From Bacteroidota bacterium (GTDB taxonomy: Bacteria > Bacteroidota > Bacteroidia > AKYH767-A > JAHEYN01): a stretch of 64,000 nucleotides of DNA. The DNA lies in NCBI GenBank assembly GCA_023251555.1, contig JAHEYN010000014.1, positions 1 to 64,000 of the forward strand. Direction: 5' to 3'. Within the stretch, counting starts at the first letter, position 1. The number at the start of each line of letters is the position of its first letter. The notes beneath the pieces were generated by a model, which did not search any database, was not told where the DNA came from, and saw only the letters and a list, made by a program, of their open reading frames with translations. The translations under genes were made by a program, and so were the position numbers. Positions 1 through 64,000 of this stretch are shown in pieces.

Positions 1-1112
1 AGGAAAGATGTTTCTTCTTCCCTTATCACTTTCTGTATAAATTCCTGCTGGGCTTTGAGCTCAGGAAACACATCGGTAAACTGCTCAGAGAGGGGAGGCA
101 CAAGCAGGTACAGGAATGGCTCTTTAAGGTGGAGGAAAGAGTGCCCGTACCGCACAGCTCTCCGGAGAATTCTCCGTATCACATAACCCGCTTTATTATT
201 GGAAGGGAGCTGCCCGTCCGCGATTGCAAAAGAAACAGCGCGGATATGGTCGGCTATGACACGGATAGCTATATCGCTTTTCGGGGAAGCCCCGTATTTG
301 ACTGCCGCAAGTCCGGAGAGGGCATTGATAAGGGGGGTAAACACATCCGTGTCGTAGTTGGAGGTTTTTCCCTGGAGCAGCATACAAAGACGCTCAAACC
401 CCATCCCTGTATCCACGTGCCTTGCAGGGAGGTTTCCGAGGGATCCGTCAGCCTTCCGGTTAAATTCAATAAAAACAAGATTCCAGATCTCCACCACCAG
501 GGGATGGCCGGTATTAACAAGCGTTGTCCCATCTGTTTTTTTTCTGTCGCTTTCCGGGCGAAGATCGGCATGAATCTCGGAACAGGGGCCGCAGGGACCT
601 GTGTCGCCCATCTCCCAGAAATTATCTTTCTTGCTGCCGCGGAGGATGCGTTCTTCCGGGAGCCATTTTTTCCAGCACTCATAGGCATCCGTATCAAAAG
701 CAAGTTTCTCTTTTTCATCGCCTTCAAAAACAGTTGCATAGAGGCGGCTTTTATCTATCCCGTATTTTTCCGTTAGCAGCTCGAATGCCCAGTCAATGGC
801 TTCTTTCTTAAAATAATCACCGAACGACCAGTTGCCGAGCATCTCGAACATGGTGTGGTGATAGGTATCTATCCCCACTTCTTCAAGATCATTGTGCTTG
901 CCGGACACCCGCAGGCATTTCTGGGTATCAGCCACCCGTGTATATTTTGCAGGGGCGTTGCCCAGGAAAATATCCTTGAACTGGTTCATGCCGGCATTGG
1001 TAAAAAGCAGGGTGGGATCATTCTTCACCACCATGGGAGCAGAAGGAACCACCTGGTGCTCTTTTGACCTGAAAAACTCCAGGAATACAGATCGGATTTC
1101 TTTGGATGTCAT
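1..1112 (-). CDS. alaS: Alanyl-tRNA synthetase, N-terminal part (runs off the left edge)
   Basis: The enzyme charges tRNA-Ala with alanine in the cytoplasm. The minus strand is open from an ATG at 1112 to base 1, giving about 370 residues of a protein that is normally about 870-880. The N-terminus reads [20 protein letters not shown], followed by the class II catalytic core with the motifs [25 protein letters not shown] and [12 protein letters not shown], all typical of AlaRS. The editing, tRNA-binding and C-Ala domains lie outside the window. The gene diverges from the M23 peptidase gene, and a TAnnTTTG element lies 41 bases upstream of the start. It is partial only because of the window edge. 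Confidence 0.96.
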
Positions 1113-1125
1113 TGCCCGGATTTGT

Positions 1126-1133
1126 TATATTTG
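1126..1133 (+). promoter_or_regulatory. Promoter -7 element for the M23 peptidase gene
   Basis: TATATTTG matches the Bacteroidota -7 consensus TAnnTTTG exactly. A TTTG at 1101-1104 lies 21 bases upstream, which fits the -33 element. The peptidase ATG is at 1179. Confidence 0.6.
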
Positions 1134-1152
1134 TGCCGCGTCCGGCATGAAG

Positions 1153-1160
1153 CAAAATTA
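1153..1160 (-). promoter_or_regulatory. Promoter -7 element for alaS
   Basis: Read on the minus strand this is TAATTTTG, an exact TAnnTTTG match, 41 bases before the alaS ATG at 1112. With the plus-strand element at 1126-1133 it makes a divergent promoter pair. Confidence 0.5.
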
Positions 1161-1178
1161 CAGTAATTTATTGAGCAA

Positions 1179-2150
1179 ATGCCAAAAGTAAAATATTACT
1201 TCAACACACATTCTCTCAAGTACGAGAAGGTAGTAACCAGTCTCTGGAAAAAATTCCTGCGACTGTTTACCTTCCTTGCCGTTGCCAGTGTTTTTGCTTC
1301 CGTCATAGTGTTTTTTGCGTATACTTATTTTGATTCCCCGAAAGAAAAACAGCTTAAAAGGGAGATCAGCGAACTGTCGCTTCAGTATGATGTCATCAGC
1401 CAGCGCCTTGATAATGTGCTCGGTGTGCTTGCCGACCTGCAGGGAAGAGATGATAATATTTACCGCGTGATCTTTGAAGCTGAACCTATCCCGCAGAGCA
1501 TCCGGAATGCAGGTTACGGAGGTGTTAACAAATACAAGTCCCTCGAAGGTTTTGAAAGTTCAGATCTGATGATTGATGTAACGAGAAAACTGGACAGGAT
1601 TTCGAAGCAGCTGTATATCCAGTCGAAATCTTTTGATGAAATCTTCAGGTTTGCTAAAAATAAAACCCAGATGATGGCCTGCATCCCAGCTATTCTCCCT
1701 ATATCATATAAGAAGCTGCAGGCGATTGCTTCCGGCTTTGGCTACCGGATTGATCCCATCTACAAAACAACGAAGATGCACACCGGAATGGACTTTTCAG
1801 CTCCCATAGGTACTCCCATATATGCAACCGGAAACGGGATGATCCAAAGTGCCGAATATGACAAGGGCGGCTATGGTTACTGCGTAGTAATTAATCACGG
1901 CTACGGCTACCAGACACTATACGGCCATATGAGCAGAATGAATACATACCCCGGCCAGAAAATCACCCGCGGGGATATTATAGGATACATAGGGAGTACC
2001 GGAAAATCCACGGGGCCTCATGTTCATTATGAAGTAATAAAAGGAGGGGAAAAGATCAACCCTGTAAACTTTTACTACAGTGACCTCACTCCGGCAGAGT
2101 ACGACAAGATCCTTGAGATTGCCTCCCAGAGCAATCAATCCTTTGACTAA
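1179..2150 (+). CDS. M23 family metallopeptidase (LytM-type peptidoglycan hydrolase)
   Basis: Predicted zinc endopeptidase that cuts peptidoglycan cross-bridges. Residues 26-50 form one membrane segment near the N-terminus and residues 55-90 look like a coiled coil, so the catalytic part faces the periplasm. The M23 domain covers about 180-300 with all ligands visible: H201 and D205 (HTGMD), H250 (YGH) and H281/H283 (HVH). The 323-residue length and divergent position next to alaS are familiar in Bacteroidota. The start is supported by a well-placed promoter and by the basic MPKVKYYFN leader seen in this family. Such proteins act in wall remodelling or, when inactive, as activators; here the ligands are intact. 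Confidence 0.9.
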   Translation: MPKVKYYFNTHSLKYEKVVTSLWKKFLRLFTFLAVASVFASVIVFFAYTYFDSPKEKQLKREISELSLQYDVISQRLDNVLGVLADLQGRDDNIYRVIFEAEPIPQSIRNAGYGGVNKYKSLEGFESSDLMIDVTRKLDRISKQLYIQSKSFDEIFRFAKNKTQMMACIPAILPISYKKLQAIASGFGYRIDPIYKTTKMHTGMDFSAPIGTPIYATGNGMIQSAEYDKGGYGYCVVINHGYGYQTLYGHMSRMNTYPGQKITRGDIIGYIGSTGKSTGPHVHYEVIKGGEKINPVNFYYSDLTPAEYDKILEIASQSNQSFD

Positions 2151-2182
2151 GACTTTGTGCCAGCTTACCTTTAAGCCATTTT

Positions 2183-3481
2183 ATGTCTAAAAAATCTTTC
2201 GGCCTTTATGCCGCCACCTCCGTCGTTATTGCCAACATGATTGGTTCGGGGGTGTTTACCAGCCTGGGATTCCAGTTGCTTGACATACACTCGGTTTTTT
2301 CGATCATGCTGCTCTGGATTCTCGGGGGAGTCGCGGCACTGTGCGGGGCCCTGTCATACGGAGAACTTGCCGCAGCACTCCCGCGCTCGGGAAGCGAATA
2401 CAATTACCTTTCTAAAATTTATCACCCGGCCATGGGTTTTCTCTCGGGGTGGGTTTCGGCTACCGTAGGCTTTGCTGCACCTGTGGCACTCTCCTCAATG
2501 CTGATGGCAAGCTATGCATCTAAAGTGTTCGGGGAAATCAGCCAGGCATGGCTTGCCGCTGCTGCTATAATTGTATTTACCCTTATCCATGCCGGAAGTA
2601 CCAAAACCGGCGGGCGTTTTCAAAGCATCTTCACATCCGTGAATATATTGCTTATTATATTCATTATCGCTTCAGGGTTCCTTTCCGGCAATCACCAGGC
2701 AATTACGCTCCTGCCCGGGCCATCCTCATGGAAAGAGTTTGTAAGCCCCGGGTTTGCTATAGGGCTGTTCTGGGTATCCTATTCATATTCAGGCTGGAAC
2801 GCCTCGGCATACATGGCAGGGGAAATAGAGAATGCACAAAAGAATGTTCCCCGCTCCCTCTTTACCGGAACTATTTTCGTAATGATTCTTTACGTATTGC
2901 TTAATTTCATTTTCCTATACACCACTCCCGCAAGCGAGATCGCGGGCCAGAAAGAAGTGGGCTTCATCGCCAGCAGCCACATTTTTGGAGATACCGGGGC
3001 CAGGGTAATCGGGCTGGTAATTTCCGCACTGCTCGCATCGTCCGTAAGTTCCATGATGATGGCAGGCCCGCGTGTCACCCAGGTGATGGGTGAAGACAAC
3101 CGCCTGCTCCAGGCCTTCAGCCATAAAAACCGGAAAGGGATCCCTGTAAGGGCAATTATGCTGCAGGCTGCCATCGCCCTTGTACTCATCTTCACATCTT
3201 CCTTTGAACAGGTACTTATTTACATAGGATTTACACTTAACATATTCACCTTCTTTACTGTCCTAGGACTTTTTGTTCTCCGCTTCAGGCAGCCCCAACT
3301 CCCCCGCCCTTACAAAACATGGGGATACCCCGTTACTCCTTTTCTCTTTCTCTGTGTAACACTCTGGATACTTTGCTACGGGTTATACCAGAAGCCCCAT
3401 GAATCAATTGCAGGACTTTTCACGGTGCTTTCCGGGCTAATTGTTTACTTTGCAGGCAGAAAAAAATCTCCTTCCGTCTGA
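2183..3481 (+). CDS. APC superfamily amino acid permease
   Basis: Inner-membrane transporter of 432 residues with about twelve hydrophobic segments. The first segment carries GSGVFTSLG, the substrate-binding glycine motif of APC permeases, and a loop has YGELAAALPRSGSEYNYL, the conserved E-L-x-x-x-x-P-x-S-G pattern. It most resembles LAT/YfnA-like members, which exchange neutral or basic amino acids; the exact substrate cannot be read from sequence. It starts 33 bases after the M23 gene, and the next lipoprotein gene starts 2 bases after its stop, so the permease is probably the first gene of a run with the lipoproteins and serine hydrolase. Confidence 0.88.
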   Translation: MSKKSFGLYAATSVVIANMIGSGVFTSLGFQLLDIHSVFSIMLLWILGGVAALCGALSYGELAAALPRSGSEYNYLSKIYHPAMGFLSGWVSATVGFAAPVALSSMLMASYASKVFGEISQAWLAAAAIIVFTLIHAGSTKTGGRFQSIFTSVNILLIIFIIASGFLSGNHQAITLLPGPSSWKEFVSPGFAIGLFWVSYSYSGWNASAYMAGEIENAQKNVPRSLFTGTIFVMILYVLLNFIFLYTTPASEIAGQKEVGFIASSHIFGDTGARVIGLVISALLASSVSSMMMAGPRVTQVMGEDNRLLQAFSHKNRKGIPVRAIMLQAAIALVLIFTSSFEQVLIYIGFTLNIFTFFTVLGLFVLRFRQPQLPRPYKTWGYPVTPFLFLCVTLWILCYGLYQKPHESIAGLFTVLSGLIVYFAGRKKSPSV

Positions 3482-3483
3482 CG

Positions 3484-4746
3484 ATGTCAAAAAAAGTTTT
3501 TAAGCAGCCTGCATCCCTGCTTTACTTCACGGTTCTCCTGTTCTCCCTATTACTTGCGGGCTGCCAAGCACCGGAAACAAAAAAGCACAGGGACGAGAAT
3601 GACAGTGGCATGCCTGCAAAAGACACTGTTAAAAAAGATACTGTATCCCAGGCGCTGGCACTGACAGCAGAAAAACGGACTTTTAAAAGAACTTATAATG
3701 ACCTTGCCCGCTTTATCGCTGGCATGAAGCACGAAGAAGGCAGCCCTCTGGCAAAATCCGAAAACATGCCTGCATGGAAACAATATTCCACACAGGTAAA
3801 CAACAGCTGGCAGAAACTTGAAAAATTTCACCTGCAAAAAATAAGTTCCTGGGCATCCTCTGAAATCGGGAAAAACAAAACAGCCTGTCCTGTCCTTTTT
3901 TATCCCTTCAGCGGCCCGGATTTCCTGCATGCCTCTTATTTCTTCCCCGGCGCAGAAAAATATCTGCTTTTTGCTTTGGAACCCGTAGGGACTCTTCCCC
4001 TGTCCGACAGTATCTGTTCAGGTAATGACACCCTCCGCGGTTTCCTTGGAACAGTTAACAAATCTTTGTATTCAATACTAAACTTCAGCTTCTTCCAGAC
4101 CAAAAGTATGGAGGTAAACCTGAAAGATGAGCTTGACGGAGTCCTTCCCCTGCTGATGCTTTTTACAGTGCGCACAGGTCACCGGATTATTGATCTCCGG
4201 AAAGTAGAAATTGACAGCACAGGCGTTATTGCAGCATACCGCAGAGCAAAAAAATCTATACCCGGGGTTGAGATTATATTTGAAAAAATCAACCCCGACA
4301 CCCTGCACCCTGCAGCACAACAGGCTTTATATTATTTCTCAGCCAACCTCCATGACGCATCCCTCAGAAAAAACATGGCATTTCATGAATTCATCGCCCG
4401 TGAAAAGGCTCTCTTCGCCACTTACCTGAAGTCGGCATCCTACCTCATGTACAAAAATTATTTCTCGGAGATCAGAACACTTATTCTCGGACACAGTAAT
4501 TTTATTGTGCAGGACGACTCGGGGATTCCTTTCCGCTTTTTCAAACCCGAAGAATGGGATGTCTCCCTTTACGGACAATACAAAGCCCCGATCTCCCTTT
4601 TTGCAAACTGGTACCAGGATGATCTGAAAGCCGCATATGCTGATACAGGAAAGATAAAACCTCTTACTTTCGGCATCGGATACAACTGGCAGTCAGGACA
4701 GTCAAGCCTGCTGGTGGCAAAGAAAAAATTAAAATCAAAAGTTTAA
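3484..4746 (+). CDS. Lipoprotein of unknown function, paralogue 1
   Basis: A signal peptide with lipobox LLAGC predicts lipid attachment at C27. The 420-residue protein shares blocks with the next gene, notably YPFSGPDFLHA..FFP (around 140), an LxLEPxG block, RTxxRI, VKSASYLM-like text (around 320), and DDSGIPFRFF near 355. No family name is recognised; the pair looks like a Bacteroidota-specific periplasmic or outer-membrane lipoprotein family. The start is fixed by the lipoprotein signal and by sitting 2 bases after the permease stop. A role alongside the permease and the serine hydrolase is inferred from gene order only. Confidence 0.75.
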   Translation: MSKKVFKQPASLLYFTVLLFSLLLAGCQAPETKKHRDENDSGMPAKDTVKKDTVSQALALTAEKRTFKRTYNDLARFIAGMKHEEGSPLAKSENMPAWKQYSTQVNNSWQKLEKFHLQKISSWASSEIGKNKTACPVLFYPFSGPDFLHASYFFPGAEKYLLFALEPVGTLPLSDSICSGNDTLRGFLGTVNKSLYSILNFSFFQTKSMEVNLKDELDGVLPLLMLFTVRTGHRIIDLRKVEIDSTGVIAAYRRAKKSIPGVEIIFEKINPDTLHPAAQQALYYFSANLHDASLRKNMAFHEFIAREKALFATYLKSASYLMYKNYFSEIRTLILGHSNFIVQDDSGIPFRFFKPEEWDVSLYGQYKAPISLFANWYQDDLKAAYADTGKIKPLTFGIGYNWQSGQSSLLVAKKKLKSKV

Positions 4747-4757
4747 ATGATATTTTT

Positions 4758-5990
4758 ATGAGAAGATGGAGCTCCGGCACTTTGGCAGCAGCATTGTGTA
4801 TATTCCTCGCAGGAAACAGTTCATGCAACCTTCGCTCAGAACAGCCTTCAGCCTCAAAGATCCTTCCGGATACGGCACATACGAAGAGGGATACGCTCCC
4901 GGCGGCGGCTAAAAAACCGCTGGCATTTGATACCCTCCGGACTGAGTTCTCCATGTTCCTCGCTGGAATAAAATCTCCTGCAGGAAATTACCTGGATACG
5001 CTTGAAGAAAATCCGGAGTGGAAACGCTACAGCCATCTTTTCGACAGCAGCTGGACAAACATTGAGCAGAACAGGCTTTTCCCCATGCAGCACTGGAAAG
5101 CACAGGAACTTGCCGAAGCGAACAATACTGCATATGACGTCTTCTACCCCTTCAGCGGACCGGATTTCCTGCATGTGCATACCTTCTTCCCTCATGGAAA
5201 AACATACACATTCATAGGGCTGGAACCCCCGGGAGATGTGCCCGACCTGAGAACCTTCGACAACAAAAACCTTAGCAGTTATCTTGCTTCGGTATATAAT
5301 TCCCTCGACGACCTTTTCCTAAGGAGCTACTTTATTACCCGGGAAATGCTCAAAGACATGCACGGCAACGAGATCAACGGCGCACTGCCAATCATATACG
5401 TGTTTATGGCAAGAACAAACTGCAGAATTGTAAGCACACGGAAAATCGCTGTGAATACTGCCGGAGAAATTATTGATTACAACCCGCTTACCATGTCGAA
5501 GGACTCCGTTCTCCGGAAAAACCTGGGCGTGAGCGTAAGCTTCATTGCCCCCGGATCGGACTCCGCTGCAACAGTCAATTATTTTGCGGTTAACCTCGCC
5601 GACGACCACCTCAACTACAACACGGGCTTCCTGAGGTTTCTTGATAATATGGACACGGTAGTAACCTATGTGAAGTCTGCTTCATACCTGATGCACTACC
5701 TTACTTTTACCACGATCCGCAACAGTGTGCTTAAACACAGCTCGTGGATCCTGCAGGATGATTCCGGGATAGCTTTCCGTTTCTTTAATAAGAAAGGATG
5801 GGAGATAACGCTTTACGGCACATATACCAGCCCTATCACCATCTTCAGGTCACAGTACGAAAGAGACCTGTTTGAAGCTTATCAGAAAGATACTACCATC
5901 AAACCACTTCCGTTTACCATAGGGTACACCTGGAACAAAAACGGGGGAAACCTTTTGCTGGCAAAAAAGAGAAACACCCCTAATCCCTGA
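4758..5990 (+). CDS. Lipoprotein-like protein of unknown function, paralogue 2
   Basis: 410 residues, clearly homologous to the preceding gene along its length: YPFSGPDFLHVHTFFP, IGLEPPGDVP, VKSASYLMHYLTF, LQDDSGIAFRFF and a shared ending with GYTWN and LLxAKK. The N-terminal signal ends in GNSSC, a weak lipobox at C23, so it may be lipidated or simply exported. It starts 11 bases after its paralogue and ends 3 bases before the serine hydrolase gene. A tandem duplication followed by divergence is the simplest explanation. Function is unknown. Confidence 0.75.
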   Translation: MRRWSSGTLAAALCIFLAGNSSCNLRSEQPSASKILPDTAHTKRDTLPAAAKKPLAFDTLRTEFSMFLAGIKSPAGNYLDTLEENPEWKRYSHLFDSSWTNIEQNRLFPMQHWKAQELAEANNTAYDVFYPFSGPDFLHVHTFFPHGKTYTFIGLEPPGDVPDLRTFDNKNLSSYLASVYNSLDDLFLRSYFITREMLKDMHGNEINGALPIIYVFMARTNCRIVSTRKIAVNTAGEIIDYNPLTMSKDSVLRKNLGVSVSFIAPGSDSAATVNYFAVNLADDHLNYNTGFLRFLDNMDTVVTYVKSASYLMHYLTFTTIRNSVLKHSSWILQDDSGIAFRFFNKKGWEITLYGTYTSPITIFRSQYERDLFEAYQKDTTIKPLPFTIGYTWNKNGGNLLLAKKRNTPNP

Positions 5991-5993
5991 GTA

Positions 5994-7307
5994 ATGAGGC
6001 ACACTTCCGGGTATGCAGGAATACTTTTCTGGACTGGATTATTTTCTCTGTCTCTCTCGTTTTCCTTTGGACATTCCCATCAGCCTTCCCTGAAAAAAAA
6101 ACCGGTCAAAACAGCCCCGGCAGATACACTCCTCGAAACGCTGATGCACAGCCAGCCGGCAAAGTTTGATTCCCTTCTTGCCCATCCCAAACGTTACCGT
6201 ATACAAATTATATATACCCAGATTGACCGTGACTCCGGCAACACACCTCACTTCACACAACACACCTACCGCCTGAACCCGAAAGAGTTTTTTTACTGTG
6301 CCAGCCTCGTCAAGATTCCTGCCTCCGCACTCTCACTCGAAAAATTAAACAGGATCCATATCCCCGGCCTGGATAAATACAGCAGGATGAAAATAGACAG
6401 TGCGTACGCCTGCGAGTCTGCCGTAATATATGATTCCACCTCTGAAAACTACTTTCCTTCAATTGCGCATTATATCAAAAAAGCTATGCTCGTGAGCGAC
6501 AACGATGCATACAACCGTCTGTATGAATTTCTCGGGCAAAAATATTTTAATGAACGGCTCTGGGAAATGGGATATACAACTGCCCGCATCACCACGCGTT
6601 TCCTTTATGCGTGCGACACCCTCGCAAACAGGCATACCAACCCTATGACTTTCTATAGTGCCGGTGGCGACTCCGTGTATTACCAGCCCGGCGCCTACAA
6701 CCCGAAACAGTATTCCAACCCCTACGGAAAAGTGCTGATCGGAAAAGCTTATATCGCGAGCAATGGCAGGATGGTACGGCGCCCAAAAGATTACACCTTT
6801 GCCAATTATCTCTCACTGCATGACATTAACCGGATAATGATCTCTCTTGTATTTCCCAACAGTGTCCCCGAAAAACAAAGGTTCGCTCTGACAGGAGATG
6901 ATTACACTTTCCTGAGAAAATATATGTCCATGTACCCCCGCGAATCAGATTACCCGCATTATGACCCTAAATATTACGGCGACAGCTTTAAAAAATACTG
7001 CATCTATGGCGCATGCAGGGACACCATCACCAATGAATCAATAAGGATCTTCAACCATGTGGGCCAGGCTCACGGATTTCTCGCCGATTGTGCCTATATC
7101 GTGGACTTTGAAAATAAAGTCGAGTTCCTGCTCTCGGCCGTGATTTATGTAAATAAGGACGGAGTGCTGAACGATGGTAAATATGAAACCACAACTATAG
7201 GATTCCCTTTCCTCGCCGACCTTGGGCAGCTGCTTTACGAATACGAAAAAACACGCGTGAAAAAACATCTCCCCGACCTGGAAGAGTTCAGGCTGAGAAA
7301 ACCTTAA
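5994..7307 (+). CDS. Exported serine hydrolase, class A beta-lactamase-like fold
   Basis: 437 residues with an N-terminal export signal (about 1-27). It carries the SxxK active-site motif as S104-L-V-K107 and SDN at 168-170, 64 residues later, which fits class A beta-lactamase or PBP-like enzymes. The third box, normally KTG, appears replaced by a G-Q-A-H-G stretch at 357-361 in a strand-like region followed by ADCAYIVD. That favours a divergent peptidase or esterase of the beta-lactamase2 type over a true penicillinase. It is the last gene of the permease-lipoprotein run. It could trim wall peptides whose amino acids the permease imports, but this is inference. Confidence 0.78.
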   Translation: MRHTSGYAGILFWTGLFSLSLSFSFGHSHQPSLKKKPVKTAPADTLLETLMHSQPAKFDSLLAHPKRYRIQIIYTQIDRDSGNTPHFTQHTYRLNPKEFFYCASLVKIPASALSLEKLNRIHIPGLDKYSRMKIDSAYACESAVIYDSTSENYFPSIAHYIKKAMLVSDNDAYNRLYEFLGQKYFNERLWEMGYTTARITTRFLYACDTLANRHTNPMTFYSAGGDSVYYQPGAYNPKQYSNPYGKVLIGKAYIASNGRMVRRPKDYTFANYLSLHDINRIMISLVFPNSVPEKQRFALTGDDYTFLRKYMSMYPRESDYPHYDPKYYGDSFKKYCIYGACRDTITNESIRIFNHVGQAHGFLADCAYIVDFENKVEFLLSAVIYVNKDGVLNDGKYETTTIGFPFLADLGQLLYEYEKTRVKKHLPDLEEFRLRKP

Positions 7308-7421
7308 TTCACACTCTCCTCTTCAACATATATTCCACATCCGCAATCGTTCATCAGGGTATTAGCGGAGAAAATTATTCTGATGAATGTTATAGGAATA
7401 TCCGGAAGTCTTCAAAATAAT

Positions 7422-7429
7422 TACTTTTG
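7422..7429 (+). promoter_or_regulatory. Promoter -7 element for purD
   Basis: TACTTTTG matches TAnnTTTG exactly, 17 bases before the purD ATG at 7447. No clear -33 TTG is seen at the usual distance. Confidence 0.45.
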
Positions 7430-7446
7430 CCGGAAACCTTTTCACA

Positions 7447-8721
7447 ATGAATGTACTGCTGCTGGGATCCGGCGGACGGGAGCATGCTCTCGCATGGAAA
7501 ATTTCCCAAAGTAAAAAACTTAAAAGGTTGTTTATCGCACCGGGAAATGCCGGGACTTTAAACCATGGTGTCAATATTCCTCTCAGGGTAACGGATTTCC
7601 CTGCAATCCGTGAATTCACCCTTTCTAATACCATTGATATGGTTGTGGTAGGGCCTGAAGATCCCCTGGTGATGGGTATCCACGATTTTTTTCTTGGCGA
7701 TGAGCAACTTAAAAAAATACCCGTGATAGGACCCGGAAAAGCAGGTGCACAGCTTGAGGGAAGCAAAGATTTTTCAAAGCGATTCATGCAGCGGCATTCC
7801 ATACCAACCGCCGCGTATAAAAGTTTTACAAAAGAAACCATAGAAGATGGTTTTGCTTTCCTTGAAAGCATGCAGCCTCCTTATGTACTCAAAGCCGATG
7901 GACTGGCAGCCGGCAAGGGAGTGGTTATTCCATCCACCCTCGGGGAGGCAAAAAAGTGCCTCAGCGAAATGCTTATGGAATCCCGGTTCGGACATGCAGG
8001 AAATAAAGTTGTTATCGAACAATTCCTCACGGGAATTGAACTTTCAGTGTTTGTGCTGTGCGATGGTGTTTCTTATGTTATATTGCCCGAAGCAAAAGAT
8101 TATAAAAGAGTGGGAGAAAAAGACACGGGGCCCAACACCGGAGGCATGGGAGCCGTTTCTCCTGTGCCTTTTGCAAATAAGAATTTCATGCAGAAGGTTG
8201 AGCAGCAGGTTATTATTCCCACCATCGAAGGGTTGAAAAAAGAAAACATTCTGTACAAAGGATTTATTTTCTTCGGACTTATCAATGTAAACGGAGCGCC
8301 TTATGTAATCGAATACAATTGCCGCATGGGAGACCCTGAAACGGAAGTGGTAATGCCAAGAATAAAATCAGACCTGCTGGAACTTTTTGAAAGCATTGGA
8401 AAACAATCCCTGTCGGGAATGAAACTGGAGACTGATTCCCGTGCAACAGCCACAGTAATGCTGGTGTCGGGAGGCTACCCTGACAGTTACGAAAAAGGAA
8501 AAGAAATTTCAGGAAGCAGGGAAAGCGGGGAAAGTATATTTTTCCATGCAGGAACAAAAAATGTTAACGGAACAATACTGACAGACGGAGGCCGCGTGAT
8601 GGCTGTTACTTCATACGGGGAAACTATAAAGGAAGCATTGGAAAAATCATACGTCAGCACCGAAAAAATACGCTTTGATAAAAAATATTACAGGAGGGAT
8701 ATAGGTTTTGACCTCCTCTGA
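7447..8721 (+). CDS. purD: Phosphoribosylamine-glycine ligase (GAR synthetase)
   Basis: Catalyses the second step of de novo purine synthesis, joining glycine to phosphoribosylamine with ATP. The 424 residues are the usual length. The N-terminal motif [15 protein letters not shown], the ATP-grasp segments [15 protein letters not shown] and [14 protein letters not shown], and the metal-binding [12 protein letters not shown] are all present. It is a monocistronic plus-strand gene with its own -7 element and is followed by a convergent small gene. Nothing unusual. Confidence 0.97.
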
Positions 8722-8745
8722 ACGGGAACACCCTCCGGGTAAAAA

Positions 8746-8922
8746 TTACTTCGAGAGGTAATTATCCCGCCCTTTGGGATTCCTTACCATGTAGAAAATC
8801 CAGTAGGCAGTACTAACGAAGCCGGTAACAAATAAAAGCCTGTTGATGTAACTCCCGATGTTCGGCATCAAATCGAAAACAGACTGAAAACAATCAGCCA
8901 GAGAATACCAGAATGAATTCAT
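8746..8922 (-). CDS. 58-residue single-pass membrane microprotein
   Basis: A short open frame beginning MNSFWYSLADCF and ending GRDNYLSK, with one hydrophobic segment around residues 29-45 (LLFVTGFVSTAYWIFYMV) followed by the basic RNPKGR. A perfect TATATTTG promoter element lies 20 bases upstream of its ATG, and it converges on purD with a 24-base gap. This supports it as a real gene rather than a chance frame. Small membrane proteins of this length next to purD occur in other Bacteroidota, to my recollection, but no function is known. Confidence 0.65.
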   Translation of the reverse strand: MNSFWYSLADCFQSVFDLMPNIGSYINRLLFVTGFVSTAYWIFYMVRNPKGRDNYLSK

Positions 8923-8941
8923 GTGTTTGTATTTTATACGA

Positions 8942-8949
8942 CAAATATA
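8942..8949 (-). promoter_or_regulatory. Promoter -7 element for the 58-residue microprotein gene
   Basis: Read on minus: TATATTTG, an exact TAnnTTTG match, placed 20 bases before the ATG at 8922. Confidence 0.5.
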
Positions 8950-8975
8950 TGTATTAATTTTCTCCGGAAAGTATT

Positions 8976-9050
8976 AAATTGGTATTAACCCCCGGGCAAG
9001 CCCCGGACACTCTCGTCCGCCAAAGCGGAACGCGAAGATGGATTCAAAGG
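8976..9050 (+). repeat. Dispersed hairpin repeat, copy A
   Basis: Starts with AAATTGGTATTAA, then a C/G-rich block (CCCCGGAC), CTCTCGTCCGCC, a 15-nt core AAAGCGGAACGCGAA (9022-9036) and GATGGATT. The arms TCCGCC (9016-9021) and GATGGA pair imperfectly. It shares its left half with copy B at 43531 and its core with copy C at 45921. It lies between the microprotein promoter and the end of nadE. Confidence 0.65.
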
Positions 9051-9077
9051 CAAGTTTAACTGTAACCCGGATTTGAT

Positions 9078-10727
9078 TCAGAGGTACTTCGCAACAATGG
9101 GCATTCTTCTGCCTACACCGAAAGCTTTGGGGGAAACCCTTAAAATGGGAGGGGCCTGGCAGCGTTTATATTCGCTGGAATTCACCATTTTAAGTATCCT
9201 CTCTACAAGCGGCTTTTTAAATCCTTTGCGGATTATTTCATCAGGGCTCATGGATAATTCTATATAATGGAAAAGCACCTTATCCAGCACCGCATATGCA
9301 GGCAGGGAGTCGCTGTCTTTTTGCCCCGGTCTGAGTTCAGCGGAAGGATCCTTGCGTATGATATTTACGGGAATAATCTCCTCTTCCCTGTTGATGAAAG
9401 CAGCCAGTTCATAAACCCCGGTCTTATAGATGTCACCGAGAACAGACAAACCTCCGCACATATCCCCGTAAAGCGTTCCGTAGCCCACGGCTATTTCACT
9501 TTTATTGGAAGTGTTGAGCAGTATATACCCGAACTTATTGCAATGCGCCATGAGCAGTACAGCACGGATGCGCGCCTGGATATTTTCTTCGGTTACATCA
9601 AAAGGACAGTCTCTGAAATCTTTTTTCAGTACATGTCCAAAAGATTGGAAAAGGGATTCAATACTGATAACCTCATAGGCAATGCCTGTTTTTTCCGCGA
9701 GCTGTTCTGCATCATTCACGGAGTGCGCGCTTGAAAATCCGGATGGCATCAGAAATACTTTCACATTTTCTTTGCCGAGGGCACTACATGCCAGAACCGC
9801 CACCACAGCGGAATCTATGCCTCCGGATAAGCCGAGAACGGCTTTCTTAAACCCCTGCTTATGAAAATAGTCGCGGACTCCTGTCACAAGCGCTTCATAT
9901 ATTTTAGCTGTTCCGCTGTCATATTTCTGTTCCCCTCTTTCCCTGAAGACACATTGCAAGGACTTTGTCCGGGGTTCGAATTCATACACTCCGAAATCTT
10001 CCGAAAAAGAAGACAGCCGGCCGGCATCCCTTCCGCTGATACCCGTAATCCCTGAGCCTCCATCAAATATAAGTTCTGTCTGTGCCCCCGTATGGTTCAC
10101 ATAAGCAAGGGGCAGATGATATTTTTTAATGAGAGCAGAAACCACCTTTCTCCTGTCCGCCTCCTGCGTGACAGAAAATGGAGATGCGGCAATATTAATG
10201 GCAATATCCGGTTTGTGACGGGACAATTCTTTCATGGGATCTGTGACGTACATGGGCTTGCTGCCTGTAGTCCATATATCCTCGCATATTGTAAGCGCGA
10301 TGCGGACACCTTTACAGGTAATGAGTCCGAATGTTTTATTCGGTTCAAAATACCGGTACTCGTCAAACACGTCATAAGTGGGAAGCAGCGTTTTATGCAC
10401 CACCTTTTTCACCTTTCCGCCCGACAGAAAAACTGCGGAGTTATGCAGGCGTTTCCCGCTGGAGAGGGGATTTTTCCAGGGGCTTCCGACAATCGCTGCT
10501 ATATCCGTACACTCCTTTGCAATCTCCTCTACGGCAATGCGGCATTCTTCCGCGAAGCCCGGATAGGATAGAAAATCACGGGGAGGGTAACCGCAGACAG
10601 CCAGTTCTGAAAACACCACGAGGTCGGCTTTATGCTTCCGCCCTTTTTCAAGCGCCTGCCTGATAAGCAGAACATTCTTCCGGAAGTTTCCGATATGATA
10701 ATTGAGTTGTGCTAATGCAATTCTCAT
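9078..10727 (-). CDS. nadE: Glutamine-dependent NAD+ synthetase
   Basis: The last step of NAD synthesis: amidation of deamido-NAD using ammonia from glutamine. It is a two-domain enzyme of 549 residues. The N-terminal nitrilase-type glutaminase has the catalytic triad E41 (FSELAVCGYPP), K112 (HKTLLP) and C148 (TICEDIW). The C-terminal synthetase has the PP-loop SGGIDSA at 301-307. The start MRIALAQLNYHIG is typical. It begins 36 bases after the porin-like gene and is probably co-transcribed with it. Confidence 0.96.
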   Translation of the reverse strand: MRIALAQLNYHIGNFRKNVLLIRQALEKGRKHKADLVVFSELAVCGYPPRDFLSYPGFAEECRIAVEEIAKECTDIAAIVGSPWKNPLSSGKRLHNSAVFLSGGKVKKVVHKTLLPTYDVFDEYRYFEPNKTFGLITCKGVRIALTICEDIWTTGSKPMYVTDPMKELSRHKPDIAINIAASPFSVTQEADRRKVVSALIKKYHLPLAYVNHTGAQTELIFDGGSGITGISGRDAGRLSSFSEDFGVYEFEPRTKSLQCVFRERGEQKYDSGTAKIYEALVTGVRDYFHKQGFKKAVLGLSGGIDSAVVAVLACSALGKENVKVFLMPSGFSSAHSVNDAEQLAEKTGIAYEVISIESLFQSFGHVLKKDFRDCPFDVTEENIQARIRAVLLMAHCNKFGYILLNTSNKSEIAVGYGTLYGDMCGGLSVLGDIYKTGVYELAAFINREEEIIPVNIIRKDPSAELRPGQKDSDSLPAYAVLDKVLFHYIELSMSPDEIIRKGFKKPLVERILKMVNSSEYKRCQAPPILRVSPKAFGVGRRMPIVAKYL

Positions 10728-10763
10728 CGCTGGATTGCCGGGGAATGTCCCCGCCCGGAGAAA

Positions 10764-11396
10764 TCAGAAAAGTATTCCGACGTTCAGGGCAAGATAATTG
10801 CTGATCACCTTTGCACTTTTCTCGTCGAGGATATCGGTAAACCCATTATTAAAAACCACGCTTGCAAGCAAAGAAGTTTTTCCGCCAAGTGAGTATTCTA
10901 TGCCTCCTGCAATGACCATTGACACGCCGAGAATATTAATATCACTGCCCACCAGGGTATCCTTTGCCGAATAGGTTCCGGTATAGTCGGTCGTGGTATA
11001 ATCGGCTTTCGCTTTGATGTTCACTCCCGGAGCAAACCCGAATTGCCCGAAGTAAGTAATATAACCTATTTCACCGGTCTTCATTTTCAGAGTGAGGGGG
11101 ATTTCTATATACTGGAGCTGGTATTTCCCCACGAAGGAAGTAGTGTCATTGCGTGTCAGCCCGCCCCCCCTGTATGTTACATCAACACCGGAGGAAAAAG
11201 CATAATTATCGGAGAAATTAAAATCGGTGACTGCCCCGTAACTGAATCCGAACTTGGAGCCGCTTGACGACCAGTTTTTTGAATCTGTCTTTAACCATGC
11301 AATAGACGGGGCGCCCTTCAGCCCGAAGTGAAATTTCTGTGCAAAAGAAGGTAATGATACCAGGGCGGAAACAGCTATGACAAACAACTTTTTCAT
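10764..11396 (-). CDS. Outer-membrane beta-barrel protein, PorT/porin-like family
   Basis: 210 residues with a clear signal peptide (MKKLFVIAVSALVSLPSFAQ). The rest alternates polar and hydrophobic residues in short strands rich in G, Y and F (KFHFGLKGAPSIAWLKT, FGFSYGAVTDFNFSDNYAF) and ends in LALNVGILF, with the terminal aromatic residue expected of outer-membrane barrels. This is the common Bacteroidota outer-membrane protein beta-barrel family (PF13568 type, by my reading). The individual role is unknown. It diverges from gldB across a 50-base gap. Confidence 0.85.
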   Translation of the reverse strand: MKKLFVIAVSALVSLPSFAQKFHFGLKGAPSIAWLKTDSKNWSSSGSKFGFSYGAVTDFNFSDNYAFSSGVDVTYRGGGLTRNDTTSFVGKYQLQYIEIPLTLKMKTGEIGYITYFGQFGFAPGVNIKAKADYTTTDYTGTYSAKDTLVGSDINILGVSMVIAGGIEYSLGGKTSLLASVVFNNGFTDILDEKSAKVISNYLALNVGILF

Positions 11397-11446
11397 AATT
11401 TTACAATTATATAGTATGATGGTGCAATGATACGCAATTTTTACTT

Positions 11447-12448
11447 ATGAACTGCAAGAGATTCCTTCCCTGGATGGGCATCCTCCTGCTATGCTCATGC
11501 CGGCAAAACCCTCATGACATAGATGTTTCAGGCATACAGGTAACCATCCGGCCTGAGCAGTTCGGGACAGATTTGTTTTCACCGGGACGGAACGGTTTGA
11601 AAACTTTGCGGGAAAAATACGGCACTTTCCCCAACCTGTTCTGCAGACAAATAATAAGGATTGGTGCGGCGGGCGACTCAATGCTCGAGAAAGGGCTGGA
11701 AGATTTCTCTTCCGACCCCGGTATGCGTGAGCTGTATAAAAACTGTGCGGAAAAATTTTCTGCAAGAGACATTGATGCACTGGCGGATGAACTCTCGGAT
11801 GCATTCAGGCATTACAAATACTACTTCCCGCGGAAGCCCGTGCCGAAGGTGATTACATTCATCTCCGGGTACAACTATGCAATTGTTGCGGCCGACAGCC
11901 TGCTGGGGATAGGGGTGGACATGTACCTTGGGGATGATTTCCGTGCTTACAGCGCACTCGGCTATCCCCGCTACAAAATAAGAAGGATGCGAAAGGAATA
12001 CATAACGGCTGACTGTATGCGGGGATGGCAGGAGAGTGAGTACGAAGATGACGGAAAGGATTTCCTCTCACAGGCTCTTTACCAGGGGAAGATTCTGTAC
12101 TTCCTTGATGCCATGCTGCCCCGGACACCCGACAGTATTAAGACGGGATATACGGCATCCCAGCTTGCCTTCTGTAAAAAAAATGAAGTCAACATCTGGT
12201 CGTTCTTCGTTGAGAAAAAAATCCTGTTCTCAACCAACCAGAATGAATTTATCAGGTATCTTTCCGACGGCCCCACCACCAGCGGGCTTCCTCCCGAAGC
12301 ACCCGCCATGCTCGGTGCGTGGACAGGCTGGCAAATCATAAAAAAATATATGCAGGAAAATCCTTCCGTAACTCTCGACCGGCTCATGGAAGAAAAAGAT
12401 TCACAGAAAATTCTGAACAAATCAAGATACAAACCGCAGAAAAACTAA
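11447..12448 (+). CDS. gldB: Gliding motility lipoprotein GldB-like
   Basis: 333 residues with a lipoprotein signal ending LLLCSC (acylation at C18). The central segment FISGYNYAIVAADSLLGIG followed by VDMYLGDDF, Y-S-A-LGYPRYKIRRM is the recognisable GldB core. The identification is strengthened by gldC directly downstream (12 bases), the order found in gliding Bacteroidota. In Flavobacterium, GldB is required for gliding and for stability of the T9SS-linked machinery. In non-gliding relatives it persists, so motility should not be assumed. Confidence 0.88.
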   Translation: MNCKRFLPWMGILLLCSCRQNPHDIDVSGIQVTIRPEQFGTDLFSPGRNGLKTLREKYGTFPNLFCRQIIRIGAAGDSMLEKGLEDFSSDPGMRELYKNCAEKFSARDIDALADELSDAFRHYKYYFPRKPVPKVITFISGYNYAIVAADSLLGIGVDMYLGDDFRAYSALGYPRYKIRRMRKEYITADCMRGWQESEYEDDGKDFLSQALYQGKILYFLDAMLPRTPDSIKTGYTASQLAFCKKNEVNIWSFFVEKKILFSTNQNEFIRYLSDGPTTSGLPPEAPAMLGAWTGWQIIKKYMQENPSVTLDRLMEEKDSQKILNKSRYKPQKN

Positions 12449-12460
12449 TCCCCTCAACCT

Positions 12461-12799
12461 ATGAAGACATCTGAAATAAAACTCAGCGTAAAGCTCAATG
12501 AAGACAAAATGCCTGAAAGTATCACCTGGCATGCCAGCGATGCGGGAATGGCGGCCGACAAGCCCTGCAAGGCGCTCATCATCTCCCTCTTTGATGAAAA
12601 AGAAAAAGCAACTATGCGGATAGACCTCTGGACCAAAGACATGCTGGTGGATGAGATGAAACGCTTTTTCTTTGACACCTTCATGAGTATGGGAAGCACC
12701 CTGAAAACAGCCACGGGAGATGAGGAGTTATCGGAAGAAATAAAAAAATTCGCAGAGTGGTTCGGGCAAAAATCGGGAGTCATCAGCGCTAAAGCCTGA
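12461..12799 (+). CDS. gldC: Gliding motility protein GldC
   Basis: 112 residues, soluble and with no signal peptide. It opens MKTSEIKLSVKLNEDKMPES, then ITWHASDAG, and ends in a FAEWFGQKSG-type tail, the pattern of the small GldC family. It lies 12 bases after gldB in the same direction. GldC enhances but is not always essential for gliding in Flavobacterium; its biochemical action is not known. Confidence 0.88.
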   Translation: MKTSEIKLSVKLNEDKMPESITWHASDAGMAADKPCKALIISLFDEKEKATMRIDLWTKDMLVDEMKRFFFDTFMSMGSTLKTATGDEELSEEIKKFAEWFGQKSGVISAKA

Positions 12800-12852
12800 G
12801 TCCCGGGAAATAATCTTCTTTTATCCCCCCCCTGCTATAAGGCGCAGTTCTG

Positions 12853-13461
12853 CTACGTACGGGTACTTCTCCCGGCATTAACGCTGCCTATAAAATCAAG
12901 TATCTCTTTTCTCCCGTCTCCGGAAACGGCCGAGGAAACAAAAACGGGGGGCAGTTCAGTCCACTCCCGCAGCAGTACACATTCATATTTATAAATGCAT
13001 GATTTCAGATGGTTAACCGACAGCTTGTCGGCTTTCGTAAAAACTATTGCAAAAGGAATTTCTTTTTTTCCGAGCCAGCGGATCATATCGAGGTCGATGG
13101 GCTGTGGATCAAGCCTTGCATCCACGAGTACAAAAACACAACAGAGGTTTTTTCTTTCAAGCAGGTATGTGCTTATCAGGCTCTCCCATTGCTCCATCTC
13201 CTTCTTTCCCGCCCGCGCATAGCCATAACCGGGCAGATCCGCAAGCATCCACTTATTATTAAAAATAAAATGATTGACACAGCGTGTCTTCCCGGGTGTT
13301 GACGATGACTTTGCAAGGTTCTTATTCCCTGCCAGCAAATTAATAAGGGAAGACTTTCCCACGTTGGAACGGCCGGCAAATGCATATTCAGGCATGCGGG
13401 GAGGCGGCATTGCTCCCGGCTCAAAAGAGCTTTTTACAAATGAAGCACTCCTGATAAGCAT
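12853..13461 (-). CDS. engB: Ribosome biogenesis GTP-binding protein EngB (YihA/YsxC)
   Basis: A small GTPase of 202 residues that helps assemble the large ribosomal subunit. G1 is GRSNVGKSS (30-38), G3 is DLPGYGYA (75-82), G4 is FTKAD and G5 is SSAVSG. Length and the MLIRSASFVKS opening agree with the family. It starts 18 bases after the upstream alpha/beta hydrolase gene on the same strand, so the two are probably one transcript that converges on gldC. Confidence 0.95.
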   Translation of the reverse strand: MLIRSASFVKSSFEPGAMPPPRMPEYAFAGRSNVGKSSLINLLAGNKNLAKSSSTPGKTRCVNHFIFNNKWMLADLPGYGYARAGKKEMEQWESLISTYLLERKNLCCVFVLVDARLDPQPIDLDMIRWLGKKEIPFAIVFTKADKLSVNHLKSCIYKYECVLLREWTELPPVFVSSAVSGDGRKEILDFIGSVNAGRSTRT

Positions 13462-13479
13462 ATTGCAGGAAGAATATAT

Positions 13480-14247
13480 TTATCTTTTAATATTGGCCGA
13501 AAGCCAGCGGTCAAGAATAACATTGAACTCCCCAGGATGTTCCATCATGGGAGCATGCCCGCACCGGTCAATCCAGAAAAGGTCAGATACCGGGAACAGA
13601 CGGTGAAACTCTTCCGCCACATCGGGAGGCGTGATGTTATCGTTTTTCCCCCATATCAGGCAGGTGGGAATATTTATCTTTTTAACATCCCGGCTCATAT
13701 TATGCCTTATGGCAGACTTTGCCAGCGTGAGGATCTTCAGAAGTTTCACCCGGTTATTCACGATGCCGAACACCTCATCAACCAGCTCCTTCGTGGCAGT
13801 TGCCGGGTCATAAAAAGTATATTCCACCTTTTCGCGGATAAAATTATAATCTTCCCGCCTCGGCCAGGTGCCGCCCATTGAAGAATTCTCATACAAACCC
13901 GAACTTCCTGTCAGGACCAGGCCCTGAATATTTTCCGGGTGCCTCTTGGAGTATACCAGCGCCACATGACCGCCGAGAGAATTCCCGATAAGGGTATAAG
14001 AATTGTAACCGCGCAGCCGGATAAATTTATGAATGTAGCGCGCAAGATATTTTACATTGGTAAAAAGGATGGGCAGATCATAGATAGGCATAAGCGGCAC
14101 CACCACTTTATACCTCGGGGAAAAAAAATCAAGTACATCTTTCCAGTTGCTCAAAGCTCCGAACAAACCGTGAAGCATCACCAGAACAGGGCCTTCACCC
14201 TCCTCGATATATTTAAACTTTCCCTCTTCCCTGATGTTCAGCTGCAT
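13480..14247 (-). CDS. Alpha/beta hydrolase
   Basis: 255 residues from the ATG at 14247. The oxyanion-hole motif MLHGLFGALSNW, the nucleophile elbow G-N-S-L-G-G and a C-terminal catalytic histidine in DRCGHAPMMEHP mark an alpha/beta hydrolase of the MhpC/YbgF-like class; the substrate is unknown. An in-frame TTG at 14265 would add six residues, but that TTG is part of a perfect TAAATTTG promoter element (14263-14270), so the ATG is preferred. It leads engB in a two-gene unit. Confidence 0.85.
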   Translation of the reverse strand: MQLNIREEGKFKYIEEGEGPVLVMLHGLFGALSNWKDVLDFFSPRYKVVVPLMPIYDLPILFTNVKYLARYIHKFIRLRGYNSYTLIGNSLGGHVALVYSKRHPENIQGLVLTGSSGLYENSSMGGTWPRREDYNFIREKVEYTFYDPATATKELVDEVFGIVNNRVKLLKILTLAKSAIRHNMSRDVKKINIPTCLIWGKNDNITPPDVAEEFHRLFPVSDLFWIDRCGHAPMMEHPGEFNVILDRWLSANIKR

Positions 14248-14262
14248 AAAAGGTATTTTTTT

Positions 14263-14270
14263 CAAATTTA
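14263..14270 (-). promoter_or_regulatory. Promoter -7 element for the hydrolase-engB unit
   Basis: Read on minus: TAAATTTG, an exact TAnnTTTG match ending 15 bases before the ATG at 14247. It overlaps a possible TTG start and so decides the start choice. Confidence 0.5.
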
Positions 14271-14431
14271 ATAAAAAAGATCCTGAACAATAACAGTATC
14301 ACTGAAAACCCGCGGAAAAAAATTCACAGGATTAAGGCTGCGCAGGAAACTGTATTTCTCGTCATTTTCCTTTACTGTATTGCATTTCAACTCATATTCA
14401 TTTTTTGATGGTAAAAAAGTTTTCAACAAAG

Positions 14432-14461
14432 TGGTAATTTATGGAAGTTTGTGGAAATTTT
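14432..14461 (+). promoter_or_regulatory. Three 10-bp direct repeats upstream of mraZ (MraZ-type boxes)
   Basis: TGGTAATTTA, TGGAAGTTTG and TGGAAATTTT follow each other without gaps. MraZ of E. coli and Mycoplasma is known to bind TGG-starting repeats spaced one helical turn (10 bp) apart in front of its own operon. The position about 150 bases before mraZ and next to a -7 element fits autoregulation of the dcw cluster. Confidence 0.65.
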
Positions 14462-14466
14462 TTCAA

Positions 14467-14474
14467 TATATTTA
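14467..14474 (+). promoter_or_regulatory. Likely dcw cluster promoter, -7 element
   Basis: TATATTTA matches TAnnTTTG with one mismatch and directly follows the three TGG boxes. Transcription would begin near 14482 and give a leader of about 125 bases before the mraZ ATG. Confidence 0.4.
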
Positions 14475-14496
14475 CATCCCAAATTAATAGCTGTCG

Positions 14497-14540
14497 CCCC
14501 GGGCCTTTACCAGGAAGGTCATTCCGCATCCGGCCAGGGG
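14497..14540 (+). promoter_or_regulatory. Possible hairpin in the mraZ mRNA leader
   Basis: CCCCGGGCC (14497-14505) can pair with GGCCAGGGG (14532-14540) at eight of nine positions around a 26-nt loop. There is no T-tract, so it is not a standard terminator. The rest of the 14248-14606 gene-free stretch holds the TGG boxes, the promoter and AT-rich sequence without recognised features. Confidence 0.3.
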
Positions 14541-14606
14541 TTACAAAATGAGTCTTTCGCACCCGAAACAGGGAAACAAAGGCTGGAAATACAAAAGTGA
14601 AGCACT

Positions 14607-15059
14607 ATGCCGGGATTTATAGGAGAATATGAATGCACGCTGGACACCAAGGGAAGGATCATGCTTCCCGCAGCTCTCCGGAAGCAGTTTCCCCGCTCAG
14701 CAAAATCGCTGATCATCAAACGCGGTTTTGAAAAGTGCCTCATCCTGTACACCCGGGAGGAGTGGGCCGTTATTTCGAAGAGGGTTAACGACCTGAACGA
14801 CTTCGTGAGAAACAACAGGAAATTCAAACGGTACTATTTCCAGGGTGCCACGGAAGTGAGCGTGGACGGCATAGGCCGGATTTTGATCCCGAAGCAGCAC
14901 CAGGAAGATGCGGGCCTTGATGAGGACATAGTATTGTTCGCCTATTCGAACCAGATTGAAATATGGGACAAAGCGGAATACACCCGCCTGCTTAAAAGCG
15001 AGCCGGAGGATTTCTCAGTGCTGGCCGAAGAGGTAATGGGAAATACGAAAAAGGATTGA
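14607..15059 (+). CDS. mraZ: Transcriptional regulator MraZ
   Basis: First gene of the dcw cluster, 150 residues, with two SpoVT-AbrB-like halves. The first has GEYECTLDTKGRIMLPAALR; the second has EVSVDGIGRILIPKQHQE. In other bacteria MraZ forms a ring that binds the repeats upstream of its own gene and represses the cluster; three such repeats lie upstream here. Its stop is one base before rsmH. Confidence 0.95.
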   Translation: MPGFIGEYECTLDTKGRIMLPAALRKQFPRSAKSLIIKRGFEKCLILYTREEWAVISKRVNDLNDFVRNNRKFKRYYFQGATEVSVDGIGRILIPKQHQEDAGLDEDIVLFAYSNQIEIWDKAEYTRLLKSEPEDFSVLAEEVMGNTKKD

Positions 15060-15060
15060 G

Positions 15061-15954
15061 ATGAGCTACCACGAGCCGGTGCTGCTGCAGGAAAGTATTG
15101 ACGCGCTGGCCATAGTCCCCGGGGGCACATATGTGGATGCAACATTCGGGGGAGGAGGGCATTCAAAAGAGATTCTGAAAAGACTGCAGGGTGGAAAATT
15201 ATTTGCATTTGACCAGGACACTGACAGCATGAACAACAGCACAGCCGATAAGAGGCTCACTTTGATCAATCATAATTTCCGGTACCTGAAACGTTTCCTG
15301 CGCTTTCACGATGCTCTCAGGGTGAACGGTATCATTGCCGACCTCGGTATCTCCTCCCACCAGATTGACGACCCCCTGCGCGGTTTCTCGACACGCCACG
15401 AAGGCATTCCCGACATGAGGATGAACAGGAGGATCGGAACTCTCACCGCGGAAAGAATTATAAATACCTACCCGGCAGAATGGTTGCAACGCGTCCTCTC
15501 GGAATACGGGGAACTCAGCGGCGCCGGCAGGATCACTGAAGCCATCCTGTCTGCCAGGCCCATAACCACCACTCTGGATCTGAAAGGGGCAGTGGCGCGT
15601 TTTGCCGGCGGCAGAAAGGAAAACCAGTTTCATGCAAAACTATTCCAGGCGCTAAGGATAGAGGTCAACGACGAACTCAATGCACTTAAAGACCTCCTGG
15701 TTCAGAGCGCAGAAGTGCTTGTAAAAGGCGGCAGGATCGTGATCATTTCGTACCACTCCCTCGAGGACAGGCTCGTAAAAACATTTTTCTCAAAAGGAAA
15801 ATTCGGGGGAGAAACGGAAAAAGATATTTACGGAAATCCTCTTGCAGTGCCTTTCCGGCCGCTCACCAGAAAACCCGTCCTTACTCCGGATGCGGAAGTG
15901 GAAAGAAATCCCAGGGCGAGAAGTGCGAAAATGAGGATAGCGGAAAAAATCTGA
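15061..15954 (+). CDS. rsmH: 16S rRNA (cytosine-1402-N4)-methyltransferase
   Basis: Methylates N4 of C1402 in the ribosomal P site, using SAM. 297 residues. The SAM motif YVDATFGGGGHSKEIL, ADLGISSHQIDDPLRGFS, and the C-terminal IISYHSLEDRLVKTFF are signature blocks of MraW/RsmH. It has its usual second place in the dcw cluster, with a one-base gap after mraZ and seven bases before ftsL. Confidence 0.97.
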   Translation: MSYHEPVLLQESIDALAIVPGGTYVDATFGGGGHSKEILKRLQGGKLFAFDQDTDSMNNSTADKRLTLINHNFRYLKRFLRFHDALRVNGIIADLGISSHQIDDPLRGFSTRHEGIPDMRMNRRIGTLTAERIINTYPAEWLQRVLSEYGELSGAGRITEAILSARPITTTLDLKGAVARFAGGRKENQFHAKLFQALRIEVNDELNALKDLLVQSAEVLVKGGRIVIISYHSLEDRLVKTFFSKGKFGGETEKDIYGNPLAVPFRPLTRKPVLTPDAEVERNPRARSAKMRIAEKI

Positions 15955-15961
15955 AAGGCAG

Positions 15962-16354
15962 ATGAACAAATTCAAAAATACCCCGAAAGAAACAGAAGAC
16001 AGTACAATCCCTGTAATGGACGTGAGCAGGCTGCGGAAGAGCCTCGGGTGGTTCAACCGGGGAGGATTCCTTCACAGGGACAGCATTATACGGACACTTC
16101 CTTTCATATTTTTTCTTACGCTCATGGCCATGCTCTATATCTCCAATGCATACTACGCAGAAAAAACAATAAGGGAAATAGATAAAACAAACAAAGAACT
16201 CAAAGAACTCCGGTCGGAATACATCTCCGTTAAATCAGACCTGATGTTCAGGAGCAAACAATCCGAAGTGGCAAAAGCCATGGACCCATTACAGATAAAG
16301 GAGTCTGTAGTGCCGCCCGGGAAAATAATCAATAAAAAAAATAAAGGGGAATAG
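15962..16354 (+). CDS. ftsL: FtsL-like division protein
   Basis: 130 residues with a cytoplasmic N-terminal arm of about 40 residues, one membrane segment (about 43-63, LPFIFFLTLMAMLYISNAYY), and a heptad-like stretch KTIREIDKTNKELKELRSEY predicted to be a coiled coil. Sequence conservation in FtsL is low, so the call rests on topology and on the position between rsmH and ftsI. FtsL works with FtsB and FtsQ in the divisome. The next gene starts four bases after its stop. Confidence 0.82.
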   Translation: MNKFKNTPKETEDSTIPVMDVSRLRKSLGWFNRGGFLHRDSIIRTLPFIFFLTLMAMLYISNAYYAEKTIREIDKTNKELKELRSEYISVKSDLMFRSKQSEVAKAMDPLQIKESVVPPGKIINKKNKGE

Positions 16355-16358
16355 GATT

Positions 16359-18470
16359 TTGGAAACAAAGAAAGACATACTCTGGCGCATCTACATTGTC
16401 TTCTTTTTTATTCTCCTCTTCGGCGGCGCCATCATCTTCCGGGTCGTCGATCTGCAGTTTTTCCAGGCGGACTACTGGAAATCAAAGGCAGAGAGCCTCA
16501 ATACCGCCTACCGGAACATTGAAGCGGTGAGGGGAAATATTTATGCATCCGACGGCAGCCTGCTGGCGACCTCCATACCCATTTATGAATTACGGCTGGA
16601 CCTGGGTCCGGATGCCGTAAAAGACGAAGTCTTCAGCCGGAATATTGATTCGCTTTCCCTTTGTCTTTCAAACCTGTTCAAAGACAAATCCGGGCGTGAC
16701 TACAGGCGTGAGCTTACAGAAGCGCACATGAACGGCGACAGGTATTACCTGCTGCAGAGGAACGTCAGCTACAATGAACTGAAGCAGGTGCGCACTTTCC
16801 CCATGTTCCGCATGGGGCGCTACAGGGGCGGGCTGATTGTAACAGAGAAAAGCCGCAGGGAGAGGCCGTTCCAGGTGCTTGCATCAAGAACCATCGGGTA
16901 TGACATTGACAGCATCAAGCCTGTGGGGCTGGAAGGAGCTTACAGTGAATACCTCAGGGGCACCAGCGGCAAAAGGCTGATGCAGAAGCTGTCCGGTGAT
17001 GTATGGATGCCCATCAACGACGACAACGAAGTGGAGCCTCAGGACGGGAAGGACGTTGTAACCACCATTGACATTAATATACAGGATGTTGCCGAGCATG
17101 CACTCCTTACCCAACTTGCAAAACATAATGCAGAGCACGGGTGCGCGGTGCTGATGGAGGTGAGCACAGGCGAAATCAAAGCCATAGCAAACCTTACGCG
17201 GGAGGATACCATAGGCAATTACAATGAATATTATAATTATGCCATAGGTGAAAGTACAGAACCCGGTTCCACCTTCAAACTCGCATCCCTGATAGTCGCT
17301 ATGGAAGACGGGAAGATAGATCTCTCCGACACTGTTGACCTGGAAAACGGGAAACACATTTATTATGACAGGCCCATGTCCGATTCCCACAAACCGGAAA
17401 AAAGAAAAGTGTCTGTACAGCAGGCGTTTGAAATTTCATCCAACGTGGGTATTTCAAAACTCATCTACCACGCATACGCCAGGAACCAGCAATCTTTTGT
17501 TGACGGCCTGCTGCGCCTTCATCTTAATGATATGCTCGGATTATCTATCCCCGGAGAAACCCCGCCTCTCATCAAGAGCACTAAAGATAAAGACTGGTCG
17601 GGAGTAACCCTGCCGTGGATGTCCATTGGTTATGAGGTCCGGCTCACACCCATGCAGATCCTCACACTTTACAATGCGGTAGCAAACAACGGGAAGATGG
17701 TAAAACCCATGTTTGTGAAGGAAGTGCGGCAGAGAGGGAAATTAGTAAAGCCGTTCTATCCTTCGGTCATCAAAGATTCCCTGTGTTCTGCTGAAACAAT
17801 TGCAAAAGCGAAAAGGCTGCTTGAAGGTGTGGTGGAAAATGGAACCGCATCCAACCTCAGGAATCCCGTGTACCGGATAGCGGGAAAAACGGGCACAGCC
17901 CAGATGGCAAATGAGAAATACGGCTACAAGTACAGGGCACAGACGACATACCAGGCCTCATTTGTAGGTTATTTCCCTGCCGACAACCCGAAATATTCCT
18001 GCATCGTGGTGGTGAATGCGCCGTCCAATGATGTGTATTATGCGGCACAGGTGGCAGGTCCCATCTTCAAGGAAATCGCAGACAAGGTCTATGCCACCAG
18101 CCTCGAGATTCACAAGTCCATGGAGGCCCCGGCGGGCACCGAATTAAAGAACATTCCGCTTGTGAAGGGGGCTTCCGGGAAGGAGGCTGTGCTCCTGTAC
18201 AGGGAACTGGGCATCTGCCCTGTCATGCAGAACACAGCAGCTGAATGGGTCACGGCTGCGAGAAAAGACTCTCTCATCAGCCTTAATGAAAAAAAGAAAA
18301 CAAACGGTGTTCCCGATGTGACAGGAATGGGCATTAAAGATGCTGTTTACATTCTCGAAAATTACGGGCTGAGGGTGAAAATCAACGGAAGAGGCAGCAT
18401 AACAGGACAGTCCCTGGAGCCGGGCAGCAAAGCGGAGAAAGGGACAGAAATCATTTTACAGCTCAGCTGA
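16359..18470 (+). CDS. ftsI: Division-specific transpeptidase FtsI (PBP3) with a PASTA domain
   Basis: Cross-links septal peptidoglycan. 703 residues: membrane anchor about 10-30, dimerisation domain, transpeptidase domain with S304-T-F-K307, S360-S-N362 and K510-T-G-T513, and a C-terminal PASTA domain (about 650-703, VPDVTGMGIKDAVYILENYG). The only usable start is a TTG at 16359, preceded by a purine-rich AAAGGGGAATAGG stretch; no in-frame ATG is nearby. The stop overlaps the murE ATG by one base (TGATG). Confidence 0.95.
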   Translation: METKKDILWRIYIVFFFILLFGGAIIFRVVDLQFFQADYWKSKAESLNTAYRNIEAVRGNIYASDGSLLATSIPIYELRLDLGPDAVKDEVFSRNIDSLSLCLSNLFKDKSGRDYRRELTEAHMNGDRYYLLQRNVSYNELKQVRTFPMFRMGRYRGGLIVTEKSRRERPFQVLASRTIGYDIDSIKPVGLEGAYSEYLRGTSGKRLMQKLSGDVWMPINDDNEVEPQDGKDVVTTIDINIQDVAEHALLTQLAKHNAEHGCAVLMEVSTGEIKAIANLTREDTIGNYNEYYNYAIGESTEPGSTFKLASLIVAMEDGKIDLSDTVDLENGKHIYYDRPMSDSHKPEKRKVSVQQAFEISSNVGISKLIYHAYARNQQSFVDGLLRLHLNDMLGLSIPGETPPLIKSTKDKDWSGVTLPWMSIGYEVRLTPMQILTLYNAVANNGKMVKPMFVKEVRQRGKLVKPFYPSVIKDSLCSAETIAKAKRLLEGVVENGTASNLRNPVYRIAGKTGTAQMANEKYGYKYRAQTTYQASFVGYFPADNPKYSCIVVVNAPSNDVYYAAQVAGPIFKEIADKVYATSLEIHKSMEAPAGTELKNIPLVKGASGKEAVLLYRELGICPVMQNTAAEWVTAARKDSLISLNEKKKTNGVPDVTGMGIKDAVYILENYGLRVKINGRGSITGQSLEPGSKAEKGTEIILQLS

Positions 18471-19933
18471 TGAAAGACCTGAAAGAACTCCTTTATAAGA
18501 CAGGCATCCTTGAGGTGAAGGGCTCAACGGCTGTGCGAATCAGCGGCATTGCTTTTGATTCAAGAAAAGTAAATCAGGGATTTCTTTTTATTGCCGTGAG
18601 GGGATTGCAGTCGGACGGACATTCCTTCATGCAACAGATTGCGGATGCAGGAGCCGCAGCCATTGTGTGCGAAGCTTTTCCCGAAAATATCCGCGAAAAT
18701 ATTACCTACATAAAAGTGAAGGACAGCAGCCTTGCACTCTCTTTCATCGCCTGCAATTACTACGAAAATCCTTCTTCTTCACTAAGGCTCATAGGCATCA
18801 CCGGGACAAACGGGAAAACCACCACGGCAACCCTGCTGTTCCAGCTTTTCAGGAAACTCGGCTACAGCACAGGGCTGCTGTCAACAGTAAAAAACCAGAT
18901 CAACGAAGAATTCATCCCCGCAACCCACACCACCCCGGATGCCCTGCAGCTGAATGCGCTGCTGAGACACATGGCCGATGAAGGATGCACGCACTGCTTC
19001 ATGGAAGTAAGTTCGCATGCAGTGGTGCAGAACCGCGTAGCCGGGCTTGCCTTTGCCGGAGGGGTTTTTACCAATATCACCCATGACCACCTCGACTACC
19101 ATAAAACCTTTGAAGCATATATAAAAGCCAAGAAACAGTTTTTTGACAATCTGGGCAGCGACGCTTTTGCGCTGGTAAACACTGACGATAAAAACGGCCG
19201 CGTCATGCTACAGAACACTGAGGCGGAAAAGGTCACCTATTCACTCACTTCCATGGCTGATTTCAAGGCCAAGGTTATAGAAAATAATTTCTCAGGGCTG
19301 ATGCTCGGCATCAACGGGCAGGAAGTCACTTTCAGGCTCATAGGCAGTTTCAATGCATACAACCTCCTTGCAGTCTTCGGCACAGCCGTGCTGCTCGGTG
19401 AAGATAAAATCAAAGTCCTCACGGCGCTCAGCAGCCTGGGGCCTGTGGAAGGGCGCTTTGAATATATCATCTCCCATACAAAGATCACGGGCATAGTGGA
19501 CTACGCCCATACCCCCGATGCCCTGCAGAATGTGCTGAATACCATTAAAGACATACGCACCGGGAATGAAAAGGTCATCTCCATTGTAGGCTGCGGGGGC
19601 GACCGTGATGCATCCAAACGACCGCTCATGGCGAGAATCGCATGCGAGATGAGCGATAAGGTAATTATCACTTCGGACAACCCCCGATCGGAGGATCCTG
19701 AGGAAATCATAGCACAGATGAAGAAGGGTGTCCCTCCCCTTCACTTCAAGAAGACGCTCTCCATCACTGACCGCCGGGAAGCAATAAAAACCGCCTGCAC
19801 GCTTGCCGGGCCGGGAGACATCATACTGCTGGCGGGGAAGGGGCACGAGAAATACCAGGAAATAAAAGGAGTGCGGCATCCCTTTGATGACAAGGAAATA
19901 TTACGTGAAACCTTTAATGTACTGCATGTATAA
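18470..19933 (+). CDS. murE: UDP-MurNAc-tripeptide synthetase, meso-diaminopimelate type
   Basis: Adds the third stem-peptide residue to UDP-MurNAc-L-Ala-D-Glu. 487 residues. The P-loop is [14 protein letters not shown], and DYAHTPDAL and VGCGGDRD are present. The substrate-specificity motif is [12 protein letters not shown] denotes meso-diaminopimelate rather than lysine, so the wall is A1-gamma type. It overlaps ftsI and mraY by one base each, which implies coupled translation. Confidence 0.97.
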
Positions 19934-21189
19934 TGTTCTACTATCTCTTCGACTTCCTTGACAAACACACCAGCCTGCCGGGGGTGGGAGTATTCAAATA
20001 TATTTCCTTCCGTGCGGCTATGGCTGTCATCTTCTCGCTTCTCTTCTCTTTCCTCCTTGGAAAAAGAATCATACGTTACCTGCTCAGGAAACAGGTAGGG
20101 GAAAGCATACGCGACCTTGGCCTCAAAGGGCAGAAAGAAAAGGAAGGCACTCCGACCATGGGCGGGCTGATTATCCTTGCCGCAATTCTCCTCCCCACCC
20201 TCCTGTTCGCCAAGCTTCATAATGTTTACATCATACTTATGATTATCTCCATATGCTGGCTCGGGCTGATCGGGTTTATTGATGACTATATCAAGGTATT
20301 CAAAAAAGACAAGAAAGGCCTGGCCGGGAAATTCAAGGTGCTCGGGCAGATAGGGCTGGGAGTGATCGTCGGATGCACCTTATATTTCAATCCCAATGTG
20401 CTGGTACGTGAAAAAACAGAAAGCCAGAAAATCGCCTGGAACAGCAACGGCAATATCATTGATGACCTGCAACAGAAAGAAGAGACTGTCGTCCCCAAAA
20501 AAGACATCAAATCCATCAAGACAACTATTCCCTTTGTCAAAAATAATGAGTTTGATTACTCCAAGCTGATCTCATGGGCGGGAGAGGGTTACGGGAAGTG
20601 GTCATTTCTTATCTATATCCCCATCGTGATTCTCATTGTTACCGCCGTTTCCAACGGGGCAAACATCACCGACGGCATTGACGGGCTTGCCACGGGCACC
20701 TCGGCCGTGATTGGAATCACGCTGGGCATACTCGCCTACGTATCCGGCAATACGGTATTTGCAAACTACCTGAACATCATGTACATCCCCTATTCAGGGG
20801 AGCTGGTAATCTTCATGAGCGCCTTCGTGGGTGCCTGCGTGGGATTCCTGTGGTTCAATTCTTTTCCTGCGCAGGTATTCATGGGCGATACAGGCAGCCT
20901 GGCTCTTGGAGGAATCATCGCTGTGTTTGCCATTGCCGTACGGAAAGAGCTGCTTATCCCGATCCTCTGCGGCATCTTTCTCGTGGAAAACCTGTCCGTA
21001 ATCATCCAGGTGAGCTATTTCAAATACACCAAAAAGAAATACGGGGAAGGCCGGCGCATCCTCAGGATGTCGCCCCTCCATCACCACTACCAGAAAAAGG
21101 GATTGCATGAGGCCAAGATTGTCACACGCTTCTGGATCGTGGGAATAGTGCTTGCTGTATTCACAATCATCACTCTGAAACTGAGATAA
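19933..21189 (+). CDS. mraY: Phospho-MurNAc-pentapeptide transferase
   Basis: Integral membrane enzyme that loads phospho-MurNAc-pentapeptide on undecaprenyl phosphate to give lipid I. 418 residues with about ten membrane segments. Catalytic blocks: [20 protein letters not shown] (D-D pair), [15 protein letters not shown] and [11 protein letters not shown], plus HHHYQKKG near the end. A hydrophilic insertion of about 50 residues at roughly 155-205 makes it longer than the E. coli enzyme, as is usual in Bacteroidota. Confidence 0.97.
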
Positions 21190-21194
21190 AAGAA

Positions 21195-22529
21195 ATGAAG
21201 AAACTGGTAATACTCGGTGGAGGAGAAAGCGGTGCGGGAGCAGCAGTGCTTGGCAAGAAGCAGGGTTATGATGTGTTTGTGTCCGACAGCGGGTCCCTCA
21301 AAGAGAAATACAGAAATCTTCTCCTTGAAAACAACATCCGGTTCGAAGAAGGGATACACACCGAAGCTGAAATCATGAAGGCATCTGAAATCATTAAAAG
21401 CCCCGGTATTCCTGAGAAATCTGAAATCATACGAAAACTGAAACAGAAAGGAACGCCCGTGATCTCGGAAATTGAATTTGCAGGAAGATATACAGACGCG
21501 AAGATGATCTGCATCACCGGCAGCAACGGAAAAACCACCACCACTCACCTCATCTACCACATTTTTAAAAAGGCAGGGCTGAATGCGGGTATTGCAGGCA
21601 ATGTCGGAAACAGCCTGGCTATGCAGGTCGCAGGAGAAAAAAGAGATTACTATGTAGTGGAACTCAGCAGCTTCCAGCTCGATGACATGTATGATTTCAG
21701 GGCTGATGTGGCCATCCTGCTCAACATCACTCCCGATCACCTTGACAGGTACAACTACAGTATGCAGGAATATACCAACTCAAAGTTCAGGATCCTCAGA
21801 AACCAGCGGGAAAAAGATGTGTTTATCTACTGCCTCGATGACGAGATCGTGATGAACGAACTGAAAAAAAAGAAAATACTCCCGGTGCAATATCCCTTCT
21901 CCATAAAGGGAAAACCGGCACAGGGAGCTTCACTCGGCAATAATGAAATGATAATAAAAACCACTAACAACACCTTTACCATGTCAATATTCGACTTAGC
22001 CCTGCAGGGAAAGCACAATATCTACAACTCAATGGCAGCAGGAATTGCAGCCAGTGTATTCAACCTGAGAAACGAAGTCATACGCGAAAGCCTCTCTGAT
22101 TTTCAGAACATAGAACACCGCCTCGAGTTCGTCATGTCAGTACACGGCATAGACTTTGTCAATGATTCCAAAGCCACCAACGTGAACTCCACGTGGTATG
22201 CGCTGGAAAGCATGACCAGGCCGGTAATCCTTATCCTGGGGGGCATTGACAAAGGCAATGACTATTCCATGCTTCATGAACTTGCAAAAGAAAAAGTCAG
22301 GGCCATTGTATGCCTGGGGGCAGACAACAAAAAGATACACAAGGCTTTCAGCGGGCTTGTTCCCGATATTATAGATACCCGCTCTGCCGACGAGGCTGTA
22401 AGGGCTGCCTATTCCATCGGGAAAAGCGGGGATGTAGTGCTGCTTTCCCCTGCATGTGCAAGCTTTGACCTGTTCCAGAATTACGAAGACAGGGGAAGAA
22501 AATTTAAAAATGCCGTAAGGTCTCTCTGA
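21195..22529 (+). CDS. murD: UDP-MurNAc-L-alanine:D-glutamate ligase
   Basis: Adds D-glutamate to UDP-MurNAc-L-Ala. 444 residues, the usual length. N-terminal dinucleotide-fold motif LGGGESGAGAAVLG, ATP loop ITGSNGKTTTTHL, central NITPDHLDRY, and C-terminal DSKATNVNSTWYAL and LSPACASFDLFQNYEDRG, all MurD signatures. Five bases after mraY; its stop overlaps ftsW by one base. Confidence 0.97.
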   Translation: MKKLVILGGGESGAGAAVLGKKQGYDVFVSDSGSLKEKYRNLLLENNIRFEEGIHTEAEIMKASEIIKSPGIPEKSEIIRKLKQKGTPVISEIEFAGRYTDAKMICITGSNGKTTTTHLIYHIFKKAGLNAGIAGNVGNSLAMQVAGEKRDYYVVELSSFQLDDMYDFRADVAILLNITPDHLDRYNYSMQEYTNSKFRILRNQREKDVFIYCLDDEIVMNELKKKKILPVQYPFSIKGKPAQGASLGNNEMIIKTTNNTFTMSIFDLALQGKHNIYNSMAAGIAASVFNLRNEVIRESLSDFQNIEHRLEFVMSVHGIDFVNDSKATNVNSTWYALESMTRPVILILGGIDKGNDYSMLHELAKEKVRAIVCLGADNKKIHKAFSGLVPDIIDTRSADEAVRAAYSIGKSGDVVLLSPACASFDLFQNYEDRGRKFKNAVRSL

Positions 22530-23674
22530 TGAACTGGCTGTTTACGCATACCAAAGGCGACAGGGTTATATGGATAGTGGTGATACTCTTATCCATATTC
22601 TCCATACTTGCAGTATACAGCTCCACGGGGACGCTGGCATACAAATATGCCGAAGGCAATACCGAGCGTTACCTGCTGAAGCACCTCTTTACCTTCCTGC
22701 TCAGTTTCGGACTCATGTACGGGGCGCATAGAATCCGTTACACTTACTACTCGAGGCTCTCACAGATTGCACTCGTCATAGCCATTCCCATGTTACTCAT
22801 CACCCTGGTGATAGGCACCAACCTCAACGAGGCCAGCCGCTGGCTCACCGTACCGGGCACCACCATTACGTTCCAGACATCAGACTTTGCCAAGCTTGCA
22901 CTGATCATGTATGTGGCAAGGATCCTCTCCAAAAAGCAGGATAACATAAAAGATTTCAGAACGGCCTTCCTCCCTGTCATGATACCCGTGCTTGCGGTGT
23001 GCATGCTCATTCTTCCCGCCAATTTTTCCACAGCAGCCGTACTGTTCACTACCTGTCTTTTCCTGATGTTCATAGGAAGAGTGAACATGAAATATATTTT
23101 CATCATGCTGGGTACAGGACTTCTGCTGCTGAGCATTTTCGTATCCATCGCACTGCTTTCGAAAAACCCCGGCAGGGTGGGTACATGGAAAAACAGGGTG
23201 GAAAATTTCATGAAAGAAGACGGGGACGGCAATTACCAGTCACAGCAGGCGAAGATTGCCATCGCTACGGGGGGGCTGAAGGGAAAAGGCCCCGGGCACA
23301 GCACCCAGCGGAATTTCCTGCCTCACCCTTACTCGGATTTCATCTACGCAATCATAGTGGAAGAGTATGGTCTCGCAGGAGGAGTACTTGTAGTAACGCT
23401 GTATATCATACTCTTTTACCGCTGCGTCAGGATTGCATATAAAAGCCCCCGGGCATTTGCCACCCTGCTCTCGGTGGGATGCGGGTTCAGTCTCATATTC
23501 CAGGCTATGATTAACATGGCGGTAGCGGTGAACCTCTTTCCTGTTACCGGGCAGCCCCTGCCCCTTGTGAGCATGGGCGGAACGTCCATCCTGTTCACCG
23601 GGATAGCTGTGGGAATCATACTGAGTATCAGCAGGGAGTCAGAAACAGAAGATACGCATGCAGCAGCAGAATAA
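22529..23674 (+). CDS. ftsW: Septal peptidoglycan polymerase FtsW (SEDS family)
   Basis: Multi-pass SEDS glycosyltransferase that polymerises lipid II at the septum with FtsI. 381 residues with about ten membrane segments. Conserved loops: GPGHSTQRNFLPHPYSDFIY and the P-V-T-G-Q-P-L-P-L-V-S-MGGTS motif near the C-terminus. The last 17 bases overlap the start of murG, the longest overlap in the cluster. Confidence 0.95.
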   Translation: MNWLFTHTKGDRVIWIVVILLSIFSILAVYSSTGTLAYKYAEGNTERYLLKHLFTFLLSFGLMYGAHRIRYTYYSRLSQIALVIAIPMLLITLVIGTNLNEASRWLTVPGTTITFQTSDFAKLALIMYVARILSKKQDNIKDFRTAFLPVMIPVLAVCMLILPANFSTAAVLFTTCLFLMFIGRVNMKYIFIMLGTGLLLLSIFVSIALLSKNPGRVGTWKNRVENFMKEDGDGNYQSQQAKIAIATGGLKGKGPGHSTQRNFLPHPYSDFIYAIIVEEYGLAGGVLVVTLYIILFYRCVRIAYKSPRAFATLLSVGCGFSLIFQAMINMAVAVNLFPVTGQPLPLVSMGGTSILFTGIAVGIILSISRESETEDTHAAAE

Positions 23675-24773
23675 CATAAAGGTCATCATCAGCGGGGGAG
23701 GAACGGGAGGCCACGTTTTCCCGGCCATCGCCATCGCCAACGCCCTGAAAGAAAAGTCTGCAAACATCGAAATCCTGTTCGTAGGCGCAAAAGACCGCAT
23801 GGAGATGGAAAAAGTCCCTGCCGCCGGTTATCCCATAGAGGGCCTATGGATCAGCGGGCTGCAGCGCCGGGTTACCGTGGATAATCTCTCCTTCCCGGTA
23901 AAACTCATCAGCAGCGTGGTAAAAGCAGCATCCATTATAAAAAAATTCAAACCGGATGTAGCTGTAGGCGTAGGGGGCTATGCCAGCGGCCCTCTTCTCT
24001 ATGCCGCATCGCGGAAAAAAATTCCGACTCTTATACAGGAGCAAAATTCCTACCCCGGCATTACCAACAGGCTGCTGGCCGGACGTGTGGACAGGATCTG
24101 CGTTGCCTACGCCGGAATGGAAAAATATTTCCCCAAAGAAAAGCTCATACTTACCGGGAATCCCGTCAGGCAGAATGTCGTGCACCTCGAAGGCAAACGC
24201 CCGAGAGGCCTTGAGCATTTTAACCTGCCGGACGGAAAAAAAATCCTGCTCGTGATCGGGGGCAGCCTCGGTTCCAGAACGATTAATGAAAGCATAGCCT
24301 CCAACCTTGACGCATTTGTGAAAGCCGGCATAAGCCTCATCTGGCAGACAGGAAAAGTTTATTATCTCCATGCACAGGCAGCAGCAGCGGCTTATGAAAA
24401 AGACGGCATCAGGGTACTCGATTTTATCAACAAAATGGATTATGCCTATGCGGCTGCAGATGCCGTTATATCAAGGGCAGGCGCAAGCTCCGTATCGGAA
24501 CTGAGCCTGGTAAAAAAACCCGCGATCCTCATTCCCTCTCCCAACGTGGCCGAAGATCACCAGACAAAAAACGCACAGGCCCTGGTTACGCACCAGGCTG
24601 CTATTCTTGTGAAAGACGAAGAAGCCGGCAGCAAACTGGCACCTGCAGCCATACAACTTATCGGGGATGAACAAATGTGCGCCACCCTGAAAAATAATAT
24701 CTCCAGAATGGGATTCAGCAACTCCGCCGACGTCATAGCCAGTGAAATCCTTAACCTTGCCGGAAAAAAATGA
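23658..24773 (+). CDS. murG: UDP-GlcNAc:lipid I GlcNAc transferase
   Basis: Makes lipid II on the inner face of the membrane. 371 residues, GT28 family. The N-terminal G loop is ISGGGTGGHVFPAIAIANAL, then GVGGYASGP and QEQNSYPGITNR. The C-terminal donor site has VIGGSLGSRTIN and SRAGASSVSEL. It starts inside ftsW and overlaps murC by four bases (ATGA). Confidence 0.97.
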   Translation: MQQQNNIKVIISGGGTGGHVFPAIAIANALKEKSANIEILFVGAKDRMEMEKVPAAGYPIEGLWISGLQRRVTVDNLSFPVKLISSVVKAASIIKKFKPDVAVGVGGYASGPLLYAASRKKIPTLIQEQNSYPGITNRLLAGRVDRICVAYAGMEKYFPKEKLILTGNPVRQNVVHLEGKRPRGLEHFNLPDGKKILLVIGGSLGSRTINESIASNLDAFVKAGISLIWQTGKVYYLHAQAAAAAYEKDGIRVLDFINKMDYAYAAADAVISRAGASSVSELSLVKKPAILIPSPNVAEDHQTKNAQALVTHQAAILVKDEEAGSKLAPAAIQLIGDEQMCATLKNNISRMGFSNSADVIASEILNLAGKK

Positions 24774-26146
24774 CAGCTACCGCAGACATAAAAAATATTT
24801 ACTTCCTCGGGATAGGCGGAATAGGAATGTCTGCCCTCGCAAGGTATTTTAAAATGGCCGGGAAAAATATTTCAGGATATGATAAAACCCCTTCACCCCT
24901 CACAGATGAGCTGCAGTCAGAAGGCATGGAGATTCATTTTGAAGACAACCCTTCGCTGATACCCGATCCGGTAAGGAATAACAAACAGGACACCCTGGTG
25001 ATTTATACTCCGGCGGTCCCTTCTTCCAGCAGGGAATTCAGCTATTTCAGCCAGCAGGGCTATACCCTGAAGAAACGTTCTGAAATCCTGGGCGACATTT
25101 CCAGGCAGCATTACACCATTGCCGTGGCAGGCACACACGGCAAAACGACCATCTCCTCTATGATTGCACACATCCTGCGCCACGCAGGCATTGAGTGCAC
25201 AGCCTTTCTCGGAGGCATCTCCAAAAATTATAATACAAACCTGCTTCTGAGCAGTGAAGCACCTGAAAAGGTAAAACTGGTGGTTGAAGCCGACGAATAT
25301 GATCGTTCCTTTCATACCCTCTTCCCCGATGTGGCAGTCATTTCGGCAATGGACCCCGACCACCTTGATATATACGGTACAGCAGACGAGATGCAGGAAG
25401 CCTACCGCCATTTCGCAAAACAGATCAAATACGGGGGCCGGCTCTTTGCCAAAGAAGGCCTCGGCTTTAAAGAGAAATGCACAACCTATTCACTTGACCG
25501 TGAAGCAAAGTATCATGCCCGCAATATCAGAATCGAAAACAACCGTTATGTCTTTGACCTCGCCAGCTCGGTGGAAAACCTCCAGGGCATGGTGCTCGGA
25601 ATGCCCGGCCTTCACAACGTGGAGAATGCCGTAGTTGCCGTTGCCGTTGCCCAGTACCTCAGGATCGTAAGCAGCAAAATCAGGGAAGCTCTTGAAAGTT
25701 ATGCAGGCATCCGCAGGAGATTTGACCTCCGGGTAAATACTCCCGGAGCCGTTTACATAGACGACTACGCCCACCACCCCGAAGAACTGAGAGCCTGCAT
25801 CAAATCTCTCCGCGATCTCTACCCCGGGAAAAAAATCACGGGCATCTTCCAGCCCCACCTTTATTCCCGTACCCGTGATTTTGCAGACGGTTTCGCGGAA
25901 GTTCTCTCCCTGCTTGACAAACTTATCCTTCTCGATATTTATCCCGCACGGGAAGAACCCATACCGGGCGTGTCATCCAAAATCATACTCGACAGGGTTT
26001 CCATTAAAGAGAAATTACTGTGCACCAAAGCAGAAGCGCTGGAAGAAGTGAAAAAAAATCATGCCGGTGTAATCGTAACCCTTGGGGCGGGAGACATAGA
26101 CCAGATGATAGAACCGATTACAAATATTTTATCCGGGAAAAAATGA
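24770..26146 (+). CDS. murC: UDP-MurNAc:L-alanine ligase
   Basis: Adds the first stem-peptide residue. 458 residues. N-terminal FLGIGGIGMSALARYF, ATP loop VAGTHGKTTISSM, VEADEYDRSF, and DDYAHHPEEL with FQPHLYSRTRDF near the C-terminal domain. Overlaps of four bases with both murG and ftsQ indicate coupling. Confidence 0.97.
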   Translation: MTATADIKNIYFLGIGGIGMSALARYFKMAGKNISGYDKTPSPLTDELQSEGMEIHFEDNPSLIPDPVRNNKQDTLVIYTPAVPSSSREFSYFSQQGYTLKKRSEILGDISRQHYTIAVAGTHGKTTISSMIAHILRHAGIECTAFLGGISKNYNTNLLLSSEAPEKVKLVVEADEYDRSFHTLFPDVAVISAMDPDHLDIYGTADEMQEAYRHFAKQIKYGGRLFAKEGLGFKEKCTTYSLDREAKYHARNIRIENNRYVFDLASSVENLQGMVLGMPGLHNVENAVVAVAVAQYLRIVSSKIREALESYAGIRRRFDLRVNTPGAVYIDDYAHHPEELRACIKSLRDLYPGKKITGIFQPHLYSRTRDFADGFAEVLSLLDKLILLDIYPAREEPIPGVSSKIILDRVSIKEKLLCTKAEALEEVKKNHAGVIVTLGAGDIDQMIEPITNILSGKK

Positions 26147-27309
26147 TTTCTTTAAAAAATATCAACCGGCAAAAGTGGCTCGGCATTCTTCTATGGTCGC
26201 AGCTTATCCTCATGATGCTCATTGTCCTCGGTTTTGTAGATGAACAGGATAATGATATGTTCTGCAAAGCCATCAACATCTCCATTGACAATGAGGCGGG
26301 AGGACACTATTTCGTGGAAAGCACCGACATACGGGAAGACCTGATGAATAAGGGAAACATGGGCGTCGGGAAACCCCTTGGCAACATAAGTATCCCCGAC
26401 CTGGAAAAACTTATCCGGGAAAACCCTTTCATCGCCAGGGCGGAAGTGTACCGCTCCATTGACGGGGAAATAGACATAGAGGTAGAACAAAGAGTGCCCC
26501 TGCTGAGAGTCATCAACACGGCAAATGAAAATTTTTATATTGATGAACACGGCGTACTGATGCCCCTCTCCGACAAGTACACTGCGCGCGTACCCGTTGC
26601 AAGCGGCTGCATCTATGAAAAGTACGCTTATGACAAACCGGTTGAACTCCACGCCACCGGCCGGCCGGGAACGGAAGAAAACTCACGGGTAAACACTACC
26701 CTTGACACCCTCTATACGCTTGCACTGTACATTAAAAGCAATGTCTTTGCCAGCGCACTGGTACAGCAGATTTATGTAAATGAACTTCACGAGCTGGAGC
26801 TGATCCCATCCTTCGGCAAACACCGCATTATTCTGGGAGACCTCTCCGGCATAGATTCAAAATTTGAGAAACTCCGGACCTTTTACAGGGAAGCCCTCAG
26901 TAAAACCGGCTGGGACCGTTACAGCATTATCAGCCTGAAATTCCAGAACCAGGTGGTATGCACAAAAAATGAAAACTATGCCGATACGGCTTCGGCTACC
27001 GCAATACCGGGAAAAAACCTGAAAAAGAAAAAAGAAAAAAAACAGGGTGCCGCGGTAACTGACACAACATCCGGCCGCAACACGCCTCTCCCCGGCAAAG
27101 AGAAAATAAGAAAAAAGAAAAAAGAATCGGCGGCGGCCGACTCTACGCTGAAAATACCGTCAGGACAGGCGCAGGAGAAAAAGAAGAACCGGAAGAAAAA
27201 ATCCGCACAGGAGCCTGCCCCGGACTCTTCCGTATCCTCTTCTCCCGAAAAGCCGGCTGGGACACCTGTGAAAAGCGGGAAAAGCAAAAAAAGAAAAAAC
27301 ACAGATTAA
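26143..27309 (+). CDS. ftsQ: FtsQ-like division protein with a long lysine-rich C-terminal tail
   Basis: 388 residues from the ATG at 26143, which overlaps the murC stop as ATGA. A longer reading frame starting at 26020 is rejected because it reads through the murC C-terminus. One membrane segment lies at about 12-30, followed by a periplasmic POTRA/FtsQ domain (about 45-270, including NPFIARAEVYRSIDGEIDI and VEQRVPLLRV). Residues 275-388 are low-complexity with many K-K-K/R-K runs, Ser, Pro and Ala. FtsQ normally ends shortly after the beta domain, so this strongly basic tail, predicted to be periplasmic, is unusual. Confidence 0.88.
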   Translation: MISLKNINRQKWLGILLWSQLILMMLIVLGFVDEQDNDMFCKAINISIDNEAGGHYFVESTDIREDLMNKGNMGVGKPLGNISIPDLEKLIRENPFIARAEVYRSIDGEIDIEVEQRVPLLRVINTANENFYIDEHGVLMPLSDKYTARVPVASGCIYEKYAYDKPVELHATGRPGTEENSRVNTTLDTLYTLALYIKSNVFASALVQQIYVNELHELELIPSFGKHRIILGDLSGIDSKFEKLRTFYREALSKTGWDRYSIISLKFQNQVVCTKNENYADTASATAIPGKNLKKKKEKKQGAAVTDTTSGRNTPLPGKEKIRKKKKESAAADSTLKIPSGQAQEKKKNRKKKSAQEPAPDSSVSSSPEKPAGTPVKSGKSKKRKNTD

Positions 27310-27332
27310 GCAACCACCAACACATCATCACT

Positions 27333-28610
27333 ATGGAGAATCATGAAATTGTAGTAGGCCTGGACATAGGCACCACCAAAATCTGCGCGATTATAGGCCG
27401 TAAAAACGAGCACGGGAAGATTGAAATCCTCGGCCTTGCCAAAAGCGATTCCATCGGCGTCACGAGGGGCGTCGTTTCAAACATTGAAAAAACCGTGCAG
27501 TCCATCAAACAGGCGGTGGATGAAGCAGAAAACAAATCCGGGGTGGATATCAAAGTCGTGAATGTGGGAATCGCCGGGCAGCATATCAAAAGCCTTCAGC
27601 ACCGGGGTATGAAAACGAGGAACGATGTGAACACCGAGATAAACCAGGCGGATATCGATGCGATTATCGAAGACATGTACCGCCTTGCCATGCAGCCGGG
27701 AGAAGAAATCATCCACGTTATCCCGCAGGAATACATCGTTGACAATGAGCAGGGAATCAAAGACCCCATAGGCATGTCCGGCATACGGCTTGAAGCCAAC
27801 TGCCACATTATCACAGGGCAGGTCACCGCGGCGCACAATATAAAACGGTGCGTGGAAAAAGCCGGGCTTGAAGTGGCGGAACTCATCCTTGAACCGCTCG
27901 CATCTTCAGAGGCCGTGCTCACCGATGAAGAGAAAGAGGCAGGAGTGGTGCTGGTGGATATGGGCGGCGGAACCACTGACATCGCAATATTCCAGGATGG
28001 TATCATACGCCATACAGCAGTCATTCCTTTCGGCGGAAATGTAATAACCGAAGATATCAAAGAAGGATGCACTATCATACGCAACCAGGCAGAGCTGCTT
28101 AAAATCAAGTTCGGTTCCGCGCTTGCCAGCGAAAACCAGGAGAATGAAATCGTCTCCATACCTGGACTCAGGGGCAGGGAACCCAAGGAAATCTCAATCA
28201 AGAATCTTGCACACATCATACAGGCAAGAATGGAAGAAATCATCGAACATGTTTATTATGAAATAAAAAGCTCGGGGTTTGAAAAGAAACTTATCGCCGG
28301 CATCGTAGTTACGGGAGGAGGCGCACAGCTGCAGCATATCAGGCAACTGATAGAATATGTAACGGGAATGGATACCCGCATCGGTTATCCCAACGAACAC
28401 CTCGCCGGCGGGATCACCGAAGAGATCAAAAGCCCTATGTACGCCACTGCCGTGGGACTGGTACTCAAAGGCCTCCAGCAGCTCGAAAAAGAAAAAGGGA
28501 AACAGAAAGATATTCCCAAACAACCTACCAAAACACAGGGCGGATTCTTCGACAAGCTGTTCAGCCAGAGCAAACAATGGTTTGAAGATACGGATGACAA
28601 AATGTTATAA
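27333..28610 (+). CDS. ftsA: Cell division protein FtsA
   Basis: Actin-like ATPase that ties FtsZ to the membrane. 425 residues. It opens VVGLDIGTTKICAIIGR, has the phosphate-2 motif VLVDMGGGTTDIAIF and the adenosine motif GIVVTGGGAQLQ. The tail GGFFDKLFSQSKQWFED reads as the amphipathic membrane-targeting helix. It starts 23 bases after ftsQ; a 112-base gap separates it from ftsZ. Confidence 0.97.
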   Translation: MENHEIVVGLDIGTTKICAIIGRKNEHGKIEILGLAKSDSIGVTRGVVSNIEKTVQSIKQAVDEAENKSGVDIKVVNVGIAGQHIKSLQHRGMKTRNDVNTEINQADIDAIIEDMYRLAMQPGEEIIHVIPQEYIVDNEQGIKDPIGMSGIRLEANCHIITGQVTAAHNIKRCVEKAGLEVAELILEPLASSEAVLTDEEKEAGVVLVDMGGGTTDIAIFQDGIIRHTAVIPFGGNVITEDIKEGCTIIRNQAELLKIKFGSALASENQENEIVSIPGLRGREPKEISIKNLAHIIQARMEEIIEHVYYEIKSSGFEKKLIAGIVVTGGGAQLQHIRQLIEYVTGMDTRIGYPNEHLAGGITEEIKSPMYATAVGLVLKGLQQLEKEKGKQKDIPKQPTKTQGGFFDKLFSQSKQWFEDTDDKML

Positions 28611-28682
28611 AAGCAGCAGGAATTAACAAAAAGCAGTTAATAACTATCTGTCCGGGAGAGGAAATCAGGTTAACATGCAAAC

Positions 28683-28690
28683 TAACTTTA
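28683..28690 (+). promoter_or_regulatory. Possible ftsZ promoter, -7 element
   Basis: TAACTTTA, one mismatch from TAnnTTTG, lies 32 bases before the ftsZ ATG in the only sizeable gap inside the dcw cluster. An extra ftsZ promoter here would be usual, but the match is imperfect. Confidence 0.3.
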
Positions 28691-28722
28691 CACATCTTAT
28701 AAAGTAACCTAAACATATCATC

Positions 28723-30399
28723 ATGCAATTTGAAGTATCAAACAACAAATCCTCCATCATCAAAGTGATCGGAGTGGGCGGCGGCGGCAGCAATGCCGTC
28801 AACCATATGTTCCGCCAGGGCATCAAGGGTGTTGATTTTATCGTCTGCAACACCGACCTCCAGGACCTTGACATCAGCCCCGTACCCCTGAAGATACAAC
28901 TGGGCGCAAGCCTTACCCAGGGACTGGGCGCAGGCTCCCTCCCTGAAGTGGGCCGCAATGCAGCTATCGAAAGCATTGATGATATACGCAAAATACTCGG
29001 TGACAATACCAAAATGATTTTTATCACCGCAGGCATGGGCGGGGGCACAGGGACAGGCGCAGCTCCCATCATTGCAAGCGTGGCACGCGAGATGGGTATC
29101 CTCACCGTCGGCATCGTAACCCTCCCCTTCTCCCACGAAGGCAAAAAGAGGAAAGACCAGGCGATGGAAGGAATCGAGCAGATGAAAAAAAATATAGATA
29201 CCCTCCTGATTATCAACAACGACAAACTCCGCGAGATATACGGAAATCTCAAGGTCAGGGAAGCCCTCGGCCATGCAGATAACGTGCTTACCACCGCAGC
29301 CAAAAGCATCGCCGAAATCATTACCGTAACCCTCCATATCAACGTGGACTTCTCCGACATACAGACCGTCATGAAGGAGAGCGGCGTCGCTATCATGGGA
29401 TCAGCATCCGCATCAGGGGAAAACAGGGCTGTGAAAGCCATAGAAAACGCCCTTAACTCACCCCTGCTTAATGATAACAACATTAAGGGTGCACGCTATG
29501 TGCTCCTCAATATCGTTTCCGGCAACGAAGAGATTACCATGGATGAACTGGGCGATATCACGGATTATGTGCAGGAAGCCGCAGGGCAAACCGCGGAGAT
29601 TATCAAAGGGTATGGAGTGGATGAAAACCTCGGCGACAAAGTGAGTGTTACCATCATTGCAACCGGGTTTAAAACGAGAGATGAGCTGGGAACTGAAAAC
29701 AGGCCTGCAAGCAGAATTGTACGCCGCCTCGACGAGGACCTCTCCCCCGCCAAACCTGCACCTGCACCCGTTGAAGAGAAAGCCCCGGAAATACCTGCCG
29801 CTGCCGCCTCCGCCACACCTGCAGTTCCCGCTTTCACCGAACAACAGCCGCAGCCCGCTGCAGAGATAAAAGCAGAAATAAAGAAAGAAGATCCTGCAGC
29901 CGAAGCCCCCGTTCAGAAAGAAGAACCTGCGGAAGAACCGAAAGAAAATCCTTTCGTCCTTGCAAAAACGGAAGACCATGTGAGCATAGAACTCGAAATC
30001 AAACCCTTCACCAGGCTGACGCCCTCTCCCCTTCAGAATACGTTTAGAACACCCGAAACAAAGACAGAGCAAAAGGAACAGAAGCTTGAAGCCGAGCCAG
30101 TGATGAGCAGCTCCGTCCCGAACAAAGAGGTTTACCCTGCTTCAGGAAATTTTGACGAGCACCTCCAGCGTGCAAAAGAAAGGATCGCAAGGCTGAAGGA
30201 GCTGAGCATGAAACTGAAATCTTCCAGCGGTATTACAGACCTCGAAAAAGAACCCGCGTACGTGAGGAGAAATGTCACTCTTGAATCCACCACACCCTCT
30301 TCCGGTTCTGATATCTCAAGGTTTACTTTGTCCGTTGATGAAGAGAAAAAACCTGAGATACGCCCCAACAATCCTTACCTCCACGATAAGGTTGACTGA
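28723..30399 (+). CDS. ftsZ: Cell division protein FtsZ
   Basis: Tubulin-like GTPase that forms the Z ring. 558 residues. The N-terminal GVGGGGSNAVNHM and the tubulin signature G106-G-G-T-G-T-G112 are intact, and the conserved core ends near residue 316. A linker of about 230 residues rich in Pro, Ala, Glu and Lys follows, then a conserved-looking end with RPNNPYLHDKVD in place of the proteobacterial IPAFLR-type tail. A long linker and such an end are seen in other Bacteroidota. The yqeY-like gene starts seven bases later. Confidence 0.97.
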   Translation: MQFEVSNNKSSIIKVIGVGGGGSNAVNHMFRQGIKGVDFIVCNTDLQDLDISPVPLKIQLGASLTQGLGAGSLPEVGRNAAIESIDDIRKILGDNTKMIFITAGMGGGTGTGAAPIIASVAREMGILTVGIVTLPFSHEGKKRKDQAMEGIEQMKKNIDTLLIINNDKLREIYGNLKVREALGHADNVLTTAAKSIAEIITVTLHINVDFSDIQTVMKESGVAIMGSASASGENRAVKAIENALNSPLLNDNNIKGARYVLLNIVSGNEEITMDELGDITDYVQEAAGQTAEIIKGYGVDENLGDKVSVTIIATGFKTRDELGTENRPASRIVRRLDEDLSPAKPAPAPVEEKAPEIPAAAASATPAVPAFTEQQPQPAAEIKAEIKKEDPAAEAPVQKEEPAEEPKENPFVLAKTEDHVSIELEIKPFTRLTPSPLQNTFRTPETKTEQKEQKLEAEPVMSSSVPNKEVYPASGNFDEHLQRAKERIARLKELSMKLKSSSGITDLEKEPAYVRRNVTLESTTPSSGSDISRFTLSVDEEKKPEIRPNNPYLHDKVD

Positions 30400-30405
30400 T
30401 TTTCC

Positions 30406-30849
30406 ATGCCTCTCGAGGAAAAGATCAATGCTGACATTAAATCGGCCATGCTTGCGAAGGACCAGCACCGGCTGGAAGCCTTGCGCGGCATCAAGTCGGC
30501 CATACTGCTGCTGAAAACCTCTGCCGAAGGGTACTCCGATACCACCGAATTAAAAACCCTGCAGAAAATGGTGAAGCAGCGCAGGGAAACAGCAGTTATC
30601 TACAAAACACAGAACCGCCCCGACCTCGAATCCGAAGAACTTTTTCAGGCAGAAGTTATTGAGTTTTACCTGCCCAAACAGATGGGGGAAGATGAAATAA
30701 AAAAAGAATTGCAGGCAATCATAAGCTCACTTGGGGCATCGTCCCCTGCCGATATGGGAAAAGTCATGGGCTCCGCCGCCAAACATTTTGCAGGCAAAGC
30801 CGATAATAAAACTGTTTCTGCATTAGTGAAGGAACTGCTCTCAAAGTAG
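30406..30849 (+). CDS. GatB/YqeY domain protein
   Basis: 147 residues, all in the YqeY domain: an N-terminal helix pair (LEEKINADIKSAMLAKDQHR), then LRGIKSAILL, KQRRETAVIY and FYLPKQMGEDEI, ending with GKVMGSAAKHFAGKAD. The fold resembles the tail of the GatB amidotransferase subunit and may bind tRNA, but the role of stand-alone YqeY is unsettled. Its place just after ftsZ is normal in Bacteroidota. Last gene of the dcw run. Confidence 0.92.
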   Translation: MPLEEKINADIKSAMLAKDQHRLEALRGIKSAILLLKTSAEGYSDTTELKTLQKMVKQRRETAVIYKTQNRPDLESEELFQAEVIEFYLPKQMGEDEIKKELQAIISSLGASSPADMGKVMGSAAKHFAGKADNKTVSALVKELLSK

Positions 30850-30869
30850 AGAAATTTCAATAATCCTAA

Positions 30870-30895
30870 CTACAGGCTATTATTTCAGCCTGTAG
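30870..30895. terminator. Hairpin between the dcw run and the convergent sugar operon
   Basis: CTACAGGCT (30870-30878) and AGCCTGTAG (30887-30895) form a perfect 9-bp stem with an 8-nt loop. It lies between two convergent transcription units and lacks a strong T-tract on either side, so it would be a weak or bidirectional terminator. Confidence 0.55.
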
Positions 30896-30914
30896 CATAG
30901 GGAATCTTTCGTTC

Positions 30915-32699
30915 CTATTCAATCATATTACTCCTCAGTTCATCCCTGTCAAGAAAAGGGTACATGTCTTCGAGGGGTTTGGATATCATGCGCCCGTCAT
31001 CCGTTTTTACAGAGGATAGCTTGGGTTTAAAAGTATAATCAGCAGTCAGCTTCACTTCACAAAGTGACGGGGAAGGAGACAGCAGGGTTTTTTCTATTGC
31101 CTCATTCATTGTTTCATAACTGCCGGTCATGAAGTAATCCATCCCGTATGCCGCCGTAATTTTCTTTACATCAGGGAAACTCACGCCCGAAGCAGGATCG
31201 CAGGCAACCTTTCTTCCCTCAAAGTAGCTGTTCTGTGTTTGCATGATAGAGAGATACCCCCCGTTGTCAAGGTAAAATATTTTAACCGGGAGGCGGTGAT
31301 GAATTATGGTCTGCAGTTCCTGGATATTCATCTGGAAGCTGCCATCTCCCGTAATGCAGACAGTGTTTCTTTTATCACTGGCGATGCAGGCGCCGATAGC
31401 AGCGGGGAGGTCATAGCCCATGGCTGCACAACCGGAATTCCAGAACACCCTCTGTCCCTTTTTTATTTTAAAGGCCTGGAAAGAAGCCACGCATGCAGTT
31501 CCGTCGCCTGTTACGACAAGAGAGTTATGCTGCAACTGATCAGAAAGTGCATCAATAAAGCGGTAGGGGTTAATGCGGTCATCCTTTACCAGGGGGTGTT
31601 CGCGGAGTACCGGGTACCTCTTTCTCCTCTCGAGGCACCACTGCAGCCAGCCTTCGTGCAATGGTGTGTAATGCTTTAACTGCTCAGCAAAAGCCCCGAG
31701 GAACATTCCCACGCCGGCATGTATGGGGAGGTCAGCCTTTACAGTAGGTTTGTATAGTTCGTACCTGTCAATATCAACGATTATCTTTTTTGCTCCGGGT
31801 GCAAAGTTTTCCCAGTTGTAGCTTACCTGGCGGATATTGTTTCTTGTGCCGAGGCAGAGCAGCAGGTCTGCATTCTGCAAAGCAAAATTTCCGGCCCTGG
31901 TACCCAAAGTGCCTATCCGCCCTGTATAGAACGGGTTATCTCCGGCCACAATATCAATACCGTTAAATGTAGTAACGACGGGAACCCGGATCCGCTCAAG
32001 AATATTGTCAAGAAAGGAAATTGCATTTGCCAGCCTGGTGCCATAGCCTGCAATGACTAATGGACGTTTTGCTTTTCCAATCATAGCTGCTGCTTCTGCA
32101 GCCTGTTCCCCGAGGAGGTCTTCCGTGGGGCGGGCGGCGGGCGGCGTATAATCTTCCAGCTTATCTTCTTCCAGCAGTGCGCCCTGCACATTCATGGGAA
32201 CATCAACCCATACAGGCCCGAACCTTCCCGTGGTTGCATGGTGAACAGCCTCGTCAATTACTTTTTTTACATCGGAAGGTTTTTTAAGGGACACAGCATA
32301 TTTGGTGAGGGGCTTCACGATATTTATGATATCGGCCTCCTGGTCGCCAAGCTGGCGCAAACCTGCATCACGACAACTGTCAATAGTGGTTTCATGTTTC
32401 ACCTGCCCCGAAACATACAGCACCGGGACTGAATCTGTCCACTGTCCCATTACACCCGTGAGGGTGTTCAGTCCGCCGGGACCTGTGGTGATATTCACCA
32501 CTGCCAGCCGGTTATGCACTCTTGAGTACCCTTCGGCTGCTATGGCGCAGGCCTGTTCGTGGTGGCAGCATGTATAGTCAAGATACCTCCCGAAGGAATC
32601 ATTAAGGTGCATGGAGCCGCCCCCTGAAATCATGAACACGTGACTTACTCCATGATGTTCTTTCAGTCTTTTCGCTATGTAGTCGGAAACCTTTATCAT
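30915..32699 (-). CDS. Thiamine-diphosphate enzyme, acetolactate-synthase-like (sugar cluster type)
   Basis: 594 residues with the three-domain fold of acetohydroxyacid synthases. The cofactor-activating glutamate is E48 (CCHHEQACAIAAEGYSR), and the diphosphate motif GDGSFQMN continues to YLDNGG about 27 residues later. The ending KPLEDMYPFLDRDEL is one I associate with TPP enzymes in polysaccharide clusters. Being translationally coupled to an RfbH-type dehydrase and an SDR, it may act like YerE of Yersinia, which adds a two-carbon unit from pyruvate to a CDP-3,6-dideoxy-4-ketohexose. A true acetolactate synthase is less likely because no ilvN or ilvC is near. Reaction not proven. Confidence 0.8.
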   Translation of the reverse strand: MIKVSDYIAKRLKEHHGVSHVFMISGGGSMHLNDSFGRYLDYTCCHHEQACAIAAEGYSRVHNRLAVVNITTGPGGLNTLTGVMGQWTDSVPVLYVSGQVKHETTIDSCRDAGLRQLGDQEADIINIVKPLTKYAVSLKKPSDVKKVIDEAVHHATTGRFGPVWVDVPMNVQGALLEEDKLEDYTPPAARPTEDLLGEQAAEAAAMIGKAKRPLVIAGYGTRLANAISFLDNILERIRVPVVTTFNGIDIVAGDNPFYTGRIGTLGTRAGNFALQNADLLLCLGTRNNIRQVSYNWENFAPGAKKIIVDIDRYELYKPTVKADLPIHAGVGMFLGAFAEQLKHYTPLHEGWLQWCLERRKRYPVLREHPLVKDDRINPYRFIDALSDQLQHNSLVVTGDGTACVASFQAFKIKKGQRVFWNSGCAAMGYDLPAAIGACIASDKRNTVCITGDGSFQMNIQELQTIIHHRLPVKIFYLDNGGYLSIMQTQNSYFEGRKVACDPASGVSFPDVKKITAAYGMDYFMTGSYETMNEAIEKTLLSPSPSLCEVKLTADYTFKPKLSSVKTDDGRMISKPLEDMYPFLDRDELRSNMIE

Positions 32700-33730
32700 T
32701 TTCCGAAGGCTATCATTTTATCAATTGCTTCGGGCAAAGATATACAGTTCTTCAGGCCTAATTCTTCCCGGGCTCTTTTCACCGAAGGCACATAACGTGA
32801 AGGATTGCCTGCAGCCATCGCTGAAGCAATTTCCACTCTCATTTTTTTTCCTGAACGCACTGAGATCAGCTCTGCCAGTTCCCTGATACTGATGCTTTCT
32901 TCAGATCCCACATTATAAGGGCGGCACGAAGGAGCGGTGAAAAGAATAGTCCAGAGCCAGATGCAGAGGTCTGAAGGGTACATGTAAGACCTGCAAGGGG
33001 AGCCGTCGCCGGATATCCTGATGACATCGCCCTGAAATACATCCCTGACAAATTGCCCTGCGGCAAAATGGCGGTCGAGGGGCAGCCCGGGACCTGCAAA
33101 AGCAAAACAGCGGGCGATCTTGGAGTGAACGGAAAAGTTCCGGTAGTACAGGTGGCAAAGCATTTCAGCTACCCGCTTTCCCTCGCCGTAGGCGGCATTT
33201 TCATCATCCATGGAAGGAGCGCCCGGATATTCTTCAGGAAGATGAGAGACTTCGGCGGGTTGCTTCCCGTACACGGCGCCTGAACTGGTATGGAGAATTG
33301 CTTTGACGTTTTTTTCTTTTGCAAGTTCGAGCACACGCCTGGTTCCTTCCGCAATGATGTCGAACATCAGCAGAGGCTGCCGGGAGTTGAGGTCTGCGCT
33401 GGCCGGAGTGGCAGCATGTATGATATAGTCTATTTTCCCGGGAGGGAAACTGAAAGTACATACATCGCCCCGGATAAATTGTACGGAAGAGTCCCGGAAA
33501 TGCGGATATGCCCGCAGGAACTTCTCCGGGTCCCTGCTCAATACCAGCGCTGTCCCCTTATGTGAAAGTTGTTTGCCTGCGAAGAGAAAACTTTCAAGCA
33601 GCCATTTCCCGAAAAATCCCGTTCCGCCGGTAATGAAAAGGGTTGAACCTTTTGAAAAATGTTCCGACCACAAATTATGTGTATGCTTAAAAATATGTTC
33701 AAGGTCGCTGTCCGGGAAGCTTTTCATCAT
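32696..33730 (-). CDS. NAD-dependent epimerase/dehydratase family (extended SDR)
   Basis: 344 residues. The Rossmann motif is [15 protein letters not shown] at about 35-50; HAATPA, SSGAVYG and the catalytic Y-x-x-x-K as YGEGK follow, then [17 protein letters not shown]. It is an extended SDR acting on a nucleotide sugar. Between the RfbH-like gene and the TPP enzyme, overlapping each by four bases, it may reduce or epimerise the product (compare YerF or the abequose/paratose synthases). The exact substrate cannot be read from sequence. Confidence 0.82.
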
Positions 33731-35040
33731 GCCATCAGTTTTTTAAATACTGATATTACGTAGCCAATCATTTCATCGCTGACTATGGGAGCCACCCCGA
33801 TCCAGAAGGTGTTGCTGAGGATTGTTTCTGTATTTTTCATATCCCCGGCTACACGGTATTTTATGTTCTCGAAATAGGGCTGGCTTCTGAGGTCTCCTGC
33901 AAACAGCAGCCTGGTCCCAATCTTCGCGGCAGTGAGCCCGGCTATCAGTTCATTGCGGGAGATACCCGCATCTTCCTTAACGGTAACGGGGAATCCGAAC
34001 CATGAAGGATGACTGCCGGGTGTGGGTTCCGGCAGAATTATTTTATGGCGGAAGCCATGAAGACCCTTTTTCAGCCGTTCAAAGTTATGCCTGCGGGCAG
34101 CTATAAAGCCAGGGAGTTTTTTTAACTGTGCAAGTCCCAGGGCTGCCTGCATGTCGGTGATCTTGAGGTTATAACCCAGGCGGGAATAAATGTATTTATG
34201 GTCATAGCCATGGGGAAGACTGCCGAGCTTCCAGCCGAAACGCTTTCCGCATGTGTTGTCGCAACCTGTGGCACACCAGCAGTCGCGCCCCCAGTCACGG
34301 AACGATTCCATGATCTTCACAAGCCTGCTGTTGCCGGTAAATACCGCCCCGCCTTCACCGGTAGTGATATGATGAGCGGGATAAAAACTCAGGGTCGCAA
34401 GGTCGGCGGAAACGCCCACGTGCGTGCCATTGTACGTAGAGCCGAGTGCATCACAGCAGTCTTCGACAAGCCATAGTTTATGTTTGCGGGCAATCTTTAC
34501 CACTGCATCTGCGTTAAAAGGGTTGCCGAGGGTATGGGCAACCATAATGGCCTTTGTTTTCGGGGTGATGGCAGCTTCAATTCGTTCCGTATCAATGTTA
34601 TATGTTGGAATTGTCACATCCACGAAAACGGGAACAGCTCCGTAAAGCACGGCAGGATTCACCGTAGTGGGAAAGGAAGCTGCAACAGTTATGACTTCAT
34701 CGCCGGGCCTGATGGCCCTTTCGCCAAGCTCAGAAGCGGTAAGGGTAGCAAAGGCAAGGAGGTTGGCAGAAGAACCGGAGTTGACGGTTACGACTCTTTT
34801 TGTATTAATAAAACGGGCCAGTTCTCTCTCGAAGGCTTCGTTAAATCTTCCGGTGGTAAACCACCCGTCAAGGGCAGCATCTACAATATATTCCAGTTCT
34901 TCGGAATCAAACACTTTCCCGCTTACCGGCACCGGTGTTTCCCCGGGGATAAACTTTCGTACAGGAAAAGCATCTGCATGATATTTCTGCAGCAAAGCTG
35001 AAATTTTCTTCCTTGTCCCTGAGAGTTTTTTTTCTTTCAT
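33727..35040 (-). CDS. rfbH: RfbH-type CDP-4-keto-6-deoxyglucose 3-dehydrase (PMP and [2Fe-2S])
   Basis: 437 residues of the DegT/DnrJ/EryC1 aminotransferase fold. At the position where aminotransferases carry the PLP lysine it has histidine ([15 protein letters not shown]223-H224), the hallmark of the E1 dehydrase. The cysteines C196-X57-C254-X1-C256-X7-C264 reproduce the spacing I recall for the E1 [2Fe-2S] site. E1 removes the C3 hydroxyl of CDP-4-keto-6-deoxyglucose on the way to 3,6-dideoxyhexoses of O-antigens. Partner genes rfbF, rfbG and the reductase rfbI are not in the window. The start overlaps a small upstream frame by ATGA. Confidence 0.9.
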
Positions 35041-35240
35041 GGAATATTATCTGCCTGTGCAGAAAACCACGGCGCCAGGTACCATGGACAACTGCGAATA
35101 TACGGGTTTTCTTCTATGGCATAGCTCCTCATCACCGTGTACATGAAAGGCTTGTCAGGAGCCGGGACAAAATATCCGGCAGAAGACAAACGGATGTATA
35201 AAACAGGAAGATCATTATACTGTTTTCCCTGCTTTGCTTT
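35037..35240 (-). pseudogene. Possible 3' remnant of a gene that preceded rfbH
   Basis: The minus strand is open for 67 codons from 35240 to a TGA at 35037 that overlaps the rfbH ATG as ATGA, exactly like the other two junctions of the operon. The translation (RLSAGYFVPAPDKPFMYT, then VMRSYAIEENPYIRSCPWY) looks protein-like. The only ATG (35144) would leave 35 residues, and the upstream end runs into the next gene. This could be the C-terminus of a gene whose front was lost, or a short leader peptide. The family was not recognised. Confidence 0.35.
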
Positions 35241-36750
35241 TCACCACTTCAGCAAAAGTTTTCTTTTCAATTTTACTTTCGAGCCAGGAAATAAAATCGA
35301 AGTATTCGAAAGGCTTCCGCTCGTAGCTGTCGGACGATAATTTTTCCAGTTCCGTTTTCAGATACCTGAAATTATCAAGCAGTCTGGATTTTGTGTCAGC
35401 TCCGGGCAAACGGTTCCGGATGAAAGAGAGGAATAAATCTTCAAACTTATATAGCCTCTGATGCCTGAGCAGGAAGCGGTATACTGATCTGGTAAGATAT
35501 TCCACGAGATCGGTATTGCCAAGCTCATAATGTACAATGATGCCGAGGAAACGGGCGAAGACGAGGATGTCCGTCCGGAGATTGCTAAGATTAAAATTTG
35601 TAAAAAGACGGTTAAGCCATTGAATGGATTCTTTTAATGCTCCTGTACCGAAGCAGGCCACAGCCATATAGTAATGAATGATTATCTGCTGTTCGATACT
35701 GAAAAATTCCGTATGCTCCCGGTCTGAAAGAGTTTTCCCGGTAATCTCTTTTGCTTTCTGGAATTTGCCTGTCTGTATAAAGAAGCCGGCACTCATGATA
35801 ACCTGCATCGCCCTGATCCTGTGCTGAAGGGGACCGGAAGTACTTTGTATGTTTTTTAATTTTTCCAGCGCAGGAGGAATAAGCCGGTAGCGCTTCAGCA
35901 TAAAACAGATATTGATAAAATCCGTGATAAGCACATACTGAAGCCTCGAATATTCCGGCGGAAGCGATTTGCTGAAACAGTTAACGGCGGCACTGGTATA
36001 TTTAAAAGCTTCAGGATAATTATTCTGTGCAAAATAAAACATGTGCCGGAAGAGGTAATAGTGCAGGCGGGACCGCAGGGGGAGCGAAGAGGGTGTAACC
36101 TTTGGAAGGCTGCGGGCAATGGTTTTATAGTTTTCAAACCTGGAGCCGCTCCTGCTGGATCCTTCTTTATGGAGATCATACACTATGAAAAAATACTCCT
36201 TATAAAATTTCATATTGGAGGAATAGGAATTCCATGCTGAGAAGAAATCACCGAAAGTACCGGAAAACTGTTTTTCATCTCCCCCGGGATTAAACTGCCT
36301 GTTCAGCAGGAAATATATTTTTTCTTCCTGTATTCTGGAAAGAAGCCAGTAATGCTCATACTTCTCTGCATCCTTTGCTGCTCCCGAGAGAATCCTTGCC
36401 GCCGCCTTATACACACCCTTGTCCGCCAGAATTCTTGCCTTCTGCAGCCGGCCGGCTATCCGTGCTTCAGAATAGCGGTCTTCGTGGTAAAGGCACAGGG
36501 ATTTCAGTATCAGCTCAAACAGGTCCTGCTTGGCTTTTTTAAAATGTTTACCGAGAAAAGGATCTGCCGAAAATTTCTTTTTCAATGCCTCTTCATCATA
36601 ATGCTCCTGTGCTGCAATGGAATCGAACAGCTCCGTTATCTTACGCTCAGCACCTTTCCGGTGAAGCCCTGCAAAAATCTTAACGTGTCTCTTTTCTGTG
36701 CGGCTAAGTTCCCTGATTAACTGGAACAAGGAAGTGTCAGGTTTTTTCAT
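35215..36750 (-). CDS. Helical-repeat (TPR-like) protein of unknown function
   Basis: 511 residues, soluble, no signal peptide. It is rich in Leu, Lys, Phe and Tyr, with successive amphipathic helices such as YWLLSRIQEEKIYFLLNRQF and AVACFGTGALKESIQWLNRL, suggesting TPR-type repeats over residues 60-430. The opening LFQLIRELSRTEKRHVKIFA is distinctive. I believe similar proteins of about 500 residues occur in several copies in some Bacteroidota, but no function is known. The end of the gene overlaps the possible remnant before rfbH. It may or may not share its transcript with the sugar operon. Confidence 0.72.
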   Translation of the reverse strand: MKKPDTSLFQLIRELSRTEKRHVKIFAGLHRKGAERKITELFDSIAAQEHYDEEALKKKFSADPFLGKHFKKAKQDLFELILKSLCLYHEDRYSEARIAGRLQKARILADKGVYKAAARILSGAAKDAEKYEHYWLLSRIQEEKIYFLLNRQFNPGGDEKQFSGTFGDFFSAWNSYSSNMKFYKEYFFIVYDLHKEGSSRSGSRFENYKTIARSLPKVTPSSLPLRSRLHYYLFRHMFYFAQNNYPEAFKYTSAAVNCFSKSLPPEYSRLQYVLITDFINICFMLKRYRLIPPALEKLKNIQSTSGPLQHRIRAMQVIMSAGFFIQTGKFQKAKEITGKTLSDREHTEFFSIEQQIIIHYYMAVACFGTGALKESIQWLNRLFTNFNLSNLRTDILVFARFLGIIVHYELGNTDLVEYLTRSVYRFLLRHQRLYKFEDLFLSFIRNRLPGADTKSRLLDNFRYLKTELEKLSSDSYERKPFEYFDFISWLESKIEKKTFAEVVKSKAGKTV

Positions 36751-36968
36751 TTGAAAAGTTACTTTATTTTTATAATAAGATAAACATGTATGTGTTATAT
36801 TATACTTTAAATATAGATATTTGCAGTTATCTATTTTTCAGTAAAATTACATTAAAATATAATAATGAAAAGTTACTTATAAAAGATAATGGCTTGCCAA
36901 AACTGACTCCTGCTTCCTATCTTTCGGTTACAATAACAATTACAAGGCAGTTTAATCTGTTTATTCCT

Positions 36969-38819
36969 ATGAAAAAGAAATACCTGATTACAGCACTTAT
37001 GTTTGCGGCCATGAATAGCACGCATGCCCAAACGGCATTCCAGCAAACTTTTGGCAGAACAAGTGCGGATAATACTTATTGCGTGGATCAAACAACGGAC
37101 GGAGGATACGTCCTGACCGGATACACGGGATCGGATGTATGCCTGATTAAGACATCCTCGGACGGGACTATGGAATGGTCCAAAGCGCTGGGAGGCACAG
37201 CCACAGACTACGGATATTCCGTGCAGCAGACATCCGACGGGGGATTTATCATAACCGGCTACACTCAAAGTTTCGGGGCAGGAGGCTGGGATGTTTACCT
37301 GATAAAAACTTTATCCGACGGCACCATAGCCTGGACAAAAACGTATGGCGGGACAGGCGCCGACTATGCCCAGTCTGTTCAGCAAACTACCGACGGAGGA
37401 TATATCATTGCCGGCTATACACCCAGCTTCGGGGCAGCCGGAGATAATGTTTACCTGATAAAAACCAATGCTTCGGGAAACATCGGGGGCGGGCAGGGAT
37501 GGGCAAAAACATACGGGGGAACAGGTTTGGATTACGGGTATTTTGTCCGGCAAACCTCAGACGGGGGATATATTATTTCCGGAGGAACAACATCTTACGG
37601 GGCGGGCGGAATGGATGTATATCTCCTCAAAACCTCACCGGACGGAACATTGCAATGGACTAAAACTTTCGGCGGAACAAAACCGGATTACGGCGAATCG
37701 GTTCAGCAAACTGCCGACGGGGGATTTATTATCGGCGGGTATACCAGCAGCTTTGGAGCAGGCAACTCCGATATGTATCTCCTGAAAACTTCATCGGACG
37801 GAACATTGCAATGGACTAAAACATACGGCGGAACAGGATGGGACTACGGGTACTCTGTTCAGCAGACCACTGACGGAGGGTTTGTTATTGCAGGTGAAAG
37901 CAACCTGGGAACAGGGAGTTATGATTTCTTCCTGGTTAAAACCACCTCTGACGGCTCAGTCCAATGGACACAAACCTTCGGGGGAACATCAGCAACGGAA
38001 ATAGCAAACTCCGTTCAGCAAACCGCTGACGGTGGGTATATTATTGCAGGTGAAACCAACACCTTCGGAGCAGGAAGCGCTGATTTTTTCCTGGTTAAAA
38101 CGGATGCCAACGGGGATGTCGGGTGCAACCAGGCTACCCCGCTAAATCCTGTGCCCGGCTCAGGCGGTGCATCAGGTACGGGGGGAACGGCAAGTTCAGG
38201 CGGTGCTGCAAATTCCGGCGGTACAGCAAGCAGCCCCGCAATTATTGCAAACACGCTTTGTGCAACACTCGGATTAAAGTTATTAAACTTTACGGCCAGT
38301 CCTGGCAAAAATGGGGTTGACCTGCAATGGAGCTCCGTTACCGGTCCCGCAAATGATTTTTTCGCTGCCGAGAGAAGTTATGACGGAACAACTTTTGAAA
38401 CAATAGCAAAAATTAAAATCACCAGTACTTCCGGTATAGCAGAAAATTATTCACTCATTGACGAACATCCCCCCGCCGGAATAATATACTACCGGCTGAA
38501 ACAGATTGATTATGACGGAACTTTATCCATTTCAAAAATTATCATGGTCAATACAGAACAACATAATAACACAGAAATTTATCCATATCCCAATCCGGCC
38601 TCTGATGTTGTAACCATCGGGCGAGAGGGGAACCACCAGGCATCTTCCGGGAATACCGCAGCCGGAAAAGCAGAAATAATTATCTGTGATATCTTTGGCA
38701 GGAAACTCATCAGACAGGATGATATGCAATATCCTGCTCTCATTAACATACAGGGACTGCCTGCAGGTATATACTTCGTAATGTCAGAAGGCATGCAAAC
38801 AATGTTTGTTAAAGAATAA
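36969..38819 (+). CDS. T9SS type A cargo: seven-repeat beta-propeller protein
   Basis: 616 residues from the ATG at 36969, which starts a clear signal peptide (MKKKYLITALMFAAMNSTHAQ); the frame is open further upstream to 36786 but without a signal. Seven repeats of about 50 residues each carry a QQTxDGGYIIAGYT core and a KTSSDGTLQWTKTYGG core, suggesting a seven-bladed propeller. After a Gly/Ser linker (around 395-425) comes an Fn3-like stretch, then the sorting domain (YPNPASDVVTI to the C-terminal lysine) that directs export by T9SS. Adjacent repeats are nearly identical in DNA, a sign of recent expansion. Ligand unknown. Confidence 0.88.
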   Translation: MKKKYLITALMFAAMNSTHAQTAFQQTFGRTSADNTYCVDQTTDGGYVLTGYTGSDVCLIKTSSDGTMEWSKALGGTATDYGYSVQQTSDGGFIITGYTQSFGAGGWDVYLIKTLSDGTIAWTKTYGGTGADYAQSVQQTTDGGYIIAGYTPSFGAAGDNVYLIKTNASGNIGGGQGWAKTYGGTGLDYGYFVRQTSDGGYIISGGTTSYGAGGMDVYLLKTSPDGTLQWTKTFGGTKPDYGESVQQTADGGFIIGGYTSSFGAGNSDMYLLKTSSDGTLQWTKTYGGTGWDYGYSVQQTTDGGFVIAGESNLGTGSYDFFLVKTTSDGSVQWTQTFGGTSATEIANSVQQTADGGYIIAGETNTFGAGSADFFLVKTDANGDVGCNQATPLNPVPGSGGASGTGGTASSGGAANSGGTASSPAIIANTLCATLGLKLLNFTASPGKNGVDLQWSSVTGPANDFFAAERSYDGTTFETIAKIKITSTSGIAENYSLIDEHPPAGIIYYRLKQIDYDGTLSISKIIMVNTEQHNNTEIYPYPNPASDVVTIGREGNHQASSGNTAAGKAEIIICDIFGRKLIRQDDMQYPALINIQGLPAGIYFVMSEGMQTMFVKE

Positions 38820-38843
38820 AACATGTTAACCTGGATTAAAAAG

Positions 38844-40340
38844 ATGAACAAAAGAACATTATCATTTCAACTGCTCTTCTCCGCCCTGCTTCCCGCCACA
38901 TTCTCTCTGGCACAGAGCTGGAGTGCAAAAACCCCCTTCGGAGGCTCTGCAAGGGAGGGATCTGTAGGTTTTTCCATCGGCACCAAGGGTTACATGGCCA
39001 GCGGATACGACGGCGCCCGTAAACAGGATCTGTGGGAATATGACCAGGCAGGCAACAGCTGGATGCAGAAAAACAGTTTTACCAACCCGGGTAGAAATGC
39101 GTCCTCTGCCTTTGTGATAGGAACCAAAGCATACGTGGGAGGAGGAATTTCTGGACTTAACCCCGATGCGGTGTTTATGGAATGGGACCAGGGTTCAAAT
39201 GCATGGTCTACCAAAACCAGCTTCGGCGGAGGCGGACGGGAACTGATGGCTTCTTTTGCCATCGGAACCAAAGGGTATTTTGCTACAGGTTATGACTTCG
39301 CGAACGGTGCATATAATGACCTCTGGGAGTGGAACCAGGGCACCAATGGCTGGACACAGAAAAACAGTCTGCCCGGCAGCATCAGGCACAGCGGCATTGG
39401 GTTTTCCATAGGAACAAAAGGATACGTCGGCCTGGGAAATGATGACGGTATGCCCATTACCTTCCTGAATGACCTCTGGGAGTGGGACCAGGGAGGCAAT
39501 TCATGGTCTGCCAAAACCAGCCTTCCTGCCGCAGGGCGCTGGGGAGCCGTGGCTTTTACCATAGGAACCAAAGCATACGTTGGCACGGGCGGCGTGGGAG
39601 CATCCACTTATACCACCGAGTTCTGGGAATGGAGCCAGACCGGCAATTCGTGGACCCAGCTTGCAAATTTCGGAGGATCGGCAAGGCATTCCGCTGCAGG
39701 CTTCTCCATCGGTACCTGCGGGTACATAGGAACAGGTAATGACGGAGCCTATAAGCAGGACTTCTATGAATATTGTACTGCAGCCCTGCCCGTTAGTGTT
39801 TATTCTTTTGACGCAGCCTGTGCCGGAAACAATGAAGTGAATGTTTCCTGGGAAACAGCTTCCGGAAAAAACAACGACTATTATGTTCTTGAACGGAGCT
39901 ATGACGACATGTACTGGGAGCCTCTTACAAGAATCAAAGTTGCCGGAAACAGTCAGGGCAGGAATACATACGAATATACTGATCATCCCGGCGCCGCATC
40001 TTCAGGCAGGGAAACAATATATTACCGCCTGCAGGAAACCGCTTACAGCGGGCAGTACCAGTATTTCGGTCCTGTTACTGCAAGCTGTGCAGCCTCCGGG
40101 AGTCCTGTTGTTGTCTGGCCTTCCTCAGGCAATGGTGTTTTCACGGTAACAACCCGTTCATTCAGGATCCGGTCCGTGGAGTTATTTGATATGTTCGGAA
40201 GAAAACTTGAGATTCTCCCTGCTCCTTTGGGACAAGAACAATTTATGCTTGACCTTGGCAGCCATGGCAGCGGGGTCTACTATCTGTGTCTGAAAGGAGC
40301 AGAAGCCAGCGTGGCAAGGAAGATTCTCATCTCCAGGTAA
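38844..40340 (+). CDS. T9SS type A cargo: six-repeat Kelch-like propeller protein
   Basis: 498 residues from the ATG at 38844 (signal peptide MNKRTLSFQLLFSALLPATF); an ATG at 38823 would add seven residues. Six repeats of about 49 residues carry the pattern GxxRxxxxxFxIGTKxYxGxG ... DLWEWDQ ... NSWxxKxxF. The first strand after the signal (SWSAKTPF) could close the last blade. An Fn3-like region (about 320-420) and a type A sorting tail (WPSSGNGVFTV, ELFDMFGRKLE) follow. The same repeats occur in the type B protein at 49580-51541. It is 24 bases after the preceding propeller gene and may be co-transcribed. Confidence 0.86.
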   Translation: MNKRTLSFQLLFSALLPATFSLAQSWSAKTPFGGSAREGSVGFSIGTKGYMASGYDGARKQDLWEYDQAGNSWMQKNSFTNPGRNASSAFVIGTKAYVGGGISGLNPDAVFMEWDQGSNAWSTKTSFGGGGRELMASFAIGTKGYFATGYDFANGAYNDLWEWNQGTNGWTQKNSLPGSIRHSGIGFSIGTKGYVGLGNDDGMPITFLNDLWEWDQGGNSWSAKTSLPAAGRWGAVAFTIGTKAYVGTGGVGASTYTTEFWEWSQTGNSWTQLANFGGSARHSAAGFSIGTCGYIGTGNDGAYKQDFYEYCTAALPVSVYSFDAACAGNNEVNVSWETASGKNNDYYVLERSYDDMYWEPLTRIKVAGNSQGRNTYEYTDHPGAASSGRETIYYRLQETAYSGQYQYFGPVTASCAASGSPVVVWPSSGNGVFTVTTRSFRIRSVELFDMFGRKLEILPAPLGQEQFMLDLGSHGSGVYYLCLKGAEASVARKILISR

Positions 40341-40405
40341 TACGGCGGTTTTCCTGTCTCCGTATTTGTGAAATGCTATTCGTCATTCTGCAGAATTATT
40401 TTTTA

Positions 40406-40413
40406 TAAATTTG
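40406..40413 (+). promoter_or_regulatory. Promoter -7 element before the 159-residue exported protein
   Basis: TAAATTTG matches TAnnTTTG exactly and ends only 4 bases before the ATG at 40418. If real, the mRNA is leaderless or translation begins at an in-frame TTG at 40442. Confidence 0.4.
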
Positions 40414-40417
40414 TCTG

Positions 40418-40897
40418 ATGCAGAAAAGCAATTTCGCCCGGTTGAAACGGAGTTCTCCTGCCGGTAGCCGGAAGAAAAATTTTATTGTGATTCTTTTCCT
40501 TCTTCCGTCTTTTTCTTTTGCCGCCGGGAATGCAGATCTGTTTAAACTGGATGAGCCGGCAGTCAGAGCCATGTTTAAGAATCTTGATGCCACCGAAAAG
40601 TACATGACGGATTACGGGTACGGAAACATTTCATCCGGCAACTACGGGATGATGCCCGATACATCCCTCGCTAAAGCAGAAGAGCATAACCCCTGGGGTG
40701 TTCCCTCTTTCTTATGGGGATGCTGCCTTAATTTCCCCGGCTTTCTGGTTGTGAAAAAATACGAGGGTGGGAAAAAGGAGCGGAATGAAGCATTTCTGGG
40801 ATGCGCGGCAAATTCCTGCATATTATATTTTGGGATGGTGTATTTAGTCAATTCCAACTACAACTTTCATTCAGTCATCTCCCTGCTGGTACAGTAA
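40418..40897 (+). CDS. Small exported protein of unknown function
   Basis: 159 residues. A basic stretch and hydrophobic run (RKKNFIVILFLLPSFSFAAG, 18-37) predict export, possibly starting at a TTG nine residues in. The C-terminal part has NPWGVPSFLWGCCLNFPGFLVV (around 90-110) and a second hydrophobic segment, ANSCILYFGMVYLVN (about 131-145), so it may sit in the inner membrane. No family recognised. It converges on the YhhQ gene with a 14-base gap. Confidence 0.6.
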   Translation: MQKSNFARLKRSSPAGSRKKNFIVILFLLPSFSFAAGNADLFKLDEPAVRAMFKNLDATEKYMTDYGYGNISSGNYGMMPDTSLAKAEEHNPWGVPSFLWGCCLNFPGFLVVKKYEGGKKERNEAFLGCAANSCILYFGMVYLVNSNYNFHSVISLLVQ

Positions 40898-40911
40898 CCC
40901 TTTCCTGTTAC

Positions 40912-41619
40912 CTATTCACTTACCCTGTGGTGAAGTGATTCTTCTGCCGAATGAATGACAGCTCTGTGTGCATCCTCATCGCCGAGGTACCTGTTGATCA
41001 GGTAATGAGCAAGGTAAATGAGGGGCGTAAGAGCCACCGCAATGAGCAGCTTGCACGTATAGCCTGTGAAGGCTGCGTTTAAAAAAACTTTCGTGCTCAT
41101 TTTTCCGGGCAGCCAGAATGCAATGCCGAGCACCACAAAAGTGTCTATAAGCTGCGAGATCACAGTGGACCCGGTGGATCGCAGCCAGATATATTTTCCG
41201 CCGGTCTTTTCTCTCAGCATCCAGAAAATAAAAACATCAATCATTTGTGATAAAAGGAAAGCTGTTATACTTCCTGCAATTATCCACATGGACTGCCCGA
41301 ATACCGCACTGAACTGCTCGTCGGTTACCGTGGAGATGCCGGCAGCTTTTGTTCTCAGTGAAAAGAAAAGAATGACAAACGCATACGCAATGAGCGCCGC
41401 AGTGATGAGCGATAATTTCCTGACTCCTTTTTTACCATAGAATTCATTGATGACATCGGTAGCAAGAAACACCACCGGCCATGGGATAATACCAATGCTC
41501 ATGATAAAAGGACCAATCTGTATCAGCTTGCCCCCGATAAGTTCGGCGACCACTGCATTGGTGATGAAGATCCCGGCAAGAATTATGAAGACCAATCCCC
41601 GTTTTGAGTTGAAGAACAT
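40912..41619 (-). CDS. yhhQ: Queuosine precursor transporter (YhhQ/VUT family)
   Basis: 235 residues with six membrane segments. Family signature text: ANAVVAELIGGK near residue 20, PWPVVFLATDVINEFYGKKG around 47-66, and WLRSTGSTVISQLIDTFV around 145-162. YhhQ imports preQ0/preQ1, the deazaguanine bases used to make queuosine in tRNA. No que genes lie in the window. It may be read as a separate unit from the TPM genes upstream. Confidence 0.9.
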   Translation of the reverse strand: MFFNSKRGLVFIILAGIFITNAVVAELIGGKLIQIGPFIMSIGIIPWPVVFLATDVINEFYGKKGVRKLSLITAALIAYAFVILFFSLRTKAAGISTVTDEQFSAVFGQSMWIIAGSITAFLLSQMIDVFIFWMLREKTGGKYIWLRSTGSTVISQLIDTFVVLGIAFWLPGKMSTKVFLNAAFTGYTCKLLIAVALTPLIYLAHYLINRYLGDEDAHRAVIHSAEESLHHRVSE

Positions 41620-41667
41620 GATGTTTGTTTTTTAAAATGTTAACGCCTGTCCGGTGAAGTGCCGGAT

Positions 41668-42480
41668 CTACCAGCTTCCGCTTGCTCCTCCGCCCCCGAA
41701 GCTTCCGCCCCCGAAACCTCCGAAGCTGCTTCCACCGAAGCTCCCGCTTCCGGAGGAGAAGTCAGACCAGCTCCCCCGGCTCCGCCTCGTTGCCATGTTA
41801 AGCAATGTCCATGCAGCCCAGAAGGGAATATGGTTCCGGGCAGAGTAGGTACGCGTTCTCATAACCCTGCTGAATACTGCGATAGCCATGATAAAACCGA
41901 AGATCAGCACCAGGAACCAGGGAAAAGACTCCTGCCTCTTTTTTACATAATCCCCTGCGCTGAACTCCCTGGATGCAAGAGACATCAGCACATCCGTGCC
42001 GCGGTTCAGCCCTTCGTAATACCGCCCTTCCTTAAAGGCCGGCTTCATCTCCGTTTCGATGATTCTTTTCGCCGCTCCGTCTGTGATCACTGCTTCCAGC
42101 CCGTATCCTACCTGTATGCTCAGTTTACGGTCGCCCATGGCCGCTAATACCAACACCCCGTTATTTTTTTCTTTCTGCCCTATGCCCCATTTTTCGCCAA
42201 GCTGTGCCGCATAGTCGTTGATGTCATAATCCCCCACTGATTGCATCAGTACCACGGCTATCTGCGTGGAGGTAGAATCGCCGAAGGCCGAGAGTTTACT
42301 CTCCAGCGCCTGCTTTTCCGAATCAGTCAGCGTCCCTGTGTAATCAGCAACAAGAGTGGATGGCGCAGGAGGAAAGTCGGAAGATGGAAAAACTGCTCCG
42401 GGCATAAAAAAAAGCATGGCTGCGGAGAACCATTTAAGGGGCAGCCTTCCGGCAATGTTATTTACCGAAAACAAATTCAT
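41668..42480 (-). CDS. TPM-domain membrane protein with a Gly/Ser-rich tail
   Basis: 270 residues: signal segment (about 14-32), TPM domain (about 40-165) with LVADYTGTLTDSEKQALE and NNGVLVLAAMGDRKLSIQVGYGLE, one membrane segment (about 183-203), and a tail of SFGG/SFGGGG units ending in GASGSW. This is the YgcG-like plan common in Bacteroidota. The start overlaps the preceding TPM gene by 23 bases. TPM domains are linked to membrane protein and photosystem repair in plants; the bacterial role is unclear. Third gene of a lemA-TPM-TPM unit. Confidence 0.87.
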   Translation of the reverse strand: MNLFSVNNIAGRLPLKWFSAAMLFFMPGAVFPSSDFPPAPSTLVADYTGTLTDSEKQALESKLSAFGDSTSTQIAVVLMQSVGDYDINDYAAQLGEKWGIGQKEKNNGVLVLAAMGDRKLSIQVGYGLEAVITDGAAKRIIETEMKPAFKEGRYYEGLNRGTDVLMSLASREFSAGDYVKKRQESFPWFLVLIFGFIMAIAVFSRVMRTRTYSARNHIPFWAAWTLLNMATRRSRGSWSDFSSGSGSFGGSSFGGFGGGSFGGGGASGSW

Positions 42481-42898
42481 CAGGCAGTTCGTTGATATCG
42501 TTTTTACTGCGGGGAAAATATTTTTTCAGCGCCTCCCCGGAACGTATGATACCCCGGCACAGTCCTTCTGCGAACCGGCTTTCCCGGAAAGCCTCCTGCA
42601 TCTCTTCTTTTATCCCGTCCCAGAAACCGTGGTGCACCCTGGCATGTATGCCTGCATCCCCGAGAATGGCAAATTTTTTATCTTCCGCGGCAAGGTAAAA
42701 CAGCACCCCGTTGCGTGCGGAGGTCTCATGCATCTTTAGCTCTTTGAATACGGCTGCAGCCCTGTCGAGTATATTTTCCCCGCATCTCCGGTCAATGAAA
42801 AGCCTTATCTCTCCTGATGTTTCCTGTTCCGCACGGCGTATCGCAGAGAGGATCTCATCCCGCTCCTCCGGGGTGAAAAAATCAGCAGGGTTAAACAT
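42458..42898 (-). CDS. TPM-domain protein, soluble
   Basis: 146 residues without a signal peptide. The TPM domain covers most of it: FTPEERDEILSAIRRAEQET near the start, then GEIRLFIDRRCGE, NGVLFYLAAEDKKFAILGDA and HARVHHGFWDGI. It lies between lemA (one-base overlap) and the larger TPM protein (23-base overlap). The three genes are a common set in Bacteroidota, suggesting one envelope-related function that has not been defined. Confidence 0.87.
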   Translation of the reverse strand: MFNPADFFTPEERDEILSAIRRAEQETSGEIRLFIDRRCGENILDRAAAVFKELKMHETSARNGVLFYLAAEDKKFAILGDAGIHARVHHGFWDGIKEEMQEAFRESRFAEGLCRGIIRSGEALKKYFPRSKNDINELPDEFVFGK

Positions 42899-43491
42899 CA
42901 GTTGAATTTTACCTCCGGAGCTTTCTCAGCTCCTTTGGCCGCCTCGAAGTACGCTTTTTCCCTGAAGCCGAACATGCGTGCAATCACGTTATTCGGGAAA
43001 GAGAGAATGTAAGTATTAAAGTTCTGCGTTGCTTCGTTGTATTTCCTGCGTTCTGTATTCACGCGGTTTTCGGTTCCGGAAAGCTCCGACTGAAGTTCCG
43101 AGAAGTTCTGAACGGCTTTCAGGTCAGGGTATTTCTCAACCACCACGAGAAGACGGCTCAGCGCCGATTCCATCTGGTTGGCAGCCGCAACCCGCTCGTC
43201 GGCAGAAAGATTTTTGTTATCCCAGTTAACTTTCGCCTGCCCCACCTGCGCACGCATGGAGGTTACTTCCGTAAGCGTTGACTTTTCAAAATTGGCATAG
43301 CCCTGCACGGTGTTTACAAGATTGGGAATGAGGTCCATCCTGCGCTGGTAGGAAGCCTCGACGTTGCCCCACTGCTCTTTTACCCTTTGAGCCAGCCCCA
43401 CCATGGTGTTGTATGGCGATATCATTGTAAGGTAGCCCGCAAACAGGACTGCCAGTATAATTCCGATAATAATCCAGGATCTCCTGCTCAT
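42898..43491 (-). CDS. lemA: LemA family protein
   Basis: 197 residues with an N-terminal membrane anchor (about 6-24), then a helical domain with YNTMVGLAQRVKEQWGNVEA, YQRRMDLIPNLVNTVQGYA and the conserved FPNNVIARMFGF near the C-terminus. The name comes from a Listeria antigen; the biological role is not known. First gene of the lemA-TPM-TPM operon, preceded by a perfect -7 element. Confidence 0.93.
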   Translation of the reverse strand: MSRRSWIIIGIILAVLFAGYLTMISPYNTMVGLAQRVKEQWGNVEASYQRRMDLIPNLVNTVQGYANFEKSTLTEVTSMRAQVGQAKVNWDNKNLSADERVAAANQMESALSRLLVVVEKYPDLKAVQNFSELQSELSGTENRVNTERRKYNEATQNFNTYILSFPNNVIARMFGFREKAYFEAAKGAEKAPEVKFN

Positions 43492-43519
43492 AATAAATGG
43501 TTTTAAAGGTTATTGAGTG

Positions 43520-43527
43520 CAAAGGTA
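43520..43527 (-). promoter_or_regulatory. Promoter -7 element for the lemA operon
   Basis: Read on minus: TACCTTTG, an exact TAnnTTTG match, 28 bases before the lemA ATG at 43491. Confidence 0.5.
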
Positions 43528-43530
43528 TAT

Positions 43531-43604
43531 AAATTGGTATTAAACCCGGACAAGTTCCGGACCCTCTCGTCCGCCTTCGCGTTCCGCTACGGTGGATTAA
43601 ATTG
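43531..43604 (+). repeat. Dispersed hairpin repeat, copy B (core inverted)
   Basis: Shares AAATTGGTATTAA, the C/G-rich block and CTCTCGTCCGCC with copy A at 8976. Its stem is TCCGCC (43570-43575) with GGTGGA (43591-43596). The 15-nt loop TTCGCGTTCCGCTAC is the reverse complement of the loop in copies A and C apart from one or two bases. It lies between the lemA promoter and the end of tilS. Confidence 0.7.
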
Positions 43605-43678
43605 AGGAATAACAGGATGGAAAAATGACCGCCAAACGGAATCCTTTTGACCACAGGGGAAGAAGCACATCCTCCATA

Positions 43679-45022
43679 CTATCCTATGCCATCCTTCATC
43701 CTCACCATGTACATTTTTCCTGTCTTCGGCGTGATTTTGAAACGCTCGTCAATCCTTTGCCCTGCCACCCATACGATCTCTTTTCCCGTTGTTAATATCC
43801 ATACTTTCTCCTTTTCGCCCAAGGAAATTTTGCTGTCAATAAAAAAGTCGCTTATTTTTTTTCTTTTTTTCATCCCGAGAGGATAAAAAGAGTCGCCTGG
43901 CTTCCACTTCCTGAGCATGAGCGGGAATTTAAGAAGAGCCCCGTCCAGGCATGCGGTGCGGGCATCCTTACTTATTTTCCCGGCAAACGGCGGTGCTTTA
44001 TGTGCAAAGAAAAAACGGGTATCACCGGCATCAAGGACATCAGTGTTTTTATTGATTGCATAAACAGCGGACTTTTCTTTTCCCTTCCCTGCCGGCTCAA
44101 TGATAAGATGTTTCCTGTCCTTCAGCAGGCGGAAGGAAGAGGAATAAAATTTCTTTCCTGCAATACCCGGGAGAGCCTGCACCACATCCCTGACCTGCTT
44201 CTCATTGAAGCCGAAGGGACGCAGGATTTCAAAGAGAATGGTCTGAAGGGGTTCTGCCGCCTTAAGGGCCTCAAGGGAAATAAGGCTCCTGTTTTTTTCA
44301 GTTATTACCAGTCGTTTCCTTTGTTCTTCTATGAAAATTTTAAAGATTTTTTCCGCTTCCCGTATTCTTTCAATGTTCCTCTGAAAGGTCTCCTCAAGGG
44401 AAGGATTAATTTCTTTCAGCACGGGAATTACCTCATGGCGTATTTTATTACGGAGATATTTTCCCGAACTGTTGCTGCTGTCCTCCCGGAATGCAATGTT
44501 GCTTTCCCGGGCGTAACACTCAATCTCTTCCCTCCCGGCAAACAACAGCGGTCGTATGATATGGCCACGCCAGGGCAGGATGCCGTGCAGCCCCGCAATG
44601 CCCGTACCACGCACCAGGTTTAGAATGAGGGTTTCCACCGAATCGTTCCCGTGATGCGCAGTGGCTATGAAAGAGAATTTATTTTTATTTCTTGTTTCTT
44701 CCAGCCACTCATAGCGAAGCTGACGTGCTGCCATCTGCACAGAGCAACCCTCCTGCTGTGCATAATCGGCAGTCTTAAACTTCTTCCCGAAGAAAGGCAC
44801 TCCGTATTTTTTTGCAAGAAGGCGGACAAATTTCTCATCGTCTTCCGACTCTTTCCCCCTCAGCATGAAATTGCAATGTGCAATTCCAAGACGGAAACCC
44901 GCCCTGCGGAAAAGGTCGCACATCACGGCTGAATCAACACCCCCGCTTACGGCAAGAAGAATCCTGTCATGATAAGAAAATAATTTTTCACGCCGGATGA
45001 AGTCCCGGAAGGCTTTTAACAT
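43679..45022 (-). CDS. tilS: tRNA(Ile)-lysidine synthetase
   Basis: Converts C34 of the CAU-anticodon tRNA-Ile to lysidine so that it reads AUA. 447 residues. The PP-loop is AVSGGVDSA (24-32), then GIAHCNFMLRG, ATAHHGNDSVETLILNLVRG and R-H-E-V-I-P-V-L, followed by the C-terminal tRNA-binding domain. A perfect -7 element ends five bases before the ATG, so the mRNA may be leaderless. Confidence 0.96.
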   Translation of the reverse strand: MLKAFRDFIRREKLFSYHDRILLAVSGGVDSAVMCDLFRRAGFRLGIAHCNFMLRGKESEDDEKFVRLLAKKYGVPFFGKKFKTADYAQQEGCSVQMAARQLRYEWLEETRNKNKFSFIATAHHGNDSVETLILNLVRGTGIAGLHGILPWRGHIIRPLLFAGREEIECYARESNIAFREDSSNSSGKYLRNKIRHEVIPVLKEINPSLEETFQRNIERIREAEKIFKIFIEEQRKRLVITEKNRSLISLEALKAAEPLQTILFEILRPFGFNEKQVRDVVQALPGIAGKKFYSSSFRLLKDRKHLIIEPAGKGKEKSAVYAINKNTDVLDAGDTRFFFAHKAPPFAGKISKDARTACLDGALLKFPLMLRKWKPGDSFYPLGMKKRKKISDFFIDSKISLGEKEKVWILTTGKEIVWVAGQRIDERFKITPKTGKMYMVRMKDGIG

Positions 45023-45026
45023 AGTT

Positions 45027-45034
45027 CAAAAATA
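45027..45034 (-). promoter_or_regulatory. Promoter -7 element for tilS
   Basis: Read on minus: TATTTTTG, an exact TAnnTTTG match ending 5 bases before the ATG at 45022. A start of transcription about 5-7 bases on would fall at or next to the ATG. Confidence 0.45.
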
Positions 45035-45085
45035 GAGAAAATAGTGTGTTGTGAATAAACATAAGATTAACACATAGAAATTATA

Positions 45086-45093
45086 TAATTTTG
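45086..45093 (+). promoter_or_regulatory. Promoter -7 element for the exported hydrolase gene
   Basis: TAATTTTG is an exact TAnnTTTG match. It includes the in-frame TTG at 45091, which therefore is unlikely to be the start codon; the ATGs at 45109 or 45118 are. Confidence 0.5.
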
Positions 45094-45108
45094 AAATCTC
45101 TTTTACAG

Positions 45109-45849
45109 ATGAATCCCATGAGGAACACAATCTCTCTATTTATCCTTATGATAACAAGTCTTTCCCTCCCTGCCCAGGAAAAAATTTCTTTTCCTTCGCG
45201 GGATGGGCTGCCCGTCACTGCCGACTGGTATAAAACCGATGAGCGTGCTCCCGTGATTATTCTTTTTCACCAGGCCGGATTTAGCAGGGGAGAATATTCA
45301 GAGACAGCCAAAAAACTGAACACCTATGGATTTTCCTGCCTTGCCGTTGACCTTCGCTCGGGAGCAGAAGCAAACGGGGTAAAAAATGAAACGGCTGCAA
45401 AAGCGAAAGAGCAGAACAAACCTGCCGATTACCTGGCTTCCGAACAGGATATGATCGCCGCCATTGATTATGTGTTCCAGCTTCGTAAAAAAAAGGTGAT
45501 TATTTTCGGAAGTTCTTATTCAGCCTCCTTAGCCCTGAAGCTTATGAAGGACAACAGGAAGATTGCGGCTGTCATTGCTTTCAGTCCGGGGGAATATTTT
45601 GATACTATGAGTATCCGTAAACTGATTTCCGGCAATACCGACAAACCGGTGTTTGTTACCTCATCAAAGGAAGAGGCTCCTGCTGTTTCCGTGCTTATTG
45701 AAAACCTTCACTCTCTTTCCAAAGTGCAGTTTGTGCCCCAGCGCGACGGAACACATGGGTCAAAAGCTCTCTGGCAAAGCAATCCCAATAACAGGGAGTA
45801 CTGGATGAACCTCAAGCTGTTTCTTGATACCCTGCAGGGGCTGCAGTAA
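45109..45849 (+). CDS. Exported alpha/beta hydrolase (dienelactone hydrolase-like)
   Basis: 246 residues from the ATG at 45109; a second ATG three codons later is equally possible. A signal peptide (MRNTISLFILMITSLSLPAQ) predicts secretion to the periplasm. The oxyanion motif LFHQAGFSRGEY and nucleophile elbow FGSSYSASLAL identify the fold; the aspartate and a histidine in the GTHGSKAL segment complete a likely triad. It fits an esterase or peptidase-like hydrolase; the substrate is unknown. Single gene, divergent from tilS. Confidence 0.82.
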   Translation: MNPMRNTISLFILMITSLSLPAQEKISFPSRDGLPVTADWYKTDERAPVIILFHQAGFSRGEYSETAKKLNTYGFSCLAVDLRSGAEANGVKNETAAKAKEQNKPADYLASEQDMIAAIDYVFQLRKKKVIIFGSSYSASLALKLMKDNRKIAAVIAFSPGEYFDTMSIRKLISGNTDKPVFVTSSKEEAPAVSVLIENLHSLSKVQFVPQRDGTHGSKALWQSNPNNREYWMNLKLFLDTLQGLQ

Positions 45850-45920
45850 TGAACCACCTCGCCGCAAGCAGCGGGGTATCTTAAGGGAATTTGATCATCA
45901 TTGTGCAGCAAGCTGCGGGG

Positions 45921-45975
45921 AATTAACCCAAGACCTTCCCGTCCGCCGTAGCGGAACACGAAGGCGGATTAAAGG
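45921..45975 (+). repeat. Dispersed hairpin repeat, copy C
   Basis: AATTAACCCAAGACC, then TCCGCC (45942-45947), a 15-nt loop GTAGCGGAACACGAA and GGCGGA (45963-45968), a perfect 6-bp outer stem. The loop has the same orientation as copy A and the opposite one to copy B. It sits between the exported hydrolase and acs. Confidence 0.65.
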
Positions 45976-46016
45976 AGACAGCCGATTTTTCAGATAACAA
46001 ACGTTTAGTAACGGAT

Positions 46017-47912
46017 TTATTGTGCTTCCGCCTTTATATCCTCCACCACGGCAGGGTCCAGCAAAGTGCTTGTATCGCCTAGGTTTGAGGCATCTCCCCC
46101 GGCAATCTTGCGCAATATTCTCCTCATGATTTTACCGGAACGGGTTTTGGGAAGCCCTCTCACCACCTGTATTTTATCAGGCCTTGCAAAAGGTCCCATG
46201 ATTTTATTAACTGTTTCCAGGGCTTCCTTCTTAAGCGCTTCTTCATCTTTTCTCTCATGCTCAAGTATCACAAAGGCATAAATGCCGGAACCCTTGATGG
46301 GATGAGGGAATCCCACTACTGCAGATTCGACGATATCGGCATGCTGGTTAAGGGCATTTTCTATCTCGGCCGTACCAAGCAGGTGGCCGGAAACCTTGAT
46401 GACATCATCCACACGCCCCGTGATGCGGTAGTACCCGTCCTCATCACGCCGGCAGCCGTCGCCCGTAAAATAATAGCCCTTATATGTATCGAAATAAGCA
46501 GCCCTGCACCTCTCGTGGTCCCCGTAGGTCGTGCGGATAATACCGGGCCAGGGAAACTTCATGCAAAGCCGCCCCTCTACCCCGTTCCCTTCCAGCTCTT
46601 TGCCGTTCTCGTCAAGCAGTGCCGGCTGTACCCCCGGCAATGGCAGAGTAGCAAATCCGGGCTTGAGCGGAGTGATCCCTGCAAGCGGGGAGATCATGAT
46701 GCCGCCCGTTTCCGTCTGCCACCATGTATCCACGATGGGACATTTTCCTTTGCCTATATTTTCATGGTACCACTGCCAGGCTTCCTCATTGATAGGCTCC
46801 CCGACAGTCCCGAGTACGCGAAGAGAATCCAGCCTGTATGGTTTTACAAAATCAGGCCCCATGGCTTCAAGGGATCGTATGGCCGTAGGCGCAGTATAAA
46901 AGATATTGACTTTGTACTTATCAATGACCTGCCAGAATCTTCCTGCGTCAGGCCAGGTAGGAATCCCCTCGAACATGAGGGTAGTGGCTCCTGCAAGAAG
47001 AGGTCCGTAAACAAGATATGAATGCCCGGTCACCCATCCCACATCGGCAGTGCACCAGAAAACATCTCCTTCATTATACTGGAATACATTGCGGAAAGTG
47101 TAATCAGCATAAACCATATATCCCCCGCAGGTATGAACCACCCCTTTGGGCTTTCCCGTAGATCCGGATGTGTAAAGAATAAAAAGCATGTCTTCGGCAT
47201 CCATCACTTCGGCCGTGTTCCGGGTATCAGCCTTTGCAGCTTCGTCATGCCACCAGGTGTCCCGGCCTTCAGCCATCTGCACCGGAGAACCGGTGCGCTT
47301 ATATACTATCACTCTTTTTACGGATACACACTTTGCAAGCGCATCGTCAACAATGGCTTTCAGAGCAATTTCTTTTGCACCCCTGTAGCCGCCGTCGGCA
47401 GTGATGACCATGGAGCACTGCGCATCATCAATACGGCTGGAAAGAGACCCGGAAGCAAAACCGGCAAACACTACAGAGTGTATCGCGCCGATCCTTGCAC
47501 AGGCCAGCACAGCAATAGCCAGCTCCGGAACCATAGGCATATAAATGCATATCCTGTCGCCCTTTTTCGCACCGTTGTTCCTGAGCACATTGGCAAACCT
47601 GCATACCTCTTCATAAAGCTCCCGGTATGTGAGTGACCTCCCCTTTTCAGCCGGGTTGTTGGGTTCCCATATCAGGGCCTGCTGCGAAGCCCTTGCAGAG
47701 AGATGCCTGTCAAGACAGTTTTCCGTGATGTTCAGTTTGCCGCCCGAAAACCATTTCACATCAGGTTTTACAAAATCCCACCCGAGTACCCTGTCCCATT
47801 TCTTTGTCCAGGTATATGACTCAGCCTGCCTGCCCCAGAAAGATTCAGGATCGTCAACACTTCTCTTATATTCCTGCAGGTATTCCTCAAACGAATTTAT
47901 TCTTGTACCCAT
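46017..47912 (-). CDS. acs: Acetyl-CoA synthetase (AMP-forming)
   Basis: Activates acetate to acetyl-CoA through acetyl-AMP. 631 residues, near the usual 650. ANL-superfamily blocks: LFILYTSGSTGKPKGVVHT, VDTWWQTETGG, YFTGDGCRRDEDGY, ITGRVDDVIKVSGH, and the C-terminal TRSGKIMRRILRKIA holding the lysine that is acetylated for control in other bacteria. It follows the leucine-rich-repeat gene by 25 bases on the same strand and may be the distal gene of a ribF unit or have its own promoter. Confidence 0.97.
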   Translation of the reverse strand: MGTRINSFEEYLQEYKRSVDDPESFWGRQAESYTWTKKWDRVLGWDFVKPDVKWFSGGKLNITENCLDRHLSARASQQALIWEPNNPAEKGRSLTYRELYEEVCRFANVLRNNGAKKGDRICIYMPMVPELAIAVLACARIGAIHSVVFAGFASGSLSSRIDDAQCSMVITADGGYRGAKEIALKAIVDDALAKCVSVKRVIVYKRTGSPVQMAEGRDTWWHDEAAKADTRNTAEVMDAEDMLFILYTSGSTGKPKGVVHTCGGYMVYADYTFRNVFQYNEGDVFWCTADVGWVTGHSYLVYGPLLAGATTLMFEGIPTWPDAGRFWQVIDKYKVNIFYTAPTAIRSLEAMGPDFVKPYRLDSLRVLGTVGEPINEEAWQWYHENIGKGKCPIVDTWWQTETGGIMISPLAGITPLKPGFATLPLPGVQPALLDENGKELEGNGVEGRLCMKFPWPGIIRTTYGDHERCRAAYFDTYKGYYFTGDGCRRDEDGYYRITGRVDDVIKVSGHLLGTAEIENALNQHADIVESAVVGFPHPIKGSGIYAFVILEHERKDEEALKKEALETVNKIMGPFARPDKIQVVRGLPKTRSGKIMRRILRKIAGGDASNLGDTSTLLDPAVVEDIKAEAQ

Positions 47913-47937
47913 AGCGTATATTTTTGAAAGTTAAATT

Positions 47938-48567
47938 TCAGAATTTACAGTTGCAGTCTGGCGACATATAAATTTTTGCATGGGGTAGCAGCGATTTGAA
48001 TCGATCCTGGTCTTCGGAAGAAAAGAGTATACCGCGCAGTTCAAGTTCCCTGAGGCGATCCATCCCTGCAATTTCATCCGGGAGATCAGACAGATCATTA
48101 TCCCAGAGGTTAAAATATTCAAGGCGTTTCAGCCTGCCGATCTCTTTCGGAAGAGAAATAAGGTTATTTCTGCTCAGATCCAGGAAGAGCAGGTTTTCCA
48201 GCTCCCCGATCTGCACAGGAATCTGTACCAGGACATTTCTGGAGAGATCAAGCCGCTGCAGGTGTTTTAATTCCGCAATCCCCGGCGGAATTTCCTTTAT
48301 CCTGTTTTTACTGAGGTTCAGCATCTGCAGGTTTCTTAGTGTAAATACCTCCGGAGGAATAGCCGCAAGTTTATTTTTACTGAGGTCCAGCCTGTAAACT
48401 CTTTCCGGGTGAACCATCGCACTTTTCAGACTGGTGTAAATAGGTTCACTGAGTAATGCCGATGAATCCAGCACAGCCTCCTGTGCAAAAAGAAAGGAGG
48501 CAGAAAACAACAGCAGCAGGCAGGCAGTTGCCCGCAATATAGTGCCGTTTGTGTTTATGGTACTCAT
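47938..48567 (-). CDS. Exported leucine-rich-repeat protein
   Basis: 209 residues with a signal peptide (about 1-29, ending FLFAQ). About six LRR units of 23 residues, LxxLxxLDLSxNxLxxIPxxI, run from residue 55 to 185 (RLDLSRNVLVQIPVQIGELE). LRR domains usually bind proteins; the partner is unknown. The start ATG overlaps the ribF stop by four bases (ATGA), indicating translational coupling with ribF, although the two have no obvious common function. Confidence 0.85.
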   Translation of the reverse strand: MSTINTNGTILRATACLLLLFSASFLFAQEAVLDSSALLSEPIYTSLKSAMVHPERVYRLDLSKNKLAAIPPEVFTLRNLQMLNLSKNRIKEIPPGIAELKHLQRLDLSRNVLVQIPVQIGELENLLFLDLSRNNLISLPKEIGRLKRLEYFNLWDNDLSDLPDEIAGMDRLRELELRGILFSSEDQDRFKSLLPHAKIYMSPDCNCKF

Positions 48568-49499
48568 GCCTGTGCTGACAGTAAAATAAGGGCAGCCGCT
48601 TTATCCTTTTCCATCTGCTTTTTCAGATCTTCCATCTCCGTAAAATGAATGTCATCGCGTATCTTTTCTTTAAACAAAACAGTGATGGGCACTCCGTAAA
48701 TATCCCTCTTAAAATCAAAAATATTCACTTCGTACTGCTGCAGTGTACCGTTCAGCACGGGACGTTTGCCTATATACATCATTCCCATGCAGAGGGTGTT
48801 TTCAACAGAAATATTCACGGCGTAGATTCCCTCGGCCGGCACCAGCTTATATTTTTCAGGTATCGCAATATTGGCAGTAGGAAAGCCAAGAGAATGGCCG
48901 ATACCATCCCCCTTAATTACTTTTCCGCTGAGCGGAAAAGCATAACCGAGAAATTTATTTGCAGTGCGGATATCCCCTTTCAGCAGGGCTTCGCGTATGC
49001 GCGTGGAACTCACAGCCACCCTGTCTATATCCTGCTCGGGAATCAAGTCGGTTTTAAATCCATATAAGGAAGAAAGCTCCTCCAGCTGCCCGAAAGCACC
49101 CTCCCTGTTTCTCCCGAACTGGTGGTTATAGCCGACAACAAGCCTTTTTGTTCCGATTCGGTTCACAAGTATATCCCGGACAAACTGTGTAGCTGTGAGC
49201 CGCGAAAACTCTTTCGTAAACGGGTGAACAATAAGGTGGTCAACCCCGAGTTTTTCGAGGAGGCTAATCTTTTCATCAAGCGTGTTGATCTGCTTGAGAT
49301 CATTGTCATCAGGATAAAGCACCATGCGGGGATGAGGAAAGAATGTGAGTATCACGCTCTCTCCGCCTGTCTCCTTTGCAATACCGGTGAGCCTCCCGAT
49401 AATCTCCCGGTGCCCCAGGTGCACCCCGTCAAAGGTTCCGGTGGTAGTTACCGCAGCAGCAAGCCTGGCGAATTCATCAAGAGAATGGTAAACTTTCAT
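48564..49499 (-). CDS. ribF: Bifunctional riboflavin kinase/FAD synthetase
   Basis: Makes FMN and then FAD. 311 residues from the ATG at 49499; an in-frame TTG at 49511 would add four residues but lies directly downstream of the -7 element. The N-terminal FAD synthetase has TTTGTFDGVHLGHREII (18-34) and VGYNHQFGRNREG. The C-terminal flavokinase has GDGIGHSLGFPTANI and VNIFDFKRDIYG. First gene of a unit with the LRR gene and perhaps acs. Confidence 0.95.
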   Translation of the reverse strand: MKVYHSLDEFARLAAAVTTTGTFDGVHLGHREIIGRLTGIAKETGGESVILTFFPHPRMVLYPDDNDLKQINTLDEKISLLEKLGVDHLIVHPFTKEFSRLTATQFVRDILVNRIGTKRLVVGYNHQFGRNREGAFGQLEELSSLYGFKTDLIPEQDIDRVAVSSTRIREALLKGDIRTANKFLGYAFPLSGKVIKGDGIGHSLGFPTANIAIPEKYKLVPAEGIYAVNISVENTLCMGMMYIGKRPVLNGTLQQYEVNIFDFKRDIYGVPITVLFKEKIRDDIHFTEMEDLKKQMEKDKAAALILLSAQA

Positions 49500-49512
49500 G
49501 GCAACAGTCAAT

Positions 49513-49520
49513 CAAATTTA
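49513..49520 (-). promoter_or_regulatory. Promoter -7 element for ribF
   Basis: Read on minus: TAAATTTG, an exact TAnnTTTG match, 13 bases before the preferred ATG at 49499 and one base before the rejected TTG. Confidence 0.5.
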
Positions 49521-49579
49521 GAAAAAATACCGGTGTGCTGATGCCACTCTCTCAGGAATGGACTAAGCAACACACTGGC

Positions 49580-51541
49580 CTACCTCACAATACTCACACT
49601 CCCCTTCCGGATAATTTCCTCCCCCCTGTCGAAAATTACCCTGAGATAAAAAACAAAGGCAGCACTGTTCATAGGGCTACCGTTAAAAGTTCCGTTCCAT
49701 CCCCGGCCCGCATTATCCGTTTCAAAAACTTTCTGCCCCCAACGGTCATAAATGCTGAAAGTAAGTTCCTTAATGCAGGAACCTCTTATGTAGAGCGTAT
49801 CATTCTGCCCGTCGCCATTGGGTGAAAAAGCATTGGGAATATAAATGCTCCCGCAGGGATGATCAACACGAACCGTCACACAGGCACTATCAGTGCAGCC
49901 GTTCGAATCTGTGGCCATTACACAATAGGTAGTAGTGGTATCAGGACTGGCTGCCGTAACTGCACAGGTATCACAATCAAGACCTCCGGGAGGAATCCAC
50001 AGGTAGCTCACTCCCCCGCCTGCCGTAAGTTGTGTACTTTCCCCCGGAGCGATACTCCCCGGAACGGCAGCAGCAGAAGCTGCGGCATTCGCTGTCATCC
50101 CTATATTCACAGACTGTAACTGCGTACACCCGTTGCTGTCAGTAACGGTTACTGTATAATTGCCCGGGGCAAGACTGTCAATGAAAAAGCCGGTGGCTCC
50201 GTTACTCCAGCTATAAGTGTAGGGAGAAAAGCCTCCTGATGCAAAGGCGGATGCAGTGCCGGAGTTTGCAGTACAGCCCGAAGCAGAAGATGTGTATGAA
50301 ACCATAAGCTGAAGCGGCTGACTGACAACGACAGAGTCCGTTGCGGTGCTCCCGGCGGAGTCAGTGACTGTAACAATATATGTCCCGGCGCAAAGCCCCG
50401 TATCGGATGCGGTAACCTGCCCGCTGCTCCATATATATATATATGGTGGCGTTCCGGAAAGGGGTATCGCCATGACCGAGCCATTGCAGCTCCCGTAACA
50501 TGAAACATCCGTATGGCTTACGCTGATCATCAGCGGGATAACACTGCAGGTGCTGTTTGCCGGGTCGGAAAACTCCCACAGGTCATTGCTGACTGTAGCA
50601 TTCAGATCATTCACAAACCCCGTCCCGATGTATCCGTAGCAACCGATGGTAAAGCTGGCGGCCATCTCCCTTGCTCCGGGACCGTAATTTGTTACCTGTG
50701 TCCATGAATTCGCCCCGGGATCAAACCTCCAGATACTGGATATTGCCGAGGATCCCAGCCAGGCAGTGCCTATCCCAAGATATCCGTAATTTCCTATGGA
50801 AAACCCCGTGCATTCAGCACGGGTATTGCCGCCGTAGTCGGCCCTCTGCAGCCAGGAATTGGTTGCAGGGTTATATTCATAAAAATCCTTGTAATAAAAA
50901 TTCAAGCCTCCCTTTTTCCCGGTACCAATATACCCGTGCGTTGCAGTGGCAAAGCCTGTAGCCAGTATTCTCGCAGCACCGGGAAAGGCGGCTTTCTGCA
51001 TCCAGGAATTGGAAATAGGATCATATTCCCAAAAATCATTCGCTGCACTGTACTGGTTGGAGGGGCTATTGCCTCCCGTTCCTATATAACCTTTTGTGCC
51101 TATGCTGAACCCCACAGCAAATGTCCTCACTCCTCCTCCAAAAGCAGTTTTCTGCGTCCAGTTGTTTGCAGCAGGATCATACTCCCAGAAATCACTGAAG
51201 AAAGTGTTGCCGATGGCAACTCCTGTGCCTATATATCCCTTTGCTCCGATAGAAAATCCAACTGCACCGGCTCTTGCAGCACCCCCGAAATTAGCCTTCT
51301 GCATCCATGTGTTAGCGGACTGGTCCCACTCCCAGAAATCATTAAAGTCCTGCACATTCAAAACCCCTCCTGTCCCTATATACCCTTTTGTGCCAATCGA
51401 AAATCCCACAGCACCCATCCTCGCTGCACCCCCCATCGCTGCCTTCTGTGTCCACGTTGCCTGCGGGAAAGTGATGCCCGGGACAAACAACAAGCATATT
51501 AGTATTACCGCATAAAAACAAGCACCCAATCTGTTTTTCAT
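49580..51541 (-). CDS. T9SS type B cargo: six-repeat Kelch-like propeller with SprB-like repeats
   Basis: 653 residues. Signal peptide (about 1-26), then six Kelch-like repeats of about 50 residues (25-330) with the same GAVGFSIGTKGYIGTGG and DFWEYDPAANNWTQK cores as the type A protein at 38844. Next come SprB-like repeats (VSCYGSCNGSVMAI, GTYIVTVTDSAGSTATDSV; about 335-480), a PKD-like region with WIPPGGLDCDTC, and the gliding-associated C-terminal domain IYIPNAFSPNGDGQNDTLYI to VSIVR (about 566-653). That tail is the type B signal, normally used with PorP/SprF partners. Surface or secreted protein of unknown ligand. Confidence 0.88.
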   Translation of the reverse strand: MKNRLGACFYAVILICLLFVPGITFPQATWTQKAAMGGAARMGAVGFSIGTKGYIGTGGVLNVQDFNDFWEWDQSANTWMQKANFGGAARAGAVGFSIGAKGYIGTGVAIGNTFFSDFWEYDPAANNWTQKTAFGGGVRTFAVGFSIGTKGYIGTGGNSPSNQYSAANDFWEYDPISNSWMQKAAFPGAARILATGFATATHGYIGTGKKGGLNFYYKDFYEYNPATNSWLQRADYGGNTRAECTGFSIGNYGYLGIGTAWLGSSAISSIWRFDPGANSWTQVTNYGPGAREMAASFTIGCYGYIGTGFVNDLNATVSNDLWEFSDPANSTCSVIPLMISVSHTDVSCYGSCNGSVMAIPLSGTPPYIYIWSSGQVTASDTGLCAGTYIVTVTDSAGSTATDSVVVSQPLQLMVSYTSSASGCTANSGTASAFASGGFSPYTYSWSNGATGFFIDSLAPGNYTVTVTDSNGCTQLQSVNIGMTANAAASAAAVPGSIAPGESTQLTAGGGVSYLWIPPGGLDCDTCAVTAASPDTTTTYCVMATDSNGCTDSACVTVRVDHPCGSIYIPNAFSPNGDGQNDTLYIRGSCIKELTFSIYDRWGQKVFETDNAGRGWNGTFNGSPMNSAAFVFYLRVIFDRGEEIIRKGSVSIVR

Positions 51542-51666
51542 ACCTGTAAAAATACTTATGCTTTCCCGGATGAAAAAAAATTCTACTATGACTTTCCTGA
51601 TTTTTTGGTTGAATAAATAATACTAATTTCGCCCGTGAAATTTTTAACAGCATTAATTACCTGTAA

Positions 51667-53184
<1,518 letters not shown>

Positions 53185-53188
53185 ACTC

Positions 53189-53425
53189 ATGCAGCTAGAC
53201 ATCCTCACCCCGGACCAGAAACTCTTTTCAGGCGAAGTAAGCTCAGTGCTTGTGCCCGGGAAATCGGGTATCTTCGAAGTGCTTGAAGACCACGCCCCTG
53301 TTATCTCCACACTATCCAAAGGACAGGTACGCGTACAACCAAAAACAGGAGAGAAACAGCTTTTCGATATCAAAGGCGGAGTGATCGAAGTACTCCGGAA
53401 TAAAGTCGTGGTGCTGGCGGAATAA
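53189..53425 (+). CDS. atpC: F-type ATP synthase subunit epsilon, short form
   Basis: 78 residues from the ATG at 53189, four bases after atpD. A longer frame from 53087 overlaps atpD and is rejected. Only the N-terminal beta-sandwich is present (LDILTPDQKLFSGEVSSVLV, GIFEVLEDHAPVI, FDIKGGVIEVLRNKVVVLAE). The C-terminal helical hairpin that inhibits ATP hydrolysis in many bacteria is absent, as in other Bacteroidota. Confidence 0.95.
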   Translation: MQLDILTPDQKLFSGEVSSVLVPGKSGIFEVLEDHAPVISTLSKGQVRVQPKTGEKQLFDIKGGVIEVLRNKVVVLAE

Positions 53426-53696
53426 ATATACAACGCCCGAAACTTCGGTTCTGAATTATCCTGTTTTTGGGAGAGGTCAGTTTACTATACCTGCGTAAGG
53501 AGCAAGAAATGAAGTGCACCAAAGAGCCTTCTGCTTGATCTATAAATATGAAATTCCTAAATTAGAGAGAGATTTACCTGAACCTGTACAAATGAAAAAG
53601 GTGCTGCTAACCACCCCAAAAAGGGCGGATACCTGAACCTGTGACCGTAAACAGTACGGGTATATACAAGTTAGCGGCAAACGGACAAACATTACA
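53426..53696. other. Gene-free left end of an accessory island
   Basis: Contains a 13-nt direct repeat TACCTGAACCTGT at 53575-53587 and 53630-53642. A plus-strand frame without a usable start (53498-53635) reads EIPKLERDLPEPVQMKKV and might be a decayed gene. No promoter or RNA gene was recognised. The sequence ends in the inverted repeat ACAAGTTAGCGGC. Confidence 0.35.
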
Positions 53697-54259
53697 ATGA
53701 AGAAAAAACGAAAAGCAGAATTATGTGACGCAATCATTGCAAAATTCAAGGGTGACGTTAGTCATAAATGGACCGACCTTCACGGGAAAGACTATTTGTT
53801 TAATGACCTAATTTTAGACTCAGAATGTGAAGGTGAGCCAACGAAACAGAAAAAGTATTCTATTCTTCAACCAATAATAAACTTCCTATTAGACGAAGGA
53901 GTTTTAAGAAGAAATGACGTGGGAAAACCAACTGCTTTTCTAAACCTCACAGACAAAGGCAATGCTATTTATGGAGATTTTAAAAGTCTCGGTTATGTCA
54001 CGAAAAGAAAAGAGATTGTTCGTAAAAGAAACTGGCAGATATTTCTTGGTTTTATTAGTATTTCAACATTCATAATGGTTGGTTTTAGGTTTTACAACGA
54101 CTTTATGCAACGACAAAATAAAACTGTTCAGCCAATAATGGAAATCAAACAGGACAAAAATATTTTAGATTCTGTACAGACAAATAAAGACTCTATCTTA
54201 AAACAAACGCCAATTAAAAAGTAATATACTTAAACGCCAGCCACTAACAGCGGGCTTGT
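53666..54259. repeat. Inverted repeats bracketing a single gene (cassette-like)
   Basis: ACAAG-TTAGCGGC (53666-53678) before the gene pairs with GCCACTAA (54240-54247) and CTTGT (54255-54259) after it, with one mismatch and a 7-nt bulge. The central TTAG/CTAA plus imperfect palindromy recall integron attC recombination sites, but the exact attC core consensus is not met. Confidence 0.35.
53697..54224 (+). CDS. Small membrane protein with an N-terminal winged-helix-like region
   Basis: 175 residues. Residues 1-105 are polar and include LQPIINFLLDEGVLRRNDVG and FLNLTDKGNAIYGDF, a pattern like a winged helix. One membrane segment follows at about 114-131 (IFLGFISISTFIMVGF), then a polar tail rich in Lys, Asn and Gln. 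Function unknown. Base composition is visibly AT-richer than the flanking housekeeping genes, and the gene is bracketed by inverted repeats, which suggests acquisition by transfer. Confidence 0.6.
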   Translation: MKKKRKAELCDAIIAKFKGDVSHKWTDLHGKDYLFNDLILDSECEGEPTKQKKYSILQPIINFLLDEGVLRRNDVGKPTAFLNLTDKGNAIYGDFKSLGYVTKRKEIVRKRNWQIFLGFISISTFIMVGFRFYNDFMQRQNKTVQPIMEIKQDKNILDSVQTNKDSILKQTPIKK

Positions 54260-54388
54260 GTTCTAACCCCCTATTAGTTAGACATAATTTCAAAAACAGT
54301 TTCGACCTTAGGTTGATTTTTGATTTGATTTTCGGTGTAAAGATTAAGTAAAAGCAGTAAATAAAATATTAAAATGAATGTAATCTCG

Positions 54389-54405
54389 TATCGCGATTTG
54401 CGATA
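54389..54405. promoter_or_regulatory. Operator-like palindrome of the HTH/NTase pair
   Basis: TATCGC (54389-54394) and GCGATA (54400-54405) are perfect inverted arms with a 5-base spacer, just upstream of the -7 element at 54413. This is a fitting site for autorepression by the HTH protein encoded downstream. Confidence 0.5.
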
Positions 54406-54412
54406 TTATGTG

Positions 54413-54420
54413 TATATTTG
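54413..54420 (+). promoter_or_regulatory. Promoter -7 element for the HTH/NTase pair
   Basis: TATATTTG, an exact TAnnTTTG match, 18 bases before the ATG at 54439 and 7 bases after the palindrome. Confidence 0.55.
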
Positions 54421-54438
54421 CTTTAAATTTACACCAAA

Positions 54439-54951
54439 ATGAAAGAGCACAGGGGTATGCGCCCGCAAGACATAGTAGTGTTGCTGAAGATTTCATCTAA
54501 AGGAAATAAGCAATGGTTAATAAAGGATATTGCAGCCGATTTAGGGATCAGCCAAAGTGAAGTAAGTGAATCACTTCATCGCTCAGCACAGGCAGGACTG
54601 ATTAGTGAGAGCAAACGCATGCTCATGAAAAATGCTTTGATTGATTTTTTAATATACGGATTAAAATATGTGTACCCCCAGCATCCCGGCCCTGTTATAC
54701 GCGGTATCCCAACCGCTCATTCTGCTCCCCCGCTCAATAAAGAAATTGTGAGCAAAGAAGTTTATGTTTGGCCTTATGCCGAAGGCAAAGCCCGCGGGCA
54801 GCGTATTGAACCCCTGCATAAGTCTGTTCCACTTGCGTCGCTTAAGGATAAGAAATTATATGAGCTCCTTGCGCTTGCGGATGCTTTGCGTGTAGGCAAA
54901 GCCCGTGAACGGAATATTGCAATAGAAGAACTGGTAAAAAGAATTAAATGA
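54439..54951 (+). CDS. Winged-helix (MarR/IclR-like) DNA-binding protein, putative antitoxin/regulator
   Basis: 170 residues. A helix-turn-helix occupies about 9-62: QDIVVLLKISSKGNKQWLIK, then DIAADLGISQSEVSESLHRS as the recognition region and AGLISE. The C-terminal 100 residues (YVYPQHPGPVIRGIPTAHSA, then VWPYAEGKARGQ) have no recognised family. It overlaps the nucleotidyltransferase gene by four bases, and a palindrome plus promoter lie directly upstream. The arrangement is that of a self-regulated antitoxin with its toxin. This role is inferred from organisation, not shown. Confidence 0.75.
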   Translation: MKEHRGMRPQDIVVLLKISSKGNKQWLIKDIAADLGISQSEVSESLHRSAQAGLISESKRMLMKNALIDFLIYGLKYVYPQHPGPVIRGIPTAHSAPPLNKEIVSKEVYVWPYAEGKARGQRIEPLHKSVPLASLKDKKLYELLALADALRVGKARERNIAIEELVKRIK

Positions 54952-55640
54952 AGAATACCATCATAAATAGAAAAGTAATTACAAAAATTGCCATTGCACT
55001 TGGCGAACTTAACGAACGCGTTGTGTATGTTGGCGGTGCAGTGGTTGGCTTATATGCCAATGACCCTGCTGCCGATGATGTGCGCCCCACAGGAGACCTG
55101 GATATCAGCATGGAAATTGCTTCCCTGAGTGAACTCGAAAAACTGAGAGAAGAATTAAACAAAAAAGGATTTGTCCAAAACTCGGATGACAAAGTAATAT
55201 GCCGTTTCCGGTACGATGATGTAAAAGTGGATGTAATGGCAACCAAAGAAGTTGGATGGGCTCCCGCAAACAAATGGTTCAAGCCGGGGTTTAAGAATCT
55301 GCAGGAAGTTAATATAGATGGACACAAAATCCGGATTCTACCATTACCATATTTCCTTGCCACTAAAATTTCGGCATTTCGCGACCGGGGTAAAAACGAT
55401 CCACGCACCAGTAAAGATTTTGAAGACATTACCTATTTGCTGGATACCCGAACCGATTTGGTTGAAGAAATCACTCATGCCCCTGCTGATGCGAAAAAAT
55501 ATTTATTGACAGAATTCAAAAAAGTACTTGCTGACTCTGTTTTAAAGGAAGCCCTATTGGGAAACCTTTATTATGAAACTAAGGAAAGCCGGTACATTAA
55601 GATCATTGATAAATTACAAATACTAACGAGTGTCGTTTAA
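54948..55640 (+). CDS. Nucleotidyltransferase-fold protein (AbiEii/MenT-like), putative toxin
   Basis: 230 residues. NTase pattern: glycines at 29-30 in VYVGGAVVGLY, then the acidic pair D50-L-D52 in RPTGDLDISME, and a third carboxylate D95 in DVKVDVMATKE. KISAFRDRGKNDPRTSKDFEDI (in part) resembles the downstream helix of DUF1814/AbiEii-type proteins. Such NTases in two-gene operons with HTH partners can be toxins of type IV toxin-antitoxin or abortive-infection systems that modify tRNA. Whether this one does so is unknown. It overlaps the HTH gene by ATGA. Confidence 0.75.
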   Translation: MKNTIINRKVITKIAIALGELNERVVYVGGAVVGLYANDPAADDVRPTGDLDISMEIASLSELEKLREELNKKGFVQNSDDKVICRFRYDDVKVDVMATKEVGWAPANKWFKPGFKNLQEVNIDGHKIRILPLPYFLATKISAFRDRGKNDPRTSKDFEDITYLLDTRTDLVEEITHAPADAKKYLLTEFKKVLADSVLKEALLGNLYYETKESRYIKIIDKLQILTSVV

Positions 55641-55746
55641 GGAAGACCGTGAAGTGATTTCTAATCCGCCACTTTGCAAACCCTCGCACCGTTAAAATCA
55701 AGTTTCAATTTTACCCGGACAATACATATAGAATCGGTATTATTGT

Positions 55747-55754
55747 TATTTTTG
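55747..55754 (+). promoter_or_regulatory. Promoter -7 element for hmgA
   Basis: TATTTTTG, an exact TAnnTTTG match, 17 bases before the ATG at 55772. Confidence 0.5.
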
Positions 55755-55771
55755 CCTGAAAACAGAGAGTC

Positions 55772-56929
55772 ATGCCGCAATACCATATTCTGGGCCAGGT
55801 CCCTCACAAACGTCATACGGTTTTTAAAAAACCGGACGGGACTCTTTATGCCGAAGAGCTTGTTTCCAGCGAAGGCTTTTCCAGTGTGTATTCCCTTATT
55901 TATCACTGCCATCCCCCTACACTTATTAAAGAAACCGGAAAGCCTTATTCCGCCGAGCCTAAGATCGCCTGCCAGCGCCACATGTGCCACGAAAGCTTTG
56001 AAGGCTTCCACATCGCACCGGAAAAGGATTACCTGAAGAGCAGGAAAGCCATACTCGTAAACGATGACCTGCATATTTCCCTTGCCGCACCTGCATCTTC
56101 AACAAAAGACTATTTCTTTAAAAATGCAGATGCGGATGAAGTGATCTTTGTCCACGAAGGCTCGGGGAAAATCAGCACCATATATGGAAGTATAACATTC
56201 TCCTATGGAGATTACCTCGTAATTCCAAGAGGTACCATCTACCAGATCTTTTTTGACACCCCGGCCAACCGGCTGCTTATCACAGAATCCTTCAGCCCCG
56301 TTGAAACCTGCAAAAGATACCGGAACGAATACGGACAACTGCTGGAGCATTCTCCCTACTGCGAAAGGGATATCCGTAAACCGCAGAACCTCGAAACCCA
56401 TGATGAAAAAGGCGATTTTCTTGTCCTGATAAAAAAACAGGGTATGATTTACCCGTATACTTATGCTTCCCATCCTTTTGACGCCATCGGTTGGGACGGG
56501 AATCTCTACCCCTGGGCATTGTCCATCCATGATTTTGAACCCATTACCGGGAGGCTACACCAGCCCCCCCCCGTACACCAGACCTTCGAAGCAAGAAACT
56601 ATGTTATCTGCTCGTTCGTTCCCCGCCTCTTTGATTACCACCCCCAGGCAATTCCCGCCCCGTATAATCACAGTAATATTGACTCGGACGAAGTCCTCTA
56701 TTACGTAGAAGGGGAATTCATGAGCCGGAAGAATGTCTCCAAAGGCATGATTACCCTCCATCCTGCAGGGATACCCCACGGACCTCACCCGGGCACCGTA
56801 GAAAAAAGCATAGGCGCAAAGGAAACAAAAGAACTTGCAGTGATGATAGATACCTTCAAGCCCCTGTACCTGACAGAAGATGCACTCTCCATTAAAAATA
56901 AAAATTACTATAAATCCTGGATAGAGTGA
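55772..56929 (+). CDS. hmgA: Homogentisate 1,2-dioxygenase
   Basis: Opens the aromatic ring of homogentisate to maleylacetoacetate in tyrosine and phenylalanine breakdown. 385 residues of cupin fold. Family text: HKRHTVFKKPDGTLYAEEL, VFVHEGSGKISTIYG, YLVIPRGTIYQIFF and YPYTYASHPFDAIGWDGNLY. The iron site is in HSNIDSDEVLYYVEGEF (His and Glu ligands) and HPAGIPHGPHPG. It stands alone: no fah, maiA or hppD is adjacent. Confidence 0.94.
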   Translation: MPQYHILGQVPHKRHTVFKKPDGTLYAEELVSSEGFSSVYSLIYHCHPPTLIKETGKPYSAEPKIACQRHMCHESFEGFHIAPEKDYLKSRKAILVNDDLHISLAAPASSTKDYFFKNADADEVIFVHEGSGKISTIYGSITFSYGDYLVIPRGTIYQIFFDTPANRLLITESFSPVETCKRYRNEYGQLLEHSPYCERDIRKPQNLETHDEKGDFLVLIKKQGMIYPYTYASHPFDAIGWDGNLYPWALSIHDFEPITGRLHQPPPVHQTFEARNYVICSFVPRLFDYHPQAIPAPYNHSNIDSDEVLYYVEGEFMSRKNVSKGMITLHPAGIPHGPHPGTVEKSIGAKETKELAVMIDTFKPLYLTEDALSIKNKNYYKSWIE

Positions 56930-57012
56930 ATTTTGAGCGGGTAAGATTTTATAGAAAATAAATTTGTCGCACTCAGGGGTTAAAGTACCTTTACATTTAT
57001 TGATTAAATCAT

Positions 57013-57020
57013 TATTTTTG
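57013..57020 (+). promoter_or_regulatory. Promoter -7 element for the 1776-residue cargo gene
   Basis: TATTTTTG, exact TAnnTTTG, 56 bases before the ATG at 57077. A second exact match, TAAATTTG at 56959-56966, lies further upstream. Confidence 0.45.
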
Positions 57021-57076
57021 TTCGCCTCATAGAAAAGAATAACACCTCAGATAAATACAACTAAACCATCTCTATT

Positions 57077-60000
57077 ATGAAAAAGCTACTCATCTCTGCT
57101 TCATTGCTGTTTCTTCTGGCTGTAACGGGAGGCTATGCCCAAACCGTTGTATTTTCGGAAGATTTTGAAACCGTTGACAGCGTTACTGCCACCGGGAACC
57201 CGGCATGGGCAATCGACAACACCCTTCAGCACAGCGGGGTGCAGAGCTACCATAACTCCATAGCCACCAGCGATACATCATGGCTTACCACAAATGCTTT
57301 CAGCACAACAGGAAATTTCTATGTGCTGCTGGATTTTTGGCAAATCTGTAAAATTGAATTCTTCGATTACGGCATTATCGAAGTGTCAAACGACAACGGG
57401 GCCACCTGGACCAAGGTAACCAGCGCACAGTACCTCGGCTCAGGCAGTTTCGGCGCCCAGGGAAATAAATTCTCTGCAGCAGCATACCCGGACTGGATTC
57501 CCCAAACCAACTCCGCAACCCCAGCCAACTCCTGGTTCAAGAATGAACAGTTTGACATCTCTGCCCTGGCGCAGAATGCCGCACAGGTGATGGTCCGCTT
57601 TAAACTGTATGATGGCAACGCAACAGGAGCCAATGGAAACTACGGATGGGTTATTGATGACATTAAAGTAAACGCCTCTGTCGCGGAACTTATACCTCCC
57701 GTGATCACCATGCAGGCTCCCCTGTATACCGGTGTGGTATACAGCACAGGGCCTTTCAATATCACCGCCTCCATCACCGACACATCAGGGATCGCCTCGG
57801 CAAGCGTAACATACACTGTTAATAACGGAACTCCTTCTACAGTCGCAATGACCAACACTACCGGCAGCACATATGTAGGGGTCATTCCTGCTGTGAATGA
57901 TAATGACACCGTTTGCTATTATGTTACCGCCACTGACGCAACAGCTAACGCCAATACAGCAAACAAACCTTCGTCCGGCTGCACTAATTTCATTGTAAGC
58001 AAAGGTGTTTCACTCTCCTATGGAAGCAACTTCGAAGTGTCAGACACCAACTGGACAGCCAGTTTCCTGAGCGGATCAACGAAGTGGGAATGGGGAACTC
58101 CGGCATACGGCGTTACCACCGGCGCCCACTCGGGAACCAATGCATGGGACCTGAATCTGGCAACTGCCTACACCCTCAGTTCCAGTTGTACCCTGACATC
58201 TCCCGTGTTTGACTTCTCCGGCGCAGTAAACGCCACCCTCTCCTTCTGGCAAAACAGGGATCTTGACTCATACGGCTATGCAGGGACAACCGTTCAGTAT
58301 ACCACTGATAATACAACCTGGCAGGTTCTCGGGACGGTGGGCGATCCCAATGCCGTTAACTGGTACACCTACCAACCCTATACAGGAGCCCCTGTGTGGG
58401 ATGGAACTTCAAGCGGGTGGGTAAAATCGGAATACATGCTCTCCGCTCTTAACAATGTGGTAGGGCCCGTACGTTTCCGGTTTGTATTTGCTTCCCTCTC
58501 TTACAGCTATTATGGAGGCGACGGGATGAGCATTGATGACTTCTCCATCACCCTCCCCATTCCTCAGGACGCAGGAATCAAAGATGTGACACAGCCCGGG
58601 GCGCAGGCTTCCGCTACCAGTTCCAACCCCGTGAACGTGGTGCTGAAAAATTTCGGGACCCTTGATATCACCTCGGCCGACATCTCCTATACCATTGATG
58701 GCGGAACCCCCGTTACCCAAACCTGGACAGGCACACTGATTCCCGGTGATACTGTTTCCGTGAGCCTTGCAGGCTTTACCGCTCCCACAGGGGCATTTAC
58801 CTTATGCGCTTATACTACCTTAACGGGCGATACGAACAGTTTCAATGACACTATCTGTATCAGTTCTTTCGGGGTTCCCACATATGCCCTGCCTTACGTG
58901 GATAATTTTGACACCAGCACCAATGCCTGGACCACCACGGCAACCGCCGCCTCACAATGGGAACTAGGAACACCTGCCTACGGTGCAACTACCGGCGCTT
59001 ACTCATCTCCCAACTCATGGGATATTAACCTCACAAGTGCTTACACCACAGGGGCCAACGCAATTTTGACATCCCCTGTCCTCGACTTCTCTACTGCCGT
59101 AAATGCCACCCTCTCCTTCTGGCAAAACAGGAACCTGACCCAGTATTACGACGGGTTTAACGTAGAATACACTACTGATGGCGGCAATACATGGAACCTG
59201 CTCGGGTATGTTGGCGACCCCGCCGGCACCAACTGGTACACCTATTCCTATATCTATGCCACATACCAGCCGGGATGGGATGGCAACTCAGGCGGATGGG
59301 TGAAATCGGAATATGACCTGGGCTTCCTGAATAACTCCGGCCCTGTGCAGTTCCGTTTTGTATTTGACTCCTACTATTACGGAACCCCCGCTGACGGCGT
59401 ATCAATAGATAACTTTGCCATCACCCTGCCGATCCCCGAAGATATTGGCATCAAGTCAATTATACAGCCCTATGTCCAGGCTGCAGCCGGAAACAGCAGT
59501 CCTGCCGAGGTTGAGGTTAAGAACTACGGAACCCAAACACTGTCATCCTTTGATGTTGCCTATACCATAAACGGGGGGACACCCGTAACGCAGAACTGGA
59601 CAGGTACCCTGAATCCCGGGAACTCCATACAGGTTACCCTTCCGAACTATACTGCCCCTACCGGTTCATTTACCTTCTGTGCCTATACAACACTTTCGGG
59701 CGACAGCAACAATGTGAATGATACCGCATGCACAAGTATCAACGGCGTACCATCCTACAGCCTGCCCTACATCAATAACTTCGACTCAGCTTCCACCGGG
59801 TGGACTGCTGACTATACCAACAGCGGAACACAGTGGGAACTGGGCACGCCCGCCTTTGGCTCCACCACCGGGGCCCATTCCACCCCCAACTCATGGGATA
59901 TTAACCTGACATCTGCTTATACAACAGGTTCAAACGCTACGCTTACGTCTCCCATATTCGACTTCACCAACGCGGTGAACGCCACCCTCTCCTTCTGGCA

Positions 60001-62407
60001 GAACAGAAATACTTATACCTACTATGACGGCTTCCGCCTGGAGTATTCTACTGATGGCGTCACATGGCAAACCCTTGGTACTGTGGCGGACCCCAATGGT
60101 ACCAACTGGTACACCAACTCCTATATCTATGCATCGTATGATGCAGGATGGGACGGCAGTTCAAACGGATGGGTGAAATCCGAATATCTGCTGGATGCAC
60201 TCAACAACGTAGGCCTGGTGCAGTTCCGGTTTACTTTTGACAGCTATTCTTACGGCACTCCTTCGGACGGAGTGTCTATTGATAACTTCTCCATCAAGCT
60301 TCCGTTCAATGACGATGCCTCGGTTATCAGCATCGTTAAGCCGGCCAAGATGGCTGCATCCGGAAGCAATTCACCGGTAGAGGTTATCATCAAAAACTAC
60401 GGGCTCAACGATATTACTTCCATGAACATCAACTATTCCATCAATGGAGGTACCCCGACTACATACGCCTGGACAGGCACCCTCTCATCTTATGCCACAG
60501 CTACGGCTACCCTTGCCAACTTCAATGTGCCTTCCGCAGCAGGGCCCTTTGATATCTGTGTATACACGGTGCTTTCAGGAGACGGGGATAACAGTAATGA
60601 TACCATGTGTCAAACCGTTATGTCTGTACCACTTATAAAAGTTCCATGGACGGACGACTTTGACACCAGTGCAAACATCTGGACCGTAGCTGACGGGTTT
60701 GAGCAGTGGGTCAGAGGAACCCCCGCACATACTGTTATTAACTCGGCACTGACACCTCCCAATGCATGGGTGACGAACCTCTCCGGGCAATACCAGGATG
60801 CCAGCAATGACAACCTCTATTCGCCATTCTTCGATTTCAGCACTGCCTATAATGCAGAACTCAGGTTCTATCACTGGATTCATGCAGAAAGCGGATCTGA
60901 CGGAGGAAATATCGAATACTCCTCCAACGGGGGAGCGACCTGGCAAACTCTTGGATATGTTGGCGACCCAAGCGGCACAAACTGGTACACAGATTCCTAC
61001 CTCGGAGATTCTTACTCCGAATCAGGATGGTCGGGAACTGCCACAACTTACACGAAGTCAACCTATAAGTTGAGTTTCCTCAATAATTTCAGCACTCCTG
61101 TCCAGTTCCGGATTCACTTCCTGTCTGATTCTTACGGGTATTACGGCTCTTATGACGGCTGGGCCATTGACAGCTTCCAGGTATTTGTACCTATACCGCT
61201 CACTGCATCAGCTGTCTCCGTGATGACTGTCAACCCCCTGCTTGTACCCGCTCCAACTACGGTAAAAGCAATAATCCAGAACAAGGGAACCAACTCCATC
61301 AATAAAGTAAAGGTTACGCTTGAGGTTGACAATGCAGTGATTGTAACAGACTCCATTACCTTTACCCCCGTCCTGCCCATGAACGGCGCTTCTGCTCATA
61401 CGTTCTCTATGCCATGGCAGGCAACCCCCGGCATACATAAATTAAGAGCATGGACGTCTCTGCCTAACGGGGCTACCGATATGTATTTCCCTGATGATAC
61501 AACCTATACAATGGTAACCGTCTTTGACTCATCAAGTGCTTACCCTTATTGCAATGATTTCGATGACAGCACAAAGGCGGTATGGGTAACCCTGAATGCA
61601 TACACTTATAAGTCAGGAGGCAGTTCATGGCAGCTGGGTGCACCTGCGCAGACGATCCTCTATGGTGCACACAGCGGCACCAAGGCATGGACAACAAGGC
61701 TTTCTGCCAACTACCCTGACAGGGATTCTTCGGCTCTGTTCACCCCTGTGTTTAATGTAGATTCCTCCAGCTGCTATAAGCTAAGTTTCTGGCATAAGTA
61801 CAACACCGAAACCAATGCAGATGGCGGTACGGTAGAATCCTCGGTGGATGGAGGCCTTACCTGGGTTGGGGTCGGGAATGCCTATGATCTTAACTGGTAT
61901 AACACCGGCTATATCACCGGGCTTAACCTCATCACCCCGGGATGGTCAGGAACCTCCGCCAACGGTAACTGGGAATATGCCGAACATTATATCAAGTTTG
62001 ATGCCCCTGCCAGCATGATGCTCCGCTTCCGGTTCGGATCTGATGCCAGTGTAAACAAAGAAGGCTGGCTGATTGATGACTTCTGCTTCGACAAAATGAC
62101 AGCGGCCTGCGCAGTAGGACTCAATGAGCCTGGCATATCCGGCAGTGCTCTGCTTGAACAGAACTACCCCAATCCTGCCAGCACAACCACCGAAATTAAT
62201 TATATGCTGCGCGATAAGGGACATATAATACTTACTGTTACAAATACCCTTGGGGAAGTGGTTTCTTCTGTTTCGAGAGACAGCCAGGCTCAAACCCGGC
62301 AGACAATCCAGCTCAATGTAAAAGAATGGCCGGCCGGAGTGTATTTCTACAGCCTCTCACTCAACGGAAAAACAGTTGCCACCAGGAAGATGGTTATTCT
62401 TGAGTAA
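57077..62407 (+). CDS. T9SS type A cargo: giant protein with five large jelly-roll/CARDB-like repeats
   Basis: 1776 residues with a signal peptide (MKKLLISASLLFLLAVTGGY). An N-terminal MAM-like jelly roll and an Ig-like domain come first. About five units of roughly 290 residues follow. Each has a MAM/concanavalin-like half (WELGTPAYGATTGAYSSPNS, VNATLSFWQNRN, GWVKSEY, VQFRFVFDSY, DGVSIDNF) and all but the last a CARDB-like half (NYGTQTLSSFDVAYTINGGT). The type A sorting domain ends the protein (LEQNYPNPASTTTEINYML to VILE). It is probably secreted or surface-anchored as an adhesin or binding protein; no catalytic motif was seen. A strong terminator follows. Confidence 0.88.
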   Translation: MKKLLISASLLFLLAVTGGYAQTVVFSEDFETVDSVTATGNPAWAIDNTLQHSGVQSYHNSIATSDTSWLTTNAFSTTGNFYVLLDFWQICKIEFFDYGIIEVSNDNGATWTKVTSAQYLGSGSFGAQGNKFSAAAYPDWIPQTNSATPANSWFKNEQFDISALAQNAAQVMVRFKLYDGNATGANGNYGWVIDDIKVNASVAELIPPVITMQAPLYTGVVYSTGPFNITASITDTSGIASASVTYTVNNGTPSTVAMTNTTGSTYVGVIPAVNDNDTVCYYVTATDATANANTANKPSSGCTNFIVSKGVSLSYGSNFEVSDTNWTASFLSGSTKWEWGTPAYGVTTGAHSGTNAWDLNLATAYTLSSSCTLTSPVFDFSGAVNATLSFWQNRDLDSYGYAGTTVQYTTDNTTWQVLGTVGDPNAVNWYTYQPYTGAPVWDGTSSGWVKSEYMLSALNNVVGPVRFRFVFASLSYSYYGGDGMSIDDFSITLPIPQDAGIKDVTQPGAQASATSSNPVNVVLKNFGTLDITSADISYTIDGGTPVTQTWTGTLIPGDTVSVSLAGFTAPTGAFTLCAYTTLTGDTNSFNDTICISSFGVPTYALPYVDNFDTSTNAWTTTATAASQWELGTPAYGATTGAYSSPNSWDINLTSAYTTGANAILTSPVLDFSTAVNATLSFWQNRNLTQYYDGFNVEYTTDGGNTWNLLGYVGDPAGTNWYTYSYIYATYQPGWDGNSGGWVKSEYDLGFLNNSGPVQFRFVFDSYYYGTPADGVSIDNFAITLPIPEDIGIKSIIQPYVQAAAGNSSPAEVEVKNYGTQTLSSFDVAYTINGGTPVTQNWTGTLNPGNSIQVTLPNYTAPTGSFTFCAYTTLSGDSNNVNDTACTSINGVPSYSLPYINNFDSASTGWTADYTNSGTQWELGTPAFGSTTGAHSTPNSWDINLTSAYTTGSNATLTSPIFDFTNAVNATLSFWQNRNTYTYYDGFRLEYSTDGVTWQTLGTVADPNGTNWYTNSYIYASYDAGWDGSSNGWVKSEYLLDALNNVGLVQFRFTFDSYSYGTPSDGVSIDNFSIKLPFNDDASVISIVKPAKMAASGSNSPVEVIIKNYGLNDITSMNINYSINGGTPTTYAWTGTLSSYATATATLANFNVPSAAGPFDICVYTVLSGDGDNSNDTMCQTVMSVPLIKVPWTDDFDTSANIWTVADGFEQWVRGTPAHTVINSALTPPNAWVTNLSGQYQDASNDNLYSPFFDFSTAYNAELRFYHWIHAESGSDGGNIEYSSNGGATWQTLGYVGDPSGTNWYTDSYLGDSYSESGWSGTATTYTKSTYKLSFLNNFSTPVQFRIHFLSDSYGYYGSYDGWAIDSFQVFVPIPLTASAVSVMTVNPLLVPAPTTVKAIIQNKGTNSINKVKVTLEVDNAVIVTDSITFTPVLPMNGASAHTFSMPWQATPGIHKLRAWTSLPNGATDMYFPDDTTYTMVTVFDSSSAYPYCNDFDDSTKAVWVTLNAYTYKSGGSSWQLGAPAQTILYGAHSGTKAWTTRLSANYPDRDSSALFTPVFNVDSSSCYKLSFWHKYNTETNADGGTVESSVDGGLTWVGVGNAYDLNWYNTGYITGLNLITPGWSGTSANGNWEYAEHYIKFDAPASMMLRFRFGSDASVNKEGWLIDDFCFDKMTAACAVGLNEPGISGSALLEQNYPNPASTTTEINYMLRDKGHIILTVTNTLGEVVSSVSRDSQAQTRQTIQLNVKEWPAGVYFYSLSLNGKTVATRKMVILE

Positions 62408-62430
62408 ACAGCGATCTTTCATGGTGAAAA

Positions 62431-62466
62431 ATCCGCCGGTCATTGAATGGCCGGCGGATTTTTTTT
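62431..62466 (+). terminator. Intrinsic terminator after the 1776-residue cargo gene
   Basis: ATCCGCCGGTCAT (62431-62443) pairs with ATGGCCGGCGGAT (62447-62459) over 13 positions including one G-T pair, with a 3-nt loop and a run of eight T at 62459-62466. A classic Rho-independent terminator. Confidence 0.92.
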
Positions 62467-62531
62467 AACTTGCCGTAGTTGAAACAAAAAGGGATTTTTT
62501 TCGTAAATTAATAAAGATCATCGCATATTAT

Positions 62532-64000
62532 ATGTTATCTTCAAATAACATAGGGAGTAAGGGGTTTTGTATCCTTTTTATACTTTTAAGTCCGTTTATT
62601 GTACCCCAAAAAATAACCGCTGCCACCAATACTGCCACTGCTGCCGGAGGAGGTACATGGGCATCCGCCACCTGGAACTTAGGCCATATACCCCTTGCTT
62701 CAGAAGACGCAGTTATCAATTCAGGCATTAATCTTTCTGTAGGCACTGCTGCAGTCTGCGGATCACTGACTATCGGGAATGCTACTGTTTCCAACACTAC
62801 TCTTACAATAGCCGGGGGCGGAAGTCTCACTGTCAGCGGTACCACGGGCAACCTCGTTTTCAATCCCAATAATGTTAACCGCACTTTTACTCTTGCAGTC
62901 GGGGCCCAGAGCCTGAGCGTGAGCGGAGGGGTTACTTTTCCCACAACAGGCACCACAAACATCACCATCTCCACAGGGAGTGCAACTTTTACAAATGCCA
63001 TAAGCCTCAGCACCAGTGACAATATTTCCCTTACGGGAGCCGGAAGCATTACATTCAGCGGAGGCCTCACTGATGCAGCGGGTTCCCTTTCCACCGTATC
63101 CGGCTGTACTGTAAACTTCGGGGGCAACTACACAGTAAGCAATGCAGCCGTTACATGGACGGCGGGAGCAAATACCATCTTCACCGCAACTGCCACCATT
63201 ACTCCCACTGCTGCAATTACCTTTTCCAATATACAGTTCAATACCGGTACCATTACCCTTGCAGGGAATATTACTGTTGCCGGCAACTGGACAAACAACG
63301 GGGCTGTCATCTCCGGAGGAGCTACAACGGTCACCCTCAGCGGAGCAGGAAAAACGATAGGAGGAACTGCCTCCTCTTCCCTCCCGCGCATCACTATTGC
63401 ATCCGGAGGAAGCTATACCATGAACACCAGCAACACCTGCACGAGGCTTACCTTTGCTGCAGGAGCCCCCAACAGCCTTACCCACAGCGGGGCTGCTGCA
63501 CTTACTGTCAATGGAACTGTTACCGTAAGCAATCCCACATCCAACGGTACTACAGCCTGGAACATCAATGGGGGATCATCAACGGTCAGCGGGACGGCAA
63601 CCATTGGTTCCGGAGGAGCCAATGCATCAAGAATAGCCCGGATCAATATCACAACGGGGGTCCTGAGCATTTCCACCAACCTTGTATTCAGCGCAGGCAA
63701 TGCCGCTTCTGCCGTACTTGATTTAACCGGAGGAGCGGCAAGGGTAAACCTCTCGAGGGCATTCACCCTCAGCACAACAGGAACCCTGCTGCCGGGAGCT
63801 TCAAGTATTTTCAACTATAACGGAAGTGCGGCAGGGCAGACAGTAAGTATGACTGCCGCCACCATCACATACAATGATCTGTACCTGAACAACACCAATG
63901 CTGCAGGAGCAACACTGGGTGCCGCCGTAACCGCAGCAAAAGTTACCGGGAACCTGACAGTCCAGAGCGGACTTTTCAGCAACGGAGGATTTGCAATAGC
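62532..64000 (+). CDS. Large Ser/Thr/Gly-rich repetitive surface protein, N-terminal part (runs off the right edge)
   Basis: The plus strand is open from the ATG at 62532 to the window end, 489 codons. Residues 10-30 (GFCILFILLSPFIVPQKIT) act as a signal. The text then begins GGGTWASATWNLGHIPLASE and continues with short beta-strand repeats rich in T, S, G, N and A (LTIAGGGSLTVSG, NITISTGSATFTNAISLS). This resembles the secreted beta-helix or adhesin-like proteins of Bacteroidota that usually end in a T9SS tail, which would lie outside the window. Long antisense frames here are composition artefacts. Confidence 0.82.
   Translation, partial: MLSSNNIGSKGFCILFILLSPFIVPQKITAATNTATAAGGGTWASATWNLGHIPLASEDAVINSGINLSVGTAAVCGSLTIGNATVSNTTLTIAGGGSLTVSGTTGNLVFNPNNVNRTFTLAVGAQSLSVSGGVTFPTTGTTNITISTGSATFTNAISLSTSDNISLTGAGSITFSGGLTDAAGSLSTVSGCTVNFGGNYTVSNAAVTWTAGANTIFTATATITPTAAITFSNIQFNTGTITLAGNITVAGNWTNNGAVISGGATTVTLSGAGKTIGGTASSSLPRITIASGGSYTMNTSNTCTRLTFAAGAPNSLTHSGAAALTVNGTVTVSNPTSNGTTAWNINGGSSTVSGTATIGSGGANASRIARINITTGVLSISTNLVFSAGNAASAVLDLTGGAARVNLSRAFTLSTTGTLLPGASSIFNYNGSAAGQTVSMTAATITYNDLYLNNTNAAGATLGAAVTAAKVTGNLTVQSGLFSNGGFAI

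Follow-up and report, generated by a model that had tools for sequence, protein, structure and literature searches.

What is encoded by a compact gene pair, a winged-helix (wHTH) DNA-binding protein followed by a nucleotidyltransferase (NTase), that lies among the housekeeping genes of a Bacteroidota bacterium? The window, by which we mean the whole 64,000-nucleotide stretch of DNA that we analysed, comes from a 2.84 Mb assembly of 55 contigs in which the HTH gene is present as a single copy. A preliminary description had suggested that the pair might be a variant of the type IV NTase systems, and this suggestion is supported by homology, motifs, operator and neighbourhood, with relatives adding a PP2C gene. 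We consider it probable that the locus is an autoregulated, two-gene toxin-antitoxin module of AbiE/MenT (DUF1814) type and a two-gene version of the PADLOC candidate PDC-M21.

Layout and setting of the gene pair

As read from the DNA, the locus is a two-gene unit with a conserved operator and an intact NTase active site. Its features are as follows.

54389 to 54405, no strand assigned: predicted operator TATCGC-N5-GCGATA, a perfect palindrome 33 bp 5' of the HTH start codon.
54413 to 54420, plus strand: -7 element TATATTTG (TAnnTTTG) of the Bacteroidota type, directly read, just 3' of the operator.
54439 to 54951, plus strand: HTH gene, 170 aa, winged-helix DNA-binding protein (PADLOC PDC-M21A), proposed autorepressor and antitoxin.
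54948 to 54951, plus strand: ATGA gene overlap, read from the sequence, a likely site of translational coupling.
54948 to 55640, plus strand: NTase gene, 230 aa, DUF1814-type nucleotidyltransferase (PADLOC PDC-M21B), proposed toxin.

The ATGA overlap of the winged-helix and NTase reading frames, part of the original proposal, is borne out at 54948-54951, and homologous loci likewise retain a short overlap or close spacing of the two genes. On one side the pair is flanked by the end of an ATP synthase operon (atpD; atpC at 53189-53425) and on the other by a homogentisate 1,2-dioxygenase-like gene; it is this gene, and not a PP2C gene, that follows the NTase. The pair had been placed in an AT-richer island between housekeeping genes. 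The island exists, with a G+C content of 0.39 over 53430-55700 compared to 0.49-0.50 in the 5-kb flanks, but most of the AT excess falls in an upstream open reading frame and the spacer (0.31-0.33) and less in the gene pair (0.40-0.44).

That reading frame (53697-54224, 175 aa, G+C 0.33), just 5' of the module, encodes a hydrophobic, membrane-like segment and had no match in Pfam, NCBIfam or PADLOC. An Rfam scan of 53400-55800 found no RNA family. We also considered a 'cassette' repeat array beside the pair (CACTAACAGCGGGCTTG at 54242), which is unsupported because the CACTAACAGCGGGCTTG flank is present in a single copy in the genome.

The HTH/NTase pair was absent from one other genome of the same family that we examined. 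In the relatives examined from the order, the DNA within 1.5 kb of atpC contained neither the pair nor the dioxygenase gene that follows it in the window, and a clean insertion point can therefore not be defined. The AT-rich island near an apparently foreign reading frame (53697-54224), together with the absence of the pair from the other family genome, could be taken to mean that the locus is a functionless, decayed or chance insertion within a housekeeping region. However, neither reading frame is broken, the overlap and the operator are preserved and no catalytic residue is missing, and we regard such an origin as very improbable.

The nucleotidyltransferase and its winged-helix partner

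Both proteins match the PDC-M21 models of PADLOC-DB across most of their length. The NTase matched PDC-M21B (PDLC04516) at 1.5e-52, and an HMM search, proposed earlier as a check of its family, placed it above the cut-off for Pfam AbiEii (PF08843; 26.5 bits, cut-off 22.5). Its motif I is G29G30, motif II is R46-x-T48-x-D50-x-D52, followed by the third acidic residue D95, motif III is K140..R147 and motif IV is KD157xxD160. Residues G29, R46, T48, D50, D52, D95, K140, R147, D157 and D160 were invariant in all 27 homologues compared, which were drawn from the window's phylum, Balneolota, cyanobacteria, Deinococcota, Acidobacteriota and Pseudomonadota. The GG (residues 29-30), D50-x-D52 and D95 noticed in the preliminary description are present, with G29, D50, D52 and D95 invariant in 27/27, and the loss of acidic residues across the family, which it had named as evidence that would count against the proposal, was not seen. 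Motif III, K-I-S-A-F-R-D-R, is of the COG4849-type KLxAaxxR except at its second residue. Toxicity of AbiEii requires G49, R63, D67, D69, K173, R180 and D192, in motifs I-IV (PMC3985639), and counterparts of all these motifs are present in the window NTase. Judged by these residues, its active site is intact.

With a profile of 16 NTases, the best solved relative was MenT1 (8an4/8an5/8rr5; E = 0.001), the significant similarity being confined to the N-terminal third of the protein. In this alignment R-x-T-x-D-x-D lies in register, with T48 equivalent to T39, D50 to D41 and D52 to D43. Structure models were built on 4-5 sequences. A Foldseek search with the NTase model, which is of moderate confidence, returned other pol-beta NTases as best matches, namely a fungal NTase-like protein, ANT(2'')-Ia, CCA-adding enzymes and poly(A) polymerase, with MenT not among them.

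The match to the aminoglycoside NTase ANT(2'')-Ia, which in this model stands beside tRNA NTases, would be compatible with an NTase that is an HTH-regulated modifying enzyme or immune effector rather than a toxin, for example a small-molecule modifier like ANT(2'')-Ia, and the occurrence of solo HTH regulators (see below) also favours this. By contrast, motifs III and IV, which are specific to AbiEii, do not vary among the homologues, MenT1 is the relative indicated by the sequence profile, and the strict pairing and small-plasmid carriage described below fit an addiction module. We therefore consider a modifying enzyme unlikely.

The HTH protein matched PDC-M21A (PDLC04515) at 6.8e-51 over residues 22-169. 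Its C-terminal 100 residues, said at first to match no known family, fall within this model. By contrast, the early judgement that the protein is not AbiEi holds: Pfam and PADLOC searches gave no AbiEi family match, with only sub-threshold HTH matches in Pfam and, across the searches, weak matches of ArsR/MarR/Lrs14 type, and hhalign against one AbiEi gave a probability of 0.3%, which rules out an AbiEi identity. The structure model comprises a wHTH, a middle of low confidence (77-124), from which we read no function, and three C-terminal helices; solved relatives match the wHTH part alone. Sequence conservation is higher in the HTH family than in the NTase, which is unusual for an antitoxin and counts against a toxin-antitoxin reading.

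Operator, pairing and carriers

The perfect TATCGC-N5-GCGATA palindrome reported in front of the pair is present at 54389-54405. The window holds no second copy, even if one mismatch is tolerated (0.05 expected), and the exact form of the palindrome is found once in the entire 2.84 Mb genome. Taken alone, such a palindrome is unremarkable for an AT-rich spacer of 214 bp; some perfect 6-bp arm pair occurred in 65% of simulated spacers of this kind, and a perfect 6-bp arm pair with at least 3 G/C in 8%. What gives the palindrome significance is that its core is conserved in front of homologous genes far above expectation. The core TCGC-N5-GCGA was exact in 12 of 38 regions upstream of homologues from several phyla, lying 26-107 bp 5' of the homologous HTH genes, and was present with one mismatch in 7 more. 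The corresponding null for exact sites had a mean of 0.13 and a maximum of 2 in 300 simulations, and ten control palindromes occurred 0-1 times in the same upstream regions. With 12/38 found and 0.13 expected, a chance palindrome is excluded. TCGC-N5-GCGA is retained by the solo HTH genes L006 and L012 too. In Alphaproteobacteria a different palindrome, TGTCC..GGACA, occupies the equivalent place, and further lineages have others there (TTCCA..TGGAA and TTTCATAT-N4-ATATGAAA). Conserved or lineage-specific palindromes at this position are what an autoregulated DNA-binding protein predicts.

The promoter is less secure. In Bacteroidota, promoters usually have 17-23 bp between the -33 and -7 elements. 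The -7 element described as perfect, TATATTTG, is indeed present at 54413-54420, but the window has 21 TAnnTTTG sites on this strand, and a TTTG -33 element is missing at 17-23 bp from TATATTTG. As a promoter element it is thus only partly supported.

The distribution of the pair across the phylum is patchy. Among 297 genomes the HTH family was found in 18 and full-strength NTase matches in 9, and every one of the 9 strong NTase matches lies directly behind an HTH gene. A control genome, that of Corynebacterium glutamicum, had matches to both PDC-M21A and PDC-M21B. Homologues that occur only as single housekeeping genes had been named as an outcome that would speak against a module; for the NTase this is not what we found, whereas the HTH gene does occur alone. 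For the remaining 9 of the 18 HTH genes no NTase was detected (L016 among them begins at the edge of a contig). These solo genes show that the HTH protein can serve in a capacity that does not involve the NTase, a point against the toxin-antitoxin reading. On plasmids, the HTH protein was found in 122 records and the NTase in 109, and among the matches listed the HTH gene was directly upstream of the NTase in 30 of the 30 records with both. Carriers include circular 8-kb plasmids, the Acinetobacter examples being about 8 kb, and neighbours of the homologues include integrases, transposases, restriction genes and other toxin-antitoxin genes.

Some solo HTH genes have features of their own. At L006 (385-2019) a solo PDC-M21A gene with a TTCGC-N5-GCGAA operator is followed in the same direction by genes for a 113-aa protein and a zeta-toxin-like protein. 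Most paired forms have an RExxLA stretch near the HTH C-terminus; it is missing from the solo genes of one genus (g78; L011, L012, L013 and L017), which perhaps represent a domesticated regulator.

No match to the pair was found in 50,697 phage records, and a phage origin is accordingly not supported. Three IMG/VR contigs carry the HTH gene, and two of these also carry the NTase among phage-tail-like genes; searches of IMG/VR with the NTase gave no match. At L052 (4583-5762) and L053 (1634-2819), both viral contigs, the PDC-M21AB pair lies amid phage-tail or injection-apparatus-like genes. On the viral contig of L051 (148-672) a solo PDC-M21A gene adjoins the terminase large subunit, and no NTase was found on this 38.6-kb contig, which may be a fragment. 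The L051 protein is a candidate phage-borne antitoxin or repressor mimic.

Phosphatase genes in relatives and comparison with known systems

PDC-M21 usually consists of three genes. The window pair has the A and directly downstream B components and no third component, PDC-M21C (PP2C); PDC-M21C had no match in the window or in the whole source genome, which makes the locus a two-gene variant. PP2C is also missing from all nine pairs of the phylum and from the cyanobacterial, Deinococcus and Acidobacteria examples. On proteobacterial plasmids a PP2C-type phosphatase gene that matches PDC-M21C lies 3' of the NTase, often overlapping it, and an Agrobacterium plasmid carries one such three-gene operon; among the plasmid records listed with both genes it immediately follows the NTase in 44 of 45 and is 169 bp away in the 45th. 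Putative metal-binding aspartates (D23, D40-G41, D113, D184 and D211) are invariant in 7 PP2C sequences. In a phylogeny the distribution of PP2C-bearing NTases is not random, a pattern compatible with one origin or two; the tree labels an Azotobacter locus as two-gene, yet there is a short PDC-M21C match there.

Individual proteobacterial loci with a PP2C gene after the NTase are L043, L046, L048, L050, L088, L089, L090 and L091; the gene is short in L091, and near L045 it is apparently interrupted. On the Legionella plasmid L047 (3683-4501) a calcineurin-like metallophosphoesterase takes the place of PP2C, possibly a replacement by an unrelated phosphatase.

In the mechanism that we propose, the HTH protein would dimerise on the palindrome just 5' of the -7 element and repress its own operon. 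Free NTase would add nucleotides to tRNA 3' ends, so that translation stops. The C-terminal part of the HTH protein would neutralise the NTase, most likely through binding that triggers auto-phosphorylation of the active-site Thr48, and plain sequestration may also contribute. In proteobacterial relatives the toxin would be rearmed by the PP2C Ser/Thr phosphatase, which would remove the phosphate; the window locus lacks this phosphatase. The module would stabilise mobile DNA and may serve as abortive phage defence.

The phosphorylation of T48 is a tentative step, to which we give somewhat less than an even chance. A Ser/Thr phospho-acceptor two residues before the DxD, here T48, aligns with MenT1 T39 and is present in 27/27 homologues, and in MenT1 T39 is phosphorylated upon MenA1 binding, the MenT3 equivalent being S78 (PMC11375011). 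No such phosphorylation was seen in MenT4. Because this motif is kept by the whole NTase class, the invariance of T48 alone is no proof of phospho-regulation. For TglT, only slow dephosphorylation was seen, by the housekeeping PstP in vitro (PMC7205606; PMC11541572), and a 'currently unidentified phosphatase' that would reverse MenT3/TglT inactivation was put forward by the TglT authors (PMC7205606).

A toxin-antitoxin module could do without phosphorylation if the HTH protein only repressed transcription or sequestered the NTase (type II- or IV-like) and PP2C acted elsewhere, for example in a host kinase pathway. The strong conservation of the operators, the finding that MenA1 binding still neutralises MenT1 T39A (PMC11375011) and the lack of a phosphatase gene in the window locus and other two-gene relatives all agree with this, and we hold it to be a serious possibility, if not quite an even one. 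It is hard to reconcile with the listed plasmid records, where a Ser/Thr phosphatase gene immediately follows the NTase in 44 of 45, and with an unrelated calcineurin-like phosphoesterase at the equivalent Legionella position.

The broader idea, which we consider doubtful, is that the family forms a phospho-switch class: the antitoxin would trigger the NTase to phosphorylate itself at a conserved active-site Thr, and an operon phosphatase (PP2C, or the calcineurin-like enzyme in Legionella) would undo this and rearm the toxin. It is similarly doubtful that the two-gene form in the window would then be the version without a built-in switch. Under such a scheme phages may counter the system with a solo antitoxin copy.

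The AbiE/MenT class of NTase toxins is widespread, and the MenT/AbiE toxins, to which the window NTase is related, block protein synthesis. A family with a Ser/Thr phosphatase behind the same kind of toxin makes the MenT3/TglT phosphatase question directly testable, with two-gene members such as the window locus as a natural control. If the proposal is correct, the operon phosphatase could be the missing 'on switch' for this class of toxin and may reactivate it. The conserved operator offers an easy binding assay across the family. The worth of the module thus lies in this operator, in a non-AbiEi, antitoxin-like partner beside a known class of toxin, and in the phosphatase of its relatives.

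By its profile matches, the pair is already catalogued as the defence candidate PDC-M21 and does not form a new category. PADLOC PDC entries are predicted, non-validated phage-defence candidates from 'guilt by embedding' (PMC10855318), and it is from this listing that the pair is a candidate for anti-phage defence; we found no mention of PDC-M21 in the collection of open-access papers searched. The locus resembles HEPN/MNT (HepT/MntA) in being a two-gene module with a pol-beta-type NTase. In that system the NTase serves as antitoxin to a HEPN RNase (PMC7641770), whereas here it is paired with a wHTH protein and there is no HEPN protein. Compared to MenAT1 and MenAT3/TakA-TglT of M. tuberculosis (type II/VII), the NTase is in register with MenT1, with T48 matching T39. 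However, the HTH partner is unlike MenA1 in size and architecture and has no MenA3/AbiEi-type family match, and some relatives of the window NTase have an operon phosphatase, whereas that of MenT3 is described as unidentified (PMC7205606). Finally, although its partner has no AbiEi (COG5340-type) domain and the C-terminal 100 residues belong to another family, the locus shares with AbiE an AbiEii/DUF1814 NTase with motifs I-IV, a wHTH partner, a predicted inverted-repeat operator and two adjacent genes.
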